A stretch of DNA of 64,000 nucleotides from Halarchaeum nitratireducens (GTDB taxonomy: Archaea; Halobacteriota; Halobacteria; Halobacteriales; Halobacteriaceae). Below the pieces are notes generated by a model. It was given only the letters and a program-made list of their open reading frames with translations. It was not told the origin of the DNA and did not search any database. Below, in pieces: positions 1 through 64,000 of the stretch. Position numbers and translations under genes: made by a program. Numbering within the stretch: the first letter of the stretch is position 1; every line of letters begins with the position of its first letter. Location of the stretch: contig NZ_BMOQ01000007.1 in NCBI RefSeq assembly GCF_014647155.1, forward strand, positions 1-64,000. Reading direction: 5' to 3'.

Positions 1-298
1 GAGTGCGCGAGCCTCTGGGAACACCGATTCGCCGCCTCGCTATTCATAATCGGAGAGTTGGTGGGATGCTGGCGGATTCCGCCGACTCGTTCATTCGGTA
101 TTCGTTTGCCCGGAGAGCCATAGCGCTCTCGGCGGCGAGCGATCGCGGTCGGAACCGATCCTCGGGAGCGTGTGTCTTTCGAACCCCGGGTGACGGTTGG
201 TTGTCCGTCACCTCGGGGCGGCGTAGTCGACGTCCGCCGAGCACCGACACCGGTCCGTCGCGTTCCGACTCGTGCTGATCGCGGCGCTCTCGTGGGTT
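1..298. other. Left-edge stretch without a recognised gene
   Basis: I see no convincing gene here. Short open frames exist on both strands but none resembles a known family or has a haloarchaeal acidic composition. The first 130 bases are less GC-rich than the neighbouring genes, so they may hold a promoter or the spacer of a gene lying outside the window. The ppk1 gene ends at its right border. Confidence 0.5.
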
Positions 299-2848
299 CT
301 ACTCGTACTCGATGCGGAGGCGCTCGCGTGCACCTTCGCGCGTCTTGAAGTAGCGTCGGTCGCCGTCCGCCGTGCGGACCGCCCACCGGTACGTCTCGCT
401 CTCGGGGCGGTACCAGTGGTCGGCCTGTCGCTCGAAGATCGAGTCGGCGTCGGTCTCGGGCCGCGTCGAGCGCGCCGCGTCGTTCGCAGCGTCGATGGCC
501 TCGGCGTGGTCAGTGGCATGCTCCGTCGTCTCGACGACGCCGGTGTCAGGAGCGTGTCCCACGTCGTCCGGGTCCGCGACGGACGCGGTAGCGGCGGGTC
601 CGTCGGCGCCGTCGAGTTCCCGGCTACCGTCGTCGACCGACGTCGCGTCCGGCCGCGTCTCGGGGGCCGGCTCGATCAGGAGCTCTCCGTCGATCAGCTC
701 CTCGTCGACCTCGAACCCCGGGCCGTAGCCGCTCTCGACGGCGTCGGTGGCCGCTCGCATCAGCGTCTCTTGGAGGTCGCACACCGCTTCGTCCGCCCCC
801 GGCGTGGCCTGTTCGTAGCTCCCGTCGCTCTGCATCACCCATCGACGGCGGTTGTCGCGCAGCGAGAGTTCGAGGATGAAGCGGAGTTGCGCGCGGAGCG
901 CGGGGGTCTCGACGGGCGTGACGGCCTCGACGCGGTAGTCGAGGTTGCGGGTCATCCAGTCGGCCGAACCGATGTACCACTCCGGTTCGCCCGCGCCGTC
1001 TGCCGCGTGCGGGTCCGTAGACCGCGCCCCGTTCTCGAAGTAGAAGACGCGCGCGTGCTCGAGGAATCGCCCGACGATCGAGTGAACCGCGATGTTTTCG
1101 CTCACGTCGTCGAGCCCCGGCCGGAGCCGACAGATGTCGCGCACGATGAGGTCGATCTCGACCCCGGCCATCGAGGCCCGGTAGAGCTCCGCGACGATCT
1201 CCGGGTCCTCCAGTCCGTTCACCTTCGCCACGATCCGGGTCGGGCGACCGTTTCGGGCGTGTGCGGCCTCGCGGCGGATCATCTCGACGAACCGTTCGCG
1301 CATCGTGACGGGCGCGATCAGGAGTTTGCGGAACTGATCGTCGAGCGTCGGTCCCGTGAAGAAGTTGAAGACCTTCGTGAGGTCCTGACCGATGTCCCGG
1401 TCCGCGCTCAGCAACCCGAGATCGGAGTATCCCTTCGCGGTCTGCGAGTGGTAGTTGCCCGTCCCGACGTGCGAGTAGAGCTGAACGCCGTCGGCCTCCT
1501 GGCGGACGACGAGTGCGGTCTTCGTGTGGGTCTTCAGCCCGACCGTACCGTACGCGACGTGGATCCCCTCCTCTTCGAGGCGGCGGACCCACTCGAGGTT
1601 GTTCTTCTCGTCGAAGCGCGCCTTGAGCTCGACCATCACCGCGACCTGTTTGCCGTTGTCCGCGGCGTCGATGAGGCTCTGGATCACCTTCGAGTCGCTC
1701 GCCGTCCGGTAGATCGCCGCCTTCACCGCGAGGACGTTCGGATCGTTCGCCGCGGCGTCGAGGAAGCGTTGGACGGTCCCCTCGAAGGAGTGATACGGGT
1801 GGTGGACGAGGATCTCACCCTCGCGGATCTCCCGGAAGATGTCGAGTTCGTCGTCGGTCGCGTCGCCGGCCGACGGCCGGAGTCGGGGGTGCGGCTTCGG
1901 CGTCCACGGGTCGAGTTTGAGGTCCGGGCGGTCCAGTTCGGTGAGTTCGAAGAAGTCCTCGAAGTCGAGGGGACCCTCGCGGTAGAAGACCTCGCGTTCG
2001 CTGACGTCGAGGTTCTCTTTGAGGATGTCGACGGCGCGCTCTGGCATGTCCGCGTCGACCTCGAGGCGGACGACGGTGGCGAACCGGCGCTGGTCGAGGA
2101 CGTCCTCGATGATGTCGATGAGGTCCTCGGCCACCTCCTCGTTCCGTCTCACCTCGGCGTTGCGCGTCACCCGGAACTTCGAGACGTCGACGACGTCGAG
2201 GTCGGGAAGCAGGACGTCGAGGTTCGCCTCGATGACGTTCTCGATGAGGACGTATCGCCCGGTCGTGTTCGGGACGGCGACGAGCCGGGGTTGGTTCGAC
2301 GGGATCTTGATCCGGGTGAACGTCTCCTCGCCGTCCGCCCCGCGCGAGAGGACGGCGAGAGAGAGCGAGAGATTGGAGATGAACGGGAACGGGTGTGCGG
2401 GGTCGAACGCGAGCGGCGTCAGCGTCGGGAGGATCGACTCCTCGAAGTGCGCTCGGAGCGCGTCGCGCTCGTCGTCCGCCAAGTCGTCGCAGTCGACGAC
2501 CTCGATGCCCGCGTCCGCGAGCGCGGGGCGCAGCTCGGTCAGCCAGTAGTCGGACTGACGCTCGAAGAGCGGACGGGCGGTTTCGAGGACCTCCTCCCAC
2601 TGCTCTTCAGGGGTGCGTCCGTCCGGCGTCGTCTCGGTCACGCCCGCGTCCATCTGTTGTTCGAGACCGCCGACGCGCTTCATGAAGAACTCGTCCGTGT
2701 TCTTCGTGAAGTACGCGAGAAAGCGCAAGCGTTCGAGCGGTGGGTTCCGCTCGTCCAGCGCCTCGCTCAACACACGCTCTTGAAACGCCAACTCGGAGAG
2801 CTCCCGATTGAGATAGTACGTCGGGTCCGCTAGATCTGGCTCAGTCAT
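299..2848 (-). CDS. ppk1: Polyphosphate kinase 1 with a C-terminal extension
   Basis: Cytosolic enzyme that reversibly transfers the gamma phosphate of ATP to inorganic polyphosphate. The 849-residue product starts MTEPDLADPTYYLNRELSEL, the usual PPK1 beginning. The catalytic half contains KTHTK near residue 438 (the autophosphorylated histidine of the family) and VHSIVGRFLEH near residue 591 (the second conserved histidine). PPK1 is usually about 700 residues. Here the core ends around 705 and is followed by an acidic Asp/Ala/Thr-rich linker of about 100 residues and a compact terminal piece (from about 807, RRYFKTREGARERLRIEYE at the end). The ATG at 2848 is chosen because upstream sequence is not PPK-like. 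Divergent from the CNNM gene. Confidence 0.95.
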   Translation of the reverse strand: MTEPDLADPTYYLNRELSELAFQERVLSEALDERNPPLERLRFLAYFTKNTDEFFMKRVGGLEQQMDAGVTETTPDGRTPEEQWEEVLETARPLFERQSDYWLTELRPALADAGIEVVDCDDLADDERDALRAHFEESILPTLTPLAFDPAHPFPFISNLSLSLAVLSRGADGEETFTRIKIPSNQPRLVAVPNTTGRYVLIENVIEANLDVLLPDLDVVDVSKFRVTRNAEVRRNEEVAEDLIDIIEDVLDQRRFATVVRLEVDADMPERAVDILKENLDVSEREVFYREGPLDFEDFFELTELDRPDLKLDPWTPKPHPRLRPSAGDATDDELDIFREIREGEILVHHPYHSFEGTVQRFLDAAANDPNVLAVKAAIYRTASDSKVIQSLIDAADNGKQVAVMVELKARFDEKNNLEWVRRLEEEGIHVAYGTVGLKTHTKTALVVRQEADGVQLYSHVGTGNYHSQTAKGYSDLGLLSADRDIGQDLTKVFNFFTGPTLDDQFRKLLIAPVTMRERFVEMIRREAAHARNGRPTRIVAKVNGLEDPEIVAELYRASMAGVEIDLIVRDICRLRPGLDDVSENIAVHSIVGRFLEHARVFYFENGARSTDPHAADGAGEPEWYIGSADWMTRNLDYRVEAVTPVETPALRAQLRFILELSLRDNRRRWVMQSDGSYEQATPGADEAVCDLQETLMRAATDAVESGYGPGFEVDEELIDGELLIEPAPETRPDATSVDDGSRELDGADGPAATASVADPDDVGHAPDTGVVETTEHATDHAEAIDAANDAARSTRPETDADSIFERQADHWYRPESETYRWAVRTADGDRRYFKTREGARERLRIEYE

Positions 2849-2913
2849 CTCGTGCCTCGCGTCCACCTCGCGACGGAACCGCGATAAACCCCCAGAATGT
2901 AGCGGTACGGGCG

Positions 2914-2923
2914 GATATATACC
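2914..2923 (-). promoter_or_regulatory. TATA-like element upstream of ppk1
   Basis: The minus strand reads GGTATATATCC in an otherwise GC-rich 180-bp divergent gap, about 66 nt before the ppk1 ATG. This would give a short 5' leader. A T-rich tract at about 2995-3002, roughly 27 nt before the CNNM gene start at 3029, is the corresponding candidate for the other direction. Confidence 0.5.
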
Positions 2924-3028
2924 TCCCAGTACCCGGGTGTCGGTGAACGATCGGTCGGAAGCGGCCGGGAGCGGACGCGGACGCGTCGGCCCCGATTTTT
3001 TTGATCGCGTTCCCGGTACGTCCTCGTG

Positions 3029-4078
3029 ATGACGCCCCCCGAGATCGTGATACGCCTCCTCGCCGGGGTCGGTCTCATCCTGGCGAACGGGTTCTTCGTG
3101 GCGATCGAGTTCGGGTTGACGCGCGCCCGCCAGTTCAGCGAGTCGGAGTTCGTCGACGGGAACCCCGCGCTCGAACGCGCGTGGGAGATGACCAACGATC
3201 TCGAGATCTATCTGACGACCTGTCAGGTCGGGATCACCGCCTCCAGTATCGCGGTCGGGATCGTCGCCGAGCCCGCGCTCGCCGCGCTCTTCGAGCCGTA
3301 TTTCGCGGGGACGGGGCTCGCCTCGGTGGGCGCCGGGGCGATCCTCGCCTTCACGATCATCAACCTCCTCCACCTGACGCACGGCGAGCAGACGCCGACC
3401 TACCTCGGCGTCGAGCGCTCGCGCACCGTCTGTCGCTACGGCGCGACGCCGCTCTACTGGTTCAACGCGCTCATCTCGCCGCTCATCACGCTCGGTGACG
3501 CGGTCGCCAAGGGGACGCTCCGGCTCTTCGGCGTCGAGATGACGGGCGCGTGGCTCGAAACCGAGGCGGACGTCCTGGAGTCGCGGGCGGACCTCCGCAA
3601 TCGCCTCGACTCGCTTCTCGCACGCGGGGAGCTCCCCGAGGAGCGTCGCGAGGAGGTGCTGAGCGCGCTCGATGCGGACGAGCTCGAGATCAGCGAGATC
3701 ATGGTGCCCGCGGCGGAGATCGTGGCGATCTCGGTGTCGGCGGACGTGGAGGAGAACCTCGATCGAATCCGCAGCAGCCCGCACACGCGGTTCCCCCTCG
3801 TCGGCGATGGCCTCGCGGACTTCCGCGGGATCGTCTACTCGCCGTCGATCATCGACCACTACGAGGGGCTGAAGGCGGGGACGACGTCGTTCGAGGAGAT
3901 CGCGGCACCGCCGATGACGCTCGCCGCGGACACGAGCGTCAGCGACGCGTTCGATCAGTTCCAGGCCGAAGATCAGGAGATCGCGCTCGTCCTCCGCGGC
4001 GGGAGCGTCGTCGGCCTCCTCACCGCCACGGACGCGCTCGAAACCGTGATGGGGAACTTGGAGGACCCGCTCGACTGA
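3029..4078 (+). CDS. CNNM/CorC-type membrane protein with CBS pair
   Basis: Integral membrane protein of the CNNM (DUF21) family, implicated in Mg2+ or other divalent-cation transport. The N-terminal 170 residues hold the CNNM membrane domain: hydrophobic helices around residues 5-25, 55-100 and 140-160 with the family-typical segments LTTCQVGITASSIAVG and HGEQTPTYLGVERS (the latter corresponds to the usual GE.xPK region). The C-terminal half (about 220-345) is a CBS pair (EIMVPAAEIVAIS..., PLVGDGLADFRGIV...). The 350-residue length fits haloarchaeal members without the CorC_HlyC domain. GTG at 3026 is immediately in frame ahead of the chosen ATG. Confidence 0.88.
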   Translation: MTPPEIVIRLLAGVGLILANGFFVAIEFGLTRARQFSESEFVDGNPALERAWEMTNDLEIYLTTCQVGITASSIAVGIVAEPALAALFEPYFAGTGLASVGAGAILAFTIINLLHLTHGEQTPTYLGVERSRTVCRYGATPLYWFNALISPLITLGDAVAKGTLRLFGVEMTGAWLETEADVLESRADLRNRLDSLLARGELPEERREEVLSALDADELEISEIMVPAAEIVAISVSADVEENLDRIRSSPHTRFPLVGDGLADFRGIVYSPSIIDHYEGLKAGTTSFEEIAAPPMTLAADTSVSDAFDQFQAEDQEIALVLRGGSVVGLLTATDALETVMGNLEDPLD

Positions 4079-4136
4079 GCCGGCTCCCGCCGTCGCCCCC
4101 CGTCGTCGTCCCGTTGCCGTCGCACCGCTCGGCGTG

Positions 4137-5552
4137 CTACGCGTCGCCGACGACGATCTCGAAGCGCGCGCCGCCGGACGCGCTCTTCCGGGCGTCGATC
4201 GACCAGCCGTGGCCGTCGATGATCCGCTCGACGATCGCCAGCCCGAAGCCGCTCCCGCTCTTCGCGGTCGTATAGCCCTTCTCGAAGATCCGTTCGCGTT
4301 CGATCGCGGGGATCCCGGGACCGTCGTCCTCGACGTAGACGCCGCGGTCGTCCGCGAGGACACCGGCGGTGATGGTCACGTCGCTCGGGCCGTGCTCGGC
4401 GGCGTTCCGGATCAGGTTCTCGAAGGCCTCCATCACCCGCGCGGCGTCGCATTCGAGCCCGATGCTTCCCGTGACGTCGAGCGAACTCCCCGGCGCGTGG
4501 ACGTTCTCGTAGCTCCCGGTGACGAGCTCCGCGAACTCGACGCGGGACCGCTCGCCGACCAGTTCGCCCGCGCGGGCGCGTTCGAGTAGGTCCTCGATCA
4601 GCACGTCCATGCGATCGAGCGCGGAGAGCACCGTTCCCAAGCGCTCGTGATCGTACTCGTTCGCCACGAGACGGACGTTCCCGTCCGCGACGTTCAGCGG
4701 ATTCCGGAGGTCGTGCGCGACGGTGCCCGCGAACTCCTCCAGTTGGTCGACCTTCTCGACCAGCTCGCGCTGGTACACCTTCCGGTCGGTGACGTCGCGC
4801 GAGAGGCCGACGATCGACGTGACGGCTCCGGTGTCGTCCCTGATCGGACGACAGCGGGACTCGACCCAGAGCTGGACGGCCTCGGACTTGTCGACGCGGT
4901 ACTCGACGACCTGCGGTTCGCCCGCGGACGCGTGCTCCATCGCCACCGTCACGCGCTCGATGTCCCCCTCGTGGACCCGATCCAGGAACGACGTCGGATC
5001 GTCGCGGAGGGTGTCGGTCGACTGGCCGAACAGCGCCTCGTGTCTGTCGTTGATGAACTGCAACTCGCTCCAATCCGCCGAGAACACCCACAGCGCCTGC
5101 TCGGTGACGGAGACGATCTCGCGGAGTCGTCGATCCGTCCGCTCGGCCCGGCGCTGCGCGCGGCGGTGATCAACGTAGGTGACGATCTTCCGCGCGAGCA
5201 GCGGCGCCTGGTTCCCCACGGCCTCTTGGATGACGTAGTCGGTGACGCCGGCCTCGATGCTCTCGCTGGCGACCGTCTCGTCGCCCGTCTCCGTGAAGAG
5301 CAGGAAGGGGAGGTCCGGGTACTCCTCGCGGACGTCGCGCAGGAACGCGACGCCGTTGGACGCCTCGAGGTGGTAATCCGAGAGGACGCAGTCGATCTGC
5401 GTGCCGTCGAGGATCGCCCGCCCCCCGGCCACCGTCTCGGTGGTGACGATGTCCAGTCGCGGCTCCTCCATGCGCAACTGGGTACTGAGCAGTTCTAGAA
5501 GCTGCGGATCGTCGTTCACGTACAGGACGGTGATCCGATCCTCGTCCGCCAT
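4137..5552 (-). CDS. Receiver-PAS hybrid histidine kinase (soluble)
   Basis: A 471-residue cytosolic signal-transduction protein of a common haloarchaeal architecture. Domains in order: REC receiver (about 5-125, phospho-acceptor Asp near 57 in VLSDYHLEASNG), PAS sensor (about 150-265, WVESRCRPIRDDTGAVT and a C-terminal PAC-like GLSRDVTDR), HisKA (H-box VAHDLRNPL near 290), HATPase_c (N-box ENLIRNAAEHG; G-boxes DDGPGIP and GSGFGLAIV). There are no membrane segments. The start is ATG at 5552, where the receiver begins; an upstream in-frame ATG at 5591 would add 13 non-conserved residues. The signal is not identifiable. Convergent with the CNNM gene. Confidence 0.9.
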   Translation of the reverse strand: MADEDRITVLYVNDDPQLLELLSTQLRMEEPRLDIVTTETVAGGRAILDGTQIDCVLSDYHLEASNGVAFLRDVREEYPDLPFLLFTETGDETVASESIEAGVTDYVIQEAVGNQAPLLARKIVTYVDHRRAQRRAERTDRRLREIVSVTEQALWVFSADWSELQFINDRHEALFGQSTDTLRDDPTSFLDRVHEGDIERVTVAMEHASAGEPQVVEYRVDKSEAVQLWVESRCRPIRDDTGAVTSIVGLSRDVTDRKVYQRELVEKVDQLEEFAGTVAHDLRNPLNVADGNVRLVANEYDHERLGTVLSALDRMDVLIEDLLERARAGELVGERSRVEFAELVTGSYENVHAPGSSLDVTGSIGLECDAARVMEAFENLIRNAAEHGPSDVTITAGVLADDRGVYVEDDGPGIPAIERERIFEKGYTTAKSGSGFGLAIVERIIDGHGWSIDARKSASGGARFEIVVGDA

Positions 5553-5658
5553 GGTCGTCCTTTGGGGGAAAGCGAGGATAACCGTTCCCATGCGGCGTGA
5601 CGCGAGCGCCGACGCCGCGCGGGATGACGCTCGGACGGGTCGAGCGCGCCAGTCTTCC

Positions 5659-5847
5659 CTACCCGTCGACGTCCACCACCTCGGCGTCGGGCGCGTTCCC
5701 TTTCACGCTCTCGATCCCTTGGGTCGCCTTCTGCCGGGAGGCGTATCCCTCGCCGGAGTCCGCGATGACGTTCCCGTTGTCGTGCACGAGTCGCCAGCGC
5801 CACTGTCCCGCCGCGTCCGTGTACACCTCGAAGGTCGCGTTGCTCAT
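5659..5847 (-). CDS. DUF1508/YegP-like small protein (HVO_2922 type)
   Basis: A 62-residue protein beginning MSNATFEVYTDAAGQWRWRL. It has the single-repeat DUF1508 pattern: an aromatic beta strand (FEVYTDAAGQWRWRLVHDNGN), then I(A)DSGEGYASRQKATQGIESVK. The family is found widely in haloarchaea and bacteria; the biochemical role is unknown. The ATG at 5847 is preferred because the 26 residues available upstream are Arg-rich and unlike the family. It is transcribed away from the palindrome at 5968-5987. Confidence 0.85.
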   Translation of the reverse strand: MSNATFEVYTDAAGQWRWRLVHDNGNVIADSGEGYASRQKATQGIESVKGNAPDAEVVDVDG

Positions 5848-5967
5848 CGGTCCCACGTACCAACCCAGTCGGTAAAACGGTTCGGGGCCGGGTCGCCGCG
5901 CGCCGCGGCGACGCGCGGCCCGCACCCCGGTCGTTCGAACGCGCCGGATGACCGAAGTAATTATGTG

Positions 5968-5987
5968 TTTTTAGGACAGCCTAAAAA
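5968..5987. promoter_or_regulatory. DtxR-box-like perfect palindrome in a divergent gap
   Basis: TTTTTAGG and CCTAAAAA are separated by ACAG, giving a perfect 8-bp inverted repeat whose core TTAGG-N4-CCTAA resembles the operators of DtxR/IdeR-type repressors. It lies in an AT-rich island midway (about 120 bp each way) between the DUF1508 gene and the 6108 gene. It is flanked by a direct repeat TTATGTGT at 5961-5968 and 5988-5995. A DtxR-like regulator is encoded at 7080 in the rightward operon, so autoregulation is a reasonable inference. Confidence 0.55.
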
Positions 5988-6107
5988 TTATGTGTGGCAC
6001 TGTCGCGGGGAGCGGGTCGACACGACGCGGCCGCGCCCCGACCGGCGAGGTGTTCCTCGCGAGGGAGCAACCCGACGACTGCGCGGGTGGCGGGTGAGCG
6101 CGTGCCG

Positions 6108-6899
6108 ATGGACGAGACACACATCGAGCGCGCGCTGGCGCGAGTCCGGGGCGAACGCGAGCGCGTCGACGCCGAACGGACCGCCCTCGATCGCTTCCGG
6201 AAGGACGTCGAGTCGATCGAGCCGGCCGCCGCGACGCGGGCCGCGGCGGACGGCTCTGCGAACGCTGGGACCGCTGTCGCGGCTGGAACGCCGAACGAAC
6301 CGGCGTCGTCCCCGGAGTGCCGTCGCGTCCGCGAGGCGTTCGTAGACACCGCCCACGACGCCGTTACGGCGCCGGACGAGGACCGTTCTGTCTCGGAGAC
6401 GATGCGGGAGGAATTGGGCTGGGAGGTCGCGCGCGCCGTCTCGCCGGGGACGACGACGGCGTTCACGACCGGGATCAAGCGGGCGGTGCTGTCCGCCGTC
6501 GACGAGCGCCGCCGGGAGCTACGGACGCTCGCGGGCGCGCTCGACGTCGAAGCGCGGTCGCTCGACGAGAGCCGCGAGGCGATCGAGGGGGTCGCGGAGG
6601 CGCTCGTCCGGGCGGACGGGACGTCGCCGGCCTCGCTCGGCTTCGACGGCCTGCGTGAGCGCCACGACGCGCTCGCGGGCCACCGCGAGACGTGCGATCG
6701 GGTCGGCGAGGAGCGACAGGCGGTGCTCGCCCGCTCGACGAACCGGGGGCTCGTCGGCGTCGAACAGCGGGCCCTCGCCGCGACCCTCTACGAGCCGCTG
6801 TCCGTCGACTACCCCGCGTTGGCGACGGTCGCGCGACTCGACGCCGTGCTCGACGAGCGACAGCGAACCGTCCGCGACCACCTCCTCCGACGGGGATGA
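6108..6899 (+). CDS. Haloarchaeal coiled-coil hypothetical protein (DUF7260-like)
   Basis: A 263-residue, Arg/Glu-rich, apparently cytosolic helical protein of unknown function. The N-terminus (RALARVRGERERVDAERTAL) is a heptad-like helix. The middle (about 65-170) carries REAFVDTAHDAV and EELGWEVARAVSPGTT, and the C-terminus ends in a long helix after SVDYPALATVARLDAVLDE. It is clearly related to the protein at 18484-19281 in all three parts. I believe both belong to the haloarchaeal DUF7260 group, but the number is from memory. ATG 6108 is chosen; the 38 residues upstream in frame look non-coding. Its stop overlaps the next start (ATGA). Confidence 0.7.
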   Translation: MDETHIERALARVRGERERVDAERTALDRFRKDVESIEPAAATRAAADGSANAGTAVAAGTPNEPASSPECRRVREAFVDTAHDAVTAPDEDRSVSETMREELGWEVARAVSPGTTTAFTTGIKRAVLSAVDERRRELRTLAGALDVEARSLDESREAIEGVAEALVRADGTSPASLGFDGLRERHDALAGHRETCDRVGEERQAVLARSTNRGLVGVEQRALAATLYEPLSVDYPALATVARLDAVLDERQRTVRDHLLRRG

Positions 6900-7021
6900 T
6901 GGGGCGACGCCGCCGGAACGGGCGACTCTGGGCCGCGCTCTTCTGTCGGCTGTTCGGCGACGGTGAGCGCGACGGCGACGACGACGGGACGCCGGCAGCG
7001 ACCGCGGGTGATGCCGAGTGA
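6896..7021 (+). CDS. Possible 41-residue basic-to-acidic small protein
   Basis: A short frame begins at ATG 6896, overlapping the TGA of the preceding gene by 4 nt. The same ATGA coupling is used by many genes in this window. The product starts MMGRRRRNGRLWAALFCRLF and ends in an acidic tail. No family is recognised. The coupled start and position between two co-directional genes are the only support; it may be a real micro-protein or chance. Confidence 0.35.
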   Translation: MMGRRRRNGRLWAALFCRLFGDGERDGDDDGTPAATAGDAE

Positions 7022-7079
7022 GTGCGATCGGCGCCGACGCGGCGCGTCGAGACCGAGCGATTCGATCGGGTGCGTGCAC

Positions 7080-7481
7080 GTGACGGTCTCGACGCGCTAT
7101 CTGCTGGCGGTGTACGAACTCGCGGAGACGACCGACGAGCGCGTCTCGACGACCGCGATCGCCGACGCCGTCGATCGCTCCCGACCGACGACGACGGAGG
7201 CGATCCAGCGCCTCGACGACCACGGCCTGGTCGATTACGAGGCGTATCAGGGCGTTCGGCTCACCGACGACGGCCGCGAGCGGGCGGCGTCGCTCCACGA
7301 GGAGTACGAGGTCCTCAACCGGTTCTTCGACGACGTCTTGGGCGTCGAGGGGGCGGCCGAGGAGGCGGCCGACCTCGTCGGGATCGTCAGTCCCACCGTC
7401 CTCGGACGCCTCGACGAGACCGTGATCGCACCCGTCGCGGACCGCACCGACGCCGAGGAGACGATGCAGTCGTCTGAGTGA
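7080..7481 (+). CDS. DtxR-like winged-helix regulator lacking metal ligands
   Basis: Transcription regulator of 133 residues. An N-terminal winged helix (about 1-60, with TTAIADAVDRSRPTTTEAIQ as recognition helix region and GVRLTDDGRERA as wing) is followed by a helical segment where DtxR proteins bind metal and dimerise (to about 120). There is no FeoA-like third domain. The positions that hold metal-binding His/Glu and Cys/Glu/His in DtxR, IdeR and haloarchaeal SirR/Idr proteins read here as EEYEVLNRF and EEAADLVGIV, so the usual ligands appear to be lost. The GTG at 7080 is chosen; ATG 7011 is an alternative. Last gene of the 6108 operon. Confidence 0.8.
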   Translation: MTVSTRYLLAVYELAETTDERVSTTAIADAVDRSRPTTTEAIQRLDDHGLVDYEAYQGVRLTDDGRERAASLHEEYEVLNRFFDDVLGVEGAAEEAADLVGIVSPTVLGRLDETVIAPVADRTDAEETMQSSE

Positions 7482-7527
7482 CCGACGGGACATCGTTCAC
7501 GGCCGAGACCGCCGGCCCGGACACCCG

Positions 7528-7953
7528 TCAGACGCCGCGCCACGTCAGCCGCGTGTCGAGGACGTAGCGGTAGAGGCCGCTCACGTGGATGGCGACGACG
7601 TTCGCCCACAGGTAGGGAATGCCGTAGAGTTCGACGAGCGCGGCGAGAACGCCCAGTTGGATCGGGATCGCCGTTCCCTGGATGACGTTCGTCGTGAGGA
7701 GTCCGCGGACGTACTCGCGCGGCGTGGTGTGGCGGTGGTCGCGGAACGTCCAGGCGTTGTTGAGGATGTACGTGAGGATGATCGTGCACTCGATGGCGAC
7801 GGTCGCGCCGGCGAGGTAGTGCCACGCGAGGACGTCGACGAGCAGCCACAGCAACGCCAACTGGACGCCGGCGGTGGCCGTGCCGACGGCGGCGAACCGG
7901 CGGAGGCGGACGGCGCGTGGCCCCTTCGTAAGCGCGCGGAGAAGCGCGCGCAT
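7528..7953 (-). CDS. GtrA-family membrane protein
   Basis: A 141-residue protein with four hydrophobic segments typical of GtrA (about 20-40, 48-66, 86-106, 115-132) and the conserved NNAWTFRDH stretch after helix 2. GtrA proteins are linked to translocation of lipid-linked sugars in cell-surface polysaccharide and glycosylation pathways. The ATG directly follows the TAG of the sulfatase-like gene (zero spacing), so the two form one transcript and probably act in the same envelope process. Confidence 0.88.
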   Translation of the reverse strand: MRALLRALTKGPRAVRLRRFAAVGTATAGVQLALLWLLVDVLAWHYLAGATVAIECTIILTYILNNAWTFRDHRHTTPREYVRGLLTTNVIQGTAIPIQLGVLAALVELYGIPYLWANVVAIHVSGLYRYVLDTRLTWRGV

Positions 7954-9381
7954 CTATCGGTAGCCGAGTGCTTCGAGGTGCGCTTCGAGGTCCGCGTCGG
8001 CGTCGTCATCGCCGCCGTCGTTTGCCGTGGCGGTCGCCTCGCGGAGCGATGCGGCGTGGTCGTCGACGGCGGGGGCGAGTCGCTCGATCGCGTCGGCGGC
8101 CTCCGGGGTCGGGTCGCCGTGCAGGTCGTCCTGCTGATCGGGGTCCGTGGGCCGGTGGTAGAGCTCCGCGGTCTCAGCGTCGACGTTTCGGACGTACGTC
8201 CAGTCCCGATCGCGCGCGCTCACGAGCAGGTCGCCGTCGTCGAGCGAGCGCGGGATCGGTTGGCTCGTGACCTCCTCACTCCGGACGGCGACGGAGACAA
8301 CCGGATCCGCGCGGGGCGACTCGCCGTCGGCGACCGCCGGGACGAGGGAGTCGCCGGTCCACGCGGGATCGGGGTCGGCGTCGAGGAGGTCCGCGACGGT
8401 CGGCGGGATCGCGTCGAGACCGACGTGCTCGGCGACGCGCCCGCCGTCGACGCCGGGGACGTCGACGACGAGCGGGACGTGGACGAGCTCGTCGTAGAGC
8501 TTCGGATAGTGGGCGAGGTGGCCGTGCTCTTGGAACTCCTCGCCGTGATCCCCGGCGACGACGACGGCGGTGTCGTCGTAGTGACCGGTCGCCGCGAGCG
8601 TCTCGCGCAGGCGGCCGATGCTGGCGTCGACCTGCCGGACCGCGGCCTGATAGAGCGTGCGGAGTTCCGCGAGGGTGCGCTCGTCGACGTCGAGGCCGAG
8701 GCCGGTGCGGACGTGCGCGTGGAGCATCCGGTGCGTCCCGACGCGGTCGCCGGACACTTCGCGGATGTAGCGCGGGGCGGGGACGTAGGGCGTGTGGGTG
8801 TCCATGTAATGGACCCAGCAGAAGAAGGGGTCGTCGGCGTCCGCGATGAACGACGTCGCGGCGTCCTCGACGGCGAAGAGCCGCGAGGCGTCGAGAAAGG
8901 GCCGGTCGTCGGCGTCGCCGGCGGTCCACGCCCGGAGGCGGCGGAGGGGCGACGTGGCGAGTTGGATCCACGCCTCGACGGTCGGGTGCGTCGCGAGATA
9001 GCGGTTGTATCGCCCGCTCCCGACGCCGGTGACGAACGCGTCGAACTCGTCGAAGCCGCCGTCGTATCCCCAGTGTTCGGTGAGGAATCCGTTCGCGGCG
9101 TTGAATCCGCCCGTGGCGACCCCCTCGTCGGCGAGCGTCGCGGCGAGCGTCGGCGACCCCGTGACGCCGATCGACCCGGTGTCGGCGAAGACGGGCCGCG
9201 AGGCGAGAAGCGACGGGAAGGAGAACGGCGTCCAGTTGCCGGTGGCGAACGCGCGCTCGAAGACGGTTCCGTGAGCGGCGAGATCGTCGAGAACCGGCGT
9301 ATGCCGTCGGTCGTCGTACGGGCCGATCGCGTCGGCGCGCAGCGAGTCGACGGTGACGAGGAGGACGTTCGAGATGGACAT
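7954..9381 (-). CDS. Sulfatase-like / alkaline phosphatase superfamily hydrolase
   Basis: A 475-residue hydrolase of the alkaline phosphatase superfamily. The N-terminus NVLLVTVDSLRADAIG carries the first metal-binding Asp. The nucleophile region is NWTPFSFPSLLASRP, with Thr/Ser rather than the Cys-x-Pro-x-Arg needed for formylglycine. The second metal site is VVAGDHGEEFQEHGHLAH. The Thr-type nucleophile suggests a phospho- or phosphoglycerol-transfer enzyme rather than a true sulfatase. No signal peptide or membrane helix is visible. The ATG at 9381 places the Asp motif at the usual distance; 53 upstream residues in frame are discarded. Operon with GtrA. Confidence 0.85.
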   Translation of the reverse strand: MSISNVLLVTVDSLRADAIGPYDDRRHTPVLDDLAAHGTVFERAFATGNWTPFSFPSLLASRPVFADTGSIGVTGSPTLAATLADEGVATGGFNAANGFLTEHWGYDGGFDEFDAFVTGVGSGRYNRYLATHPTVEAWIQLATSPLRRLRAWTAGDADDRPFLDASRLFAVEDAATSFIADADDPFFCWVHYMDTHTPYVPAPRYIREVSGDRVGTHRMLHAHVRTGLGLDVDERTLAELRTLYQAAVRQVDASIGRLRETLAATGHYDDTAVVVAGDHGEEFQEHGHLAHYPKLYDELVHVPLVVDVPGVDGGRVAEHVGLDAIPPTVADLLDADPDPAWTGDSLVPAVADGESPRADPVVSVAVRSEEVTSQPIPRSLDDGDLLVSARDRDWTYVRNVDAETAELYHRPTDPDQQDDLHGDPTPEAADAIERLAPAVDDHAASLREATATANDGGDDDADADLEAHLEALGYR

Positions 9382-9454
9382 GGTCGACGGTCGGACGGCG
9401 GCGCCGGCATCGAGGCCCACCGCCCCGATCGCCGCTCGCGTGATACGTTCCGCT

Positions 9455-9475
9455 ACTCGACAAGCGAGTTTATAC
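9455..9475 (-). promoter_or_regulatory. TATA element and inverted repeat upstream of sulfatase-like gene
   Basis: The minus strand contains GTATAAAC (9468-9475), about 90 nt before the ATG at 9381. An inverted repeat ACTCG-N5-CGAGT (9455-9469) lies directly downstream of the TATA element in the direction of transcription, a position where a bound repressor would block initiation. Confidence 0.45.
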
Positions 9476-9571
9476 CGTCCGGTTTTCCCGGGCGGGCGCG
9501 GGAAGCGTGCGCGCGACGGCGCTCGCGGGACGCGGCGCACGGCTACGAACGGGACGGCGGTGCGGGCGGCC

Positions 9572-10693
9572 TCAGAGGCCCGCGACGTCCTCGATGGCGT
9601 CCGTCAGCGCCCGGATGCTCTCGACGTCGTGCTCGCCCATGTGGCCGATCCGGAACGTCTTCTCGCCGAGCGCGGAGCCGTAGCCGTTCGAGAAGACGTA
9701 GTCGTACTCCTCGGACACCGCCTCGATGGTCGCGGCGACGTCGATGTCCGCCGTGTTCTCGATGCAGGAGACGGTCTGGGACTCGTAGCCGTCCTCGGGG
9801 AAGACGTCGAAGTGCTCCATCGCCCACTCGCGGGTGTACTCGGCCATCTCGCGGTGGCGCTCGCTGCGGGCCTCGTGGCCCTCATCGAGCATGTGTTTCA
9901 TCTGCTTGCGGTAGGCGAGCATCACGGGAATGGCGGGCGTCGAGTGCGTCTGTCCCTTCCGGTCGTAGTAGTCGAGCGAGCGCTGGAAGCCCCCGTACCA
10001 CGACGCCTCGTCCTTCTCCAGCTCGCGCTCGTACGCCGCGTCGCTGACGACGCAGACCGCGAGGCCGGGCGGCATGGCGAAGGCCTTCTGCGTCGAGGCG
10101 AAGATGACGTCGATGTCGTGCTCGTCGATGTCGACGTAGTCGCCGCCCAGCGCGGAGACGGCGTCGACGACGAAGTAGGTGTCCGGGTACTCCTTGAGGA
10201 CGTCGCCGATCTCCTCGATGGGGTTGCGAACGCCCGTCGAGGACTCGTTCATCACGCAGGTGACGACGTCGTAGTGTTTGTCCGTCGAGTCGAGGTGCGC
10301 GCGGATGTCCTCGGGCTTGATCGCCTCGCCCCACTCGTACTCCAGTCGATCGACGTTCTTCCCGAGTCGCTCGGCGACGTTCGCGTGGCGCTCGCTGAAC
10401 GAGCCGCAGGTCGGCACGAGGATGTTCTCGTCGACGAGGTTGAGCGTCGAGGCCTCCCAGAACTCGGTGCCGGAGGCCGTGAGGACGATGACCTCGTTGT
10501 CCGTGCCGAGGAACTCCTTCGTGTCCTCGACGACGGTCGTGTAGAGGTCGGTCATGCGGTCCATCCGGTGGCCGAACATCGGCTGGGCCATCTCGTCGAT
10601 GACGTCCTCGCGGACTTCGGTCGGGCCGGGGATGTACAGCGTCTTGTCGGGATAATCGCCCGTGTATTCGCGTTTCTCGGTCACGAGATCCAC
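9572..10693 (-). CDS. Class V PLP aminotransferase (alanine-glyoxylate/serine-pyruvate type)
   Basis: A 373-residue cytosolic pyridoxal-phosphate enzyme. Typical features of the SPT/AGT group are YIPGPTEVREDVIDEM at the start, the GSFSERHANVAERLG segment, VVDAVSALGG (PLP-ring Asp) and the Schiff-base lysine in ASTQKAFAMPPG near residue 205. Members interconvert Ala/Ser/Asp with glyoxylate or pyruvate; the exact donor cannot be read from sequence. Start ATG 10693, with TGEKxPDKTLYIPGP-like spacing consistent with family members. Divergent from the VWA operon. Confidence 0.88.
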   Translation of the reverse strand: MDLVTEKREYTGDYPDKTLYIPGPTEVREDVIDEMAQPMFGHRMDRMTDLYTTVVEDTKEFLGTDNEVIVLTASGTEFWEASTLNLVDENILVPTCGSFSERHANVAERLGKNVDRLEYEWGEAIKPEDIRAHLDSTDKHYDVVTCVMNESSTGVRNPIEEIGDVLKEYPDTYFVVDAVSALGGDYVDIDEHDIDVIFASTQKAFAMPPGLAVCVVSDAAYERELEKDEASWYGGFQRSLDYYDRKGQTHSTPAIPVMLAYRKQMKHMLDEGHEARSERHREMAEYTREWAMEHFDVFPEDGYESQTVSCIENTADIDVAATIEAVSEEYDYVFSNGYGSALGEKTFRIGHMGEHDVESIRALTDAIEDVAGL

Positions 10694-10741
10694 CTAGTGA
10701 CCGCAACTCCGGCGGCCCGGAGTATGGTAGTTGTGATTGGG

Positions 10742-10780
10742 GCGGACAGTGGCGACGCGGACAGTGGACACGCTCAATAG
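10742..10780 (+). promoter_or_regulatory. Candidate promoter and 11-bp direct repeat of the MoxR/VWA operon
   Basis: GCGGACAGTGG occurs twice (10742-10752 and 10757-10767), offset by 15 bp. It is followed by the AT-richest stretch of the gap, CTCAATAG (10773-10780), about 25 nt before the ATG at 10802, which suits a leaderless transcript. The repeat is a candidate activator site. Confidence 0.4.
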
Positions 10781-10801
10781 CCGGCGGGCCGACGTGTCCG
10801 T

Positions 10802-12610
10802 ATGGCCCTCGCGGACGTCCTCCTCGCCCCGATGGGGTTGCTGGCGCTACTGGCCCTCCTGCCGGTCGTCGTCCTCTACCTCATCAAGCCCGATCCCGCC
10901 GAGCGGGATCTCCCGACGCTGCGCTTTCTCGTCGCGGGCGAGCGCGACGCGGAGACGCGAGCGCGTTTCGAGCGTCTCCGTCGCAACCTCCTCCTGTGTC
11001 TCCAACTGCTCGCGCTCGTCGCGATCGCGGTGGCGCTCGCCGCGCCGTACGTCACCGTCCCCGCGGACGCGACCGTCGAGCAGACCGTGCTCGTCGTCGA
11101 CGCGAGCGCGAGCATGGCGACCCAGACGGACGGGTCGACGCGCTTCGCCCGCGCGGTCGCGGCCGCCCGCGCCGACGTCACGGAAACGACGTCGCTCGTC
11201 GTCGCCGGCGGCGGGAGTCGCGTCGAGCTCCGCCACGGCGGATCGACGGCCGCACGCCGGAGCCTCGGAGACCTCCGGGTCACGGACGCCCCGGGCGATC
11301 TCCGGAGCGCGATCTCACAGGCGGCGGCGATCGCGGACGCCGACGCCCGAGTGGTCGTCTACAGCGACTTCGCGGGCGACTCGGAGTGGGCGGACGCGGT
11401 CGAGTCGGCGCGTGCGCGCGGGCTCGCGGTCGACCTCCGGCAGTTCGGCGGCGGCGGGGAGGCGAACGTCGGTATCGTCGAGCGGGCCTTCTCGGGGCAG
11501 AACGTCACGGTGTCCGTGAAGAACTACGCGGACGCGACCGTCCAGCGGACGCTGACGCTCGGCGACCAGCGCCGGACGTTGACGTTCGCGCCCGGCGACG
11601 TGCGGAGCGCGACGTTCGCCGTACCGGGCGGCGGCGGGACGCTCGCGTTGACGCCGGGTGACTCCTTTCCGACCGACGACGCCGTGCCGATCGCCGCGCC
11701 CGCCGATCCGACGATCGACGTCCTCCTGTTGACGAACGACGAGGACGAGTACCTGACGACGGCGCTCTCGGTCAACGATCAGGTGGCGCTGACGGTCGAT
11801 CGGCCGCCGACGGCGATCGAGGGCACCTACGACGTCGTGATCTACGGCGGTCTCCAGCCCTCGCGTCTGCTCGAAGGCAACGTTCAGGCGGGGCGGGAGA
11901 CGCTCGCGCGCGGCGGCGGCGTCGTCGTCCGCGCGCAGTCGTCGAACATGCCGGTCGAGAAGTACGGCGACCTGCTCCTCCTCGCCCCGAACGGGACGTC
12001 GCGGAACCCGACGCTCGCGCCGACCGCCGAGAGCGAACTGACGCGCGGGCTCTCCTTCCCGCCACCCGAGCGCTATCTGACTGGGGGACTCCGAGAGGGG
12101 CGGGCGCTCGTGGCGACGAGCGACGGCACGCCGCTCGTGGCGACCGCCGAGCGCGGCCCGGGCCGCATCCTCTACGACGGCTACCTGTCCGACGCCTCGG
12201 CGTTCAAGTACGACTACGAGTACCCCGTGTTCTGGAAGCGCGCGATCGCGCACCTCGCGGGCCGCGAGAGCCTCGCCGCGTCGAACCGCGAGACGGGGAC
12301 GCGACTCGCCTTCGAGACGCCGACCGCGGTCGAGACGCCGACGGGGACGGTGAACGCGACGAGCGTGCGTCTCGACCGCGCGGGCTACTACGTCGTCGGC
12401 GACCGGCGCTACAGCGCGGCGCTAACGAGCGAGTCGGAGTCCGCCGTGGCGACGACGCCGCTCGACGCGCGGAGCGGTGACGACGCCGCGCCGCCGACGC
12501 GCACCGATCGGAGCCCCGTCCCGCGACCGCTCACGGGGTACGTCGCGCTCGCCGCGCTCCTCGTCTGTCTCGGTGAGCTCGCCTACCTCCGGCGGGAGGG
12601 CGATCTGTGA
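10802..12610 (+). CDS. BatA-like VWA membrane protein
   Basis: First gene of the operon; 602 residues. Two N-terminal membrane segments (about 5-25 and 60-80) surround a short cytosolic loop rich in Arg/Glu, as in the BatA/aerotolerance domain (DPAERDLPTLRFL). A VWA domain follows with the metal-adhesion motif DASASM near residue 99. The C-terminal half has a glutamine-amidotransferase-like fold region (DVVIYGGLQPSRLL...) and a last membrane helix near 575-595. Most of the protein is predicted outside the membrane. The stop overlaps the next start by 4 nt (GTGA). It probably anchors the MoxR ATPase system at the membrane. Confidence 0.85.
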   Translation: MALADVLLAPMGLLALLALLPVVVLYLIKPDPAERDLPTLRFLVAGERDAETRARFERLRRNLLLCLQLLALVAIAVALAAPYVTVPADATVEQTVLVVDASASMATQTDGSTRFARAVAAARADVTETTSLVVAGGGSRVELRHGGSTAARRSLGDLRVTDAPGDLRSAISQAAAIADADARVVVYSDFAGDSEWADAVESARARGLAVDLRQFGGGGEANVGIVERAFSGQNVTVSVKNYADATVQRTLTLGDQRRTLTFAPGDVRSATFAVPGGGGTLALTPGDSFPTDDAVPIAAPADPTIDVLLLTNDEDEYLTTALSVNDQVALTVDRPPTAIEGTYDVVIYGGLQPSRLLEGNVQAGRETLARGGGVVVRAQSSNMPVEKYGDLLLLAPNGTSRNPTLAPTAESELTRGLSFPPPERYLTGGLREGRALVATSDGTPLVATAERGPGRILYDGYLSDASAFKYDYEYPVFWKRAIAHLAGRESLAASNRETGTRLAFETPTAVETPTGTVNATSVRLDRAGYYVVGDRRYSAALTSESESAVATTPLDARSGDDAAPPTRTDRSPVPRPLTGYVALAALLVCLGELAYLRREGDL

Positions 12611-14955
12611 CCGTCACGGTCGCCGGCGTCACCGCCGGGCTGACGACGCCGCTCGCGCTCCTCACCGCGCCGGTCGCGCTCGTCGCGCTCTGGGGCATCG
12701 TCGCCTACCGGACGGACGGCACGGCGTCGCGGCGGAGTCGTCTCGCGCTATTGACCTCCCGGGCCGTGATCGTCGTCCTCCTCGTCGGCGCGGCGGCCGG
12801 GCCGTACACCGTGGCGAGCGCGGAGACCCCGGGCGACCCGCACGTGACGCTGCTGACCGACCGCTCCGACAGTATGAACGTCACGGAACCCGTAGACGGG
12901 CTCACGGATGCGATCGAACGGGAGGGCGTGCCGGTGACGACCGCGACGGTCGGCGAGGGCACCCGCTCGCGGATCGGCGACGGGGTCGCCGCGAACCTCC
13001 AGTCGAACGGCAGCGTCGTGGTCGTCTCCGACGGGCAGGTGACGGGCGGGCGGAGCCTCGCCGCCACCGCCGAGCTCGCCCGATCGCTGAACGCGACGAT
13101 CAGCGCCGTCGACGTCACGCCGACGCGCACGGAGCGCCACGTCCGAGTGAGCGGTCCGGCGAAGACGAGCGTCGGCGTGGAGAACAGCTTCCTCGCCAGC
13201 GTCGACGGCGTCGAGACCGACGGCGACGTCGCGCTCCGCGTCACGGTCGACGGGACGGAGGTCGTCTCGCGGACGCTCGATGGCACCGGAACCGTCTCGT
13301 TCTCGCACACCTTCGAGACGACGGGCTCGCACCGCGTCACGGCGACGATCGATGGAGAGGACGTCTACGACGTCAACGACGCCTCCCGGCGCTCGGTGTC
13401 CGTCGTCGAGCGCCCCCGCGTGCTCTACGTCTCGCGGGGCGACTACCCGCTCCGGGACTACCTCGGGACGCTCTACGACGTCCAGACGGCCTCGTCGGTG
13501 CCGTCGAACCTCGACCCCTACTACGCCGTCGTGGTGCAGAACCTCGCGGCGGACGATCTGGGGGACGCGGAGGCGCTCCAGCGCTTCGTCATCGACGGCG
13601 GCGGCCTCGTCGTCGCCGGCGGCGACCGCGCCTTCGAACACGGCGACTACGCCCAGAGCGCGTTCGGGTCGATGCTCCCCGTGACGGCCGGGGCGGCCGG
13701 CGGATCGAGCGCGAACGTCGTGCTCGCGGTCGACGTCTCCGGGAGTGCGCAGGGCGGTCTCGGCACCCAGAAGGCCATCGCGCTCGACGCCCTCTCGCAG
13801 CTCGGCGACTCGAATAGCGTCGGCGTGGTCGCGTTCAACAGCCGGGCGTACCGGATCGCGGACCTCCGGCCGCTCGGGGAGAGCCGCGCGGAGACGGCGA
13901 CGCTGATCCGACGGCTCACCGCGGGCGGCGCGACGGACATCGCCGCGGGACTGCGCGGCGCGGACGAACTGCTCGGCGAGGAGCGCGGCACCGTCATCCT
14001 CGTGAGCGACGGCTTCGCCGACCGGGAAGCGGCGGTACGCGCGGCGTCGGCGCTCGGCGACGCGGGTACGCGCGTCATCAGCGTCGGCGTCGGGGAGTCG
14101 ACGGACGAGGGCACGCTCCGCGGGATCGCGGACGCCTCCGGCGGGACGTACTACCGGGCCGACGAGACGAACCGGCTCAGCCTCCAGTTCGGCGACGCCG
14201 CCCGCCGGTACCGCGGCTCGGGGCTGACGGTCGTCGATCCGAACTCGTTCGTCACCGCGGGCGTCACGCTCCGCTCGAACCCCGGGCGGGCGAACGCCGT
14301 CTCGGTCAAGCCCGGCGCGGACTACCTCGTCGCCACGGCCGACGGGACGCCCGCCGTCGCGGCGTGGCGATACGGCCTCGGGCGCGTGCTCACGATCACG
14401 GCCCACGACGCCGACAGTAGCCTCGACGGCCTGCTCTCCCGGCCGGACTCGCTGCTCGTGACGAAATCGGTCAACTACGCCATCGGCGATCCCGAGCGCA
14501 AGCGCGGCGGCGTCACGGACGTCGCGGACACGCGCGTCGGCGAGCCGACGACCGTCACCTACCGCGGGGCCGAGCGCCCGCGCGCCGACGGCCTCGACTT
14601 CCGCGCGGTCGGCGACGGCGTCTACCGCGCGACGGTGACGCCGAGCGAACCGGGGTACGAGAGCGTGCTCGGCGCGACGTACGCCGCGAACTATCCCGCG
14701 GAGTACGGCGCGTTCGGGCCCGCACCCGCGCTCTCCGCGGCCGTCGACGCGACCGGCGGGCGGACCTTCGAGCCGGACGAGGCCGCCGCGATCGCGTCGT
14801 TCGCCCGCGAGCAGTCCACGCAGGTCCGCTCCGTCCGGACGGAGTGGGGGTGGCTCTGCCTCCTCGGCGCGCTCCTCGTCCTCACGGGCGAGATCGTCGT
14901 CCGCCGGCTGCTCGTCTACCGGGGTGCCGCGACGAACCGGGGTGGGCTGCCGTGA
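12607..14955 (+). CDS. Large membrane protein with two VWA-like domains
   Basis: A 782-residue protein starting at GTG 12607. N-terminal helices (about 15-33 and 50-68) and a C-terminal helix (about 745-765) flank a long extracytoplasmic part. Two DxSxS metal-adhesion motifs are visible: DRSDSM near residue 85 and DVSGSA near residue 375, the second in a complete VWA domain (GTVILVSDGFADREAAVRAA, GTRVISVGVGES). Between them is a beta-rich region and a ThuA/amidotransferase-like segment (YYAVVVQNLAADDLG). Haloarchaeal homologues sit in the same operon. The function is inferred to be assembly or surveillance of envelope complexes together with MoxR. Confidence 0.82.
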   Translation: MTVTVAGVTAGLTTPLALLTAPVALVALWGIVAYRTDGTASRRSRLALLTSRAVIVVLLVGAAAGPYTVASAETPGDPHVTLLTDRSDSMNVTEPVDGLTDAIEREGVPVTTATVGEGTRSRIGDGVAANLQSNGSVVVVSDGQVTGGRSLAATAELARSLNATISAVDVTPTRTERHVRVSGPAKTSVGVENSFLASVDGVETDGDVALRVTVDGTEVVSRTLDGTGTVSFSHTFETTGSHRVTATIDGEDVYDVNDASRRSVSVVERPRVLYVSRGDYPLRDYLGTLYDVQTASSVPSNLDPYYAVVVQNLAADDLGDAEALQRFVIDGGGLVVAGGDRAFEHGDYAQSAFGSMLPVTAGAAGGSSANVVLAVDVSGSAQGGLGTQKAIALDALSQLGDSNSVGVVAFNSRAYRIADLRPLGESRAETATLIRRLTAGGATDIAAGLRGADELLGEERGTVILVSDGFADREAAVRAASALGDAGTRVISVGVGESTDEGTLRGIADASGGTYYRADETNRLSLQFGDAARRYRGSGLTVVDPNSFVTAGVTLRSNPGRANAVSVKPGADYLVATADGTPAVAAWRYGLGRVLTITAHDADSSLDGLLSRPDSLLVTKSVNYAIGDPERKRGGVTDVADTRVGEPTTVTYRGAERPRADGLDFRAVGDGVYRATVTPSEPGYESVLGATYAANYPAEYGAFGPAPALSAAVDATGGRTFEPDEAAAIASFAREQSTQVRSVRTEWGWLCLLGALLVLTGEIVVRRLLVYRGAATNRGGLP

Positions 14956-15551
14956 CGGCGATCGGGAGCACGCTCAACGTCGCGCTCGTCGGGCTGCTCT
15001 GTCTCTCGATCGCCGGGACGGGCGGGGCGACGCTGTTCTTCCAGCACTCCGCGGCCGACCTCGCGGCGCAGAACGACCGCCTCGAAACGCAGAACGAGCA
15101 GCTCCGTGAGAACCTCAGCGAGACGCGCGCGGCGCTCGGCGAGACGCGCGAGCGCCTCCGATCGCTCAACGAGAGCGTCGAACGCGCCCGCGGCGATGTC
15201 GAGCAGGTCTCGGGCGAGCTCGAGGACACGGAGTCGCAGCTCTCGAACGTGCGCGATCAGCTCTCCGAGACGCGCGCCGACCTCCAGCAGGCGAACGCGC
15301 GCGTGAACACCCTCCGGAACGAAGTCGACGACCTGGAGGAGACGAACGAGGAGCTCGCGGACGAGAACGACGACCTCCGCGCGGAGAACCGGAACCTCCG
15401 GGCCGAGAACGAGGACCTCCGCGAGCGCGTCGAGGAGCTGAACGACCGCATCGACGCGCTGAACGACCAGATCGAGCGGCTCAACGACCGCATCGACGAA
15501 CTGGAGAGCCAGCGGACGGCGCGGCTCCGCGCCCCCGCGGGGGCGACGTGA
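14952..15551 (+). CDS. Membrane-anchored long coiled-coil protein
   Basis: A 199-residue protein beginning at GTG 14952, which overlaps the preceding TGA. One N-terminal membrane helix (about 8-28, LNVALVGLLCLSIAG) is followed by an almost uninterrupted coiled coil of about 150 residues, with repeated phrases such as AENRNLRAENEDLRE and DRIDALNDQIERLNDRIDEL. The end is short and basic. There is no catalytic domain. It resembles a spacer or scaffold that could bridge membrane and partner proteins of the operon. No named family recognised. Confidence 0.8.
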   Translation: MTAIGSTLNVALVGLLCLSIAGTGGATLFFQHSAADLAAQNDRLETQNEQLRENLSETRAALGETRERLRSLNESVERARGDVEQVSGELEDTESQLSNVRDQLSETRADLQQANARVNTLRNEVDDLEETNEELADENDDLRAENRNLRAENEDLRERVEELNDRIDALNDQIERLNDRIDELESQRTARLRAPAGAT

Positions 15552-16531
15552 CGATGGCCGCCGACGGACGCGACGAACCCAAGGCGGCGCGTGCTCCCGA
15601 CACCGACACCGACACCGACGCGGACGGTGCCGATCGAGATCGCGCGGCGGCGAGCGACCGGCCGCGCGACGAGCGCGGTGAAGCGCGCGAGCGAATGGCC
15701 GCGGCCCTGCGCGCCGTCCGGCGCGAGGGCCGGAAGGTCGCGGCGATCTACGCGACGGTCGACGCCGTCCTCCTCGGACTCCTCGCGGACCTCGCGTGCG
15801 CGACGATCGCCGCCGTTCCGGCGCGCGTCGCGCTCCCGGCGGCCGCCCCGATCGCCGCGCTTCCCGTGCCGACACTCGCCGCGGCGGTCGTCGGCGCGCT
15901 CGTCTTCGCCACCGAGTACGGCTACCGGACGCGTCGGCCGCTCGTCGAGCAGTTCGAGGCCGCGAACCCCGGGGTACGCGAGGCGCTGCGGACCGCGCGC
16001 GACGCCGTCGACGCCGGCAGCGACACGCGGATGGCCGCGCGCCTCTACGAGCGCGTGCTCGACGACCTCCGCGAGACGTCGAGCGTCGCGCTCCTCGACG
16101 CCCGCCGCGTCGCCGTCACGGTCGTCGCCGTCGTCGTCGTGAGCCTGCTCTGCGTCCACGCCGCGATCGCCGGCATCGCCTTCGACGTCGGCGGCGGCCC
16201 GGGTCCCGCGACCGCGGGTTCCGGCGGCGGTGGCGGAGGCGGTGGCGGCGGCACGAGCGACGAGTACGGCGGCCTGCAGAACGGCTCGGGCGTGCTCGGC
16301 GACCCGACGGACGCCCGAGCGGGCGACGACGCGCTCAACGCCTCCGTGGACGCGAGCGGCGGCGGCCCGGGCGGCGACGATCCCGAGTCGTACGACGCGG
16401 GCGGCTACACCGGTGGCTCCGACGCCGCGATCGAGAGCCAGCAGGCCGGCTACGACGACCCGACGGGGATCGAGGACGCCGAGCTGATCCGCGAGTACAC
16501 CCTCCGAATCCGATCCAACCAGAGCCAATGA
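15548..16531 (+). CDS. Membrane protein with Gly-rich extracytoplasmic tail
   Basis: A 327-residue protein coupled to the previous gene (GTG 15548; ATG 15554 is an alternative). Order: acidic and Asp-Thr repeat N-terminus (DTDTDTDADGAD), a cytosolic basic helix, two hydrophobic stretches near residues 68-90 and 98-118, a helical loop (EQFEAANPGVREALRTARDA), another membrane helix near 192-214 and then a low-complexity Gly/Asp/Ser tail with a run of nine or more glycines (16222-16251). A conserved component of haloarchaeal MoxR clusters (possibly DUF7502, number from memory). Function unknown. Confidence 0.72.
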   Translation: MTMAADGRDEPKAARAPDTDTDTDADGADRDRAAASDRPRDERGEARERMAAALRAVRREGRKVAAIYATVDAVLLGLLADLACATIAAVPARVALPAAAPIAALPVPTLAAAVVGALVFATEYGYRTRRPLVEQFEAANPGVREALRTARDAVDAGSDTRMAARLYERVLDDLRETSSVALLDARRVAVTVVAVVVVSLLCVHAAIAGIAFDVGGGPGPATAGSGGGGGGGGGGTSDEYGGLQNGSGVLGDPTDARAGDDALNASVDASGGGPGGDDPESYDAGGYTGGSDAAIESQQAGYDDPTGIEDAELIREYTLRIRSNQSQ

Positions 16532-17493
16532 CCGAGGACGACCCCGACATCGAGACCGACATCGACGACCTCCAAGACCGAATCGACGCGGTCCGCGCGG
16601 AGATCGGGAAGCAGATCGTGGGCCAACGGGAGGTGATCGACCAACTGCTCGTCTGCGTGCTCGCGGACGGCAACGCCCTCCTGGAGAGCAACCCCGGGCT
16701 CGGCAAGACGTCGCTGGTCCGGGCGCTCGCGGCGGCGAGCGACCTCTCCTTCTCGCGCGTCCAGAACACCCCCGACCTGATGCCCTCCGACATCACGGGG
16801 ACGGAGATCATCCGCGAGAGCGGGACGGGCCGCGAGTTCGTCTTCGAGGAGGGGCCGATCTTCGCCAACGTCGTCCTCGCCGACGAGATCAACCGCGCGA
16901 CGCCGAAGACGCAGGCGGCGATGCTCGAAGCGATGCAGGAAAAGCAGGTGACGGCCGCGGGCGAGACGTACGCCCTCCCGGAGCCGTTCTTCGTGCTCGC
17001 CACGCAGAACCCGATCGATCAGGAGGGGACGTATCCGCTCCCGGAAGCGCAGACCGATCGCTTCCTGCTGAAGATCGTCGTCGACTATCCGGAGAGCGAA
17101 GCGGAGCGCGAGATCGTCCGACGCTACACGGGCGACGTCCGTCCCGACCCCGTCGAGCGCGTACTGACGGACGAGCAGATCCGGGCGATCCAGTCGCTCG
17201 TCCGCGGCGTGCCGATCGCGGACGACCTCCGCGATCGCGCGATCGACCTCGTTCGCGCGACCCGCGAGGCCGACGAGATCGAGTACGGCGCGAGCCCGCG
17301 GGCGAGCATGGGGCTCGTTCGGACCGCGAAGGCCCGCGCCTTCCTCGCCGGGCGCGCGCACGTGAGCTGGGACGACGTCGAGGCGATGGCCCGACCCGTG
17401 CTCCGCCACCGCATCCGGCTGGACTTCCGCGCGGAACGCGAGGGCGTGACGCCCGACGACGCCGTCGGTCGTCTACTGGACGAGCGCGAATGA
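16528..17493 (+). CDS. moxR: MoxR-family AAA+ ATPase
   Basis: A 321-residue cytosolic AAA+ chaperone-like ATPase. Walker A is ESNPGLGKTSL near residue 52, Walker B is VVLADEINRA near 117, sensor 1 is FFVLATQNPIDQEGTYPLPEAQ, and a C-terminal lid domain extends from about 220. MoxR proteins remodel or activate partner complexes and are usually encoded beside DUF58 and VWA proteins, as here. ATG 16528 overlaps the previous stop (ATGA), so stoichiometric translation with the neighbours is likely. Confidence 0.95.
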   Translation: MTEDDPDIETDIDDLQDRIDAVRAEIGKQIVGQREVIDQLLVCVLADGNALLESNPGLGKTSLVRALAAASDLSFSRVQNTPDLMPSDITGTEIIRESGTGREFVFEEGPIFANVVLADEINRATPKTQAAMLEAMQEKQVTAAGETYALPEPFFVLATQNPIDQEGTYPLPEAQTDRFLLKIVVDYPESEAEREIVRRYTGDVRPDPVERVLTDEQIRAIQSLVRGVPIADDLRDRAIDLVRATREADEIEYGASPRASMGLVRTAKARAFLAGRAHVSWDDVEAMARPVLRHRIRLDFRAEREGVTPDDAVGRLLDERE

Positions 17494-18368
17494 TCGACCC
17501 CGCCTTCCTCGACGAACTCGCGCGCTTCCGGGCGTCGCTTCGACGCGAGACGTCGGCGCGCCGGCAGGGCGAACAGCGCTCGCCGTACGCTGGCGAGGGG
17601 CTGACGTTCGCGGACTACCGTCGTTACGCGCCCGGCGACGACACCCGCCTCATCGACTGGCGGCTGTTCGCGCGCACCGAGGAGCTGTTCGTGAAGGTCT
17701 TCGAGGCCGAGCGCAACCTCACCGTCCACGTCCTCCTCGACGCGAGCGCGTCGATGGACTACGGCGACGGCGACGCGCGCAAGTTCGACTTCGGTGCGAA
17801 ACTCGGCCTCGGCTTCGCCTATCTCGCCGCCGAGGAGCACAACGACTTCCGGTTCTCGCTCTTCCGCGAGCGCCCCGAACGAATCGATACGGGCCGCTCG
17901 ACGCGGAGCGAACTCCTCGCGCTCGTCGATCGGCTGAACGACACCACGCCCGCGGGCGAGACGGCGTTCGTCGACGCCCTCGACGACTACGCGGCGACGA
18001 TCGGCTCGAAGTCCCTCGTGATCGTCGTCAGCGACCTCCTCGTCGACCCGGACGCCGTCGCGTCGGGCGTCGCCGCGCTCTCGCGCAACGACGTCGTCCT
18101 CCCGCAGGTGCTCTCGCCGGCCGAGCTCGACCCGGAGCCGACCGGCGACACGATCTTCCGCGACCTCGAAACGGGGTCGACGGAGCGGGCGTACTTCGGC
18201 GGGCGACGCACCACACAGTACCGCGAGCGCCTCGACGAGCACGTCGCCGCCGTCGCTCAGCGCGCCCGTGACATGCGGGCCGACCACGCCCTGATCGACA
18301 CCGGGCAGGACTTCTTCGACGCCTTCGCCGCGCTCCGGGCCGAGCCGGACGCGGCGGCGCGACGCTGA
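17490..18368 (+). CDS. DUF58 (VWA-containing) protein, MoxR partner
   Basis: A 292-residue soluble protein that closes the operon. The N-terminal DUF58 signature is RRQGEQRSPYAGEGLTFADYR followed by YAPGDDTRLIDWRLFARTEELFVKVFEAE. The embedded VWA fold has the metal site LLDASASMDYGDGD near residue 85 and continues with VIVVSDLLVDPDAV. DUF58 proteins are thought to be the adapter through which MoxR acts on its target. The ATG overlaps the MoxR stop by 4 nt. Confidence 0.93.
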   Translation: MIDPAFLDELARFRASLRRETSARRQGEQRSPYAGEGLTFADYRRYAPGDDTRLIDWRLFARTEELFVKVFEAERNLTVHVLLDASASMDYGDGDARKFDFGAKLGLGFAYLAAEEHNDFRFSLFRERPERIDTGRSTRSELLALVDRLNDTTPAGETAFVDALDDYAATIGSKSLVIVVSDLLVDPDAVASGVAALSRNDVVLPQVLSPAELDPEPTGDTIFRDLETGSTERAYFGGRRTTQYRERLDEHVAAVAQRARDMRADHALIDTGQDFFDAFAALRAEPDAAARR

Positions 18369-18483
18369 GACGGGACGGTGATGCGTGGCTCGCGCGGGCG
18401 CGAACCCGCCCCTCGTGAGCGCTATTGAGACCGCTATACTCCTCCTAGTAAGGTACACGGGTGCCACCGTCGTCGCTCGGCGT

Positions 18484-19281
18484 ATGGCGACGCTCGCAGA
18501 CAGACGCGGGACGGGGGGCGGCCGAGAGCCGACTGGAGACGTGTTCGAGAGCGCGCGGCGGGCGCTCGATCGCGAACGCGAGGTCCTCGACGCCGAGCGC
18601 GACGCCTTCGACGCGTTCGCCCGGCGCGTCGACGCGCTCGGGACGACCGACACCGCCGGCGACCCCTACGGCGGACTGCTCGCCGACCGCGGCGACGGGC
18701 GCGCGAGTTCGGGGGTCCGCGAGGCGTACGCGGAGACGGTGATGGCCGTCCCGCACTACGACGCGGAGTACGGCGAGTCGTATCGCGCGCACCTCGCGGC
18801 GGAGTTCGGCCCCGCGCTCGCCGCCGCGCTCCGCGACGAGCCGGGTCTCCCCGCCTTCCTCCAACAGCAGGTCGTCGCCGCGGCTCGCGACGCCGAGGAG
18901 AGCCGCGCGACCGTCGTGGTGGCGCTCGATCGCGAGCGCGACGCCCTCGGCGACACGGCGGCCGCCCTCGCCGATATCGAGACGGAGCGCGCCGTCGTCG
19001 ACTCCCGGCCCTTCGCCTCCTGCGAGCGGGCAGCGCTCGTCCGCCTGCGCGACGACCTCGACGACCTCGCGGCGCGCTGCGAGTCGCTCGCGGAACGCCG
19101 ACAGGCGGGTGACCTCCGTCCGGAGCGACAGGTCCCCGCGTCGTTCGACGCACCGGGCTTCGAGGAGTACGTCTACGGCGAGACGGGGACGACGTACCCC
19201 GTCCTCTCGGCGATCGCGCGGGAGAGCGAGCGCGTCGAGCGAACGCGCGCGGCGGTCGATCGGGCGCTCGACTCGCGCTGA
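18484..19281 (+). CDS. Coiled-coil hypothetical protein, paralogue of the 6108 gene
   Basis: A 265-residue helical protein that aligns along its length with the 6108-6899 product: N-terminal RRALDREREVLDAERDAFDA, middle VREAYAETVMAVPHYDAEYG and EEFGPALAAAL-like segment, and C-terminal TTYPVLSAIARESERVERTR. No membrane segment, no catalytic motif. Probably the same DUF7260-like group. ATG 18484 is preferred over the upstream in-frame GTG/ATG because homology with the paralogue begins just after it. A modest AT-rich stretch (CTATACTCCTCCTAGTAAGG, about 18434-18453) may be its promoter, separating it from the MoxR operon. Confidence 0.7.
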   Translation: MATLADRRGTGGGREPTGDVFESARRALDREREVLDAERDAFDAFARRVDALGTTDTAGDPYGGLLADRGDGRASSGVREAYAETVMAVPHYDAEYGESYRAHLAAEFGPALAAALRDEPGLPAFLQQQVVAAARDAEESRATVVVALDRERDALGDTAAALADIETERAVVDSRPFASCERAALVRLRDDLDDLAARCESLAERRQAGDLRPERQVPASFDAPGFEEYVYGETGTTYPVLSAIARESERVERTRAAVDRALDSR

Positions 19282-19389
19282 CGGGCGAACGACGAGTGAC
19301 CGACGAGGCGGCGAGCGACCGCCGTCTCCCGCGCCCACACCGCCCGGCGGCCACCCACCACTATGCGTCCCGGCCGTGAACGAACCCGC

Positions 19390-20421
19390 ATGACCGCCGC
19401 GGATCTCCGCGACCTGCTCGCCGAGGCGACGGACCTCACGATCGTCTGTCACAACAACCCGGACCCGGACTGCCTCGCGAGCGCGCTGGCGCTCGGGCGC
19501 ATCGCCGCCGCGGCGGGGGTCGACGAGCGGCGCATCCTCTACAGCGGCGATATCTCCCACCAGCAGAACCGGGCGTTCGTCAACCTCCTCGACGTCGACC
19601 TCGCGTCGCTCGATCCGGCGACCGTCCTCGACCGCGAGACCGGATCGCTCCTCGCGTTCGTCGATCACGGCGTCCCGGGACGGAACAACCGCGTCCCGGA
19701 GGGCACGCCGGTCGACATCGTGATCGATCACCACCCCCACGAGGCGCTCGATGCGCGCTTCGTCGACCACCGCGAGGACGTCGGCGCGACGGCGACGATC
19801 CTCACCGAGTACGTCCGCGAGCTCGACGTCGAACTCGACGCGACGCTCGCCACCGCGCTCCTGTTCGCCATCCGCCGCGAGACGCTCGGTTTCCTCCGCG
19901 GCGTGACGCGCGCCGAGTACGAGGGCGCGGCGTTCCTCCACGAGCCGGCGGACGCCGATCTCCTGCGCCGTCTCGCCTCCCCCGCGGTCACCGGCGCGAC
20001 CGCCGACGCCATCGCCACCGCGATCGAGAACCGCTCGATCCGCGGGTCGACCCTCCTCTCGAACGTCGGCTGGACGAGCGAGCGCGACGCCCTCCCGCAG
20101 GCCGCCGACTACCTCGCCACGCTCGAAGGCGTCGAGACCGCGGTCGTCTTCGGGATCGTGGACGAGCGCGTCCAGCTCAGCGCCCGCTCGACGGACTCCC
20201 GAGTGCACGTCGGGGACGCGCTCGCCGACGCCTTCGACGACGTCGGGAACGCCGGCGGCCACCGCGAGATGGCGGGCGGCGAGATCCCGCTCGGCATCTT
20301 CGCGGACCCCGCCGCCGACGGCGAGACCCTCTGCGATCTCGTCGAGACGGTCGTCGTCGCACGCCTCGCCGACGCGTTCGGACTGAGCGATGTCGAGGGC
20401 GAGGCGGAAACGGAGGAGTAG
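19390..20421 (+). CDS. DHH-family phosphoesterase
   Basis: A 343-residue cytosolic metal-dependent phosphoesterase of the DHH/RecJ superfamily. Motifs in order are CHNNPDPDCLASALALG (metal-binding Asp pair near residue 25), FVDHGVPG, VIDHHPHEALDARF (the DHH triad near 115) and a C-terminal DHHA1-like domain ending in the GGHREMAGGEIPLG glycine-rich motif near 295. Such proteins cleave nanoRNA, cyclic dinucleotides or related substrates; which one applies cannot be decided. The ATG at 19390 directly precedes the first conserved strand. Confidence 0.9.
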   Translation: MTAADLRDLLAEATDLTIVCHNNPDPDCLASALALGRIAAAAGVDERRILYSGDISHQQNRAFVNLLDVDLASLDPATVLDRETGSLLAFVDHGVPGRNNRVPEGTPVDIVIDHHPHEALDARFVDHREDVGATATILTEYVRELDVELDATLATALLFAIRRETLGFLRGVTRAEYEGAAFLHEPADADLLRRLASPAVTGATADAIATAIENRSIRGSTLLSNVGWTSERDALPQAADYLATLEGVETAVVFGIVDERVQLSARSTDSRVHVGDALADAFDDVGNAGGHREMAGGEIPLGIFADPAADGETLCDLVETVVVARLADAFGLSDVEGEAETEE

Positions 20422-20445
20422 GGGCTCGGCCGACGCGGCGCGACG

Positions 20446-21807
20446 CTACGAGTCAGACAGGTGTCCGGGCACCCACTCGCCGTCGAACTCCTCGTGGAGG
20501 AACGGCTTCGGGTTCTCGCCGGCGTAGGAGGCGACGAGCTGGCCGTCGCCTTCGAGGTAGTACTTGTAGGTGGTGAGCCCGTCGAGACCGACGGGACCGC
20601 GGGCGTGGATCTTGCCCGTGCTGATGCCGACCTCCGCGCCGAGGCCGTAGCGGTAGCCGTCGGCGAAGCGCGTCGAGGCGTTGTGGAAGACGCTCGCGGC
20701 GTCGACCCGGCGCATGAAGTCGCCGGCGCGATCGGCGTCGTCGGTCAGGATCGACTCGGTGTGCTTCGAGCCGTTGGCGTTGACGTGCGCGACCGCGTCG
20801 TCGAGCGAGTCGACGACCTTCACGGCGAGGACGAGGTCACCGTACTCCTGCGTCCAGTCGGCCTCGCGGGCGGGTGTGACGTCGACGTCGGCGTCAGCGG
20901 CGATCTCGCGGGTTCGGTCGTCGCCGCGGAGTTCGACGCCGGCGTCGTCGTAGCGCGCGAGCACGTCCGGGAGGAACTCGTCGGCGACCGACGCGTGGAC
21001 GAGCAGCGTCTCGACGGCGTTGCAGACCGCGGGGTACTGGACCTTCGCGTCCAGAGCGACGTCCGCGGCCGTGTCGAGGTCGGCGTCGCGGTCGACGTAG
21101 ACGTGACAGACGCCCTCCGTGTGCCCGAGGACGGGGATCTTCGTGTTGTCCTGGACGTATTGGACGAAGGCCGAGCTCCCGCGGGGCATCACGAGGTCGA
21201 CCGACTCGTCCATCCCGAGGAGGGTGTCGACGTCCTCGCGGGCCTCGATGAGCTGGGCCCAGCCGTCGGGCATCTCGTCGGTGGCGTCGCGGATGAGCTC
21301 GTAGAGGACGCGATTCGAGTGCGTCGCCTCGCTGCCGCCCTTGAGGATGACCGCGTTTCCGGACTTCAGGGCGAGCGCGGCGATCTGGACGAGCGCGTCC
21401 GGCCGGGACTCGAAGACGGTGGCGACGACGCCGATCGGGACGCCGACCTTGTAGAGTTCGAGCGCCTCGTCGAGCCGTCTGGCCTCCAGAGTCTCACCGA
21501 GCGGGTCGCGTTGGTCGGCGACGCTGCGCACCATCTCGGCGATGCTCTCGACCTTCGCGGCGTCGAGCGTCAGCCGATCGACGAACGACTGGGTGTAGTC
21601 CCCCGCCGCGAGTTTCTCCTCCGCCGCGGCGACGTCCGTCTCGTTCGCGTCGAGGATCTCGTCCGCGGCGTCCTCGATGGCGTCCGCGACGGCGCGGAGC
21701 GCGGCGCTCCGGTCGTCGTCGGAGACGTTCGCGAGGTCGAGCGCGGCCGCCTCGGCGGCCTCGACCTTCGTCTCGGTGGATGGCTCACTCTCACGCATCG
21801 TCGTCAC
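20446..21807 (-). CDS. proA: Gamma-glutamyl phosphate reductase
   Basis: Second enzyme of proline synthesis: NADPH-dependent reduction of glutamyl-5-phosphate to the semialdehyde. The 453-residue product has the aldehyde-dehydrogenase-like ProA fold, with the catalytic Cys in [14 protein letters not shown] near residue 265, the NADP-binding region [28 protein letters not shown] described by its first 20 residues at about 130, and [20 protein letters not shown] at the end. The start may be the first ATG (MTT) or the nearby MRESEP. It overlaps the 3' end of proB by 17 nt and is translated with it. Confidence 0.93.
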
Positions 21808-22633
21808 CGTCGACCGGGAGGAATATCGTTCCCACGGGTTCGCCGCGGGCGACGCGTTCGAGGACGTCCGGGGCGTCCGAGGCCGCGATGATCGCGGGCG
21901 AGCCGTGTTCGGCGACCTGTCTCGCGCCCTGCACCTTCGTCCGGATGCCGCCGAAGGCGTCCGTCGAGGTGTCCTCGACGAGGTCCTGTATCTCGTCGTA
22001 GTTCTCTCCGACCGCCGCGACGCGTCGCGCCCCGTCGTCGCGCTTCGGGTTGCCGGTGTAGACGCCGCCGACGTCCGTGAGCGTCACGAGGAGGTCGACG
22101 TCGATGCCGACCGCGAGCGACGAGGAGAGCATGTCGTTGTCGCCGATGCGGATCTCCTCGGTGGCGACCGCGTCGTTCTCGTTCACGACCGGGACGACGC
22201 CCCACTCGAAGAGCGTCTCGATCGTGTTCTGGAGGTTCGTGTAGCGCTCGGGGTCCTCCAGGTCGTGTTGGGTGAGGAGGAGCTGGGCGACCTGCGTGTC
22301 GTAGCGCCCGAAGCTCTCCGTGTAGCGGTGCATCAGACGGCCCTGTCCGACCGTGGAGAGCGCCTGCGACTCCTCGACGGTCTCGCGGTCCTCGTCGATG
22401 TCGAGCATCCCGATCCCCGCGCCGACCGCGCCCGAGGAGACGAGGAGAACCTCCTTCCCGCGTTCGCGCAGCGCCGCGATGTCGTCGACGAGCTTGTCGA
22501 GCTTCGCGTCGTCGAGGTTCGAATCGTCATCCGTGAGCGAGTTCGTCCCCGCCTTCACGACGACGCGCTCGGCGTCCGCGGCGAGCCGGCGCGCCGTCGT
22601 CGCGTCCGGCCCGGTATCGACGGCGTTAGACAC
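21791..22633 (-). CDS. proB: Glutamate 5-kinase (no PUA domain)
   Basis: First enzyme of proline synthesis: ATP-dependent phosphorylation of glutamate. At 280 residues it consists of the amino-acid kinase domain only; bacterial ProB usually has an additional C-terminal PUA domain. Visible motifs are [41 protein letters not shown] and [18 protein letters not shown]. It is the first gene of a proBA operon; no proC is adjacent in this window. Confidence 0.93.
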
Positions 22634-22774
22634 GCCCGCTCACCCCGGCGTCGGTGCGGTCCGTGTGCGTCATTACGTCGAACCACGCGCCGAAGCGCTC
22701 ATACACCCTTTGGTTCCGCGCGTCGGCGCGTGCCGGCCGAAGACACTTACCCAATCCGGGTGAAGCGGGCGGAC

Positions 22775-24037
22775 ATGGAACGGCCCCGAACGCGACGCCG
22801 CGCCCTCCACGCGCTCGGTACCGGTCTCGTCGCGGCCCTCGCCGGCTGTCTCGACGGCGGAGGGAGCGAGGAGACGACGAGCACCGAGACGACGCGAACG
22901 ACGTCCCGCGGCACCGGTGCGGGCATCGACGAACGCGAGACCGCGACGCCGCCCGGCGAGCCCGCGCTCTCCCTGACGGGCGCGTGGCCGCGACCGCGCT
23001 TCGACGCCGCGAACACCGCGGCGAACCCCGACGGCACGGGCCTGCGCGACGGCGAGCAGTACTGGCGACTCGACGCCGGGACCGCCGCCGTGGTCGCCGA
23101 CGGGACGCTCTACAACACCTATCGACGCGACCAGGACCGCGCCGACCTGACGCGGCGCGACCCGGCGACGATGGCCGTCTCGTCGCGCACGTCGCTCGTC
23201 GACTACGGCGTGAACGGGCCGCCCGTCGTCGGGGACGGCCGCGTCCACGTCACGACCTTCGACGAGGCCTTCTGCCTCGCCGCCGAGCGCGACGCCGTGC
23301 TGTGGCGCGGCCCGAAGATGGACGGAATCCAGTGTCCGCCGGCCCTCACGGACGACGTCGTCTACGTCAACAGCGGCGGCTTCGAGCGGACGCCCGCACA
23401 CCTCAGCGCGTTCGACGCCGCGGACGGCGCGGAGCGCTGGCGCTACGACACCGCCGCGGAGTCGAAGGGGACGCCCGCGGTCGCGGCCGGGACGGTGTAC
23501 GTCGCGGCGCGCGACGGCCTCCACGCCGTCGATGCCGAAAGCGGCGAGCGGGTCTTCCGCCAGCCCGCGGTCTCCGAGCCGTGGTCGACGCCGGTCGCGG
23601 CGCACGGCGCGGTGTACGCGTTCGGCGGCGACGAGAACGAGTCGCTCGTCGCGGTGGATACGGCGAGCGGCGACATCCGGTGGCGGACGGCGCTCCCGCG
23701 GATGGGGAACGCCCCGCCGGTCGCGGACGCGTCGTATCTCTACGTCGGCACCGAGTCGGGGGTCGCGGCGCTCGATCCCGAGGACGGATCGGTCGCCGCG
23801 CGCCTCGGTGGCGGTGGCACGCCGGCGGCGCTCGCCGGCGACGTCGTCTACGCGGCCGATCGCGGGACGCTCCGCGCGCTCGACCGCGAGGGGAGCGGCG
23901 AACTGTGGTCGCACGAGACGGAGCGAGTGCAGGTGACGGACGTGCTCTCGCAGTCGATCCACGGCGTCACGCCCGTCGACGGCGGGGTGTACGTGCACGC
24001 CGCGGACGGCTTCCACGGTATCGGGCCGACACGCTAG
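22775..24037 (+). CDS. TAT-exported PQQ-like beta-propeller lipoprotein (copy 1)
   Basis: A 420-residue predicted cell-surface lipoprotein. The N-terminus RPRTRRRALHALGTGLVAAL followed by AGC is a twin-arginine signal with a lipobox. A Thr/Ser/Glu-rich linker follows to about residue 65. The rest is a PQQ-binding-like beta propeller with repeated blades of the form V.A..GTVYVAARDGLHAVDAESGE and IRWRTALPRMGNAPPVADAS. Whether it binds a cofactor is unknown; such proteins often act in protein-protein interaction or as quinoprotein-like domains. ATG 22775. Paralogue of the next gene; last 30 codons nearly identical. Confidence 0.88.
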   Translation: MERPRTRRRALHALGTGLVAALAGCLDGGGSEETTSTETTRTTSRGTGAGIDERETATPPGEPALSLTGAWPRPRFDAANTAANPDGTGLRDGEQYWRLDAGTAAVVADGTLYNTYRRDQDRADLTRRDPATMAVSSRTSLVDYGVNGPPVVGDGRVHVTTFDEAFCLAAERDAVLWRGPKMDGIQCPPALTDDVVYVNSGGFERTPAHLSAFDAADGAERWRYDTAAESKGTPAVAAGTVYVAARDGLHAVDAESGERVFRQPAVSEPWSTPVAAHGAVYAFGGDENESLVAVDTASGDIRWRTALPRMGNAPPVADASYLYVGTESGVAALDPEDGSVAARLGGGGTPAALAGDVVYAADRGTLRALDREGSGELWSHETERVQVTDVLSQSIHGVTPVDGGVYVHAADGFHGIGPTR

Positions 24038-24046
24038 ACGGGAGAG

Positions 24047-24102
24047 TCAGAGGGAGGGCCTGAGGCCGAGCGCCGAGACGAGCGAGAGCCCGGCGGCGAG
24101 CG
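24047..24102 (-). pseudogene. Remnant of the 3' end of the presenilin-like gene
   Basis: The minus strand encodes GLSLVSALGLRPSL and a stop, matching the authentic C-terminus GLSLVSALGLGPYL of the 25387-26397 protein. Homology ends abruptly at about 24102. This is a passenger fragment of the segmental duplication, not a gene. Confidence 0.8.
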
Positions 24103-24183
24103 GTCTCTCCCGGGTCAGGAAACCATTCGGTGCCGGCCGTGCGCACCCGAAGACACTTGTCCACGCCGAGTGCAGGCAGATAC

Positions 24184-25377
24184 GTGACACGTTCCCGAAC
24201 GCGACGCTGCGCCCTCCACGCGCTCGGTACCGGTCTCGCCGCGGCCCTCGCCGGCTGTGGTGGGGACGGCAGCCGGACGGACGAGAGTGGCTCAACTGGG
24301 CCTCCCGGGTCGCCCGCCCTCGATGCCGACGGAACGTGGCCGAGTCACCGGTACGACGCCACGAACGCCGCCGTCGTCGCGGACGGCACCGGCCTACTCG
24401 ACATCGAGACGTACTGGATACTCGACGCGGGCGGCGTGCCCGTTGTCTCGGACGACGCGCTCTACAACTGGACACCCGATGCATCGCGGACGACACTCAC
24501 GCGGCGGCGGCCGGGGACCGCCGCAGCGACCGGTCGGGTTTCTCTCGCCAGCGCTGGCGCGAAAGGCTCTCCGACGGTCGCCGACGGTGGTGTCTACGGA
24601 ACGGATGCGGAACGGGCATACCGATTCGATATCACGGCTGATGCGACCCGATGGCGTGGCCCCACGATGCCCGGGATCGAGGTGCCGCCGACGGTCGCCG
24701 GCGGCGTCGTCTACGTCCGTACCGGCGGCGGTGAGCGTACCCACCCGCACCTTCGCGCGCTCGACGCCCAGTCGGGTGAAACGCGCTGGCGTCACGAGAC
24801 CGCAGGGGAGACCGGTGCACCGATCGCCGTGTCGGACACCACCGTCTACCTCACGGACGGTGACGGACTGCACTCGCTCGATACGCGGAACGCTGAGACA
24901 CGATGGCATCGCGCACTTTCAGGTGTCGGATGGAGCACACCGGTCGTGTCGCACGGCTCGGTGTACGTCGTCGACGACACTGCGGGCCTCGTCGCGTTCG
25001 ACGCCGGGACGGGCGAGGAACGGTGGCGGGCGCTCGGCGAACGCGACATCGTCGACCCGCCCGTCGCCGCGGAGGACGCCGTACACGTCGGCGGCGATCG
25101 TCTCGTCTCACTCCATCCGAACGACGGGCGCGTCGTTACCGAATTCGAGGAGTCAGGAGACCCAGTCGGACGTCGCGGTGACACACTCTACGCCGTGGAC
25201 GGGGACACGCTTCGGGCGTTCGACGTCGGCGACGGGCGCCAACGGTGGTGGTACGCGACGGGGTCAGCGACCGACGGAGACACGATCGTCCGCGGGATCC
25301 ACGGCGTCACGCCCGTCGACAGCGCGGTGTACGTGCACGCCGCGGACGGACTCCACGGTATCGGGCCGACGCGCTAG
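24184..25377 (+). CDS. TAT-exported PQQ-like beta-propeller lipoprotein (copy 2)
   Basis: A 397-residue paralogue of the 22775 protein. Starting at GTG 24184, the product reads SRTRRCALHALGTGLAAAL followed by AGC: the first and third Arg of the TAT motif are kept but an RRC replaces RRR. The linker is shorter, and the blades (WRWHETAGETGAP-type, GTGEERWRALGERD) keep the propeller pattern. The coding sequence from about 24550 to 25300 has visibly more A/T at third positions than copy 1, so this copy has diverged in composition although its two ends remain nearly identical to copy 1. Convergent with the presenilin-like gene. Confidence 0.85.
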   Translation: MTRSRTRRCALHALGTGLAAALAGCGGDGSRTDESGSTGPPGSPALDADGTWPSHRYDATNAAVVADGTGLLDIETYWILDAGGVPVVSDDALYNWTPDASRTTLTRRRPGTAAATGRVSLASAGAKGSPTVADGGVYGTDAERAYRFDITADATRWRGPTMPGIEVPPTVAGGVVYVRTGGGERTHPHLRALDAQSGETRWRHETAGETGAPIAVSDTTVYLTDGDGLHSLDTRNAETRWHRALSGVGWSTPVVSHGSVYVVDDTAGLVAFDAGTGEERWRALGERDIVDPPVAAEDAVHVGGDRLVSLHPNDGRVVTEFEESGDPVGRRGDTLYAVDGDTLRAFDVGDGRQRWWYATGSATDGDTIVRGIHGVTPVDSAVYVHAADGLHGIGPTR

Positions 25378-25386
25378 ACGGGAGAG

Positions 25387-26397
25387 CTAGAGGTAGGGCC
25401 CGAGGCCGAGCGCCGAGACGAGCGAGAGCCCGGAGGCGAGCGCGCCGACGAGGTAGCCGCCGATCGCGCCGCCGTTGAGGAGCGGGAGGCCGGCGTGCGC
25501 GCGGCCCTGCAGGACCATCCGCAGGAGGACGAGGAGGCCGAGCGTCGTGCCGACGATGGCGGTCGCGGCGGGGAGCGGGACGCCGGCGACGTGCGGGACG
25601 TCGGTGACGAAGAAGGCCGCGGAGGCGACCATCACGGTCGGCATCACGGCGTCCCCGAGGCCGATCATGATGCTGTCGCGGCCCTCCTCGCCGTGCGTCT
25701 CGGCCTCGCCCTCGCGCTCGCTGGCGGCCGTGCCCTCGTCGCTCTGTCCGTCGGCTTCCGCAGCCACGTCGTCGTCGCGCGCGGCGACCTCGGCGGCACG
25801 TTCGCGGAAGGAGTAGCCCCGGACGGTCGGGTAGACGAGGAGGACGGGGACTTTGAGCTCGACGACGCCGGAGGCGAGCGTGAGCATGTGTTCGGTGCCG
25901 TAGACGCTGATCGCGTCGTAGACGGCGAGCGCGCCGAGGAGGACGATCGCGGGGAGGACGCCGAAGCTGATGCCGAAGAGCGCGCCCGCGCCCGCGCCCA
26001 TCACGACGCCCGCGAGGTCGATCACCCACCACTCCGGGTAGGCGTAGAGGGCGACGACGAGGACGCCGGCAGCGGCGTAGGGGAGGACGTTCACGCCGCC
26101 GACGACCACGCCGGGGAAGATGCCGACGACGTAGGCGGTGATCATCCCGCCCGTGAGGACGATGAAGGCCCGGAGAATGCGTTTGCCGCCGTACTTCAGG
26201 GCGACGAGGATGGCGGCCGTGGCGACGAGCAGGACGCCGACGTACACGACGCTGTTGACGGGGTTCTGGGGGTCCGGTACGGTCTGATAGCCCGCCTGCT
26301 TGAACGGCTCGACGAGCGCGAGCGCGCCGAGCTGGACGGCGAGGAAGGTGACGACGATGCCCGCGCAGGCGGCGAGCACGCCCTGTCGCTGAGTCAT
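25387..26397 (-). CDS. Presenilin-family intramembrane aspartyl protease
   Basis: A 336-residue polytopic membrane protein of the archaeal presenilin/SPP homologue (PSH) group, which cleaves substrates inside the lipid bilayer. Catalytic motifs are YDAISVYGTEH (YD) and IGLGDAVMPT (GLGD), separated by an acidic cytosolic loop (about 195-240, rich in Glu/Asp/Ala). The usual PAL-like element is represented by AGLPLLNGG near residue 310. About nine hydrophobic helices are visible. Its natural substrate is unknown. The stop lies 9 nt from the stop of the lipoprotein gene. Confidence 0.9.
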   Translation of the reverse strand: MTQRQGVLAACAGIVVTFLAVQLGALALVEPFKQAGYQTVPDPQNPVNSVVYVGVLLVATAAILVALKYGGKRILRAFIVLTGGMITAYVVGIFPGVVVGGVNVLPYAAAGVLVVALYAYPEWWVIDLAGVVMGAGAGALFGISFGVLPAIVLLGALAVYDAISVYGTEHMLTLASGVVELKVPVLLVYPTVRGYSFRERAAEVAARDDDVAAEADGQSDEGTAASEREGEAETHGEEGRDSIMIGLGDAVMPTVMVASAAFFVTDVPHVAGVPLPAATAIVGTTLGLLVLLRMVLQGRAHAGLPLLNGGAIGGYLVGALASGLSLVSALGLGPYL

Positions 26398-26433
26398 ACT
26401 GGCGAAACCCGCGCCCGGTCCTTCGCCCTTTCG

Positions 26434-26658
26434 CTACCGGACGTAGAGTTTCGCGCCGAGGAGTTCCGCGGGCGTCGCGTCGTCCGGCGTCACCGCGAGA
26501 TAGGGCTTCGAGACCGGCCCGAAGACGTCGACGACGCGCCCGACGTCGGTGAGTCGCTCGTCGACGACTTCCGCGCCGATGTCGGGATGTTCGTTGTCGG
26601 GACAGCGGACGATGGCCAGCCCCTGCGCGCTCCTGACGACGTCGCCGGCGCGCTTCAT
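26434..26658 (-). CDS. gar1: H/ACA RNP subunit GAR1
   Basis: A 74-residue protein of the H/ACA ribonucleoprotein that guides pseudouridylation of RNA. Conserved features are the small beta-barrel strands, [32 protein letters not shown], and the C-terminal LLGAKLYVR. Archaeal GAR1 lacks the Gly/Arg-rich tails of eukaryotic homologues. ATG 26658 overlaps the TGA of srp19 by 4 nt; the srp19-gar1 pairing is conserved in haloarchaea. Confidence 0.9.
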
Positions 26659-26936
26659 TCGCGGAGGGTGGCGACGTACGCGCCGACGGCCTGCAGGAGG
26701 TCGGACTTCCCGGCGTCGTCCGCGTCCTTCACGAGGACGCGCCCGGACTCCGTCCATCCCTGCCGGGGGTAGGCCTTCTCGCGCTCGATGACGGCGTCGT
26801 AGCCGACCTGCCCGACGGCCTGCGCGACCTCGTCCACCGTCGGGTCCTCGACGGCGAGCGAGCGCGGGACGCGGCGGCCCTCGCGACGCGAGAGCGTCGC
26901 GTCGAAGTAGGCGGGCCAGATGACGTTCTCGACCAT
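26655..26936 (-). CDS. srp19: Signal recognition particle 19 kDa protein
   Basis: A 93-residue RNA-binding protein that helps assemble SRP54 on 7S RNA. The start [24 protein letters not shown] pattern is diagnostic, followed by [20 protein letters not shown] and a C-terminal [17 protein letters not shown]. The length is typical for the archaeal protein. Translationally coupled to gar1. Confidence 0.93.
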
Positions 26937-26990
26937 ACACGGGGCTAGTCGACGCCGTGGGTAAAACGTGTCGGAGGCGCGCGTCGCGCG

Positions 26991-29279
26991 TCAGCGCCGC
27001 CGCAGCAGGCACGTGACGAGCGCGAACGCCAGCGCCGCGACCACGGGCCCGAAGCCGGGCGACGACCCCGACGACGTGCTCGTGGAGCTCGCGGTGCTCG
27101 TCACGGTCGACGTGGTCGTCTCGCTCGTCGTCGCGGTCGTGACCGTCGCGGTACCGTTGTGCGACTCCGACGACGTGCTCGTCGTCTCGTTCGCCGTCGT
27201 TTCGCTCGCGTTCTCCGCGGCCGTCGCGTTCGTCGACCCGATGGCGAACGCGGAGAAGCCGGGAGTCGTCGCCGCGTACGCGCTCCCGTTCAGATGCTCC
27301 GTCGGGAGCGCGCCCCACGACGCGTCGTGGTAGCGGTAGAGCGCGACATCCGAGGGTTCGGTGCCGTTCGGGAGGTCGACCGGCGCGACACGGAAGCGGA
27401 TCGTCGCGTTATCGACGTCATCCGCGTCAACGCCGGTGACGTTCGCGGTGAAATACCGCATCGGCGTGGCGTTCGATGCGTTGAGCGCTGGTGTGGCGTT
27501 CGGCGCCGTCGCGCTCGGGTCGCTCGTGGTGAACGATAGTTCGCTCGCGTTCACGCCGGCACGCAGGGAGACGGTCGCACTCGTGAGTCCTGTGGCAGCC
27601 GCGCTCGCGTTCGCATCCGCGGTAGCGCTCGCGTTCGCTGCCGTCGCGTTCGTCGCGGTCAGGTTCCCATCAGTGGTCGCGTTCACCGCAGTCGCGTTCA
27701 CCGCAGTCACGTTCGCCGCCGTGTGGTTCACGAGGGCGAACGAGACGGTCCCCGTGACGTTACGAACGGTCGCGGTGACGCTCCCGTTCGCGCGGGTGAT
27801 CGAGAGGGAGCCGCTCGCGTTCGCCGCGGATTCGTCGGCACTCCCGTTGGTGGACGTCGCGTCGCTCGAACCGCCGTCTTCGAGGTCCTCCCAGTCGATG
27901 TCGTCATCGTCGTCATCACCGTCGCTGTCACGAGCGTTCCCCGTGTCGTGGACGGCCGCCCACGCATCGGGGTGGACTGCCTCCGCGATGTCCTCAATTG
28001 GGTAGACGATTCGAGGCGCGGGCTGACTCAGGTAGTTCGCGTTCACCGCGACGACGCGGTCCTCGCGGTAGGCCGAAGACTGGTTTATCTCCTGAGTCTT
28101 CGGTAGGAGGCTCTGCGCTTCACCGTGCTCCGGGAGGGAGTACGTGGCGAGGAGCCACCCCGGCGACTGCTTCAGGATGAATCCTTCGCTGTACGGTTTG
28201 TAGCCCGTGATCCCCGCGTCGAGCGCGACGTTCCGCGTGCCGCCGAGGCGCATCACGTCCGAGACGAACGTCCCCGATCCGGCGGTGAAACTCCCCGCCA
28301 TCGGGTAGAAGATCGTCGGCGTGCTGTCGGCGCGATCGCGGACCTCCTCGACGGTGTCGAGCCGATCCTGCATCCAGCTCACCGTGTCCTCCGCGCCCGC
28401 GCAGTTCCCGGTGAGGTGCCCGGTCAGTCGGGTCTTCGCGTAGATGTCGCTCACACTCGACGCGGCCTCGAACTTGTAGGTGGTGACACCCTTCTGTCGG
28501 AGCTTCTGTGCCGTCTCGTCGTCCTGGATGTTCGCCAACAACACCATGTCGGGCGACCGTTCGACGACGGACGCGACCTCAGCGAACCCGCGCGCATTCG
28601 CGACGTTCGGTTTCGCGCTCGCGTTGTCGAGGTACGCCGTGTACGAGGAGTCCCAGAGGCCGACGACGCGGTTCTGTGCACCGATCTCCCAGAGAGTCTG
28701 CGTGGTACTCGAACCGACGACGACGATGCGTTCCGGCGCGCCCTCGACGGTGACGTTCGTCCCCGTCGCGTCCGTCGAGGTGAACGGGTACGAACACGTC
28801 GAGGGAACGGTCGAATACGTCGTATTGGTGTCGGTCGTGCTGTCGTTCGTCGTCGTGGTGGTGTCGTCAGAAGTAGAGGTATCGTTGGTCGTCGTAGTGC
28901 TGCTCGTCGTGGTGGTGTCGTCCGCAGTCGTCGTAGTGATGTCGTTCGTCGTTGTCGTGGTGGTGTTGTCCGCAGTCGTCGTAGTGGTGTCGTTCGTCGT
29001 CGTGGTATCGTTGGTCGTCGTTGTCGTGGTATCCGTCGTCGTGGTGGTGTTGTCCGTAGTAGTATCGTTGGTCGTCGTTGTCGTGGTATCCGTCGTCGTG
29101 GTCGTAGTGTCAGTAGTCGTCGTGGTGTCTGTCGTCGTTGTCGTGCTGTCGTTCGTCGCGGCCGTCGGGACGTCGATGGCCGACGGCGCGTCGTCCGGCG
29201 TCGCCGCGAGCGCTCCGCCGGTCGACCCGGCGAGCGCCGCGACGAGGACGAGCACGACGAGGAACGGTGCTCGGTTCAC
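26991..29279 (-). CDS. btuF: BtuF-like corrinoid-binding surface protein with PGF-CTERM anchor
   Basis: A 762-residue exported substrate-binding protein. Order: Sec signal peptide (about 1-25), Thr-rich low-complexity stretch (about 43-160), a TroA/BtuF-type periplasmic-binding domain (about 175-470; GAPERIVVVGSSTTQTLWEIGA begins at about 182), an acidic Asp run (DDDDDDIDWEDLED), a beta-rich PGF-pre-PGF-like region (LYRYHDASWGALPTEH, TPGFSAFAIG), a Thr/Ser stalk, and a C-terminal PGF-CTERM signal (SSPGFGPVVAALAFALVTCL then RRR) for archaeosortase processing. Divergent from btuC with only 59 bp between starts, which supports the cobalamin/siderophore import role; the exact ligand is inferred. 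Confidence 0.85.
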   Translation of the reverse strand: MNRAPFLVVLVLVAALAGSTGGALAATPDDAPSAIDVPTAATNDSTTTTTDTTTTTDTTTTTTDTTTTTTNDTTTDNTTTTTDTTTTTTNDTTTTNDTTTTTADNTTTTTTNDITTTTADDTTTTSSTTTTNDTSTSDDTTTTTNDSTTDTNTTYSTVPSTCSYPFTSTDATGTNVTVEGAPERIVVVGSSTTQTLWEIGAQNRVVGLWDSSYTAYLDNASAKPNVANARGFAEVASVVERSPDMVLLANIQDDETAQKLRQKGVTTYKFEAASSVSDIYAKTRLTGHLTGNCAGAEDTVSWMQDRLDTVEEVRDRADSTPTIFYPMAGSFTAGSGTFVSDVMRLGGTRNVALDAGITGYKPYSEGFILKQSPGWLLATYSLPEHGEAQSLLPKTQEINQSSAYREDRVVAVNANYLSQPAPRIVYPIEDIAEAVHPDAWAAVHDTGNARDSDGDDDDDDIDWEDLEDGGSSDATSTNGSADESAANASGSLSITRANGSVTATVRNVTGTVSFALVNHTAANVTAVNATAVNATTDGNLTATNATAANASATADANASAAATGLTSATVSLRAGVNASELSFTTSDPSATAPNATPALNASNATPMRYFTANVTGVDADDVDNATIRFRVAPVDLPNGTEPSDVALYRYHDASWGALPTEHLNGSAYAATTPGFSAFAIGSTNATAAENASETTANETTSTSSESHNGTATVTTATTSETTTSTVTSTASSTSTSSGSSPGFGPVVAALAFALVTCLLRRR
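28806..29150 (-). repeat. Low-complexity (DTTTT)n-type coding repeat
   Basis: In the btuF-like gene, variations of Asp-Thr-Thr-Thr and Asn-Asp-Thr codons repeat for about 115 residues. In DNA the plus strand is a quasi-tandem of GTCGTCGTGGTG-like units with G/T bias. It sits between the signal peptide and the binding domain and is likely heavily O-glycosylated. Such a tract is prone to length change by slippage. Confidence 0.85.
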
Positions 29280-29301
29280 GTTCTCCCGTCACCGCCTGTT
29301 C

Positions 29302-29332
29302 AATAAGTATTTACCTACTGCAAGTCGACTTG
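29302..29332. promoter_or_regulatory. Shared btuF/btuC promoter region with 12-bp palindrome
   Basis: The 59-bp divergent gap contains an AT-rich TATA-like stretch AATAAGTATTTAC (29302-29314) and a perfect 12-bp palindrome CAAGTCGACTTG (29321-29332) ending 7 bp before the btuC ATG. One bound regulator could control both directions. No cobalamin riboswitch is visible. Confidence 0.6.
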
Positions 29333-29338
29333 TCACCG

Positions 29339-30358
29339 ATGCCCCTGGGTCGGCTCCGCGTCGCAGCGTGGACGAGCGCCCTCGCCGTTCTGCTCGTCGC
29401 CGTCTGCGTCGCCGGGGCCGCGATGGGGATCATCGACATCCCGCCGCGATTCGTCGTCGCCAGCGTCCTCCACGCCGTCGGCGTCTCGACGGGTGTCAGC
29501 GTCCCCGACCCGTACCCCTTCGTCGTCACGTTCCTCCGAATGCCCCGCGTCGCCCTCGGCGCGGTGGTCGGCGCGGGCCTCGCCAGCGCGGGCGCCGTGA
29601 TGCAGGGGTTCTTCCGCAACCCCATGGCCGACCCCGCGATCATCGGCGTCTCCTCCGGCGCGGCCGCGGGCGCCGTGCTCGTCATCGCCGCCGGCGTCGC
29701 GCTCCCGCTCAGCCTTCCGCTCGCGGCCTTCTGCGGCGCGCTCATCGCCGCGTTCGGCGTCTACACCATCGCCACCGAAGGCGGCCGGACGCCCGTCGCC
29801 ACACTCCTTCTCGCGGGCGTCGCCGTCCAGACCTTCCTCGGCGCGGTCGTCAGCCTCCTGCTCGTCCGCACCGACGATCACAGCCTCCGCGAGGCCATCG
29901 TCTGGCTGATGGGGAGCCTCCGCAACACGATGTGGAGCGAGGTCGCCGTCGCCTTTCCCGTCGTCCTCGTCGGCCTCGTCGTCCTGTTCGCTTACGCCCG
30001 CGACCTGAACGTCCTCCTGCTCTCCGAGGAGGACGCCCACGCGCTCGGCATCGAGGTCGAGCGCACCAAGCGCGTCCTCCTCGCCGTCTCGGCGGTCGTC
30101 ACCGCGGCGTGCGTCGCGTTCGTCGGCATCATCGGTTTCGTCGGCCTCGTCGTCCCCCACGTCATGCGCCTCCTCGTCGGCCCCGACCATCGCATCCTCC
30201 TTCCGACGAGCGCGCTCGCCGGCGGCGTCTTCCTCGTCGCCGTCGACACCGCGACGCGCCTCGGAGCGACCAGCCTCCCCGTCGGCGTCGCCACCGCGTT
30301 CGTCGGCGCGCCCTTCTTCCTCTACCTCCTCCGGAAACGCGAGGTGCACGAGCTCTAA
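29339..30358 (+). CDS. btuC: FecCD/BtuC-family ABC transporter permease
   Basis: A 339-residue integral membrane permease that forms the translocation channel for cobalamin or iron-siderophores. It carries about ten hydrophobic helices and the family motifs LRMPRVALGAVVGAGLASAG, QGFFRNPMADPAIIGVSSGA, TLLLAGVAVQTFLGA and GFVGLVVPHVMRLLVGPDHR (the cytoplasmic loop that contacts the ATPase). ATG 29339 gives the expected N-terminus; it lies just after the palindrome. The stop TAA is directly followed by the btuD ATG. Confidence 0.92.
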   Translation: MPLGRLRVAAWTSALAVLLVAVCVAGAAMGIIDIPPRFVVASVLHAVGVSTGVSVPDPYPFVVTFLRMPRVALGAVVGAGLASAGAVMQGFFRNPMADPAIIGVSSGAAAGAVLVIAAGVALPLSLPLAAFCGALIAAFGVYTIATEGGRTPVATLLLAGVAVQTFLGAVVSLLLVRTDDHSLREAIVWLMGSLRNTMWSEVAVAFPVVLVGLVVLFAYARDLNVLLLSEEDAHALGIEVERTKRVLLAVSAVVTAACVAFVGIIGFVGLVVPHVMRLLVGPDHRILLPTSALAGGVFLVAVDTATRLGATSLPVGVATAFVGAPFFLYLLRKREVHEL

Positions 30359-31522
30359 ATGGACGCGACCGACCTCGTAGTCTCCCTCGGCGGCACGACG
30401 ATCCTCGACGGCGTCTCGCTCTCGGTCGAAGCGGGCGAGCTCGTCGGTCTCGTCGGACCGAACGGCGCGGGCAAGACCACGCTCCTGCGCACGCTCGCGG
30501 GCTACCTCACCCCGGACGCGGGGTCGGTGCGCGTCGACGGCGACGACGTCCACGCGCTCACGTCGAAGGCCGCGAGCCGCCGCGTCGCCGTCGTTCCCCA
30601 GTCGAGCGCGTTCTCCTTCGACTTCGCCGTCCACGACGTGGTCGCCATGGGTCGGCACCCGTATCGCTCGCGCCTGCGCCCCGCGGACGACGCGGACGGT
30701 GCGGCGCGCGTCGAGGCGGCGCTCGAACGCTGCGAGCTCACCGACCTCGCGGACCGACCGGTCACCGCGGTCAGCGGCGGGGAACGCCGGCGCGTCCTCC
30801 TCGCCCGCGCGCTCGCGCAGGACACGCTCGTGACGCTCCTCGACGAACCCACCGCGGGGCTCGACGTCAACCATCAGATCCGCACGCTCGACCTGATCCG
30901 CGACCTCGTCGACGACGGACGGCGGGCCGTCGCCGCGATCCATGATCTCGGACTCGCCGCGCGCTACTGCGATCGCCTCGTCGTGCTCTCGGGGGGGTGC
31001 GTCCACGCCGCCGGCCCGCCGGCCGAGGTGGTGACCCGCGACGCGCTCCGCGACGCCTTCGACGCGACGACCGCCGTCGGCACCGATCCCGTGACCGGTA
31101 CCCCCTCGGTCACGCCGCTCACGCATCCCGCAGATCGGGACGCGCACGTCCACGTCCTCGGTGCCGGCGACGCCGCCGTCGGACTCCTCGAACCGCTCGT
31201 CACCGCTGGCTATCGCGTCACCGTCGGCCCCGTCGTCGACGGCGGCCTCGATCACGAGGCCGCGCGTCGCCTCGATCGCCCCGCGGTGACGACGCCGCCC
31301 TTCGGGGCCGTGAGCGACGACGCGTTCGAGCGGGCCGCCGCGTACTGCCGGGGCGCCGACGTGGTAGTCGTCCCCGACGACGCGCGGGCCGTCGGTGCGA
31401 ACGCGCGCCTCGTAGCCGTCGCAGACGAAACCGTGATCGTCGACGACGCTCACGCGGCGGTCCGGGGTCTCGTCGCCGACGCGCTCCGCCGGTCGGGCAC
31501 GACGTCGGCGTCGGCCGAGTGA
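30359..31522 (+). CDS. btuD: BtuD/FepC-like ABC ATPase with extra C-terminal domain
   Basis: A 387-residue ATPase energising the btuC permease. Walker A GPNGAGKTT near residue 40, signature VSGGERRRVLLARAL near 140, Walker B VTLLDEPTAGLDVNHQ near 160, and switch His in AIHDLGLAARYCD. The ATPase core ends near 250; an additional ~135 residues follow (AHVHVLGAGDAAVGLLEPLV, GADVVVVPDDARAVGANARL) that look like a small Rossmann-type domain and are absent from E. coli BtuD. Start directly abuts btuC. Confidence 0.92.
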   Translation: MDATDLVVSLGGTTILDGVSLSVEAGELVGLVGPNGAGKTTLLRTLAGYLTPDAGSVRVDGDDVHALTSKAASRRVAVVPQSSAFSFDFAVHDVVAMGRHPYRSRLRPADDADGAARVEAALERCELTDLADRPVTAVSGGERRRVLLARALAQDTLVTLLDEPTAGLDVNHQIRTLDLIRDLVDDGRRAVAAIHDLGLAARYCDRLVVLSGGCVHAAGPPAEVVTRDALRDAFDATTAVGTDPVTGTPSVTPLTHPADRDAHVHVLGAGDAAVGLLEPLVTAGYRVTVGPVVDGGLDHEAARRLDRPAVTTPPFGAVSDDAFERAAAYCRGADVVVVPDDARAVGANARLVAVADETVIVDDAHAAVRGLVADALRRSGTTSASAE

Positions 31523-31591
31523 GGTGGCGGCGGTGATCGGGGTCGTCCGAGCGGCCGAGGACGTTAAGGGACGAGGCCCGAAACGACCGCC

Positions 31592-32650
31592 GTGAGACGC
31601 GAAACCGGACTCGCGATCGCCCTCTGTCTGCTCTGCGTGCTGTCCGGGTGCGCGACGGGTGGCGCGGGCGGTGCGGGGACGACGGCGATCGGCGGGAACG
31701 CGAGCGAGGCGACGACCGCCGGCGCGGGCGACACCGGGAGCGGACCGTCGGAGGCGGAGAGTGCGGCGGCGTTCGCGGAGACGCTGAACGCCACTGTCGT
31801 CGACGTCGCGGACGGGGACACCGTCGACGTCCGCTTGGCCAACGGCACCGAGGAGACGATCCGACTGGTCGGCGTCGACACCCCTGAGGTGTGGGTGACG
31901 AACACGCCCGGGGAGTTCCGCGGGCTGGCGAACACGTCCGCGACCCGCGACTGCCTCCGCGGGTGGGGGCACGAGGCGAGCGACTACACGACCTCGCGGC
32001 TCGCGGGGGCGAACGTCACGCTCGCGTTCGACCCGAACACCGACCGTCGGGGGTACTACGGTCGTCTGCTCGCGTACGTGTACGTGAACGGGACGAACCA
32101 CAACGCGGCGCTGATCGACCGGGGGCTCGCGCGCGTCTACGACGACAGCGACTTCTCGCGCGAGCCCGCGTTCCGGCGGGCCGAGACGGCCGCCTACGAG
32201 AACCGGACGGGCCTGTGGACGTGCGCGGCCACCGCGACGGGCGGGGCGAGCGGGGCGAACGCCGGCGCGACGGGCGGCGAAACGGGTCACGACGCGAACA
32301 CTGCGACGAGTCGGACCGACGGCCCGATCACTGTCGACGTCCACGCCGACGCCGCGGGTCCGGACACCGAGAACCTGAACGACGAGTACGTCGTCCTGCG
32401 GAACGCGGGCGACGCGACGCTCGACCTCGGCGGAACGCGAGTGAGCGACGCCGCCGACCACGCGTACACGGTTCCCGACGGGGTGACGCTCGCATCCGAC
32501 GCGTCCCTCAGGCTCCACACGGGCGCGGGCACTGACGGACACGGCGACTACTACTGGAACGCCGGACGCCCCGTCTGGAACAACGGCGGCGACACGGTGA
32601 CCGTCCGTGCCGCGAACGGCACAGTGCTCGCCACCCGCACGTACGAGTGA
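31592..32650 (+). CDS. Lipoprotein nuclease: SNase domain plus lamin-tail domain
   Basis: A 352-residue surface lipoprotein starting at GTG 31592. The signal ALCLLCVLSGC ends in a lipobox Cys near residue 20. After a Gly/Ala/Thr linker, a staphylococcal-nuclease (thermonuclease) domain spans about 65-215: ATVVDVADGDTVDVRL, IRLVGVDTPEV, DRRGYYGRLLAYVYV, ALIDRGLARVY. A lamin-tail (LTD) domain follows at about 245-352 (NDEYVVLRNAGDATLDLGG, GDTVTVRAANGTVL). The catalytic Arg/Asp/Glu region looks intact. Likely degrades extracellular nucleic acid. It borders the replication-origin region. Confidence 0.88.
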   Translation: MRRETGLAIALCLLCVLSGCATGGAGGAGTTAIGGNASEATTAGAGDTGSGPSEAESAAAFAETLNATVVDVADGDTVDVRLANGTEETIRLVGVDTPEVWVTNTPGEFRGLANTSATRDCLRGWGHEASDYTTSRLAGANVTLAFDPNTDRRGYYGRLLAYVYVNGTNHNAALIDRGLARVYDDSDFSREPAFRRAETAAYENRTGLWTCAATATGGASGANAGATGGETGHDANTATSRTDGPITVDVHADAAGPDTENLNDEYVVLRNAGDATLDLGGTRVSDAADHAYTVPDGVTLASDASLRLHTGAGTDGHGDYYWNAGRPVWNNGGDTVTVRAANGTVLATRTYE

Positions 32651-32743
32651 CGCGTCGACGGCGCGGTCGAGGGGAGGGGAAGCGCGTTCGAGTCGGACGG
32701 TGCGAGTGAAGCGGGCGGTACGATCGTCGGGTGGTGTTGTGGC

Positions 32744-32773
32744 GCACACACCCCACCGTTGCAAGTGTTCTCG
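32744..32773 (-). repeat. ORB-like origin repeat A
   Basis: Read on the minus strand it contains GAACACTTGCAACGGTGGGG followed by TGTGTG, matching the shared core ACACTTGCARYRGTGG. The G/T-rich end points left, away from orc1. Confidence 0.7.
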
Positions 32774-32821
32774 GGTCCGGGTCGCTCCGCGTCCGTGAGC
32801 GGTGTGGCGATCCGAGTCGAC

Positions 32822-32850
32822 GGGGGGACACCACCGTTGCAAGTGTTTCG
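32822..32850 (-). repeat. ORB-like origin repeat B
   Basis: Minus strand CGAAACACTTGCAACGGTGG then TGTCCCCCC. The core is identical to repeat E, but the terminal homopolymer is C instead of G on this strand. It points left. Confidence 0.7.
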
Positions 32851-32886
32851 TGGATCAGCGACGGGTGAGACGAGCGGGTCTGCGAT

Positions 32887-32916
32887 CCCCCACACACCAC
32901 TGCTGCAAGTGTTTCG
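32887..32916 (-). repeat. ORB-like origin repeat C
   Basis: Minus strand CGAAACACTTGCAGCAGTGG followed by TGTGTGGGG. Full-length match with the G-string pointing left. Confidence 0.72.
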
Positions 32917-33258
32917 AGAAGCGGCGTGGGGGAGGGGGGACGGGACCGATGACGGCGTCGCCGGTGGCTCCGTGTAGATCCACCATCGGTACCGTGTCGC
33001 CTCACGGGGCGTACAGCCGGTACGCGACGGTCCACGTGGGTAGAACGGAGGGACGCGCGGCAACGAGAACGCCGTCGAGACGAGGGGCCGTGACGACACG
33101 AACGCCACGACGACGCGCTCCCGACTCTCCGCCTGACTCCCTCAGCCTCCCTTCTCGACCCTCCATCTTCCGTCCGGACCCTCTCTGTCGCCCTTCTTGA
33201 CCCCCCCGTCTCGTCACGCGCTCTTTCCCTCGACTCACCCGAACTCTCCCTCTCACTT

Positions 33259-33330
33259 CTAGCTAGACGCTAGCTAGAGCTAGTAGTAGTAACAATTGAT
33301 CCTATCACAAGGAATATTCGTACTCATAGT
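33259..33330. other. AT-rich candidate DNA unwinding element
   Basis: This is one of the most AT-rich stretches in the window. It begins with two copies of CTAGCTAG (33259-33266 and 33270-33277; each is itself a palindrome) followed by TAGTAGTAGTAACAATTGAT and an AAGGAATATTCGTACTCA stretch. It lies between the left ORB cluster and orc1, as expected for an origin unwinding element; unwinding itself is inferred. Confidence 0.55.
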
Positions 33331-33463
33331 CGCGTCGGAGTGACTCGGATACGGACGAAAGACGAGCTACGCCGTTTCTTCGGGCCGTACGCCGGTCGGT
33401 CTCGACGGGATACGTGGGTTGGGCGTCGCTCACCGCTCGGCGTCGCCGTACCGATCGGTCGCG

Positions 33464-34708
33464 TCAGGACGAGTCGATGAGGCCCTGTCGCACCGCGGCG
33501 CCGCGGAGTCGGTCGGTATCGAGGTTCCCGGTGATGGCGAGGCCGTCGAGCGTCGTGACAACCGCGTCGAGGTCGACGCCGAGCTCGTACTCGTAGTACG
33601 CGCCGCCGCTGCGTCCCTCGTTGCGCTCGTGGCGTTCGAGGATGCCGAGCATCACGAGGTCGGAGAGGTGGGCGTGGAGGCTCCGCATCGCCAGCGGGTC
33701 GTGATCCGTGCTCGTCGCCACGTCCTCGTAGCGATCGTAGATCGTCTGCCGACGGACCGGCATCTCCTCGCCGAACACCGTCAGCGCGGTGATCGTGTAG
33801 AGCGTGAGGTGGTCGTGGCTCGTCAGGTCCTTCATCGACTCCTCGATCTGGCGCTTCTCCAAGCGCGCTCGGGCGTTGCGGACGTGGTGTTCCGTGACGC
33901 TCTCGTCGCCGTTTCGCCGCGCGAGGTCGCCCGCCTCGAAGAGGAGGTCCAGCGCCTGTCTGGCGCTCCCGCGGTCTTGGGCGGCGAGCGCCGAGCAGAG
34001 GGGCACGACGTCGCCGGACAGCACGCCGTCCTCGAACGCGAGCGCCGAGCGCTTCTCCAGGATGTTCCGGAGTTCGTTCCCGTCGTACGGCGGGAAGTGG
34101 ATCTCGCGCTCGCAGAGCGTGTCCTCGACGCGCGGATCGAGTTGTTCGCGGAACTTGAAGTCGTTCGAGATGCCGATGATTCCGACCTTCGCCTCGTGGA
34201 GGTTCTCGTTCGAGCGCGCCCGCGGGATCTGGTAGAGGAGGCTGTCGTCGTCGCCGATGTAGTCGATCTCGTCGAGGACGACGAGGATCGTCCCGCCGAC
34301 GTTCTCCAACTCCGCCCAGAGCATGTCGTAGACCGCGTCTCGCGGGTACCCCGTCGTCGAGATCTCCTCGCCCTCCTCGCGGAGTTCGTTTACGAGGTTG
34401 ACGGCGACGCGGTAGGAGGAGGTGAGGTGTTCGCAGTTGAGGTAGACGGTCGTGACGTCGAGGTCGTCGTAGCGCTCGGCGTCGCGTTCGAGGTGCGAGA
34501 GCAGGTATTTGGTAGCGACGGTCTTCCCGACGCCGGTCTTGCCGTAGAGGAAGATGTTCCGCGGTTGCTTGCCGTTGATCACCGGCTGGAAGTACGCCTT
34601 GTACTCCTCTAACTCCTCGTCGCGCTCCTCGATCCGCTCCGGCTGATAGTCATCGCGGAGCACGTCTTCGTCGTCGAAGATCGCGTGAGTCCGCTCGAAC
34701 ACCGTCAT
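33464..34708 (-). CDS. orc1: Orc1/Cdc6 replication initiator
   Basis: A 414-residue AAA+ initiator that binds origin recognition boxes and loads the MCM helicase. Walker A YGKTGVGKTVATKYLL near residue 56, Walker B VVLDEIDYIGDDDS near 142, sensor 1 VGIIGISNDFKF (about 172), sensor 2 region RGSARQALDLLFEAGDLA (about 245), then a C-terminal winged helix (about 300-400). An N-terminal ORB-binding-type stretch FDDEDVLRDDYQPERIEERDEE is typical. ATG 34708 is supported by a TATA-like TTTTAG about 25 nt upstream. ORB-like repeats on both sides strongly suggest this gene marks an active or former origin. Confidence 0.95.
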   Translation of the reverse strand: MTVFERTHAIFDDEDVLRDDYQPERIEERDEELEEYKAYFQPVINGKQPRNIFLYGKTGVGKTVATKYLLSHLERDAERYDDLDVTTVYLNCEHLTSSYRVAVNLVNELREEGEEISTTGYPRDAVYDMLWAELENVGGTILVVLDEIDYIGDDDSLLYQIPRARSNENLHEAKVGIIGISNDFKFREQLDPRVEDTLCEREIHFPPYDGNELRNILEKRSALAFEDGVLSGDVVPLCSALAAQDRGSARQALDLLFEAGDLARRNGDESVTEHHVRNARARLEKRQIEESMKDLTSHDHLTLYTITALTVFGEEMPVRRQTIYDRYEDVATSTDHDPLAMRSLHAHLSDLVMLGILERHERNEGRSGGAYYEYELGVDLDAVVTTLDGLAITGNLDTDRLRGAAVRQGLIDSS

Positions 34709-34729
34709 GCCACGACGGAATCACCCGGT

Positions 34730-34772
34730 CGGCTAAAACCCACCGATGCAACTGTTACAAGTGTCGCACTTG
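34730..34772 (-). promoter_or_regulatory. orc1 promoter with inverted repeat and degenerate ORB
   Basis: On the minus strand TTTTAG (about 34733-34738) lies about 25 nt before the ATG. Directly upstream is CAAGTG-TCG-CACTTG (34758-34772), an inverted repeat built from the ORB half-core CACTTG, next to a degenerate ORB (CAGTTGCATCGGTGGG, about 34739-34754). Orc1 binding here could regulate its own gene; this is inference. Confidence 0.5.
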
Positions 34773-34996
34773 TTTCGTCCGTTCTCGACTCCCCGATTCG
34801 CTTCACCTCCGCCGTCCCTCGCTCCGTCCGTGCTTCCTCGCTTCATCTACCCTCCCACTCACTCACTCACTCACTCATTTCCCATCGATATACACACTCC
34901 CTCCCCTTCCCCCGGGCCCACTCGACCTATCCTGCCCCGCTCTACTCACTCTCTCCCACCGTACGTCCACCCCGCCCCCACCTCCACTCCCCGCGC

Positions 34997-35026
34997 CGAA
35001 ACACTTGCAACGGTGGTGTGTGGGGG
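34997..35026 (+). repeat. ORB-like origin repeat E
   Basis: CGAAACACTTGCAACGGTGG followed by TGTGTGGGGG on the plus strand. It is the cleanest copy and serves as the reference for the family. The G-string points right, away from orc1. Confidence 0.75.
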
Positions 35027-35142
35027 TGGTGTCTCGCCCGCCCCGCGACGTCAGCCCCTCCACCCGGTCGCCCCTTTTCGGTCCACCCTTCGATCTACTC
35101 CACTTCCCCTACCGTACCCCCGTCCCCATCCCCCCGACCTCC

Positions 35143-35173
35143 CGAGAACACTTGCAGTAGTGGTGTGTGGGGG
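35143..35173 (+). repeat. ORB-like origin repeat F
   Basis: CGAGAACACTTGCAGTAGTGG-type core (first 20 bases CGAGAACACTTGCAGTAGTG) followed by GTGTGTGGGGG. G-string to the right. Confidence 0.73.
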
Positions 35174-35394
35174 CCGCCGACCCGGCCGTCCTCACCCGAT
35201 CGCGGCGGGGCGAACCGTAGCCGGTCCCGCGACTGTCCACCGTCCCGAGCACTCCCGAGTGCTCCCTATCGCTTCGGAGCGCTCCTAGTAACCGTCAACC
35301 GTCGCGGGCCACTCCCGGCCGATATGCGCACCGTAATCTCCGTGTGTCCGTCCCGCGACCCCGATCACACCCGACCCGGAGCGCGCGTGCGCCC

Positions 35395-36063
35395 ATGAGT
35401 GCCGTTCGGACCATCGCCCACCGCGGCTGCGCCGAGCAGTACCCGGAGAACACCGTCCACGCGATCCGACGGGTCGCCGCTCACGTCGACGCCGTCGAAG
35501 TCGACGTCCGCCGCTGTGCCAGCGGCGAGCTCGTCGTCGTCCACGACGCCACGATCGACCGCGTCGCGGACCGGTGTGGTCGCGTCGCCGACCTCACCTA
35601 CGCCGACCTCGCCGATTGCGACGTCCTCGACACCGGCGACGGCGTCCCGACCCTCGAAGCCGTCTTCGACGCCGTCCCGTCGGACCTCGCGCTCAACGTC
35701 GAGCTGAAAGAGACCGGGCTCGCCGACGACGTCGCGGCGCTCGCGGGCGGGCACGATCACGACGTCCTCGTCTCCTCGTTCCTCGTCGACGCGCTCCACG
35801 AGAGTCGAGGCGTCGCGCCCGCTCTCGACCGCGCGCTCCTCTTCGACGACGACCGCGAGACGCCGCTCGACGTCGCCGCCGAAATCGAGTGCACCGCCGT
35901 CCACCCGTCCGTCGCGCGCTGTCTCGCCACCCCGATCGTCGAGCGCGCCCACGAACGCGGCTTCGACGTGAACGCCTGGACCGTCCGCACCGTCGCCGAC
36001 GCCGAACGCCTCGCCGAACGCGGCGTCGACGGCATCATCGTCGACCGCCGCGATCTCCTCTAA
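35395..36063 (+). CDS. glpQ: Glycerophosphodiester phosphodiesterase
   Basis: A 222-residue cytosolic TIM-barrel phosphodiesterase that releases glycerol phosphate from glycerophosphodiesters. Catalytic and metal motifs: AHRGCAEQYPENTVHAI (His-Arg and Glu-Asn), VEVDVRRCASGELVVVHDA (Glu-x-Asp and His), LNVELKE, and NAWTVRTVADAERLAERGVD at the C-terminus. There is no signal peptide. ATG 35395 is chosen because the HRG motif follows at the usual distance; upstream lies the origin region. Confidence 0.92.
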   Translation: MSAVRTIAHRGCAEQYPENTVHAIRRVAAHVDAVEVDVRRCASGELVVVHDATIDRVADRCGRVADLTYADLADCDVLDTGDGVPTLEAVFDAVPSDLALNVELKETGLADDVAALAGGHDHDVLVSSFLVDALHESRGVAPALDRALLFDDDRETPLDVAAEIECTAVHPSVARCLATPIVERAHERGFDVNAWTVRTVADAERLAERGVDGIIVDRRDLL

Positions 36064-36154
36064 CGGACGGCTCCGCGAGCGGCGGGAAAACCGCACGCCC
36101 GCCGGCGTCTCCTCCGCTGACAGTCCGTCCTCCCGCGGGAGTCCGTCGCCCTCG

Positions 36155-37549
36155 CTACTCCCCGGCGGGCCCGTCCTCCGGCATCTCGGCGTCCTGCACC
36201 CAGATCGTCTTCCGATTGACGAACTCGTGGATGCCCATCTCGCCGAGCTCGCGCCCGTAGCCGGAGTCGTCGATGCCGCCGAACGGCAGGCGCGGATCCG
36301 ACTTCGTGAGCTCGTTCACGAACACCGCGCCGCTCTCGATCTCGCGGGCGACGCGCGTCCCGCGCTCGCGGTCCGCCGTCCAGACCGATCCCCCGAGCCC
36401 GAGGTCGGTATCGTTCGCCAGCGCGATCGCCTCGGCCTCGTCGGCGACCTCGAACACCGGCGCGACCGGCCCGAAGACCTCCTCGTCGGCGACCGCCGAG
36501 TCGCGCGGGACGTCCGTCAACACCGTCGGCGGATAGAAGAAGCCGTCCCGATCGAGGGGGTCGCCGCCGAGCTCGACGGTCGCGCCCGCCGCGACGCTTC
36601 GCTCCACCTGGTCGTGGAGGTCGTGCATCAGGTCCGCGCGGGCCTGCGGACCGAGGTCGACGACGTCCGTCGGATCGCCGACGTCGAGGGCCGCCATCTC
36701 CGCGACGAAGGCGTCGACGAACTCGTCGTAGACGGCCTCGTGGACGATGAAGCGCTTCGCGGCGATGCAGGACTGCCCCGAGTTGATCGTCCGCGCACGC
36801 GCGCCGGTCTCGGCCGCCGCCGCGATGTCCGCGTCGTCGAGGACGACGAACGGATCGCTCCCGCCGAGTTCGAGGACGGTCTTCTTCAACTCCGCACCGG
36901 CGGTCTCCGCGACGGCTCGTCCCGCGTGCTCGCTTCCCGTGAGCGTCACGGCCTTCACGCGCTCGTCCTCGATCACGTCGTCCACGGCGTCCGAACCGAC
37001 GAGGAGGGCCTGGAAGACGCCGTCCGGATAGCCGGCCTCGCGGAAGACGTTCTCGATGGCCGCGGCACAGCCCGGGACGTTCGAGGCGTGTTTGAGGAGC
37101 CCGACGTTCCCCGACGTGAGGTGCGGCGCGGCGAATCGGAACACCTGCCAGAACGGGAAGTTCCACGGCATCACGGCGAGGATCGGGCCGAGGGGCTCGT
37201 ACGCGACGAACGAGTCGACGCCCGGCTCCGCCCCGATACGCTCGTCTTGGAGGTGTTCACTCGCGTGCTCGGCGTAGTAGTCGCACACCCACGCGCACTT
37301 CTCCACCTCCGAGCGCGCCGCCGCCAGCGGCTTGCCCATCTCCGTCGTCATGAGCTCCGCGTACTCGTCTCGGTTCTCCCGGAGCACGTCAGCCGCGTTC
37401 GCGAGCAGTTCTTCGCGCTCCGAGAGCGGCGCGTCGCGCCACGACGCGAACGTCTCCTCGGCCGTCGAGAGGGCCTCCTCGACGGCCGTCTCGTCGTCCG
37501 CCTCGATCGGATCGAGCGCCTCGCCGGTCGCCGGGTTCACGCGTTCCAT
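36155..37549 (-). CDS. NAD(P)-dependent aldehyde dehydrogenase (succinate-semialdehyde type)
   Basis: A 464-residue ALDH-superfamily enzyme. Catalytic Cys in NSGQSCIAAKRFIVHE near residue 265, general-base Glu in LELGGSDPFVVLDDAD near 235, cofactor region PWNFPFWQVFRFAAP and TGSEHAGRAVAETAG. The arrangement NPATGE at the start and MPWNFPFWQVFR resemble the Sad/YneI and GabD group that oxidises succinate semialdehyde, but haloarchaeal paralogues vary. ATG 37549 is chosen over an upstream in-frame ATG at 37657 since ERVNPATGE is the conserved N-terminus. Confidence 0.9.
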   Translation of the reverse strand: MERVNPATGEALDPIEADDETAVEEALSTAEETFASWRDAPLSEREELLANAADVLRENRDEYAELMTTEMGKPLAAARSEVEKCAWVCDYYAEHASEHLQDERIGAEPGVDSFVAYEPLGPILAVMPWNFPFWQVFRFAAPHLTSGNVGLLKHASNVPGCAAAIENVFREAGYPDGVFQALLVGSDAVDDVIEDERVKAVTLTGSEHAGRAVAETAGAELKKTVLELGGSDPFVVLDDADIAAAAETGARARTINSGQSCIAAKRFIVHEAVYDEFVDAFVAEMAALDVGDPTDVVDLGPQARADLMHDLHDQVERSVAAGATVELGGDPLDRDGFFYPPTVLTDVPRDSAVADEEVFGPVAPVFEVADEAEAIALANDTDLGLGGSVWTADRERGTRVAREIESGAVFVNELTKSDPRLPFGGIDDSGYGRELGEMGIHEFVNRKTIWVQDAEMPEDGPAGE

Positions 37550-37801
37550 GCGCGGGACAACGGCGTCCCGACAGTTGTAGATGCGGGCTGGACGCAGTCC
37601 GTCGTCCACTCGGCCAGGCCAGGCCGCACCGGCCCTTCGGTCGTTGCCCGTCGTCACGTCCGTGACACGCCCCGCGGGGCACGAACGACGGTCCGGTCTC
37701 CCGTCCCGTCGCTCAGGACGGTACGAGCGGGGATCGCCGCTCGATGACCAGGCCGAAAAGTGAAATACGGACGTCGCTACGAAGTTGGACGCCGAGAGGA
37801 G

Positions 37802-37874
37802 AGCCGGAGGAGGGATTTGAACCCTCGACCTATTCCTTACGAAGGAATCGCTCTGCCAGCTGAGCTACTCCGGC
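37802..37874 (-). tRNA. tRNA-Thr (anticodon CGT)
   Basis: A 73-nt cloverleaf on the minus strand. The acceptor stem is GCCGGAG paired with CTCCGGC, the D arm contains GCTC-AGCTGGCAGA-GAGC-like pairing, the anticodon stem ATTCC/GGAAT encloses TTCGTAA (anticodon CGT, reading ACG), and the T arm GAGGG-TTCAAAT-CCCTC is canonical. Discriminator base U; CCA is not encoded and no intron is present. An AT-rich AAGGAATAAGG (about 37926-37936) upstream may be its promoter. Confidence 0.95.
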
Positions 37875-38106
37875 GCACGTCGCCCGGGTCGGGCGCTCGT
37901 ACTCATTCTCTCGTAGCCGCATGGAAGGAATAAGGCTTGCGAATCGGGGGCGGTCGGCGGGGACGTTCTCACGCTACGGGGTCGCACCGCGGCGGCTCCG
38001 CGCCCCGGCGCGCTCGCGTCACGTCGGTCCGATCGGGGCGCTTCGCCCGTTTCGCTCCGCGTGGCCCGCGGGCTCACTGGGTTCCGCGCTCCCGTTTCGG
38101 CCCTAC

Positions 38107-39090
38107 TCAGTTCCGCGTGAGTCGCACGTCGAGACAGACGTTGTACTCGTGTGGCGCGTACGAGCGGACGGTGTGGCGCGTCTCGATCGTCACGTCGTAC
38201 GCCGGCTCGGCGGCGTCGCGGATCGCGGCCTCGCCGGGCGCGTAGCGCTCGTCCTCGTGTTGAATGTCGTAGTAATGGAGGACGCACTCCTCACCGGCGA
38301 GCGCGACGGCGGTGTCGAGGAACTCCTGTGCCGTGTGCGGGAGGTTCATCACGAGGCGCTCGGCCCACCCCGTGTAGTCGTCGGCGATCTCCCGGACGTC
38401 GCCCGCGTACGCGGTGATCCGGTCGGCCACGTCGTTGCGCTCGGCGTTCTCTCGGAGGTAGTCGATCGCGCGGTCGTTGATATCGGTGGCGACGACCTCG
38501 GCGCCCGCTCTCGCCATCGGGATCGCGTACGGGCCGACGCCGGCGAACATATCGACGGCGCGTTCGCCGTCCGCGACCTGCTGGACGACGCGATGGCGCT
38601 CGGTGGCGAGGCGGGGAGAGAAGTACACCTCGGCGATATCGAGGGCGAACTCGCAGCCGTACTCGCGGTGGACGGTCTCCGTGCTCTCGCCGACGAGGAC
38701 GTCCCAGTCGCGGACGCGCGTCTCGCCTTTCACCTTGGAGGCGCGGTTGACGACGGTCTCCGCGCGGACGTTCGACTCGGCGATGGCGTCGGCGATCCGC
38801 GCGGCGCGCGCCGGGTCGTCCTCGTCGAGGATGACGATGTCGCCGAGGCGCTCGTACGACGGCTCGAACCCCAGTAGGTCGGCGGGCGACGTCGGCGTCT
38901 CGCGCTCGGGCACGTCGCGCTCGACGACCCGGAGGCCGTCCGGGACGGCGTCCGGACCGGTGACGGGGATGTAGAGCGCGCCGTCCTCGACGACGATGTC
39001 GAGCGACTCGTCGACGAGGTCGGCGTCGGCGAGTCGGCGGCGCGTCGCTTCGCCCTCCTCGGTCGGGACGCGGACGCAGGGCGCGTGCAT
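38107..39090 (-). CDS. trm5: tRNA (guanine37-N1)-methyltransferase Trm5
   Basis: A 327-residue SAM-dependent enzyme making m1G37 in tRNA, needed for reading-frame maintenance. N-terminal D1-like domain (about 1-95, PSYERLGDIVILDEDDP), then RASKVKGETRVRDWDVLVG and the Rossmann domain with motif I VDMFAGVGPYAIPMARAG (about 185), VVATDINDRAIDYLRENAE, and the catalytic motif VMNLPHTAQEFLDTA near 255. ATG 39090 gives the haloarchaeal start MHAPCVRVPTEEGE. Divergent from dph5. Confidence 0.93.
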   Translation of the reverse strand: MHAPCVRVPTEEGEATRRRLADADLVDESLDIVVEDGALYIPVTGPDAVPDGLRVVERDVPERETPTSPADLLGFEPSYERLGDIVILDEDDPARAARIADAIAESNVRAETVVNRASKVKGETRVRDWDVLVGESTETVHREYGCEFALDIAEVYFSPRLATERHRVVQQVADGERAVDMFAGVGPYAIPMARAGAEVVATDINDRAIDYLRENAERNDVADRITAYAGDVREIADDYTGWAERLVMNLPHTAQEFLDTAVALAGEECVLHYYDIQHEDERYAPGEAAIRDAAEPAYDVTIETRHTVRSYAPHEYNVCLDVRLTRN

Positions 39091-39206
39091 ACGCGGGACT
39101 GCGCGCCGTGCGGCCTTACGGCTGGCGTTTCGGCGGGCCGCGGGACCGTCGACCGACGACCGCGCGCAACGAAACCCGTATCCACGCCGCGGCCCCACGC
39201 GTACGC

Positions 39207-40016
39207 ATGCTCACGTTCGTCGGACTCGGCCTCTACGACGAGTCCTCCATCACCGTCGAAGGACGCGAGGCGATCGCCGACGCGGACGCCGGCGCGGTCT
39301 TCGCGGAGTTCTACACGAGCCACCTCGTCGGCGCGGACGTCGCCGACATCGAGGCGTACCACGGCGTCGAGATCGACGTGCGGGATCGCGCGGGCGTCGA
39401 ACAGCGCCCCGAGCCGATTCTCGACGCCGCCGAGTCGGGCGACGCCGTCTTCCTCACCGCCGGCGACACGATGATCTCGACGACCCACGTCGACCTCCGT
39501 CTGCGCGCGCACGAGCGCGGCGTCGAGACCCGCGTCGTCCACGCGCCGACGGCCGAATCAGCCGCCTCCAGTCTGACCGGGCTCCAGAACTACCGCTTCG
39601 GCAAGGCGACGACGCTCCCCTTCGAGTGGGCGCACGGCGCGGATGTCGTGCCCGGCTCGGTGATCGAGACCATCGAGGACAACCGATCCCGGGGATTGCA
39701 CACGCTGTGCTATCTCGACATCAAGGTCGGCCGGGGTCCCGAGGGCCCCGACCCCGACTTCGAGGCGTACATGAGCGCGGACTACGCCGCGGATCTGCTC
39801 GCGGAGGCGTGGGATTCCGACGCGCTCGGCGTCGTCGTCGCACGCGCCGGGAGCCCCGACCCCGTGGTGCGTGCGGATCGGCTCTCCGCGCTCGCGGACG
39901 CCGACTTCGGCGGCCCGCTCCACATGCTGATCGTCCCCGGCGACCTCCACCACGTCGAGGCGGACGCCCTCCGTGGACTCGCCGGCGCGCCCGACGACCT
40001 CACGACGCCCGAGTGA
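39207..40016 (+). CDS. dph5: Diphthine synthase
   Basis: A 269-residue SAM-dependent methyltransferase of diphthamide biosynthesis on archaeal EF-2. It has the tetrapyrrole-methylase-like fold: MLTFVGLGLYDESSITVEG at the start, FLTAGDTMISTTHVDLRLRA (motif 2), GLQNYRFGKATTLPFEW and LCYLDIKVG, ending with GGPLHMLIVPGDLHHVEADA. Length and motifs match archaeal Dph5. ATG 39207 is the first conserved residue. Confidence 0.95.
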   Translation: MLTFVGLGLYDESSITVEGREAIADADAGAVFAEFYTSHLVGADVADIEAYHGVEIDVRDRAGVEQRPEPILDAAESGDAVFLTAGDTMISTTHVDLRLRAHERGVETRVVHAPTAESAASSLTGLQNYRFGKATTLPFEWAHGADVVPGSVIETIEDNRSRGLHTLCYLDIKVGRGPEGPDPDFEAYMSADYAADLLAEAWDSDALGVVVARAGSPDPVVRADRLSALADADFGGPLHMLIVPGDLHHVEADALRGLAGAPDDLTTPE

Positions 40017-40052
40017 CGAGCGGGTGCGGATCGGTCGACCCCGACCCGGATC

Positions 40053-40066
40053 ACAATAAGTTGATA
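40053..40066 (+). promoter_or_regulatory. TATA-like element of the PadR gene
   Basis: ACAATAAGTTGATA stands out in GC-rich flanks about 27-38 nt before the ATG at 40092, the spacing of a leaderless archaeal promoter. Confidence 0.5.
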
Positions 40067-40091
40067 ACACCTCCCGCAAAACTGGCAGCCG

Positions 40092-40388
40092 ATGCGGACA
40101 CTCCACGCCCTGCAACGTGAGATGCTCGTGCTGGTCGTCGACTACGGCGATCCGTGCGGGCAGGACATCAAACGGGAACTGGAGGCGTACCACGACGCCG
40201 AGATCAGAAGCGAGCAACTCTACCACCACCTCGACTCGCTCTGCGAACGCGGCTTCGTCGAAAAACGCCACGCCGACGGTCGGACGAACGCCTACGTCGT
40301 CACCGAGGCGGGGAGCCGCTGGCTCGAACGCCAGCGCCACTGGGTCGCCGAACACGTCGGCCCGGCCCCACTCGACGAAGGGAGCTAG
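40092..40388 (+). CDS. PadR-like winged-helix regulator
   Basis: A 98-residue DNA-binding protein. The fold is a winged helix: ALQREMLVLVVDYGDPCGQD, IKRELEAY, then the recognition helix and wing SEQLYHHLDSLCERGFVEKR and GRTNAYVVTEAGSRWLERQ. The single-domain form lacks the long C-terminal dimerisation helices of classical PadR; similar short proteins are common in haloarchaea. Target unknown; dph5 upstream and the VOC gene downstream (convergent) are the neighbours. Confidence 0.82.
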   Translation: MRTLHALQREMLVLVVDYGDPCGQDIKRELEAYHDAEIRSEQLYHHLDSLCERGFVEKRHADGRTNAYVVTEAGSRWLERQRHWVAEHVGPAPLDEGS

Positions 40389-40418
40389 TCGGTCGCCGAT
40401 CGCCGGCCACCGCGACCG

Positions 40419-41204
40419 TCAGTCGTCCATCACGTCGGTGTCGGGCGTCACGACTTCGATCTCGTGACCGTCCTGATCCTTCGTGAACGCGTAGTTCCAG
40501 TCGCAGGACTCGGGGTCGCGGTACTCCGCGGCCTCGCGCTCCATCAGTTCGTCCCACGCCTCACCCAAGTCGTCGGCGCGCACCGCGAGGTGACCCCACC
40601 CGTCGGCGTCCTCGTAGCGGCGCCCGTCGTAGTTGTAGGTGAGTTCGACGGTCATCGCGCGCTCGCTCGCTCCCGCTGGCTTCATGAAGTAGTTGGCGAA
40701 CGTATCGGACTCCCAGCGGCCGTCGGGCTCGTACCCGAACTTCCGCGTCCAGAAGCCGAGCGCCTCGTCGGCGTCCTCGACGCGGATCATCGTGTGATCG
40801 AGGCTCCACTTCTGACCGTGGTCGCGCTCGACGATCTCGACCTCGTGGCCGTCCGGATCCGTCACGAACGCGTAGGACCCCCCGCAGGATTCGGGATCGC
40901 GGTAGTCCTCGACGCCCTCCTCCATCAGCTCCTCGTAGGCCGCCGCGACGTCCTCGACGCGCACGGCGATGTGGCCCCACGCGTCGCCCATGTCGTACTC
41001 GCTCGTGTCGTGATTGTACGTCAGCTCGAGGACGGCGTCCTCCTCCTGTCGGTCCTCGGGGCCGAGGTAGACGTTCGTGAACGTCTCGGCCTCCCAGCGG
41101 CCGTACTCGACGTAGTCGAGGTGGCCGGTGTACCAGTCGAGGGACTCCTCGAGGTCGCCGACGCGGATCATCACGTGATCGAGCACGTAGTCGCTCTCGC
41201 TCAT
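40419..41204 (-). CDS. Two-domain VOC protein (glyoxalase I-like)
   Basis: A 261-residue cytosolic protein made of two tandem VOC domains (about 1-128 and 132-250), each starting with LDHVMIRVGDLEESLDWYTG or LDHTMIRVEDADEALGFWTR and ending with DPDGHEVEIVERD or DQDGHEIEVVTPD. Metal ligands (His in the first strand and Glu at the end of each domain) are present. It resembles lactoylglutathione-lyase-like proteins; haloarchaea lack glutathione, so the thiol substrate may be gamma-glutamylcysteine or the substrate may be something else. Confidence 0.85.
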   Translation of the reverse strand: MSESDYVLDHVMIRVGDLEESLDWYTGHLDYVEYGRWEAETFTNVYLGPEDRQEEDAVLELTYNHDTSEYDMGDAWGHIAVRVEDVAAAYEELMEEGVEDYRDPESCGGSYAFVTDPDGHEVEIVERDHGQKWSLDHTMIRVEDADEALGFWTRKFGYEPDGRWESDTFANYFMKPAGASERAMTVELTYNYDGRRYEDADGWGHLAVRADDLGEAWDELMEREAAEYRDPESCDWNYAFTKDQDGHEIEVVTPDTDVMDD

Positions 41205-41252
41205 GGCTGAGATGTGAATCGCGGAGGCGTTAAGCGTACCGGCGTCGGCGGA

Positions 41253-41726
41253 TCAGGCCTCTGCCGGGCGGAGGTAGACGAGGCGTCGCAGGCCGTCCCG
41301 ATAGCAGAGCAGGGCGACGCCCCAACAGAGCAGCGGCGCGACGGGGAGCACGAGGAGGTCCGAGCGCGACCCCGCGAGCCCGACCGCGTAGAGCAACTCG
41401 GCCCCGCCGCTCATGACGAGCAGGCCGGCGGTGACGCGGCGGTCCTCGCGGCCGACGAGCGCGAGCGCGGCGCTCCCGAGCGCACACGCGAAGAGGAACG
41501 CCCCGGTCGGCCACGCCTGTCGCCAGTAGGTGTCGACCACCGCCACCGCGAGGTAGCGCGGGAGGAGCATGAACCGCTCGCCGAGCGGACCGCTGAGCGG
41601 GCCGAGCCCGTACGCGAAGAACGCCCCGTACTGTACCCCGGCGCTTCCGGTCCAGCGGATGATCGTCCACGGGAGCGCGCCGACGACGCAGAGGAGGAGG
41701 ATACGAACGGCGCGGCGACGCGACAT
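41253..41726 (-). CDS. Haloarchaeal four-helix membrane protein (TIGR04206-like)
   Basis: A 157-residue integral membrane protein with hydrophobic helices near residues 6-26, 35-55, 72-92, 98-118 and 122-140, and a conserved-looking W/Y/R-rich loop (TYWRQAWPTGAFLFACALG). No catalytic motif. I associate it with the uncharacterised haloarchaeal family TIGR04206, from memory only. It is in line with the DRG GTPase gene (135 bp away, same strand). Confidence 0.65.
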   Translation of the reverse strand: MSRRRAVRILLLCVVGALPWTIIRWTGSAGVQYGAFFAYGLGPLSGPLGERFMLLPRYLAVAVVDTYWRQAWPTGAFLFACALGSAALALVGREDRRVTAGLLVMSGGAELLYAVGLAGSRSDLLVLPVAPLLCWGVALLCYRDGLRRLVYLRPAEA

Positions 41727-41861
41727 ACGCGGCCTTCGGGCGCGCCCGTCGAGGGTTTTTCGGTCGGGGGAGACGATCGACGCGACCCTCGTCGTCGATC
41801 TCCCATTCTCGAACGCCCCGCCGCCGAACCGAATCGAACCGAACGAGACGGGTCGGGGCGT

Positions 41862-42977
41862 CTATCTGCGGACGATGAGCCGGAGGACGTCCTCGTCTTC
41901 GAGCCCGTGGTCGCGGCCGACCTGCTGGTCGTCGTGTTTCGCGGAGGGGCCGGTGACGCGCGCGAACCGGAAGCGCTCGTCCATGTCGCCGCCGAGCTTG
42001 TCGAGGGCGTCGTCGACCGTCTCGCCGCGTCGGAGGATGAGCGGCTCGTCGTAGTCGACGCCGCGGCCCGGTTTGTCCATGTAGACCCTGATCAGATCGA
42101 GTTCGTCCCAGAAGCGCTCCTTGAGGGCGTCGAGGCCCTTCTCCTCGTGTGCGCTGATGAAGACGGCGTCCTCCTCTGGATCGATGTCGCGCGCGCGGAG
42201 GTTCTCCTTCACCGTGTCGACGTACGACGGCTCGATGAGGTCGACCTTGTTGACGACGGTGAGCGAGGGGAGGTAGACGCGGTTGTCGAGGACGCCGTCG
42301 ACGAGCTCGTCGACGTTCGGGTTGCCGCGGATCGTGACGTCCGCGTTCACGTACCCCTGCTCGCGCAGGACCTGTCGGACGGTGTCGTGATCGAGTTCGA
42401 GGTCGCCCGACGTGTTCACGTCGATGCCGCCCTTGATCTTCTTCGAGATGCGGACGTGGGGCGGTTCGGTGTCGAGGCGGATCTTGTTGTCGTAGAGCTC
42501 GTCGTAGAGCCGATCGTACTGGTCGATCTCGAAGGCGGAGAGGACGAAGACGATCAGGTCGGTCGAGCGGATGACGGAGAGGACTTCGCGCCCGCCGCCG
42601 CGCCCGCCCGCGGCGCCCTCGATGAGACCCGGGACGTCGAGGATCTGGATGTCCGCACCGCGGTATTTCAGCATCCCGGGGTTGACGTCGAGCGTGGTGA
42701 ACTCGTACGCGCCGACTTCGCTGTCGGCGTTCGTGAGCGCGTTGACGAGCGTGGACTTGCCGACCGAGGGGAAGCCGACGAGCGCGACGGTCGCGTCGCC
42801 CTGCTGTTTGACGGAGTATCCGCCGCCGCCGCCGGAGCCGGCCTGCTGGGCTTCGAGCTTCTCCTTTTTCTCCGCGAGCTTCGCCTTCAGCCGGCCGATG
42901 TGCGCTTCCGTGGACTTGTTGTACGGAGTGTTCGCTATCTCCTCTTCGAGCTCCTCGATCTCCGCCTCCAGTCCCAT
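41862..42977 (-). CDS. DRG/Obg-type GTPase with TGS domain
   Basis: A 371-residue GTPase of the developmentally regulated GTP-binding (DRG/RBG) group, linked to ribosomes. An N-terminal coiled region (LEAEIEELEEEIANTPYNKS) is followed by G1 GFPSVGKSTLVN near residue 70, G3 DVPGLIEGAAGGRGGGREV, G4 NKVD and a C-terminal TGS domain (about 290-371; IRVYMDKPGRGVDYDEPLIL). ATG 42977 is chosen by the DRG-type N-terminus. It lies divergently next to the small 43085 gene and L11, a gene order known in Halobacterium. Confidence 0.93.
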   Translation of the reverse strand: MGLEAEIEELEEEIANTPYNKSTEAHIGRLKAKLAEKKEKLEAQQAGSGGGGGYSVKQQGDATVALVGFPSVGKSTLVNALTNADSEVGAYEFTTLDVNPGMLKYRGADIQILDVPGLIEGAAGGRGGGREVLSVIRSTDLIVFVLSAFEIDQYDRLYDELYDNKIRLDTEPPHVRISKKIKGGIDVNTSGDLELDHDTVRQVLREQGYVNADVTIRGNPNVDELVDGVLDNRVYLPSLTVVNKVDLIEPSYVDTVKENLRARDIDPEEDAVFISAHEEKGLDALKERFWDELDLIRVYMDKPGRGVDYDEPLILRRGETVDDALDKLGGDMDERFRFARVTGPSAKHDDQQVGRDHGLEDEDVLRLIVRR

Positions 42978-43052
42978 TGGCCGAACGTGGGCCGTCTCGC
43001 CGGAAATCACTTTCGTCCGGGCGTCGCGCGCGTCTCTCACGATCTTCGACAC

Positions 43053-43060
43053 GTTTATTC
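43053..43060 (+). promoter_or_regulatory. TATA-like element of the 43085 gene
   Basis: GTTTATTC stands 25-32 nt before the ATG at 43085, consistent with a leaderless transcript. Confidence 0.55.
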
Positions 43061-43084
43061 AGCAGCTCGGGAGACAGGATCGGT

Positions 43085-43285
43085 ATGGGTGATCCGTCGC
43101 GCTACCGGGACAGCACGCAGATCGTCCTCCCGGCCGGGGCGCTCGACGGCCTCGACGCGCCGCTCGACGAGCGGTTCACCGTGACGCTGTTCGAGCGCGA
43201 CGGCGTCGTTCGGATCATCGGGAGTCCGGTCGAGATCCGGGCCGCGAGTGATTACCTCGCCCGACAGGGCATCAGTCTCCCGTGA
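43085..43285 (+). CDS. Small conserved haloarchaeal protein (VNG_1110C-like)
   Basis: A 66-residue protein starting MGDPSRYRDSTQIVLPAGAL and ending SDYLARQGISLP. It looks like a small mixed alpha/beta protein with an AbrB/SpoVT-like feel (short strands FTVTLFERDGVVRIIGSP) but no firm family. Its position between the DRG GTPase and L11 matches the position of VNG_1110C in Halobacterium as I remember it. Function unknown. Confidence 0.75.
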   Translation: MGDPSRYRDSTQIVLPAGALDGLDAPLDERFTVTLFERDGVVRIIGSPVEIRAASDYLARQGISLP

Positions 43286-43328
43286 GGGGGCGGCCCGCGG
43301 GCCGCGGCGATCGCCGGCTTTCGAACGG

Positions 43329-43334
43329 TTTAAA
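43329..43334 (+). promoter_or_regulatory. TATA box of rpl11
   Basis: TTTAAA, preceded by the BRE-like CGAACGG, begins 30 nt and ends 25 nt before the ATG at 43359. This is a textbook haloarchaeal leaderless promoter. Confidence 0.75.
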
Positions 43335-43358
43335 TCCGCCGCGCGATTGCGTCCACGC

Positions 43359-43838
43359 ATGGCTGATACCATCGAAGTGCTCGTCCCCGGCGGGCAGGCC
43401 AACCCCGGCCCGCCCCTCGGCCCGGAGCTCGGTCCCACGCCCGTCGACGTGCAGGCGGTCGTCGAGGAGATCAACGACCAGACCGCGGCCTTCGACGGCA
43501 CGGAAGTCCCCGTCACCGTCGAGTACGAGGAGGACGGCTCCTTCTCCATCGACGTCGGTGTCCCGCCGACGGCGGAGCTCATCAAGGACGAGGCCGGCTT
43601 CGAGACCGGGTCCGGCGAGCCCCAGAAGGACTTCGTCGCGGACCTCTCCATCGAGCAGCTGAAGTCCATCGCGGAGCAGAAGAAGTCCGACCTGCTCTCG
43701 TACGACACGAAGAACGCCGCGAAGGAAGTCGCGGGCACCTGCGCCTCTCTCGGCGTCACCATCGAGGGCGAGGACGCGCGCGGCTTCAAGGCCCGCGTCG
43801 ACGACGGCGAGTTCGACGACGTACTGGCTGAGGCGTAA
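43359..43838 (+). CDS. rpl11: 50S ribosomal protein L11
   Basis: A 159-residue ribosomal protein binding the GTPase-associated region of 23S rRNA. The N-terminus MADTIEVLVPGGQANPGPPL, the PPLGPELGPTPVD segment, VEEINDQTAAFDGTEVPV and the C-terminal RNA-binding part (KKSDLLSYDTKNAAKEVAGT) are all typical. In most haloarchaea rpl11 is near or followed by rpl1-rpl10-rpl12; here the next gene is unrelated and the 3' flank is a hairpin array that begins within the last five codons (LAEA-stop). Confidence 0.97.
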   Translation: MADTIEVLVPGGQANPGPPLGPELGPTPVDVQAVVEEINDQTAAFDGTEVPVTVEYEEDGSFSIDVGVPPTAELIKDEAGFETGSGEPQKDFVADLSIEQLKSIAEQKKSDLLSYDTKNAAKEVAGTCASLGVTIEGEDARGFKARVDDGEFDDVLAEA

Positions 43839-44019
43839 GCGACGTGAGAGCCAGCAGGACGCTACGCGTCCTGCGTTGTGCTTGCCGAGGCGTAAGCCGA
43901 GGCAAGCATTAGTGAGACGCGCGAGCGTCTCACGCAATCTGGCTGAGGCGTAAGCCGAAGTCAGTGCGAGCGGGACCTCCGGTCCCGCCTACGTTCTCGC
44001 CGAGGCCTGACGAGGCGAG
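43824..44019 (+). repeat. 57/58-bp periodic hairpin array re-using the rpl11 tail
   Basis: Four units begin at 43824, 43881, 43939 and 43996 (spacing 57, 58, 57). Each begins with a synonym of Leu-Ala-Glu-Ala-stop: CTGGCTGAGGCGTAA, CTTGCCGAGGCGTAA, CTGGCTGAGGCGTAA, CTCGCCGAGGCCTGA; the first is the real end of rpl11. Each forms a hairpin (e.g. GCTTGCC...GGCAAGC, 43880-43907, around GGC-GTAA-GCC). Between them sit further hairpins with different sequence but the same shape: GCAGGACGC/GCGTCCTGC (43854-43874), GTGAGACGC/GCGTCTCAC (43912-43933), GCGGGACC/GGTCCCGC (43970-43988). Likely a structured RNA tail; not coding. Confidence 0.75.
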
Positions 44020-44070
44020 CGCGACCCCTACTTTCATCGACTTTCTCCGCTCGTAGAGCCGGCCGTGTCG

Positions 44071-44409
44071 CTATCGCTCGGCGAAGTACCTGCGCCAGTG
44101 GCGTTTACAGCCGGGGTTGAACGCGTGGCCACAGGACGGGCACGCGTCGTCGCAGTCGGCGTACTCGCGGACGGTGAGCGCCGCCCCGCAGGCCCCGCAG
44201 AGGACCGCCGGGTCGTCGAAGGCGTCGCGCGGGATCGCCCGGTGCTCGTGGTCGGCGACGGCATCGTGGCAGGCGCGACAGGGATAGTAGGCGTCACAGC
44301 ACGCCGCGCGGATGGCGATCACGTCGCGGGCGGCGTCGTAGTGCGCACAGCGGGTCTCGGGGCCGACGTCGAGGCCGCGGACGGTCGTCCCGGCGACCGT
44401 TCGCTGCAT
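44071..44409 (-). CDS. CHY zinc-finger protein
   Basis: A 112-residue zinc-binding protein of the CHY family. Ligands are CAHYDAARDVIAIRAACCDAYYPCRACHDAV (first ligands near residue 22), then HEHRAIPRDAF, CGACGAALTVREYAD and CPSCGHAFNPGCKRHWRRYF. In eukaryotes the related Hot13 helps mitochondrial import; in archaea the function is unknown. It starts at an ATG that overlaps the folE TGA by one base (TGATG), so the two are co-translated. Confidence 0.88.
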   Translation of the reverse strand: MQRTVAGTTVRGLDVGPETRCAHYDAARDVIAIRAACCDAYYPCRACHDAVADHEHRAIPRDAFDDPAVLCGACGAALTVREYADCDDACPSCGHAFNPGCKRHWRRYFAER

Positions 44410-45023
44410 CAGTGCTCGGCGGCGATGGCGTCGCGGAACCGGTCGCGCTCGTCCGCGCTGAGGTCGCCCACGGTGGCCCGCGAGGTCGTCGTGGTGTGCG
44501 CCTCGACGCCGCGCATCGCCTCGCAGAGGTGGGTCGTGGAGAGTTCGACGGCGACGGCGTCGGCCGCGACGGCCTCATCGAGGCCCTCCGCGATGTCGCG
44601 GGTCAGACGCTCTTGGACGGTGAGCTTCCGGGACGCCCACTTGACGTAGCGCGCGAGCTTCGAGAGCCCGACGACTTCTCCGTCCGGTCGGTAGGCGACG
44701 TGTGCGACCCCGTGGAACGGAAGGAGGTGGTGTTCGCAGAGCGAGTAGATGGGGATCCCGGTCTTGACGACGAGGTCGTCGGCGTCAGTGTCGAAGGTCC
44801 GCATCGTCGGGCGCTCGTCCTCGCGGTAGCCGCGCGTGAGCTCCTCATAGGCGGCGGGGACGCGACGCTCCCACGTCTCGACGAGTCCGTCGCGGCCGGG
44901 GTCCTCGCCGATGGCGTCGAGGAGGAGGCGGGTCGCGTGCGCGAGTTGGTCGCGGTCGACCGGGCCGTCGTGCTCGTCGTCCGTCTCGTCGCTCTCGTCG
45001 TGGGTGGGCGTTCCGTCGGTCAT
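44409..45023 (-). CDS. folE: GTP cyclohydrolase I
   Basis: A 204-residue enzyme (type IA) that opens GTP to dihydroneopterin triphosphate at the start of pterin/folate synthesis. An acidic N-terminal tail is followed by the catalytic domain: RVPAAYEELTRGYREDERP, IPIYSLCEHHLLPFHGVAHV (zinc Cys and catalytic His), GLSKLARYVKWASRKLTVQE and THLCEAMRGVEAHTTTTS (second zinc Cys). Most haloarchaea carry FolE or MptA variants; this one is clearly FolE-like. ATG 45023. Confidence 0.93.
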   Translation of the reverse strand: MTDGTPTHDESDETDDEHDGPVDRDQLAHATRLLLDAIGEDPGRDGLVETWERRVPAAYEELTRGYREDERPTMRTFDTDADDLVVKTGIPIYSLCEHHLLPFHGVAHVAYRPDGEVVGLSKLARYVKWASRKLTVQERLTRDIAEGLDEAVAADAVAVELSTTHLCEAMRGVEAHTTTTSRATVGDLSADERDRFRDAIAAEH

Positions 45024-45105
45024 GTCCGTGGCGTCCGCGTTGTGCCGCGTTCGTCCTTCGCCGGTGAGAAGCCGTCGATTCCGGCACGGACGTGGCCAGT
45101 CCGGC

Positions 45106-45396
45106 TCAGTCCTCCACGTAGAGCGAGTAGAGGATGACGGCGAAGCCGACGCCGGTGAACCCGCTCTCGATGACGAGCGCGAGCATCGGGTCGACGTGGA
45201 GGAGCGTGTCGACGAAGCCGGCGAAGAGCGCACCGAGGGTGACGACACCGAAGCCGAGCGCGAGCAGGCGGATCGAGCGCGAGTGCGTGCGGATCGACGC
45301 CTCGTAGGCGAAGTACGTGATCGCACCCCCGAGGAGGAGCGTCACCGTCTTCAGGATCGTCACGAGGGTCGCGAGTCCGATTCCCATCGGGGTCAC
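45106..45396 (-). CDS. Small membrane protein (DUF7521-like)
   Basis: A protein of 96 residues (or 93 if ATG 45387 is used) with three hydrophobic helices near residues 8-28, 40-62 and 70-90. The GTG at 45396 is chosen because it overlaps the TGA of the winged-helix gene by 4 nt (GTGA), the coupling seen across this window. This pairing of a winged-helix gene and a three-helix membrane protein occurs repeatedly in haloarchaea; the DUF number is from memory. The unit may be a small membrane-linked regulator. Confidence 0.75.
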   Translation of the reverse strand: MTPMGIGLATLVTILKTVTLLLGGAITYFAYEASIRTHSRSIRLLALGFGVVTLGALFAGFVDTLLHVDPMLALVIESGFTGVGFAVILYSLYVED

Positions 45397-45758
45397 GTCT
45401 CCTTTTGCACCTCCGCCCAGATGTCCGCGAGGCGTTCGGAGGGGCCGCGCGCGGGTCGCTCGACGTCGAGGTCGAGGTCGTGGTCGTCGTCGAACGCGAC
45501 TTCGAGGGAGTCGAACGCCGCCCGATAGCGCGAGCGGTGTCTGCCGTCCGATCGGACCTCCGTCTCCTCGTCGACGAGCGTCGCGTCGGTGAGCAGTTCG
45601 AGTTTCCTGTAAGTCGTCGAGAGTGGCACGTCGCACGCCTCCGAGAGTTCGTTCGCCGTCATTGGTTCTTCGAGCGCATCGAGGAAGGCCCGACAGTCCG
45701 CGTCGTTGAGCGCATCCAGAACGCGCGCGAGGTCGAGGTCGTCGTCGGATGCACTCAT
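45393..45758 (-). CDS. ArsR-like winged-helix regulator
   Basis: A 121-residue cytosolic DNA-binding protein. The helix-turn-helix is RAFLDALEEPMTANELSEACDVPLSTTYRKLELL (recognition helix near residues 45-58) followed by a wing TLVDEETEVRSDGRHRSRYRA and an acidic C-terminus. Haloarchaeal ArsR-type sensors of this form commonly regulate the next gene. Translationally coupled to the membrane protein; divergent from the MFS transporter. Confidence 0.85.
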   Translation of the reverse strand: MSASDDDLDLARVLDALNDADCRAFLDALEEPMTANELSEACDVPLSTTYRKLELLTDATLVDEETEVRSDGRHRSRYRAAFDSLEVAFDDDHDLDLDVERPARGPSERLADIWAEVQKET

Positions 45759-45895
45759 GCTGTCCCCGTGCGGGTCGTCACCGGGCGTATGCGCTCGACC
45801 CTTAGATATCGTCCGGTTCGCGCTGCCGCGGTCGCAACCGACTTGCCGCCGGCGCTTGCACGGCGCGGTATGCACGACCGGGACGGGGGACCGCG

Positions 45896-47290
45896 GTGAG
45901 CGACCCCGAGGCGACGAGCGCGGACGCGGGCGGCGAATCGGACGGTGATGCGCCCACCGGACTCGATCGGCCGCGGCGCGCGCTCGCCACCGTGATCGCC
46001 ATCGTCTTCATCGACCTCCTCGGGTTCGGCATCATCATCCCCATCCTCCCCTACTACGTCCGGAGCTTCGGGGTGAGCGACGTCTACATCGGCCTGCTCG
46101 CGGCGTCGTACTCGCTGTTGCAGTTCGTCTTCGCGCCGCTTCTCGGTCGCCTCAGCGACGAGCACGGCCGCCGGCCGGTGCTGATGCTCTCGGTCGCCGG
46201 GAGCGCCGTCGCGTGGACCGTGTTCGGCCTCGGCGCGGAGTTCGAGGCCCTGTTCGGCGTCGCGGGCGGCGTGGGCGCCCTCTTCGTCGCGCGGATGATC
46301 GCCGGCGCGATGGGGGGGAACGTCGCCACCGCACAGGCGTACATCGCGGACGTCACGACGCGGGAGGAGCGCGCGGGGGCGCTCGGCCTCATCGGCGCGG
46401 CCTTCGGCCTCGGCTTCGTCTTCGGACCGGCGCTCGGCGGCCTCCTCGCCAGCGACCCCGTCGTCGCCGCGGCCCGCGCGGCTTTCCCCGCGTTCGTCCC
46501 CGCGACGCGGTTCAGCCTCCCGAGCTTCGCCGCCGCGGGCCTCTCCGCTTTGGCTTGCGTCGCCGCGTACGCCTTCCTCCCGGAGCCCGCGCGTCACCGC
46601 GGCTCCGCGCGCCGCACCGGTGTCGTCTCGGGCTTCCTCGGGGCCGCGCGCTCGGCGGCGCTGCGCCCGTACGTCGCGACCTTCCTCCTCGTCTCGGTCG
46701 CGTTCTCCGGGATGCAGGTCGTTTTCGTCCCGTTCGCGGCCGACACCTTCGACTACGGGGAGGCCGAGACGGCGCTCCTCCTCACGTACATCGGCGTGCT
46801 CGGCGTGGTGAATCAGGCGGTCGTCGTCGGACGGCTCTCCCGTCGGTACCGCGACGACGCGCTCGCCGTCGTCGGCGCGCTCGCGCTCGTCGGTTCGCTC
46901 GCCGCCGTCCCGTTCACCCCGGTCATCGGCGAGGCCGTCGTCCCGCCGTCCCTGCTCGCCGGCGCGCCACCGTGGTTCACGCCCGCGTTGGTCGCCCTCC
47001 TCGTCGTCCTCGCGGTGCTGTCGTTCGGGAACGGCCTGTTGAACGTCGCCCTCTCGACGCTCGTCTCCGCGGCCGCGCCGCCGGACGAGCAGGGCGCGGC
47101 GTTCGGTATCACGCAGAGCGCGGGGAGCCTCGGACGGACCGTCGGGCCGCCGGCGATGACCGCGCTCTACGTCGTCTCGCCGTGGCCGCCCTTCGTCCTC
47201 GGCGCCGTCCTCGCCGTGGGCGTCGTGGCCGTCCTCGTCGGCACCGTCTACGGGAACGCGGGCGACGCGAGCGCCGGGCCGCAGGGTTGA
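45896..47290 (+). CDS. MFS transporter (TetA-like drug exporter)
   Basis: A 464-residue integral membrane protein with 12 predicted helices. An acidic N-terminal tail (about 30 residues) is followed by VIAIVFIDLLGFGIIIPILP in helix 1, the cytosolic loop motif GRLSDEHGRRPVLM, and helix-4/5 motifs ARMIAGAMGGNVATAQAYIA and GALGLIGAAFGLGFVFGPALGG (antiporter motif). The combination is typical of the DHA1/TetA group of proton-coupled exporters. GTG 45896. Substrate unknown. Divergent from the ArsR-like gene, which may regulate it. Confidence 0.88.
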   Translation: MSDPEATSADAGGESDGDAPTGLDRPRRALATVIAIVFIDLLGFGIIIPILPYYVRSFGVSDVYIGLLAASYSLLQFVFAPLLGRLSDEHGRRPVLMLSVAGSAVAWTVFGLGAEFEALFGVAGGVGALFVARMIAGAMGGNVATAQAYIADVTTREERAGALGLIGAAFGLGFVFGPALGGLLASDPVVAAARAAFPAFVPATRFSLPSFAAAGLSALACVAAYAFLPEPARHRGSARRTGVVSGFLGAARSAALRPYVATFLLVSVAFSGMQVVFVPFAADTFDYGEAETALLLTYIGVLGVVNQAVVVGRLSRRYRDDALAVVGALALVGSLAAVPFTPVIGEAVVPPSLLAGAPPWFTPALVALLVVLAVLSFGNGLLNVALSTLVSAAAPPDEQGAAFGITQSAGSLGRTVGPPAMTALYVVSPWPPFVLGAVLAVGVVAVLVGTVYGNAGDASAGPQG

Positions 47291-47319
47291 AACGTCCCGC
47301 GCGGAAACCACCCCCCACG

Positions 47320-47550
47320 ATGCCTACCGCCGAAGTCGACCTCCCGAGCGATCTCGAAGTCGAAATCGACCGCCTCGTCGACGATGGCGAGTTCTTCAAC
47401 CGCAAGGAGGCGGTCGAAGAGCTCCTCTCGACGGGGTTGAACGTCTACGACGCCACGTCGGGGAGCGACGAGGAGGCCGAGATGGGGGAGTTCGAGGCGG
47501 ACATGCGCGAGACGAGCGAGCGCTCGCTCGGCGACGAATACGAGTTCTGA
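47320..47550 (+). CDS. Ribbon-helix-helix-like small protein
   Basis: A 76-residue protein beginning MPTAEVDLPSDLEVEIDRLV, which matches the beta-strand plus helix of CopG/Arc-type ribbon-helix-helix DNA-binding proteins; DGEFFNRKEAVEELLSTGLN is the second helix. The acidic tail (EAEMGEFEADMRETSERS) is unusual. Possibly DUF7120 (from memory). It follows the MFS gene by 29 nt on the same strand and might be in its transcript. Confidence 0.78.
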   Translation: MPTAEVDLPSDLEVEIDRLVDDGEFFNRKEAVEELLSTGLNVYDATSGSDEEAEMGEFEADMRETSERSLGDEYEF

Positions 47551-47615
47551 TCGGTTCGCGTCGCGCTCACCGGATTTTCCGGATCGGCCGTCGCCGCGAC
47601 GGTTCGCGCCCGCGC

Positions 47616-48761
47616 TCAGCGGTGCTCGGCGAGGAAGTCCTCGATGCGGTTCGTGGCCTCGCGGAGCTCGGGGAGCGATCGCGCGTACGAGACGCGGACG
47701 TGACCCTCGCCGCCGTCGCCGAAGACGCGCCCGGGGACCACGGCGACCTCCGCCTCGCGGAGGAGCTCCTCCGCGAACCGCTCGTCGTCGCCGGGGACCG
47801 ACGGGAAGACGTAGAACGCCCCGCGCGCCTCGAAGCACTCCAGACCCATCTCCCGAAAGCGCGAGAGCACGAAGCGCCGACGCCGGTCGTACTGTTCGCG
47901 CATGTCGACGACGGCGTCGTCGCAGGAGTGCAGGGCTTCGAGCGCCGCGGCCTGCGCGGTCGTCGGCGCGGAGAGCATCGTGTACTGATGGATGCGGTTC
48001 ATCCCGTCGATGACCTCGGGGGGACCCATCGCGTACCCCAATCGGAGGCCGGTCATCGCGTACGCCTTCGAGAAGCCGTTGAAGACGACGGTGCGCTCGC
48101 GCATCCCCGGCTGGGTGGCGATGCTGTCGTGTTCGCCCTCGTAGGTGAGCGCCGCGTACACCTCGTCCGAGAGGACGAAGAGGTCGTGTTCGCGCGCGAA
48201 CGTCGCGACCTCCGCGAACCCCGAGGCGTCCATCACCGCGCCCGTCGGATTGTTGGGGTAGCAGAGCACGAGGAGGTCGGCGCGCTCCGCGCCGGCGCGC
48301 TCCAAGGCGTCGTACGTGAGTCGAAACTCGTCCTCGGCCCGCGTCGGCACGCGGAGGACCTCCCCGCCGGCGAACGAGGCGTCCGGTCCGTAGGAGATGT
48401 AGGCGGGTTCGGCGACCGCGACGACGTCGCCGGGGTCGACGAGCGCGCGCATGGCGAGGTCCATCGCCTCGCTGACGCCCGTCGTGACGAGGATCTCCTC
48501 GTCCGCGTCGTACTCGTGCCCGTAGCGCGTCACGTGGGCCTCGATGGCCTCGCGGAGGTCGCGCCGGCCGCGATTCGACGTGTAGGAGGTCTGTCCGCGC
48601 TCCAGGGCGTCGATGGCGGCCTTCCGGGCGGGCCACGGCGCGCTGAAGTCGGGTTCGCCGACGCCGAGCGAGACGACGTCGTCCATCTCCTCGGCGATCT
48701 CGAAGAACCGCCGGATGCCCGACGGCGGCGTTCGCTCCGCGCGCTCGGAGAGGCGGCTCAT
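47616..48761 (-). CDS. Class I/II PLP aminotransferase
   Basis: A 381-residue cytosolic enzyme. Motifs: VVSLGVGEPDFSAPWPA, TTGVSEAMDLAMRAL, CYPNNPTGAVMDASGF (PLP-phosphate and substrate Asn), LSDEVYAALTYEG (Asp), the PLP lysine in FNGFSKAYAMTGLRLGY near residue 232, and the substrate Arg in HVRVSYARSLPEL. Amino-acid specificity (aspartate, aromatic or branched-chain) is not resolvable. ATG 48761 overlaps the stop of the Lrp gene by 4 nt, so the two are co-expressed. Confidence 0.93.
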   Translation of the reverse strand: MSRLSERAERTPPSGIRRFFEIAEEMDDVVSLGVGEPDFSAPWPARKAAIDALERGQTSYTSNRGRRDLREAIEAHVTRYGHEYDADEEILVTTGVSEAMDLAMRALVDPGDVVAVAEPAYISYGPDASFAGGEVLRVPTRAEDEFRLTYDALERAGAERADLLVLCYPNNPTGAVMDASGFAEVATFAREHDLFVLSDEVYAALTYEGEHDSIATQPGMRERTVVFNGFSKAYAMTGLRLGYAMGPPEVIDGMNRIHQYTMLSAPTTAQAAALEALHSCDDAVVDMREQYDRRRRFVLSRFREMGLECFEARGAFYVFPSVPGDDERFAEELLREAEVAVVPGRVFGDGGEGHVRVSYARSLPELREATNRIEDFLAEHR

Positions 48762-49249
48762 GGGGAGTACGAGAGCCGGTCGTCCGTCTCGCCGTCGTCG
48801 AACTCGATCCCGTCGTCCTTGTAGGTCTCCATGACGTAGTGCGTGACCGTCTGGGTCACCTCGGGGATCGGGGCGATCTCCTCGGAGACGAAGCGCGACA
48901 CCGCGTTCATCGTGTCGGCGCGGACCTCCAGGGCGAAGTCGTAGTCGCCGCTGACGAGCTGGAACGCCGTCACCTCGGGGAACTTGGCGATGCGACGGGA
49001 GATGTCCTCGTATCCCGTCTCGCGGTCGAGCTCGACGTTCAACTCGACTTTCGCCTCGACGATTCCGTCGTCGAGCGCCGCCCAGTCCACGACCGCGGTG
49101 TAGCCGCGCACGACCCCGGCGTTTTCGAGGGCCTCGACGTGCGCCTCGACGTCCTCCGGGGTGAGGTCGAGTTGTCGGGCGACGTCCTCCGCCGTGTACC
49201 GGGCGTCCTCGCACAGGAGGTCGAGGACGCGTCTGCGCTCGTCGTCCAT
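48758..49249 (-). CDS. Lrp/AsnC-family regulator
   Basis: A 163-residue regulator. The N-terminal helix-turn-helix (LLCEDARYTAEDVARQLDLT, PEDVEAHVEALENAGVVRGYT) is followed by an RAM effector domain (about 60-150; EVTAFQLVSGDYDFALEVRADTM, EEIAPIPEVTQTVTHYVM). It probably senses an amino acid and controls the coupled aminotransferase and itself. ATG 49249. Confidence 0.93.
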   Translation of the reverse strand: MDDERRRVLDLLCEDARYTAEDVARQLDLTPEDVEAHVEALENAGVVRGYTAVVDWAALDDGIVEAKVELNVELDRETGYEDISRRIAKFPEVTAFQLVSGDYDFALEVRADTMNAVSRFVSEEIAPIPEVTQTVTHYVMETYKDDGIEFDDGETDDRLSYSP

Positions 49250-49358
49250 ACTCGCCCGCACGTCGCGTCCGTTCTTAGTGCTGTCCCTCCGGACTCGGTG
49301 ACGGCTACGACTACCGCCACCCGACGGCTTTTGCGGTGGGTCGTCCTAGGCGCCCGTG

Positions 49359-49664
49359 ATGATCGTCGTGCACGCGACCTTCCCGATCGACCCGGATCAC
49401 CGCGAGGAAGCCCTCGACCTCGCCCGCGACGTCGTCGCGGCGTCCACCGAGGAACCGGGCGTCATCGACTACCACGCCGCGGTCGACGTCGAGGACGAGA
49501 CCGTCCTCCGGTTCGTCGAACGCTACGAGGACGCCGCGGCCGTCGAGGCCCACGAGGAGAGCGAGCACTTCCGAGCGTTCGTCGCCGGCCTCTCCGACGT
49601 CCTCGCGGGCGACCCCGAGGCGACCCGCTTCGCGGTCGACTCCGCGACCGACGTCGAACTCTGA
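49359..49664 (+). CDS. ABM-domain (antibiotic biosynthesis monooxygenase-like) protein
   Basis: A 101-residue cytosolic protein with the ferredoxin-like ABM fold: IVVHATFPIDPDHREEALDL, EEPGVIDYHAAVDVEDETVL, FVERYEDAAAVEAHEESEHF. Family members include quinol monooxygenases (YgiN) and heme-degrading IsdG; the exact reaction cannot be told. The GTG immediately before the ATG is an alternative start. Divergent from lrp. Confidence 0.85.
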   Translation: MIVVHATFPIDPDHREEALDLARDVVAASTEEPGVIDYHAAVDVEDETVLRFVERYEDAAAVEAHEESEHFRAFVAGLSDVLAGDPEATRFAVDSATDVEL

Positions 49665-49750
49665 GACGCGGGGATCGGGTGTCGGATCCGTCCCGGCGGC
49701 GAGCGCGGCGGCAGACGGTCCGCGGCCCGGCGACCGGTTCGCGCGGCCCC

Positions 49751-50185
49751 CTACTCGTCGAGCGGACGCTCCATCGTGACGTGCGGGATCCCCGCCTCGT
49801 CGAAGACGTCGCCGACCCGCTCGTAGCCTCGCGCGGCGTAGAAGCCCGCGGCGCTCGTCTGGGCGTCGAGGACCGCGCGGTCGTGTCCCGCCTCGCGGGC
49901 GCGGGCCTCGGCCGCGTCCATCAGGCGCGCGCCCCACCCCTCGCCGCGGTGGGTGTCGCGGACGGCGACGCGCTCGATCTTCGCCGCGCCCGACTCGGCC
50001 GTCCGATAGCGCGCGGTGCCGACGGCCGCGCCGTCGACGCGGGCGAGGAAGTGCGTCGCCTCGGCCTCGTGGTCGTCCACCTCGACCGACGCCGGGACGC
50101 CCTGTTCGTCGACGAAGACGGCGTATCGGACCGCGAGCGCCTCGCGGAACGCCGCCGCCGTCTCGACCACCTCCACGCCGTGCAT
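49751..50185 (-). CDS. GNAT N-acetyltransferase (ElaA-like)
   Basis: A 144-residue acetyltransferase. RYAVFVDEQGVPASVEVDDH near residue 20 and VGTARYRTAESGAAKIERVAVRDTHRGEGWGARLMDAAEA (acetyl-CoA pyrophosphate loop near 75-90) identify the GNAT fold; GFYAARGYERVGDVFDEAGIPHVTM closes it and is typical of the ElaA/AAC-like group. Substrate unknown. ATG 50185 is used; the region upstream contains the divergent zinc-ribbon gene. Confidence 0.9.
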   Translation of the reverse strand: MHGVEVVETAAAFREALAVRYAVFVDEQGVPASVEVDDHEAEATHFLARVDGAAVGTARYRTAESGAAKIERVAVRDTHRGEGWGARLMDAAEARAREAGHDRAVLDAQTSAAGFYAARGYERVGDVFDEAGIPHVTMERPLDE

Positions 50186-50272
50186 ACCCGCGGGCAGGCG
50201 ACCGCCACGGAAGACCCTTCCCCTCCCCGCCGAACAGTTATGGCCGTTCGGTGACTCGTATTCGATACGGGA

Positions 50273-50443
50273 ATGACTGACGCCGACGGTGCCGACGGGA
50301 CCGACGGGGCGCTGGGTCGCTGTCCGGAGTGCGGGGCCGACGTCCCCGCGACCGCGGTGCTCATCGAGTACGAGGACGACGACGGCGAGGCCGCGTACGC
50401 CGCCTGTCCGTCGTGCGATACCGTCGTGAAGCCGCGCTCGTAA
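50273..50443 (+). CDS. Two-CxxC zinc-ribbon micro-protein
   Basis: A 56-residue protein that is easily overlooked because of its length. The sequence starts MTDADGADGTDGALGRCPEC and contains a second pair CPSC near residue 45, so a single zinc ribbon is formed with a short acidic loop (IEYEDDDGEAAYAA). Probably DUF7837-like (from memory). Function unknown; such ribbons often bind nucleic acid or a protein partner. The upstream AT-rich GACTCGTATTCGATACGGGA is a possible promoter. Confidence 0.75.
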   Translation: MTDADGADGTDGALGRCPECGADVPATAVLIEYEDDDGEAAYAACPSCDTVVKPRS

Positions 50444-50482
50444 CCCACAGGGACTTTGCCGGGCCGCCCGAAGAACCGGTAG

Positions 50483-52069
50483 ATGCGCACACGACTGCGA
50501 ACGCTTCTCGTCGTCGTTCTCCTCGTCGCGTCGAGCGCGGCGACGGCGAACGCGACAGCCGCCGGCGCGTCGGGCGTCGATCGGGGGAGCGCGAGCGCGA
50601 GCGCGACTGCGCCCGCGACCGACACTCCCGCGCCCGCACAGGCCGACGACGCGACCGACTCGAACCGATCTATCGGCTACGTCGACGGCTATCGGTACGA
50701 CACCGCGATCGACGTCGATCAGTCCGACGGGCTGAGCGACGCGGAGATCCGCGCGTACGTCCGGCGGACGATGGCGCGCGTCGAACGCCTCCGCGGGCAC
50801 GACTTCGAGACGCCGGTCCCCGTGAACGTCATGTCGCGGGACGCGTACCGCGCGAACCGATCGAACGCGCCGACGAACGCGACGTACGCGCGGTGGAACC
50901 AACAGGTGTGGGAGGCCGCCCTGATCGTCGGCGACGAGACGAACCTTTCCTCGGCGACGTCCTCGTACTACTCGAACAGCGTCCAAGGGTTCTACTCGCC
51001 GAGCGACGACGCCATCGAGATCATCGTCCCCTCCGGGAAGCGGGCGTACATCGACCGGGCGACGCTCGCCCACGAGCTGACCCACGCCCTCCAAGATCAG
51101 ACCTACGACCTCGGTGCGGCGAAGTACGGCGGCGAGACGCAGGACGCGCAACTCGCCACGAGCGGGCTCATCGAGGGCGAGGCTCGATACGTCCAGCGAC
51201 AGTACACCCGGCGCTGTACGAACGGGACGTGGCGCTGCGTCGCCACGCCGTCGAGCGACGATTCGTCGTCCGACTCCCCGGCGTCGACCGGCCCGTCGCC
51301 CCCTCAGAGCCTGCAGTACACGCTCTACTTCCCGTACGCGAGCGGGCCGGGATACGTCAACGAGCTCATCGAGCGCGGCGGCTGGGCGGCTGTCGACGCC
51401 GCGTGGCGCGACCCGCCGACCACGACGAGCGAGGTCATCCACGGTGACGCCCCCGCGGTGACGGACGTCGCCGTCGATCGCGACGCGGCGACGAACGGCT
51501 GGCGGACGTATCCGAGCGTCGGCGTGAACGGGACGGACACGCTCGGCGAGGCCTCGATATTCATGGGGCTCTGGTGGCAGAGCGCGCGCTACGACGCGGG
51601 CGTCGTGCCGACGGACATCCGCGCGGACGACGGCTATCGGACGTTCCGCTACGCCGCGCCGGCCTCGGCGGGGTGGGCGGGCGACGCGGTGCTCCCCTAC
51701 CGGAACGGCGACGCGGACGGCTTCGTCTGGAAGACCGCGTGGGAGACCGAGACCGACGCGGGCGACTTCGCGGCCGGCTACGTCGCGGCGCTGAAGGCGC
51801 ACGGCGCGACCCGCGAGGACGGCGTCTGGATCGTCTCCGGGGACGACGGCTATCGGGGCGCGTACCGCGTCGTGCACGCGAACGAGACGGTGACGGTCGT
51901 GAACGGCCCGGACGTCGCCGCGGTGAACGACATCCGTCCGTCGCTCGCGGGCAGCGAGAGCTCCCCGGGGACGTCCGGCGGCTCGTCGCCCGGGTTCGGC
52001 CTCCTCGCGGGCGCGCTCGCGCTCCTCGGCGCGCTCGTGCTCCTCGTCGCCCTCACGCGACGCCGGTAA
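50483..52069 (+). CDS. Hvo_1808-type surface protein, putative metallopeptidase, PGF-CTERM
   Basis: A 528-residue exported protein. N-terminal Sec signal (about 1-25), low-complexity Ala/Ser/Thr segment, then a body with the zinc-peptidase motif TLAHELTHALQDQTYDLG near residue 198 (HExxH) and a candidate third ligand in LIEGEARYVQRQYT. The C-terminus GGSSPGFGLLAGALALLGAL followed by basic residues is a PGF-CTERM anchor for archaeosortase. Similar proteins in Haloferax (Hvo_1808) are surface proteins. Peptidase activity is inferred from the motif only. Confidence 0.85.
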   Translation: MRTRLRTLLVVVLLVASSAATANATAAGASGVDRGSASASATAPATDTPAPAQADDATDSNRSIGYVDGYRYDTAIDVDQSDGLSDAEIRAYVRRTMARVERLRGHDFETPVPVNVMSRDAYRANRSNAPTNATYARWNQQVWEAALIVGDETNLSSATSSYYSNSVQGFYSPSDDAIEIIVPSGKRAYIDRATLAHELTHALQDQTYDLGAAKYGGETQDAQLATSGLIEGEARYVQRQYTRRCTNGTWRCVATPSSDDSSSDSPASTGPSPPQSLQYTLYFPYASGPGYVNELIERGGWAAVDAAWRDPPTTTSEVIHGDAPAVTDVAVDRDAATNGWRTYPSVGVNGTDTLGEASIFMGLWWQSARYDAGVVPTDIRADDGYRTFRYAAPASAGWAGDAVLPYRNGDADGFVWKTAWETETDAGDFAAGYVAALKAHGATREDGVWIVSGDDGYRGAYRVVHANETVTVVNGPDVAAVNDIRPSLAGSESSPGTSGGSSPGFGLLAGALALLGALVLLVALTRRR

Positions 52070-52196
52070 CGCCGGCTCGCCCGGCCGTCGTCGGTTGACG
52101 GACGACCTGAACGCGGACGAGAAGCGGCCCGACTCTTCGCGCTCCGTAGCGAACGCGTTCGGGACGCGCTCGCGGTCGCGCACGACGCTCGCCGAC

Positions 52197-52226
52197 CGGC
52201 CGTCGCCGGCGCGCCGGCGACGGCCG
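52197..52226. other. 30-bp perfect GC palindrome
   Basis: CGGCCGTCGCCGGCG is followed directly by its reverse complement, giving a perfect, loop-free 30-bp palindrome in the 231-bp gap after the surface-protein gene. It could form a very stable hairpin in RNA (terminator or 3' stabiliser) or cruciform in DNA. No T-run follows, so it is not a classic archaeal terminator. Confidence 0.6.
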
Positions 52227-52250
52227 CGGTATCCTTGACTATCGTTACGT

Positions 52251-52260
52251 ACATATATAG
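52251..52260 (+). promoter_or_regulatory. TATA box of the GH3 glucosidase gene
   Basis: ACATATATAG lies about 41-50 nt before the ATG at 52301. It is in a short AT-rich island (about 52230-52275) with the half-repeat ACGTAC on either side (52246-52251 and 52278-52283), which may be an operator. Confidence 0.65.
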
Positions 52261-52300
52261 TAATGTTTTTACATCACGTACGATCAATTCGCGGTGAAAC

Positions 52301-54643
52301 ATGTCGGAAAAGATCACGCATTCGCGTCGACGGTTCCTCCAGGCGACGGGCGCGCTCGGTGCGGCCGCCGTCGCCGGCGGCTCCGAGGGCGTTAGCGCCC
52401 AGGAGATGCAGACGTACGGCGACGGGTCGCGCCCGGCGCCGCCGGAGACGGACGTCGAGGCGATCCTCGCGGAGATGAGCGTCGATGAGAAGATCGGGCA
52501 GATGATCCAGGCGAACGTCTCGACGGTCGACGCGAACGAGATTGCGTCGCTGTTCACCGACTACCACGTCGGTTCGCTCCTCACCGGCTCGGCCTACCCG
52601 CCGTCGCGCGATCCCGTCGAACTCGCCAAGGGCGTCAACGCCCTCCAGGAGTACGCGATCGGCGAGGGAAACGGCGTCCCGTTCGTCTACGGCCTCGACA
52701 CTGTCCACGGGAACGTCACCGTCGAGGGGGCGACGGCGTTCCCGCACAACGTCGGGATGGGCGCGACGCGGGACCCCGAGCTGATGGCGGCCGCGGCGAG
52801 ACACACCGGTGACTCGGCGTCCGCGATCGGCGCCCACTGGGGGTTCGCCCCGACGAGCGGGATCGCCCGCGACCCCCGCTGGGGGCGCTTCTACGAGACG
52901 CTCTCCGAGGACCCGCACCTGACGGGCGAGCTCGGCGCGGCGGCCGTTCGCGGCCTCCAGGAGGGCGACGCGGAACACGGCGGCGTCGCCGCGAGCGTGA
53001 AGCACTTCGCCGCGTACAGCGAGCCGCAGAACGGCGACGACCGCAGTCCCGCCCGCATCCCGGTCCGCGACCTCGTGGAGAACCACCTCGTCCCCCACCA
53101 CATGGGCCTCCAGGAGGAGCCCCTGACGGTGATGATCAACAGCGGCTCCGTCAACGGCGTGCCCGCGCACGCCTCCTCGTGGCTCCTCACCGACGTCCTC
53201 CGCGACCGGATGGGCTTCGAGGGCCTCGCCGTCTCCGACTGGAACGACTTCCACCGGATGGTCGAGATGCACGAGTACGCCCCGGACCTCCGGGCGGCCG
53301 TGAAAGCCGGCGTCAACGCCGGCGTCGACATGGCGATGCTCTCCGATCTCTCGCACGTCGATGAGTTCCACGCGGCGCTTCGCGACCTCGTCGAGGCCGG
53401 CGAGGTGCCGGAGTCGCGCATCGACGAGGCCGCGCGGCGCTCGCTCGAACTGAAGGCCGAACTCGGCCTCCTCGACGACCCGTACGTCGACCCGACGCGC
53501 GCCCCGGACGTCGTCGGCGGCGCGAAGGACGCCGCTCGCGAGGCCGTCCGCGAGTCCCTCACCCTCCTGAAGAACGAGGGCGACGCGCTCCCGCTCGCCC
53601 CGACGCAGAACGTCGTGCTCGCCGGCCCGAACGTCGACGACGTCCGCGCGCAGTGCGGCGGGTGGACCATCGGCTGGCAGGGCCTCCACGCCGACGACGC
53701 GAAACCGTGGGCGACGACCATCGCGGACGGCGTGCGCTCGCGGGCCATCGGCGGCGTCGCCGTCCACGAGACCGGCTACGCGTTCAACCGCTGGAGCGAC
53801 GACGAGTGGTCCCTCGACGCCGAGACGAAGGCCGCGATCGTCGCGGACGCGAAGACCGCCGACCGCGTCGTCCTCGTCCTCGGCGAGGGACCGTACGCCG
53901 AGGGGTTCGGGAACACGGACGAACTCGCCCTCCCGGCCGCCCAGCGTGAGCTCGTGGACGCCGTGGCCGACCTCGACACGGAGGTCGTCGGTCTCCTCGT
54001 CGCCGGCCGGCCGCGCGGGACGAGCGAGACGCTCGCCAAGCTCGACGCCTTCGTGATGGCGTACTATCCGGGGAGCGCCGGCGGCGCCGTCGCGGACGTC
54101 CTCTACGGCGACGCCGACCCCGGCGGACGCCTCGCCTTCCGCTGGCCGGACGGCGTCGGGCAAGTGCCGAACTACTACAACCAGTACCACCCCGCGAAGG
54201 ACAACGCGGACGCGCTCTTCGACTTCGGCGCGGGGCAGAGTTACACGGAGTTCGCGTTCTCCGATCTCACCGTCTCGCCGTCCACGGTCGCGGACGCCGC
54301 GCGCACGGGCACCGCGACGGCGAGCGTGACCGTGACGAACACCGGCGACCGGACGGGTACCGCGCTCGCCGAGGCCTTCTACACGGAGGCGTACGGCTCC
54401 GTCCAGTACCCGCGGCGCAAACGCCTCGGTTCCGAGAAGGTCGAACTCGCGCCCGGGCGCTCGCGGCGCGTGACGGTCGAGTTCCCGCTCGCCGCGCTCG
54501 CCGTCGTCCCCGGCGAGGTGCCGGGCGACGCGGACCCGGTCGTCGAGGCCGGCGACTTCACCGTCGAACTCGGCGGGGAGACGGCGACGCTCACGGTGGG
54601 CGAGACCGTCCCGCTCGACCCGACGCCCGGCGCGAGCGAGTGA
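52301..54643 (+). CDS. TAT-exported glycoside hydrolase family 3 (beta-glucosidase-like)
   Basis: A 780-residue secreted enzyme. Twin-arginine signal SRRRFLQATGALGAAAVAGG within the first 30 residues. GH3 N-domain (about 50-380): VDEKIGQMIQAN, GWIARDPRWGRFYETLSEDP-type motif, SVKHFAAYSEPQNGDDRS, and the nucleophile Asp in GLAVSDWNDFHRMVEMHEYA near residue 312. The C-terminal GH3 domain (about 415-620) includes LVLGEGPYAEGFGN, and a fibronectin-III-like domain ends the protein. It would hydrolyse terminal beta-glucosides outside the cell. Confidence 0.95.
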   Translation: MSEKITHSRRRFLQATGALGAAAVAGGSEGVSAQEMQTYGDGSRPAPPETDVEAILAEMSVDEKIGQMIQANVSTVDANEIASLFTDYHVGSLLTGSAYPPSRDPVELAKGVNALQEYAIGEGNGVPFVYGLDTVHGNVTVEGATAFPHNVGMGATRDPELMAAAARHTGDSASAIGAHWGFAPTSGIARDPRWGRFYETLSEDPHLTGELGAAAVRGLQEGDAEHGGVAASVKHFAAYSEPQNGDDRSPARIPVRDLVENHLVPHHMGLQEEPLTVMINSGSVNGVPAHASSWLLTDVLRDRMGFEGLAVSDWNDFHRMVEMHEYAPDLRAAVKAGVNAGVDMAMLSDLSHVDEFHAALRDLVEAGEVPESRIDEAARRSLELKAELGLLDDPYVDPTRAPDVVGGAKDAAREAVRESLTLLKNEGDALPLAPTQNVVLAGPNVDDVRAQCGGWTIGWQGLHADDAKPWATTIADGVRSRAIGGVAVHETGYAFNRWSDDEWSLDAETKAAIVADAKTADRVVLVLGEGPYAEGFGNTDELALPAAQRELVDAVADLDTEVVGLLVAGRPRGTSETLAKLDAFVMAYYPGSAGGAVADVLYGDADPGGRLAFRWPDGVGQVPNYYNQYHPAKDNADALFDFGAGQSYTEFAFSDLTVSPSTVADAARTGTATASVTVTNTGDRTGTALAEAFYTEAYGSVQYPRRKRLGSEKVELAPGRSRRVTVEFPLAALAVVPGEVPGDADPVVEAGDFTVELGGETATLTVGETVPLDPTPGASE

Positions 54644-54718
54644 CGCGGGACGCGTGACACCCGTGCTACCGGGCGTCGCGCAACCCTTATCGTCGCGTTC
54701 GGCGTAGTACCCTCTGTA

Positions 54719-54913
54719 ATGGCACGCGGAACGGTTGACTTCTTCAACCAAACTGGCGGTTACGGTTTCATCGAGACTGACGACGCGGACGAGGACGTCT
54801 TCTTCCACATGGAGGACGTCGGCGGCGCGGACCTCACCGAGGGCGAAGAGATTGAGTTCGACATCGAGGAGGCCCAGAAGGGCCCGCGCGCGACGAACGT
54901 CACGCGCGTCTAA
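54719..54913 (+). CDS. cspA: Cold-shock domain protein
   Basis: A 64-residue nucleic-acid-binding OB-fold protein. RNP1-like KGYGFIET appears as TGGYGFIETDDADEDVFFHM and RNP2 as DVFFHM, followed by EGEEIEFDIEEAQKGPRATN. The family acts as RNA chaperone; haloarchaeal versions are acidic as here. An AT-rich CCCTTATCG about 30 nt before the ATG (about 54684) suggests a leaderless promoter, and a T-tract terminator follows. Confidence 0.95.
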   Translation: MARGTVDFFNQTGGYGFIETDDADEDVFFHMEDVGGADLTEGEEIEFDIEEAQKGPRATNVTRV

Positions 54914-54937
54914 CTCCGGCACGAACACGAGAACACG

Positions 54938-54943
54938 TTTTTT
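54938..54943 (+). terminator. T-tract transcription terminator after cspA
   Basis: Six consecutive T on the plus strand, 25 nt after the cspA stop and in a GC-rich context, match the oligo-T intrinsic terminators of archaea. Confidence 0.55.
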
Positions 54944-55013
54944 CGAGACGCCGCGTTGAGAGCGGCGGCGACGGATCGCCCGGTTCTTCTTCGTCGAACG
55001 CGTCCCCCGAACC

Positions 55014-55472
55014 ATGGCGATGGATTCACTCCCCAGTCGGCCGCTCACCATCGCGGAGGGGCGCGCGCTCCACCGCAGCGACGCCTTCCGAATGGTCGCG
55101 CCCGCGAGCGCGCACACCGCCCGCGGCGAGGACGAACGCCTCGTCTCCGCGCTCGTGCTCGTGCGCGACGGGATCGTGCAGGGCGTCGGCTACGACCTCG
55201 GTGCGGACGAGTGGACGGTCGTCTACAGCGAGTCCTTCGAGGAGGCAGCGAACCCCGAGGAGCGCGCCGCCGCCGAGGGCGTCGTCGCGGCCGCGGAGGA
55301 GCACGCGCAGGCCGCCAACGAGGCGCTCCGCGAGTGGGCGGGCCACGAGGACCGGGAGTTCGAGGCCGTCGAGGACTCCGCGGTCGCGGCCGAGGCCGGC
55401 GAGAGCGAGCGCGCCCGCGCGCTCTTCGAGCGCTATCGCGCCGCGAGCGGCGACGACGCGGACGACGAGTAG
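55014..55472 (+). CDS. Conserved-looking haloarchaeal hypothetical protein
   Basis: A 152-residue acidic cytosolic protein. The N-terminal half (SRPLTIAEGRALHRSDAFRM, RLVSALVLVRDGIVQGVGYD, EWTVVYSESFEEA) suggests a small beta-rich domain; the C-terminal half is helical and Ala/Glu-rich with repeated EEHAQAANEALREWAGH-like stretches. No family is recognised (I do not assign one). Start ATG 55014 or the next ATG at 55020. The next gene (USP) is on the same strand 41 nt away. Confidence 0.6.
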   Translation: MAMDSLPSRPLTIAEGRALHRSDAFRMVAPASAHTARGEDERLVSALVLVRDGIVQGVGYDLGADEWTVVYSESFEEAANPEERAAAEGVVAAAEEHAQAANEALREWAGHEDREFEAVEDSAVAAEAGESERARALFERYRAASGDDADDE

Positions 55473-55513
55473 CGTTCGCGTGGGTTTTTCCCGGCGGCGC
55501 GCGAGTGGCCGGT

Positions 55514-55888
55514 ATGACGCGTTTCCTCGTCGCGACCGACTCCGTCCACACGACCGCGGCCGCCTGCGACTACCTCGGTCCCCGACTCGACGCCGGCGAC
55601 TCCGTTCGCGTCGTCGGCGTCACCGAGGACGGCTCGCGCGACGCCGGCGACGCCGTGAACGTCGCGTCGGCGCGCCTCACGACGCCGACCGTCGAGACCG
55701 CGGTCCGCGACGGCGAGGCCGTCGACGAGATCCGGGAGGAACTCGAACGGGGCGGCGTCGACGAACTCGTCGTCGGCGCGCACGAACCCGGCCCCGGCGC
55801 GGAGTCCGGCCTCGGCCGGACCGCGCGCGCGCTCGTCGGCCGCGTCGAGGTCCCCTGCGTGGTGTTGCCGCCCGTCGGGCTGGAGTAG
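55514..55888 (+). CDS. Universal stress protein (UspA domain)
   Basis: A 124-residue single-domain Usp. It begins MTRFLVATDSVHTTAAACDY (Asp of the nucleotide site), with the typical strand VRVVGVTEDGS and a helix EIREELERGGVDELVVGAHE ending in GRTARALVGRVEVPCVVLPP (ATP-binding Gly/Ser loop partly replaced). Role is general stress response. ATG 55514. The stop TAG abuts the stop of the convergent acetyltransferase gene with no gap. Confidence 0.85.
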   Translation: MTRFLVATDSVHTTAAACDYLGPRLDAGDSVRVVGVTEDGSRDAGDAVNVASARLTTPTVETAVRDGEAVDEIREELERGGVDELVVGAHEPGPGAESGLGRTARALVGRVEVPCVVLPPVGLE

Positions 55889-56446
55889 CTACTCGATCTC
55901 CGTCGCGACGCGCGCCGGGTTCCCGCGCACGACGACGCCCTCCGGGACGTCCTCGGTGACGACGGCTCCCGACGCGACGACGCTGTCGTCGCCGATACTC
56001 ACGCCCGGGTTCACGACGGCGCGCCCGCCGAGCCACACCCGATCCCCGATCGCCACCGGTTCCCCGTACTCCTCGCCGGCGGCGCGCTCGGCCGGGTCCA
56101 GCGGATGCGTCGCCGTGTAGACGTGGGCGCCCGGCCCGAGCAGGCAGTCGTCCCCGATCTCGACCCGGCAGACGTCGAGGATCACGCAGTCGACGTTCGC
56201 GTAGAAGCCGTCGCCGACGTGGACGTGCTCGCCGTAGTCGCAGTGGAACGGCGGCTCGATGGACACGTCCTCGCCGACGGAGCCGAGCAGCCTTTCGAGG
56301 ATCTCGCGTCGCTCGCCGTCGGCGCCCGGGGCGGTGTCGTCGTAGCGCGCGGTCAGCTCTCGCGCCCGCTCGCGCGCCGCGACCAGCTCGGGATCGCTCG
56401 GGTCGTACCGCTCGCCGGCCACCATCTTCTCCCGTTCACTCGTCAC
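55889..56446 (-). CDS. Sugar O-acetyltransferase, left-handed beta-helix type (Maa/NodL)
   Basis: A 185-residue acetyl-CoA-dependent enzyme. The start region TSEREKMVAGERYDPSDPEL is typical of maltose O-acetyltransferase, then hexapeptide repeats: FHCDYGEHVHVGDGFYANVD, VEIGDDCLLGPGAHVYTATH (catalytic His) and AIGDRVWLGGRAVVNPGVSI. GTG 56446 is chosen because family members begin TSEKEKMLAGE; an in-frame ATG at 56425 would cut into the motif. Acceptor sugar not determinable. Confidence 0.88.
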   Translation of the reverse strand: MTSEREKMVAGERYDPSDPELVAARERARELTARYDDTAPGADGERREILERLLGSVGEDVSIEPPFHCDYGEHVHVGDGFYANVDCVILDVCRVEIGDDCLLGPGAHVYTATHPLDPAERAAGEEYGEPVAIGDRVWLGGRAVVNPGVSIGDDSVVASGAVVTEDVPEGVVVRGNPARVATEIE

Positions 56447-56582
56447 GTCCGGGAGTCGACGCGCACGACGATAGGGGTGGCGGGTCACCGCGGCGTCCCG
56501 CTCCGGTCGCCGCCGCGTTCGTCGTGGCGGCACCGACGTCCTCACGGGGCGCGCCACGCCCGATCGGGTCTTCGACGCCTCC

Positions 56583-57005
56583 CTATCGGTCGGCGTCGCC
56601 GTCCTCGTCGGTGAAGTCGAGGGCGCAGGAGTTGATGCAGTAGCGCTCGCCGGTCTCCGTCGGGCCGTCCTGAAAGACGTGCCCGAGGTGACCGCCGCAG
56701 TTCGCACAGACGACTTCGGTGCGGACCATCCCGTGGCTGGTGTCCTCCCGGCGCTCGACGCTGCCCTCGATGGCGTCGTCGAAGCTCGGCCACCCCGATC
56801 CCTCGCCGTCGAACTTCGTCTCGGAGTCGAAGAGCGCGGCGTCGCAGCCCGCACAGCGGTAGACGCCGTCGTCGTCCTTGCCAATGAACTCCCCGGTGAA
56901 CTTCGCTTCCGTCCCCCGCTCGCGGAGGACGCGGTACTCCTCGTCGTCGAGGCGTTCTCGCCACTCGGCGTCGCTCTGCGGGAGGCCCTCCTCGGCGTCA
57001 CTCAT
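56583..57005 (-). CDS. msrB: Peptide-methionine (R)-S-oxide reductase
   Basis: A 140-residue repair enzyme. Zinc cysteines CAGC near residue 52 and CANC near 100, the fold segment KFDGEGSGWPSFDDAI, GHLGHVFQDGPTETGERYCI and the catalytic Cys in YCINSCALDF near residue 125 are all present. It reduces R-form methionine sulfoxide with a thioredoxin-type donor. ATG 57005. Confidence 0.95.
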   Translation of the reverse strand: MSDAEEGLPQSDAEWRERLDDEEYRVLRERGTEAKFTGEFIGKDDDGVYRCAGCDAALFDSETKFDGEGSGWPSFDDAIEGSVERREDTSHGMVRTEVVCANCGGHLGHVFQDGPTETGERYCINSCALDFTDEDGDADR

Positions 57006-57089
57006 GCGTGCTCGAAGGGGCGCCGCGGCTTTAGGGGTGACGACGGCTCGGGACGACGGCTCGTGTCGAGGCGAGGGCGACCCGGGCGG

Positions 57090-58499
57090 TCACTCCCGAT
57101 AGCGTTCGCGCCAGCGCGGCACGGCGCGGCCGTAGAGGACGTGACCGACGCCGGCGAGAGCGAGTCCCGCGACGACGAGCGCCGCGGCCAGCGGCGCGCT
57201 CAGCGGAGCGGCGACGAAGCCGACGACGAGTACCGGAACCAGGGGGAGGGCGACGCCGAGCGTGAAGCCCGCGAACAACACGGTGTCGAAGAGGAACTCG
57301 TTCGGCCGGGTACCGGCGAGCGCGACCGTGAGGCCGAACAGGTAGGCCTGCAGACCGACGCAGAGCGCGAGGCCGGCGAGCGCGTCGAGGATGGCGGCGC
57401 CACGCCAGAGCGCGGCGGCGGCGTAGCACGCCACCCCGGTCGGGAGACCGAGCACCGCGAAGGCGCGGCGCTTCGCGTCGAAGACCGCGCTCGTATCGAT
57501 CGGGAGCGTCGCGTACGTCGTCGGGTCGTCGAACTGCGTGAGCCAGTTGTACGTCGTGAACGCCGTCAGCCCGAGGATCGACCCGAACGCGACGCCGGGG
57601 AGGACGCGGAGGCCGACGACGGACTCGGCGAGGGAGACGAGGAAGGCGCTCACGGCCACCAGGATGCCCGCGGAGAGGAGCACCTTCCAGTAGCCGCCGG
57701 CGGAGCGCGAGACGTCCAGCATCGTCTTGACGAAGACCGGGTCGTCCCACGCGGGGACGCGGCGCCGCCACGCGCGGTAGGCGTTCTCGGCGGTGCGCGC
57801 CGGCGGTTCGTGCTCCGGGTCGTAGGCGAGCGCGGCGACGGCGAGGAGACAGAGCGGCGGGACGGCGGCCGCGACGGCGCTCGTGATGCCGGGCGCGACG
57901 AAGAGCGCGTAGGGCGTCGCCGCCGCGACCGGGAGACCGGCGACGGCCGCCGCACCGAGCGCGCACGCGACGAGCGCCGCGACGACCTTGCCGGGACGGC
58001 CGCGGGTGGCGAGCGACACCGCCGCGACCGTCGCGCAGAGGCCGAGCCCGAACGTCCAGACGAGCGTCAGCCAGAGGAGCGCGAGCTCGGCGAGGGGGAG
58101 GAGCGGCGCGAACGCGACGGCGAGCGGCAGGAGGAGGAGGACGGCGTAGTAGCCGACGTCCTTCAGGAGGAAGAGCCCGAGGAGCCGGCGCTGGCGCAGC
58201 GGGAGCGTGTGCGCGCTGAAGACGACGAGCGTCGTCTCGCCCAAGAGCCCGCGCATCGCGTCGCGGCCGACGAGGCCGACCGTGCCCGTCTGGAGGCCGA
58301 AGAGCGCGACGAGGACGTGCGCGCCCGCGACGACCGTCTCCGTCCTCGCGCCGGTCGTCCCGAGCGCCCACGCGGTCAGCCCGCCGACGAGCGCGACGAA
58401 GACGGGGAACGCGGCGAAGCGCCGCCCGCCGAACAGCCGACTGTGGAGTCGCCACTCCTCGCGGACCATCGCCGCGAGCACCGCGCGGTCGGCGCTCAT
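57090..58499 (-). CDS. ABC-2-type membrane permease
   Basis: A 469-residue integral membrane protein with about 12 hydrophobic helices (for example ALLVACALG-type repeats at residues 20-45, 60-80, 140-165 and beyond) and short basic cytosolic loops. No ATPase motif. It is the membrane partner of the upstream ATPase: its ATG overlaps that gene's stop by 4 nt (58496-58499). Substrate unknown; such pairs export drugs, peptides or lipids, or insert proteins. Confidence 0.87.
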   Translation of the reverse strand: MSADRAVLAAMVREEWRLHSRLFGGRRFAAFPVFVALVGGLTAWALGTTGARTETVVAGAHVLVALFGLQTGTVGLVGRDAMRGLLGETTLVVFSAHTLPLRQRRLLGLFLLKDVGYYAVLLLLPLAVAFAPLLPLAELALLWLTLVWTFGLGLCATVAAVSLATRGRPGKVVAALVACALGAAAVAGLPVAAATPYALFVAPGITSAVAAAVPPLCLLAVAALAYDPEHEPPARTAENAYRAWRRRVPAWDDPVFVKTMLDVSRSAGGYWKVLLSAGILVAVSAFLVSLAESVVGLRVLPGVAFGSILGLTAFTTYNWLTQFDDPTTYATLPIDTSAVFDAKRRAFAVLGLPTGVACYAAAALWRGAAILDALAGLALCVGLQAYLFGLTVALAGTRPNEFLFDTVLFAGFTLGVALPLVPVLVVGFVAAPLSAPLAAALVVAGLALAGVGHVLYGRAVPRWRERYRE

Positions 58500-59242
58500 C
58501 GTCCCGCGCCCGCGTCAGCCCCGACACTCGCGTCCGCACCGACCTCGCGGAGGAAGACGTCGAGCAGTCGGTCGCCGTCGAGCGCCGCCGGGCGGCGCGT
58601 CGCCACCAGCTCGCCCTCGTGGACGATCTCGACCCGATCGCAGAGGTCGGCCGCGACGTCGATGTCGTGCGTCGAGAGGAAGACCGTGTTCCCGGCGTCT
58701 CGATACTCCCGGAGGAAGCGTTTTACGGCCTCCTGCACGATCGGGTCGAGGTTCGCCAGCGGCTCGTCGATGAAGACGAGGTCGGGGTCGTGGAGGAACG
58801 CCGCGGTGATCATCACCTTCTGCTGTTGGCCCCGCGAGAGGTCGGTGTGCATCGTGTCAAGCTTCGCCCCGTAGGCGAGCCGGTCGGCCCACGTCTCGAC
58901 GCGCTCGTTCACCGTCGCGGCGTCGAGGTCGCGCACCGACCCGACGAAGTCGAAGTACTCGCGCGGCGTCATGAAGCTCGGCGGGGACTCCTGCTCGGGG
59001 AGGATCCCGACGCGCTCGCGGACGCCGATCGGATCGGCGGCGGGATCGACACCGAGGACGGACGCCGTGCCCGCGTCGGGGCGGAGCTGACCGGTGAGGA
59101 TCCGGATCGTGGTGCTCTTGCCCGCGCCGTTCGGCCCGAGGAGGCCGAACAGCTCGCCCGCGGGGACGTCGAGCGTCAGCCCCGCGAGCGCCGTGAGGTC
59201 GCCGTACGACTTGCGGAGATCCGCGGTGGCGATCGCGTTCAC
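58496..59242 (-). CDS. ABC transporter ATP-binding protein (ABC-2 type)
   Basis: A 248-residue ATPase. Walker A LLGPNGAGKSTTI near residue 38, signature LSRGQQQKVMITAAFLHDPD near 145 (Q-rich before LSxGxQ), Walker B LVFIDEPLANLD near 160 and switch His in STHDIDVAADLCDRV. GTG 59242 is chosen because the product then starts NAIATADLRKSYG just before the first strand; the 46 upstream codons in frame look non-coding. Coupled to the permease. Confidence 0.92.
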   Translation of the reverse strand: MNAIATADLRKSYGDLTALAGLTLDVPAGELFGLLGPNGAGKSTTIRILTGQLRPDAGTASVLGVDPAADPIGVRERVGILPEQESPPSFMTPREYFDFVGSVRDLDAATVNERVETWADRLAYGAKLDTMHTDLSRGQQQKVMITAAFLHDPDLVFIDEPLANLDPIVQEAVKRFLREYRDAGNTVFLSTHDIDVAADLCDRVEIVHEGELVATRRPAALDGDRLLDVFLREVGADASVGADAGAGR

Positions 59243-59378
59243 GTCACCGGCGTCGCCCGCCGCCGGCAAATAGCCTCGCGTCGCGGCGACGGCGAGGGAA
59301 CGGCGAGAGGACGGCGCGACGACGCCACCGCCCGCCGCGGTGGGCACGTTTTTGTCCGCGCCGCGCGGATCACGACCC

Positions 59379-59672
59379 ATGTCGCTCCCCGGTCCCGCCG
59401 CGTTCGCCCGCCGCTGTCTCGCGTCGCTCGTCCGTCGCCCCGCGGACGCGCTCGCGCCGTACCTCCACGAGTCCTACTCGGAGCGTCCGACGCTGAGCGA
59501 GGAGTGGCTGACGATCACCGCGGGCGCGGGCTCGTCCGTCGTCGTCGCCGCCACGACCGCTCTCGCGCTCGCGCTCAGCGCGGCCTACGCGCTCCTGTAC
59601 GTCGGGCTTCGGGTGCTTCGACGCGGCGTGAGCCGTGTCGGTGCGGGCGCGCGATCCCGACTCGGGCGCTGA
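59379..59672 (+). CDS. Small single-membrane-segment protein of unknown function
   Basis: A 97-residue protein starting MSLPGPAAFARRCLASLVRR. One or two hydrophobic helices are visible (about 50-82, VVVAATTALALALSAAYALL and the following YVGLRVL), ending in a basic tail. No family recognised. It sits between the ABC exporter and the HTH_10 regulator, both on the opposite strand. Confidence 0.55.
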   Translation: MSLPGPAAFARRCLASLVRRPADALAPYLHESYSERPTLSEEWLTITAGAGSSVVVAATTALALALSAAYALLYVGLRVLRRGVSRVGAGARSRLGR

Positions 59673-59675
59673 TCG

Positions 59676-60338
59676 TCAGCCGGGAGGGTCGACGCAGTCG
59701 ACGGCGTCGCGCGCGAGGGACTCCAGCCCGCGGCGCAACCGCTCGGAGGCGGCCTGCCGGGAGACGTCGAGCGCCCCGGCGACGTCCGCCAGCGTCGCCT
59801 CACGCGGGACCGAGAAGTAGCCGGCGTCGACCGCCGCAGCCAGCGTCTCGCGTTGCTTTCGCGTCAGTCGCTCCGCCTCCGCGTCGCGGCTCGCCCCGAG
59901 GGAGCGGGTCGTGACGTCGATGCCGACGTCGACGAGCGCCTCGCGGAACGCGACGAGCGCGTCCCGGTCGGGGAACCGGAGACGGAACGACGCGTACTCC
60001 GGGGTCGCGCCCACGTCGAGGACGGGCGCACCGACGTCGAGCGCCGTTTCGTAGATCGACGGCGTCGACGGCGCGAGTTGGACCCGATAGAGTCGCCGGT
60101 CGCCACCGACATCGTCACCGTCGTCGAGACAGTCGACGCGCGCGGTGTCGTCGGCCGACGCGAGCGCGTCCGCGAAGCGCTCGAGATCCCGACCGCTCGC
60201 CCACACGAACAACACCGGACGGCTCGGATCCGCCGCCATCGTCGCCTCCACCTCGACCGTCGTTGAGGGGGCGGCGGCCAACGCCGTGACGAGCGAGAAG
60301 TCCGCACAGTGGAGGTGTAGTGTGGCGACGAGCGTCAT
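59676..60338 (-). CDS. HTH_10 regulator (bacterio-opsin activator type)
   Basis: A 220-residue transcription regulator. N-terminal sensor part (about 1-150) of unknown ligand, with SIYETALDVGAPVLDVGATP and FRLRFPDRDALVAFREALVD; C-terminal HTH_10 domain with LTRKQRETLAAAVDAGYFSVPREATLADVAGALDVSRQAASERL (the recognition helix near residue 200). The arrangement matches haloarchaeal Bat-like activators without PAS/GAF. Its target is not evident. Confidence 0.88.
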   Translation of the reverse strand: MTLVATLHLHCADFSLVTALAAAPSTTVEVEATMAADPSRPVLFVWASGRDLERFADALASADDTARVDCLDDGDDVGGDRRLYRVQLAPSTPSIYETALDVGAPVLDVGATPEYASFRLRFPDRDALVAFREALVDVGIDVTTRSLGASRDAEAERLTRKQRETLAAAVDAGYFSVPREATLADVAGALDVSRQAASERLRRGLESLARDAVDCVDPPG

Positions 60339-60433
60339 CGCTGCCCGTAGGCCGTTGACGAATAAGAGCCCGCGGATCGATACTCGTCGCTCGTCTCAAC
60401 CTTTTTTACCCGCCGCGCGCGAACGCTGTGGTG

Positions 60434-61198
60434 ATGGATCCCGTGCGCGCCATGACGTACAACGTCCGCGTCGACACCCCCGAGGACGGCGAGGACGGCT
60501 GGCCGTACCGGCGCGACGCGGTCGCCGGGACGATCCGCTATCACGACCCGGACGTTCTCGGCCTCCAAGAGCTCCTCGCCGGTCAGCTCGCGGACGTCCG
60601 CGAACGCCTCGATCGATACCGGTTCGTCGGGCGCTCGCGCGGCGCCGGCGAGGCGACCGACGAGTACGTCCCCGTCGGCTACGCCCACGACCGCTTCGAG
60701 CTCGTCGAGTCCGAGACCTTCTGGCTCTCCGAGACGCCGACCGTCGCCGGGAGCGTCGGCTGGGACGCCGCTCACCCCCGCGTCTGTACGTCCGCGCGCC
60801 TCCGCGAGCGCGCGAGCGGCGAGCAGTTCGTCGTCTACTGCATCCACCTCGACCACGAGGGCCGGACGGCCCGCAAGCGCGGCGCCGAACTCGTCCGGGC
60901 GCGCGTCGCCGCGAGCGACGCCCCGGCGATCGTCCTCGGCGACTTCAACTGCGAGGCGGGCGACCCCGCCCACGACGCCCTCACCGAGTCGCTCCGCGAT
61001 TCGCGCGCCGCCGCGACGTACGACCACGGCCCGAACACCACGCGCAACGATTATCGAACCCTCCACGCCGACTGGACGATCGACCACGTCCTCCTCAGCG
61101 ACGCGTGGGCCGTCGACGCCCGCGCCGTCTGTAGCGATCAGTACGCCAACGGGCGCTATCCCTCCGATCACCTCCCCGTCGTCGTCGACCTCTCCTGA
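60434..61198 (+). CDS. Endonuclease/exonuclease/phosphatase family hydrolase
   Basis: A 254-residue metal-dependent hydrolase of the EEP (DNase I-like) fold. Motifs: MTYNVRVDTP (Asn), LGLQELL (catalytic Glu), VYCIHLDHEG, IVLGDFNCEAGDPAHD (metal Asp/Asn), DWTIDHVLLS and RYPSDHLPVVVDL (catalytic His). Cytosolic. Substrate could be nucleic acid, phosphoinositide-like or other phosphoesters. ATG 60434 is used; two GTG codons just upstream are in frame. Confidence 0.9.
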   Translation: MDPVRAMTYNVRVDTPEDGEDGWPYRRDAVAGTIRYHDPDVLGLQELLAGQLADVRERLDRYRFVGRSRGAGEATDEYVPVGYAHDRFELVESETFWLSETPTVAGSVGWDAAHPRVCTSARLRERASGEQFVVYCIHLDHEGRTARKRGAELVRARVAASDAPAIVLGDFNCEAGDPAHDALTESLRDSRAAATYDHGPNTTRNDYRTLHADWTIDHVLLSDAWAVDARAVCSDQYANGRYPSDHLPVVVDLS

Positions 61199-61330
61199 AC
61201 GCCGTCCCCCCTCCACCCTCGTCCTCTCCCCCCGCTCGCGCCTCTCGGTTCGGTCGGCGCTCGCTTCGGGCGGGGGCGTCGCGCTCGACGTCTCCGAAGC
61301 TATTCCCCGCCGGCGGTCGAAGCGCCGCGT

Positions 61331-62716
61331 ATGCAGGACTTCGATCTCGTCGTCGTCGGCTCGGGCTCCGGACTGGACGTCGCCTCGGTCGCCGCTCGAC
61401 AGGGACAGGACGTCGCCGTCGTCGAGGACGGCCCGCTCGGCGGTACGTGTCTCAATCGCGGCTGCGTCCCCTCGAAGATGCTCGTCCACCGCGCCGACGT
61501 GAAACGCGGCGTCGACACCGCGGACGAGTTCGGCATCGACGCCACCGTCGAGGACGTCGACTTCTCGGGGATGGTCGCGGAGGTCTCCGACCACGTCGAT
61601 CGGGACAGCGCGTCGATCCGCCGCGGGATCGAGGCCTCAGAGAACCACACGCTCTTCGACGACACCGGTCGGTTCGTCGACGAGCGCACCCTCGCGGTCG
61701 GCGACGAGACGATCCGCGGCGAGGCGGTCGTCGTCGCCGCCGGCACCCGACCCGCGATCCCGGACGTCGAGGGCATCGAGGACGTCGACTACTGGACGAG
61801 CACCGAGGCGCTTCGCGCCGACGCGCCCCCCGAGCACCTCGTGATCGTCGGCGGCGGCTACGTCGCCGCGGAGCTCGCCCACTACTTCGGGACGTTCGGA
61901 AGCGACGTGACCATCGTCGGTCGCCGCGGCGCGCTCCTCCCCGGCGAGGACCCCGCGGTCGCTCGTCACTTCACCGAGCGCTACGAGCGGCGCTTCGACG
62001 TTCGGACGGGCTTCGAGGCGAGCGCGGTCCGCGAGACCGGCGACGGGATCGCGCTCGACGCCGAGACCGTCGACGGCGACGACACCGCGACCGTCCGCGG
62101 CGATCAGCTCCTCGTCGCCGCCGGCCGCGTCCCGAACACGGATCGCCTCGACGCCGCGGCGGGCGGGATCGAGACGACGGACAGAGGGTACGTGGCGACG
62201 AACCGCTACCTCGAAACGAGCGCGGAGAACGTCTGGGCGCTCGGCGACATCGTCGGGCGCTACCCCTACAAGCACGCCGCGAATCACGAGGCGAGCACGG
62301 TCATCGCGAACGTGCTCCGCGACGAACGCGACGCCGTCGACTACACCGCGATGCCCCACGCCGTCTTCGCGGACCCCCAAGTCGCCGCCGTCGGCGTCAC
62401 GGAGGCCGACCTCCGCGCCGAATCGCGCGAGTATCGCGTCGGCGGCTACGAGTACGCCGACACCGCGATGGGGTCGGCGATGGGCGACCCGCCCGGCTTC
62501 GTCAAGGTCCTCGTCGCGCCCGACGGCGAGATCCTCGGGACGCACGTCGTCGGCCCCCACGCCTCCCAACTCGTCCACGAGGTCTGCGTGGCGATGCGGG
62601 CCGGGAGCGGCACCGTCGCCGACATCCGCGACACGATCCACGTCCACCCCGCGCTCAACGAGGTCGTCGCGCGCGCCTTCGGCGGCCGGTTCAGCGACCC
62701 CGACGAGCGACGCTGA
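61331..62716 (+). CDS. FAD-dependent pyridine nucleotide-disulfide reductase (Lpd/Gcr-like)
   Basis: A 461-residue flavoprotein. FAD site VVVGSGSGLDVASVAARQG, redox-active disulfide GGTCLNRGCVPSKM near residue 40-45, NAD(P) site HLVIVGGGYVAAELAHYFGT, second FAD motif VWALGDIVGRYPYKHAANHE, and C-terminal catalytic HVHPALNEVVARAF (His-Glu pair). It resembles dihydrolipoyl dehydrogenase, mercuric and mycothione reductases; in haloarchaea a close relative is bis-gamma-glutamylcystine reductase, which keeps gamma-glutamylcysteine reduced. Which of these it is cannot be resolved here. Confidence 0.88.
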   Translation: MQDFDLVVVGSGSGLDVASVAARQGQDVAVVEDGPLGGTCLNRGCVPSKMLVHRADVKRGVDTADEFGIDATVEDVDFSGMVAEVSDHVDRDSASIRRGIEASENHTLFDDTGRFVDERTLAVGDETIRGEAVVVAAGTRPAIPDVEGIEDVDYWTSTEALRADAPPEHLVIVGGGYVAAELAHYFGTFGSDVTIVGRRGALLPGEDPAVARHFTERYERRFDVRTGFEASAVRETGDGIALDAETVDGDDTATVRGDQLLVAAGRVPNTDRLDAAAGGIETTDRGYVATNRYLETSAENVWALGDIVGRYPYKHAANHEASTVIANVLRDERDAVDYTAMPHAVFADPQVAAVGVTEADLRAESREYRVGGYEYADTAMGSAMGDPPGFVKVLVAPDGEILGTHVVGPHASQLVHEVCVAMRAGSGTVADIRDTIHVHPALNEVVARAFGGRFSDPDERR

Positions 62717-62734
62717 AGCTTCCGTGAAACTGTG

Positions 62735-63886
62735 TCACGTCGCCTCGCTCTCGGCGGGGCTATCATCGCTGTCAGTCTCGTCGCTGCCGTGCTCCGCGTC
62801 GGCCACGTCCGCGGTCACCTCCGATGGACGCGGCGGCTCGTACACGAGCGTGAGATCATCTGAAAGCGCGTAGAAACGTCCGTCGTCGATGTTCTCGACG
62901 ACTCCCGTGTCGGCGTCAATAGCGAAGTCAACCACGTCCGCAAGCGTGTCGGCGAACGCGAGGTCACGATTCTGAACGGCGGTGGGAAGGCGCGCACGGA
63001 CGATCCAGTCGTCGAACTCCGATCGGTCACGCTCGAATGAGAGACGCTCGCGTTCGTCGTCGTCCAACTCGAGAATGCCGCTCCGCTTGGTACCGACGAG
63101 CGCAGCGAGTGCGATGACACCGACGAAGAAGGCGAGCGGGCCGCCGATGCGCTGGAGCGGGCCGTATGTTCGGGGAACAGACACCGTTCGGGTTCGGGTT
63201 GCGGCCTGCCTGACGGAATCGTGCGAACCGACAGTGTACGTCGACCCCGAGAACGAGAGGGGGAGCGTTTTCGTGAACGCGAGCGTCGTCGGCGCTCCCT
63301 CAACGGGACCGGAGACCGTGGCGTCGACGACGACAGCCGTCTCGAGCGTTCCGGGGCCACTGCCAAGTTGGCTGGTAATCCGATCGCGGTGTGCGAGGAC
63401 TCGGCTGGTGTTCACCCGGAAACTGACGCGAGCGGTGTCGTCACCGCCAAGGCGTTCGACCGTCGCGGCGTCGAGCGGCCTAGTGGTCTGCCAGTAGACG
63501 GTGCCGTCCTCTTCGCCGACCGAGCGCGTTCGGAGGCGAGAGTCGAGCGTCACCGATACCGGTGTGTCGGCGGGCGGACGCTGGCGGAGCGTGAACGCTC
63601 CGTGCATGATCGGAGAGACGCCGACGAAGTACGTCGAACGGTTTTCCAATTGCGTGCCGACCGGGAAGACAGGGTTCGATTCGGTGACGGTCGCGTTCTG
63701 CTCGAACCCTCCACTAACTGCCCACGCCTCCACGGTGCGTTGTGTCTCGGTCGTTCCGGGTGCGGCGTAGGCACCGTAGGTCGCATATCCGCCGAACACG
63801 GCGAGCAACAGTGCGACGACAGCGAGGGCGGCGAGACAATTTCCGAGCGTCGCCCGCACCTGGAGGCGCCGAGAGCGTTCGGCCAT
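62735..63886 (-). CDS. DUF5305 membrane protein
   Basis: A 383-residue protein with a first membrane helix (about 15-38) and a second (about 240-262). Between them is an extracytoplasmic beta-rich domain (PGTTETQRTVEAWAVSGGFE, TVYWQTTRPLDA) and after the second helix a cytosolic Asp/Glu-rich part (DDDERERLSFERDRSEFDDW). Haloarchaeal members are often encoded with a signal peptidase. The ATG at 63886 puts a basic stretch before the helix. Slightly lower GC than neighbours. Confidence 0.82.
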   Translation of the reverse strand: MAERSRRLQVRATLGNCLAALAVVALLLAVFGGYATYGAYAAPGTTETQRTVEAWAVSGGFEQNATVTESNPVFPVGTQLENRSTYFVGVSPIMHGAFTLRQRPPADTPVSVTLDSRLRTRSVGEEDGTVYWQTTRPLDAATVERLGGDDTARVSFRVNTSRVLAHRDRITSQLGSGPGTLETAVVVDATVSGPVEGAPTTLAFTKTLPLSFSGSTYTVGSHDSVRQAATRTRTVSVPRTYGPLQRIGGPLAFFVGVIALAALVGTKRSGILELDDDERERLSFERDRSEFDDWIVRARLPTAVQNRDLAFADTLADVVDFAIDADTGVVENIDDGRFYALSDDLTLVYEPPRPSEVTADVADAEHGSDETDSDDSPAESEAT

Positions 63887-63943
63887 TGGCTGGCGTTGTG
63901 CGATCACCGCTCAAAGTCCTGTCGGTCAGGTTACTACTACCGG

Positions 63944-64000
63944 TCACCGGGTGAGCGCGCGACGGATGCGTGCGAGGAGCGATCGGTTGTGGCGAGAGTC
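63944..64000 (-). CDS. Possible C-terminal end of an upstream gene (partial)
   Basis: At the right edge the minus strand reads 18 codons (ending RSLLARIRRALTR) and a stop, co-directional with the DUF5305 gene 57 nt downstream. In related genomes a signal peptidase lies in this position. The stretch is too short to be sure that it codes. Confidence 0.3.
   Translation of the reverse strand, partial: DSRHNRSLLARIRRALTR

Follow-up and report, generated by a model that had tools for sequence, protein, structure and literature searches.

Introduction

In DtxR and IdeR, two metal sites draw most of their ligands from the dimerization domain, one from the DNA-binding domain and two from an SH3-like domain, as described in the sections of PMC10317159 consulted, which also name S37, P39, T40 and Q43 as the residues of IdeR that contact bases. 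As for the DNA target, the sections of PMC8464063 consulted propose TTAGG-N4-CCTAA as the redefined IdeR/DtxR consensus and report that IdeR binding was left unweakened by the substitution Q43A and was weakened by P39G. The literature covered on the haloarchaeal TTAGG box and on metal-independent DtxR proteins, in which subscription papers had only a small share, contained nothing on a clade of DtxR relatives that lack metal ligands.

Here we compare with these systems a DtxR-like gene found in a 64-kb stretch of haloarchaeal DNA (hereafter the window, meaning that whole stretch). What is new here is the wiring of the operon of a ligand-less regulator to an iron box. The features under study are as follows:

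5971..5984, no strand assigned: iron box TTAGGACAGCCTAA, of the IdeR/DtxR consensus TTAGG-N4-CCTAA, starting 137 nt before the ATG of the DUF7260 gene
6108..6899, + strand: DUF7260 protein, first gene of the unit (PF23921, E 3.4e-59)
6896..7021, + strand: micro-ORF of 41 aa, Arg-rich, then WAALFCRLFG, then an acidic tail; overlaps the DUF7260 stop
7080..7481, + strand: DtxR-like regulator CDS, 133 aa, GTG start, all canonical metal ligands replaced
7095..7256, + strand: winged-helix DNA-binding domain of the regulator (residues 6-59; PF01325)
7263..7427, + strand: putative dimerization domain of the regulator (residues 62-116; PF02742), with the vacated metal sites Y76, N80, A93, A97, V100 and G101

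Domains and metal ligands of the regulator

The profile matches identify the window protein as, by descent, a DtxR-family protein. The DNA-binding domain PF01325 scores 43.7 bits on it against a cut-off of 26, which places a DtxR-type winged helix in the protein and bears out the original prediction, made from the DNA alone, that this helix is intact. The metal-binding and dimerization domain PF02742 gives a weak match (25.5 bits, slightly below its cut-off of 27); a profile built from 26 relatives runs through this region and aligns end to end with the solved structures of DtxR, IdeR, MntR and SloR (best E 1.5e-20). No SH3 or FeoA domain follows the dimerization domain of the window protein. 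A FeoA domain displaced downstream was ruled out, only 46 bases separating the regulator stop from the next gene, which lies on the opposite strand. The protein had also been singled out as short and lacking a FeoA-like domain: the domain is indeed absent, but shortness alone is ordinary because MntR- and SirR-type members are also without a FeoA/SH3 domain. The reading frame holds a second in-frame GTG at 7074, and structure prediction of the regulator, run from two sequences, returned a poor model (mean pLDDT 53.7). The host belongs to the genus Halarchaeum, and the nearest named relative is Halarchaeum rubridurum (83% identity). Among viral sequences, a pattern search gave 31 matches, none of them a relative.

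Ligand positions were read from this profile and from a second alignment made with MAFFT, in which the paralogs were included. In IdeR/DtxR numbering, the replacements in the window protein are M10>R, H79>Y, E83>N, H98>A, C102>A, E105>V and H106>G: the profile sets H79, E83, C102, E105 and H106 of IdeR against Y76, N80, A97, V100 and G101, while the MAFFT alignment sets M10 against R6 and H98 against A93. At the primary site (M10, C102, E105 and H106) the window protein thus carries R, A, V and G, and at the ancillary site (H79, E83, H98 and two ligands of the SH3 domain) it carries Y, N and A and is without the SH3 domain. An alternative alignment that retained the ligands would have spoken against the loss, and neither the profile-HMM nor the MAFFT alignment recovers any of them; as the two concur, a register with the ligands restored was ruled out. 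The full sequence of 133 aa contains no cysteine.

The ligands of other family types are absent as well. Asp8, Glu99, Glu102 and His103 of MntR, the column equivalents of M10, C102, E105 and H106, correspond to R6, A97, V100 and G101 in the window protein. Among haloarchaeal paralogs, the FeoA-type proteins (8 of 8) retain H79, E83, E105 and H106, with D in the M10 and C102 columns. The SirR-type proteins (35 of 35 extracted, 29 of them distinct, by a pattern that itself required E at E83) have Y at H79, keep E83 and E105 and end in a CxxC tail, with C at C102 and H at H106 in none of the 35. At the two positions that the SirR type keeps, the window protein has N and V, and it is without the cysteines of the tail. 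The earlier comparison with the ligands of haloarchaeal SirR/Idr proteins therefore needs care, since the SirR-type paralog itself has lost H79, C102 and H106. SirR-type loci include L002, L060, L148 and others; in L150, a more distant member, both the ligands and the CxxC tail are present. The host genome carries three DtxR-type genes: a full-ligand FeoA-type gene, a SirR-type gene with the CxxC tail (at C5:97751) and the window gene.

Thus in both alignments the window protein lacks the ligands that define the metal-dependent DtxR/IdeR, MntR and SirR types. Therefore the name "metal-dependent" should not be used for it, and the RefSeq name "metal-dependent transcriptional regulator" is probably wrong for the ligand-less clade as a whole.

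Ligand loss across the clade

The loss of both metal sites, as originally proposed for this protein, is common to the whole clade to which it belongs. Among 93 distinct members, H79 is kept in one, and E83, H98, C102, E105 and H106 are each kept in none; at M10, C102, E105 and H106 together there is not one M, C, E or H respectively. Instead, the columns hold other residues: D in 3 of 93 at M10, Y in 90 at H79, S in 79 at E83, M in 76 at C102, A in 71 or V in 18 at E105, and G in 84 at H106. At H98 most of the clade keeps one acidic residue (E in 77 and D in 9 of 93), whereas the window protein does not. A new metal site made of conserved His, Cys or acidic residues was ruled out, as no Cys is conserved and H73 is not invariant (63/93).

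In a tree of 68 rows all 46 clade members group together with support of 100/100, leaving the SirR-type, FeoA-type and four bacterial proteins outside, although this tree has few columns, a bootstrap that is not fully settled, and 46 members hand-picked for spread from the 93 distinct sequences. Scores against the clade profile separate the groups cleanly: members reach at least 158 bits, SirR-type proteins at most 126 and FeoA-type proteins at most 96. Moreover, dN/dS of the regulator against its Halarchaeum rubridurum ortholog is 0.225, similar to that of five neighboring genes (0.14-0.36), and therefore the gene is under purifying selection and not decaying; a pseudogene was ruled out by this value together with the clade-wide fixation of the losses. 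These comparisons support the view that ligand loss with an intact winged helix is a clade-wide, selected haloarchaeal trait and not a one-off decay. In one Halarchaeum genome without an intact gene (G141), a fragment at C8:3072-3236 matches positions 71-125 of the clade profile only and is perhaps a remnant.

The operon and its iron box

The box at 5971-5984 is the only TTAGG-N4-CCTAA match in the 64-kb window, where 0.04 would be expected by chance with one mismatch allowed. It lies in the promoter of the transcription unit that contains the window gene, a same-strand unit in the order DUF7260, micro-ORF of 41 aa, DtxR-like gene. In H. rubridurum the DUF7260 gene is missing at the locus and a pair of boxes with a spacing of 36 nt lies before the DtxR-like gene; the box-flanking sequence CCTAAAAATTATG is identical in that promoter and in the promoter of the window operon.

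For comparison, 84 haloarchaeal loci were assembled by similarity to the window protein and not by context, except L085, L086 and L091 (plasmid search) and L154 (chosen for another reason); the set includes repeats per genome (three loci from G342 and two from G363) and leaves out L202, which is SirR-type, and loci of only about 3.3 kb. DUF7260 lies directly upstream of the ortholog in 15 of the 84, and a strict motif of the micro-ORF occurs just upstream of the ortholog in 17, compared with 0 of 18 paralogs and 0 of 84 antisense strands. The micro-ORF is unannotated, and its counterparts in relatives often overlap the regulator start by 4 nt. The window has a second DUF7260 gene at 18541-19248, and these two are the only ones found in the host genome. 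A DUF7551/7552 protein is close to the regulator in 9 of 84 loci; the host genome has a gene resembling it (L239) with an iron box of its own.

Together the 84 loci contain 180 boxes in 1.257 Mb, all of them with a spacer of N4 though N3-N6 was allowed. A box stands at the start of the gene or operon in 58 of 84 loci (26 without), or in 63 (21 without) when boxes located at any point from the operon start up to the gene are included, gene boundaries and operons being approximate in unannotated loci, where genes were called by a codon-score script. On the other hand, none of 18 SirR/FeoA-type paralogs has a box within 1.5 kb upstream, some of these loci reaching only about 1.4 kb. Iron boxes often occur in tandem (for example upstream of the regulator in L039), and in 35 of the 43 close pairs the two starts are 36 nt apart; tandem pairs also occur in genomes without the ligand-less clade.

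Iron genes near the regulator

Within 6 kb, 70 of 84 loci have at least one iron-gene neighbor. DpsA is the most frequent (45 loci), followed by binding proteins of the Peripla_BP_2 type (27), FAD proteins (24), NifU (16) and FecCD (10). DpsA is mostly convergent to the ortholog and within 1.3 kb of it, and in one genome (G088) a dps triplet stands beside the ortholog. The 14 loci without such a neighbor include those of the window, of H. rubridurum and of the plasmid of Halarchaeum sp. CBA1220 (L085, the third Halarchaeum locus); for the window locus, therefore, the link to iron rests on the box.

In Haloferax mediterranei the ortholog E6P09_RS17320 is directly downstream of E6P09_RS17310, which encodes an ABC transporter binding protein, and of E6P09_RS17315. 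These two genes appear with log2FC of -3.20 and -4.11 in a table of genes for iron uptake that are repressed during denitrification, in the parts of which examined E6P09_RS17320 itself had no entry (PMC11218638).

Iron boxes in the host and other genomes

The host genome contains 22 boxes, against one match of the reversed control pattern. Most of them precede genes for siderophore-type binding lipoproteins, a FecCD permease, FAD reductases, a ferric-binding-type lipoprotein and a dps triplet, names that were assigned mostly by resemblance to scanned proteins; a DUF7551/7552-like protein is also among the neighbors, and a few others have no obvious link to iron, among them a DoxX-like and a radical-SAM gene. 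The triplet consists of three tandem dps-like genes (C2, L145 7740-9417), preceded by a single iron box at a distance of 87 bases.

Boxes were found in all 54 genomes tested, 26 of which are without the ligand-less clade. Therefore a metal-sensing paralog can read the boxes and the regulon can exist without the clade; the main reader is likely the FeoA-type paralog. With kinship and genome size ignored, the mean number of boxes per genome was 17.8 with the clade (n=28) and 11.3 without it (n=26; p 2.8e-5), and within the host's own family 18.3 (n=6) and 10.5 (n=15; p 0.002) respectively. In this comparison presence or absence of the clade was confirmed by profile in 33 of 54 genomes, and in the other 21, all counted as having it, presence rests on the loci.

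DNA contacts

S37, P39, T40 and Q43, the base contacts of IdeR, correspond to S34, P36, T37 and E40 in the window protein. In the clade, the S37 column is S in 89 of 93 members, the P39 column is A in 66 and P in 13, and the T40 column is A in 50 and T in 24, while the Q43 column is E in 89 of 93, compared with S in 7 of 8 FeoA-type paralogs. With an E at Q43 unlike the FeoA-type paralogs, and mostly A at P39, the clade may therefore read a different site. Binding of the same box by the window protein is plausible; since the contact residues of the window protein are S, P, T and E and much of the clade has A at P39 and T40, we are less sure of it for the clade as a whole.

Proposed role and alternatives

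The roles first suggested for the window protein, a sensor of something else or a constitutive repressor, may hold, but its context favors continued work in iron homeostasis over a move to a new task: a box stands in the operon promoter, and the genes around its relatives include those for DpsA, binding proteins of the siderophore type, FecCD and NifU. We give an even chance to the proposal that the window protein is a metal-blind DtxR-family transcription factor retained within the iron regulon as a second-tier regulator; its ligand loss and its wiring are read from sequence, and we infer its binding and its effect. A metal-loaded DtxR paralog, most likely the FeoA-type one, would read the operon box, and iron would thereby set the amount of metal-blind protein made. 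This protein would bind DtxR-type sites without metal, alone or paired with a metal-sensing paralog, and would adjust a subset of iron-uptake and iron-storage genes, so that the signal of the second-tier regulator would be its own abundance. Least secure in this scheme are the targets of the metal-blind protein and the direction of its action.

The fixation of the replacements could also be explained otherwise. Their non-random choice (Y in 90, S in 79, M in 76, A in 71 and G in 84 of 93) is what one would expect if the site had been rebuilt, the association with iron persists, and TrxR-like FAD proteins are nearby in 24 of 84 loci; a protein that senses another iron-related signal (heme, a siderophore, or an Fe-S or redox cue) through the vacated cavity would agree with all three. 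However, most of the new residues are small or hydrophobic and simple packing would explain them equally well, no Cys is conserved and His73 is present in only 63 of 93 members, and we consider such a sensor unlikely. The dimerization domain raises another option, as its hydrophobic residues F82, L87 and A96 are conserved in 93 of 93 members and a full-ligand paralog is present in the same genome: the window protein might be a dominant-negative or partner subunit that dimerizes with a metal-sensing DtxR and shifts its metal threshold, and whose homodimers bind DNA poorly. This appears improbable, as conservation of the recognition-helix residues S34 and E40 (each in 89 of 93) points instead to direct DNA binding.

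Proximity to DpsA, which adjoins the ortholog in 45 of 84 loci, might suggest that the protein acts locally, repressing its own operon or the neighboring dps gene constitutively and independently of metal. Yet dps, although within 1.3 kb, is mostly convergent and so shares no promoter with the regulator, the box before the regulator's own operon (58 of 84) argues for conditional and not constitutive action, and the window locus is not near dps, all of which makes this role very unlikely. Also decidedly doubtful, in our estimate, is a DtxR split into sensor and responder, in which the DUF7260 protein and the translationally coupled, cationic micro-protein would bind or release the metal-blind effector, and iron would enter only via the box read by the metal-sensing paralog.

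If the proposal of a metal-blind second-tier regulator is true, archaeal DtxR networks include members that take part without sensing metal; moreover, the multi-regulator iron networks of haloarchaea become testable with respect to which members sense and which relay.

Comparison with known systems

The window protein resembles DtxR and IdeR in i) a winged helix with S-x-P-T base contacts, ii) a putative dimerization domain and iii) an association with TTAGG-type boxes and iron genes, but differs from them in having all metal ligands replaced and no SH3 domain. With MntR it shares length and domain make-up, and the clade profile matches MntR chains (E about 1e-11); on the other hand, the Asp/Glu/His ligands of MntR and SloR are gone and the context is iron, not manganese. 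The SirR-type paralog (144-150 aa) is likewise short and has Y in place of H79, but it keeps E83, E105 and the CxxC tail, has no upstream iron box and forms a separate clade. At the level of description only, as given in the parts of the literature consulted, the proposed arrangement is comparable to the Idr1/Idr2/SirR/TroR network of Halobacterium salinarum and Haloferax volcanii, in which several DtxR-family factors co-regulate iron genes.

Follow-up and report, generated by a model that had tools for sequence, protein, structure and literature searches.

Why should the end of a ribosomal protein gene be found several times in a row behind the gene itself? In the 64,000-nucleotide stretch of DNA analyzed here (the window), which stems from a draft Halarchaeum genome of 3.14 Mb (G000), the coding sequence of ribosomal protein L11 (rpl11, 43359-43838, plus strand, Pfam PF00298 and PF03946) ends with L-A-E-A-stop. 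Sequence inspection and a repeat search identified four copies of this end in the rpl11 3' region, including the gene's own. A preliminary description had reported four units spaced 57, 58 and 57 bp, which is exactly the start-to-start spacing that we find, and had let each unit begin with a synonymous L-A-E-A-stop. The repeated ends are there, but the repeat starts one codon earlier, at the position of a Val codon (43821, 43878, 43936 and 43993), and the four tails span 43821-43838, 43878-43895, 43936-43953 and 43993-44010. The stop codons, said to differ among the units, are TAA, TAA, TAA and TGA, and thus only the last one differs. The frame shifts at unit 3, and readthrough therefore cannot account for the repeated ends, as had already been pointed out.

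Units 1 to 3 each consist of a hairpin A, which spans the stop codon, and a hairpin B. Unit 1 (43821-43877, 57 bp) carries the live tail V-L-A-E-A-stop, the final codons of rpl11 forming its 5' arm, with hairpin A at about 43824-43853 and hairpin B at 43854-43874. Unit 2 (43878-43935, 58 bp) holds a displaced VLAEA-stop, a hairpin A with a tandem GA and a GUAA loop (43878-43909) and a hairpin B at 43912-43933; its homologues are units 1 and 3 of the array in Halarchaeum rubridurum, one of the near relatives (97% L11 identity). In unit 3 (43936-43992, 57 bp), AAT takes the place of the Val codon found in the other units, and the displaced tail reads N-L-A-E-A-stop, with hairpins at 43939-43964 (A) and 43970-43988 (B). 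Unit 4 (43993-44019) contains the most distal displaced tail, VLAEA-TGA, and a fold-back arm, but only hairpin A, contrary to the earlier view that every unit is a hairpin pair; its homologue in another Halarchaeum genome (G002, L007 unit 2) retains hairpin B. All units lie on the plus strand. The three intervening stems quoted previously are the B stems of units 1 to 3 at the positions given, and they make up 3 of the 15 perfect stems of at least 8 bp (loop 3-4) in the whole window. The next gene downstream, a convergent CHY zinc-finger gene (44071-44409, minus strand), lies outside the array. The repeated L11 ends and hairpins behind rpl11 are thus a real observation, with small corrections.

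Since many hairpins arise in GC-rich DNA, chance repeats or an assembly artefact had to be considered. The array folds with -123.1 kcal/mol, compared with -91.1 kcal/mol in dinucleotide shuffles (z = -6.6), and none of 200 shuffles was as good. Independent assemblies of related species also hold homologous rpl11 arrays. These comparisons refute chance and artefact, to which we assign practically no weight. No Rfam family fits the array, the best match scoring 20.4 bits where the gathering score is 38.

Displaced ends are not a peculiarity of one species. A scan for a further tail and stop within 400 bp gave 20 matches in 14 of 169 distinct rpl11 3' flanks, whereas the reverse strand gave none and shuffles 0.2, and the displaced ends occur in at least four haloarchaeal families. 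Inspection added further cases: L149, where four further unit starts follow a VLAE tail, L150, L158 and L194. Most haloarchaea sampled have no array at rpl11. L11 tails vary just after a conserved YDD, and displaced tails may match their lineage (VLAEA in Halarchaeum, VLGAEEAAA in Halobacterium). Several, however, encode the tail of another lineage, which suggests that units may have been transferred between lineages. Successive tails read VLADEAAA, VLAAEASA and VLADEAAA in L082, VLAAEAEA and VLVDGAEA in L153, and VLVEA followed by VLADA and VLAADA in L140. Between coding and displaced tails, 49 of 51 changes fall at third codon positions, partly because the copies were found through protein similarity. 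Some displaced copies have decayed (the stop is lost in unit 2 of both L147 and L140), the last, most distal copy is often without hairpins, and Halarchaeum species share units in altered order.

Comparison of empty and filled sites located the boundary of the units. L156 has a single tail, and in L140, from the same genus, three units precede the matching tail and flank, a difference of 181 bp. L126 and L147 differ by 136 bp, or two 68-bp units, and L079 and L153 differ by 68 bp. All pairs point to one boundary between the Asp and Val codons, with matching flanks and the old end 68-181 bp downstream. Placed by these pairs, the boundary in the window is GAC|GT (43820-43821, plus strand), which separates the conserved Asp-Asp from the variable Val-Leu tail. 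In each single pair, insertion and deletion look the same; decayed copies and hairpin-free last copies suggest that units would be gained on the 5' side of the array. In L079, the old flank is joined to the new tail, which looks like the expected product of recombination between two tails.

Strict tail scans, which asked for 5 identical residues at the end or for 6 matching residues out of 7, had left rpl11 as the sole site, a view that was dropped when units were found at dnaK and at an enolase-superfamily gene (Pfam MR_MLE). In G000, all three genes act as hosts, as judged from a census of 644 kb of the 3.14 Mb. The dnaK gene of G000 (L233, G000:C5:120001-140000, about 1960-2046, minus strand) contains one in-frame 57-bp double-hairpin unit near the C-terminus, ..DVDES[PSDSSADQNASRSGDVDES]DDES, which repeats GACGTCGACGAATCG and is absent from two congeners (G001 and G002). 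A similar insert is present in dnaK of another genus in L265 and missing in L266; the in-frame dnaK insertions measure 57 bp and 54 bp. At several Halobacterium dnaK ends, a unit overlaps the stop with its hairpin A, whose start coincides exactly with GAC|GT, and displaced tails follow; L285 has two such terminal units and L270 one. We also note that in L271, L273, L276, L277, L278 and L286 the dnaK stop unit is followed by more hairpins, topped by GAGCGNAGCGAG, and by displaced acidic tails (FEADDADE-stop, for example). The MR/MLE gene of G000 (L229, G000:C5:40001-60000, about 1950-2090, minus strand) has FDEA/FDEV tails in tandem at its end, with a spacing of 53 bp. Such tails, with double hairpins in units of 51-59 bp, were also found at MR/MLE 3' ends in L292, L296, L297, L308 and L310, and arrays related to that of G000 are present in G003, L296 and L297.

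Units also occur in the interior of genes. In a Natrialbaceae genome, four in-frame 48-bp units re-encode DAVEH inside a gene read from its sequence as a histidine kinase. A histidine-kinase query was matched in 42 of 99 genomes (E <= 1e-5, a count of search matches), and eight of ten inspected loci contain units of 45-51 bp with a 7-bp hairpin A. The unit sizes, 45, 48 and 51 bp, are all multiples of 3. In histidine-kinase-like genes, the repeats lie at the ATPase-domain N box and encode VEHGSTSP..DA (L339 near 12709 in G258, and likewise L351, L353, L354, L355, L357, L360, L363 and L364). The peptides are specific for the host gene: VLAEA at rpl11, VEEDSEE at dnaK, FDEA at MR/MLE and VEHGST in histidine kinases. 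As a separate observation, an acyl-CoA dehydrogenase-like coding sequence of a Halobacterium genome (G025, L258, about 1460-1560) contains an in-frame insert with two hairpins, namely GCAGAGCTCGGCGAGCTCTGC and GCCGCCAGCGGCGG, and with GAGCAGA as a flank repeat.

Compensatory change in the stems, as claimed previously, is real: an alignment of 17 A hairpins from short-tail arrays has double-sided changes in 20 cells, compared with 7.2 in shuffles, and a covariation score of 0.357, compared with 0.150 in shuffles and less than 0.1 once partners were slid, the alignments being made of hand-chosen and partly related, thus non-independent, units with two rows misaligned at the 3' arm. A hairpins of longer tails behave alike. 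Each of the three compensated pairs includes a column (3, 6 or 9) that holds the third base of the Val, Leu or Ala codon, with bases 1 and 2 of the Leu and Ala codons fixed; in the histidine-kinase A hairpins, third codon positions covary again. A stop-spanning hairpin as a general feature of rpl11 was rejected, because such hairpins occur at 20% of rpl11 and 20% of control gene ends; they accompany the arrays.

Strong folding and compensatory change would also be expected of an RNA 3'-end element, in which tandem hairpins terminate transcription or protect or regulate the L11 mRNA, with copy number tuned by selection. Both rpl11 and dnaK are highly expressed, which would fit such a role. In Haloferax volcanii, moreover, hairpins were found upstream of 503 termination sites, and one of them terminated 59% of reporter transcripts (PMC7237163). 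An L11e terminator of this species has been described and serves as a tool (PMC8707807), and the array lies, like haloarchaeal L11 terminators, directly behind rpl11. However, stretches of T are the main intergenic termination signal (PMC7237163), and units 1 to 3 have no directly following T-run. The array is also missing from rpl11 of most sampled relatives. Stem mismatches in 57 units comprise 7 G-U and 5 A-C pairs, about equally rare as far as such small numbers tell, and thus give no sign of selection on sense RNA alone. The same architecture recurs at dnaK and the MR/MLE gene and, above all, in-frame inside the coding sequences of dnaK and histidine kinases, where a 3'-UTR role is impossible. 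The element for L11 mRNA stability or autoregulation that had been proposed is therefore unsupported, and we regard an RNA 3'-end element as improbable.

What the units have in common is a plan: a GT start, a hairpin A with a 5' arm that re-encodes the target, a hairpin B, and then GT again. Among 57 units from rpl11, dnaK and MR/MLE, 51 start with GT and none ends with G. A stems mostly begin within 3 bases of the unit start. B stems, which contain just 3 mismatches in 428 positions, mostly stop 2-3 bases short of the following unit. The unit start repeats the displaced target (12 of 12 bases at dnaK, for example), which usually starts with GT and as a rule follows hairpin B after 0-4 bases. 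A scan specific for this plan gave 22 matches at 6404 ORF ends, mostly at rpl11 or MR/MLE, compared with 2 when the downstream DNA was shuffled. Broad searches for double hairpins with direct repeats, and a relaxed anchored test, did not discriminate, because the background in GC-rich DNA is high. Only high-scoring GT-anchored matches exceeded expectation, and several of these are still chance matches.

The sequence of the units, by comparison, is not shared. DNA searches of the source genome and of other array-bearing genomes revealed no related unit away from rpl11 beyond short matches, and a dispersed repeat defined by sequence was rejected on this basis. A repeat family had been one of the options named in the preliminary description, with units scattered away from rpl11 as the sign of a mobile repeat; the repeat family is supported, and the scatter exists in architecture but not as DNA copies elsewhere. 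Searches for a virus, phage or plasmid carrying units gave no match, and no recombinase for the units was identified. CRISPR-like and integron-like readings, prompted by the spacing, found no supporting genes. Two side observations concern other palindromes. Near the middle of L218, L222 and L226, perfect hairpins follow one another in intergenic DNA, with variable stems but a conserved spacer, GGCCGTGCGAAC, between them, and they share AGCGGGACCTCCGGTCCCGC with hairpin B of unit 3 in the window. The palindrome TTTTTAGGACAGCCTAAAAA at window positions 5968-5987 and TTTTTAGGTGAGCCTAAAAA, located after a gene end in L295, resemble a site for a DtxR/SirR-type metal regulator.

On balance, we think that the array is probably built from small insertion units with a double hairpin, which belong to a haloarchaeal class; this reading draws on the architecture, the covariation, the empty and filled sites, the foreign tails and the other host genes. 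The units would move, or be copied, as elements. At rpl11, a unit would insert itself behind the Asp codon and ahead of the Val codon, bringing a new tail and stop and shifting the older end into the 3' UTR. Its first arm would repeat and re-encode the target, so that the host protein retains a working tail; the inverted arm would complete the stem, and hairpin B would close the unit. Repeated entry would build an array, and later recombination between tails could drop units and leave swapped tails. The hairpins may be recognized as structured DNA: the lack of a shared unit sequence favors recognition of structure, or copying, for example by template switching at hairpins. Against insertion units speak the lack of a carrier or recombinase in our searches and a common plan in place of a common sequence dispersed in the own genome, unlike in ordinary mobile repeats.

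The main rival does without a mobile element. The gene end together with its hairpins could have been duplicated in tandem, followed by unequal recombination and horizontal rpl11 exchange in polyploid haloarchaea; each copy would once have been the live end, hence the readable tails. The reordered units common to Halarchaeum species, the resemblance of the L079/L153 difference to recombination between tails, and the dominance of third-position changes (subject to the selection effect mentioned above) all agree with this, and because units are common to arrays of different species, much could be explained by duplication and exchange alone. They leave unexplained, however, why the GT start, the two hairpins and the size recur at unrelated dnaK, MR/MLE and histidine-kinase genes, and why the last, original end is often free of hairpins. 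We consider tandem duplication as the whole explanation rather unlikely, even though it may act alongside insertion. Rather unlikely as well is the strongest form of the insertion reading, a double-hairpin cassette without a fixed sequence, recognized by structure, that copies the target coding sequence into its first arm, can thus enter GT sites of essential genes with no loss, replaces protein tails and leaves arrays of former ends as a record; this would be a categorically new genetic unit.

If the units are indeed insertion elements, a tiny double hairpin rewrites gene ends and interiors while keeping them readable. Part of the variation of L11 and DnaK tails and the repeated VEHGSTSP segments in haloarchaeal histidine kinases would then have one cause, arrays would be a record of past gene ends, and the movement of transposase-free elements would become testable at defined empty and filled sites. 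Our literature search, which covered mostly papers outside subscription journals, found no paper in which such units or displaced ends of genes are described for haloarchaea.

Three known systems come close. The double-hairpin elements of Allomyces mitochondria (Paquin, Laforest and Lang, 2000), as described in PMC2800124, likewise consist of just two adjacent hairpins, vary in presence between close relatives (here L156/L140, L126/L147, L079/L153 and L266/L265) and occur within genes but away from structurally important parts. They are fungal and mitochondrial and, according to that account, have no flanking duplications, whereas the first arm of the haloarchaeal units repeats the target and the stem sequence is unconserved. 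PATEs and other small mobile repeats of Haloquadratum walsbyi (PMC3119063) are also haloarchaeal and transposase-free with near-terminal palindromes, terminal-only PATEs being as short as 52 bp. However, they have many copies, IS605-type related ends and no target duplication, in contrast to the present units, for which no dispersed sequence family was found and which repeat their target. Rickettsia palindromic elements (PMC10969869) are similarly palindromic and in-frame in unrelated protein-coding genes, but they measure about 150 bp and form ten families with conserved peptides, whereas the units described here are mostly 44-88 bp long and carry peptides copied from a segment of the host gene itself. 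The units thus miss a defining feature of each of the three, namely the absence of flanking duplication, the dispersed family and the conserved peptide, respectively, and they look like a little-noticed small insertion element at or inside genes across haloarchaea.
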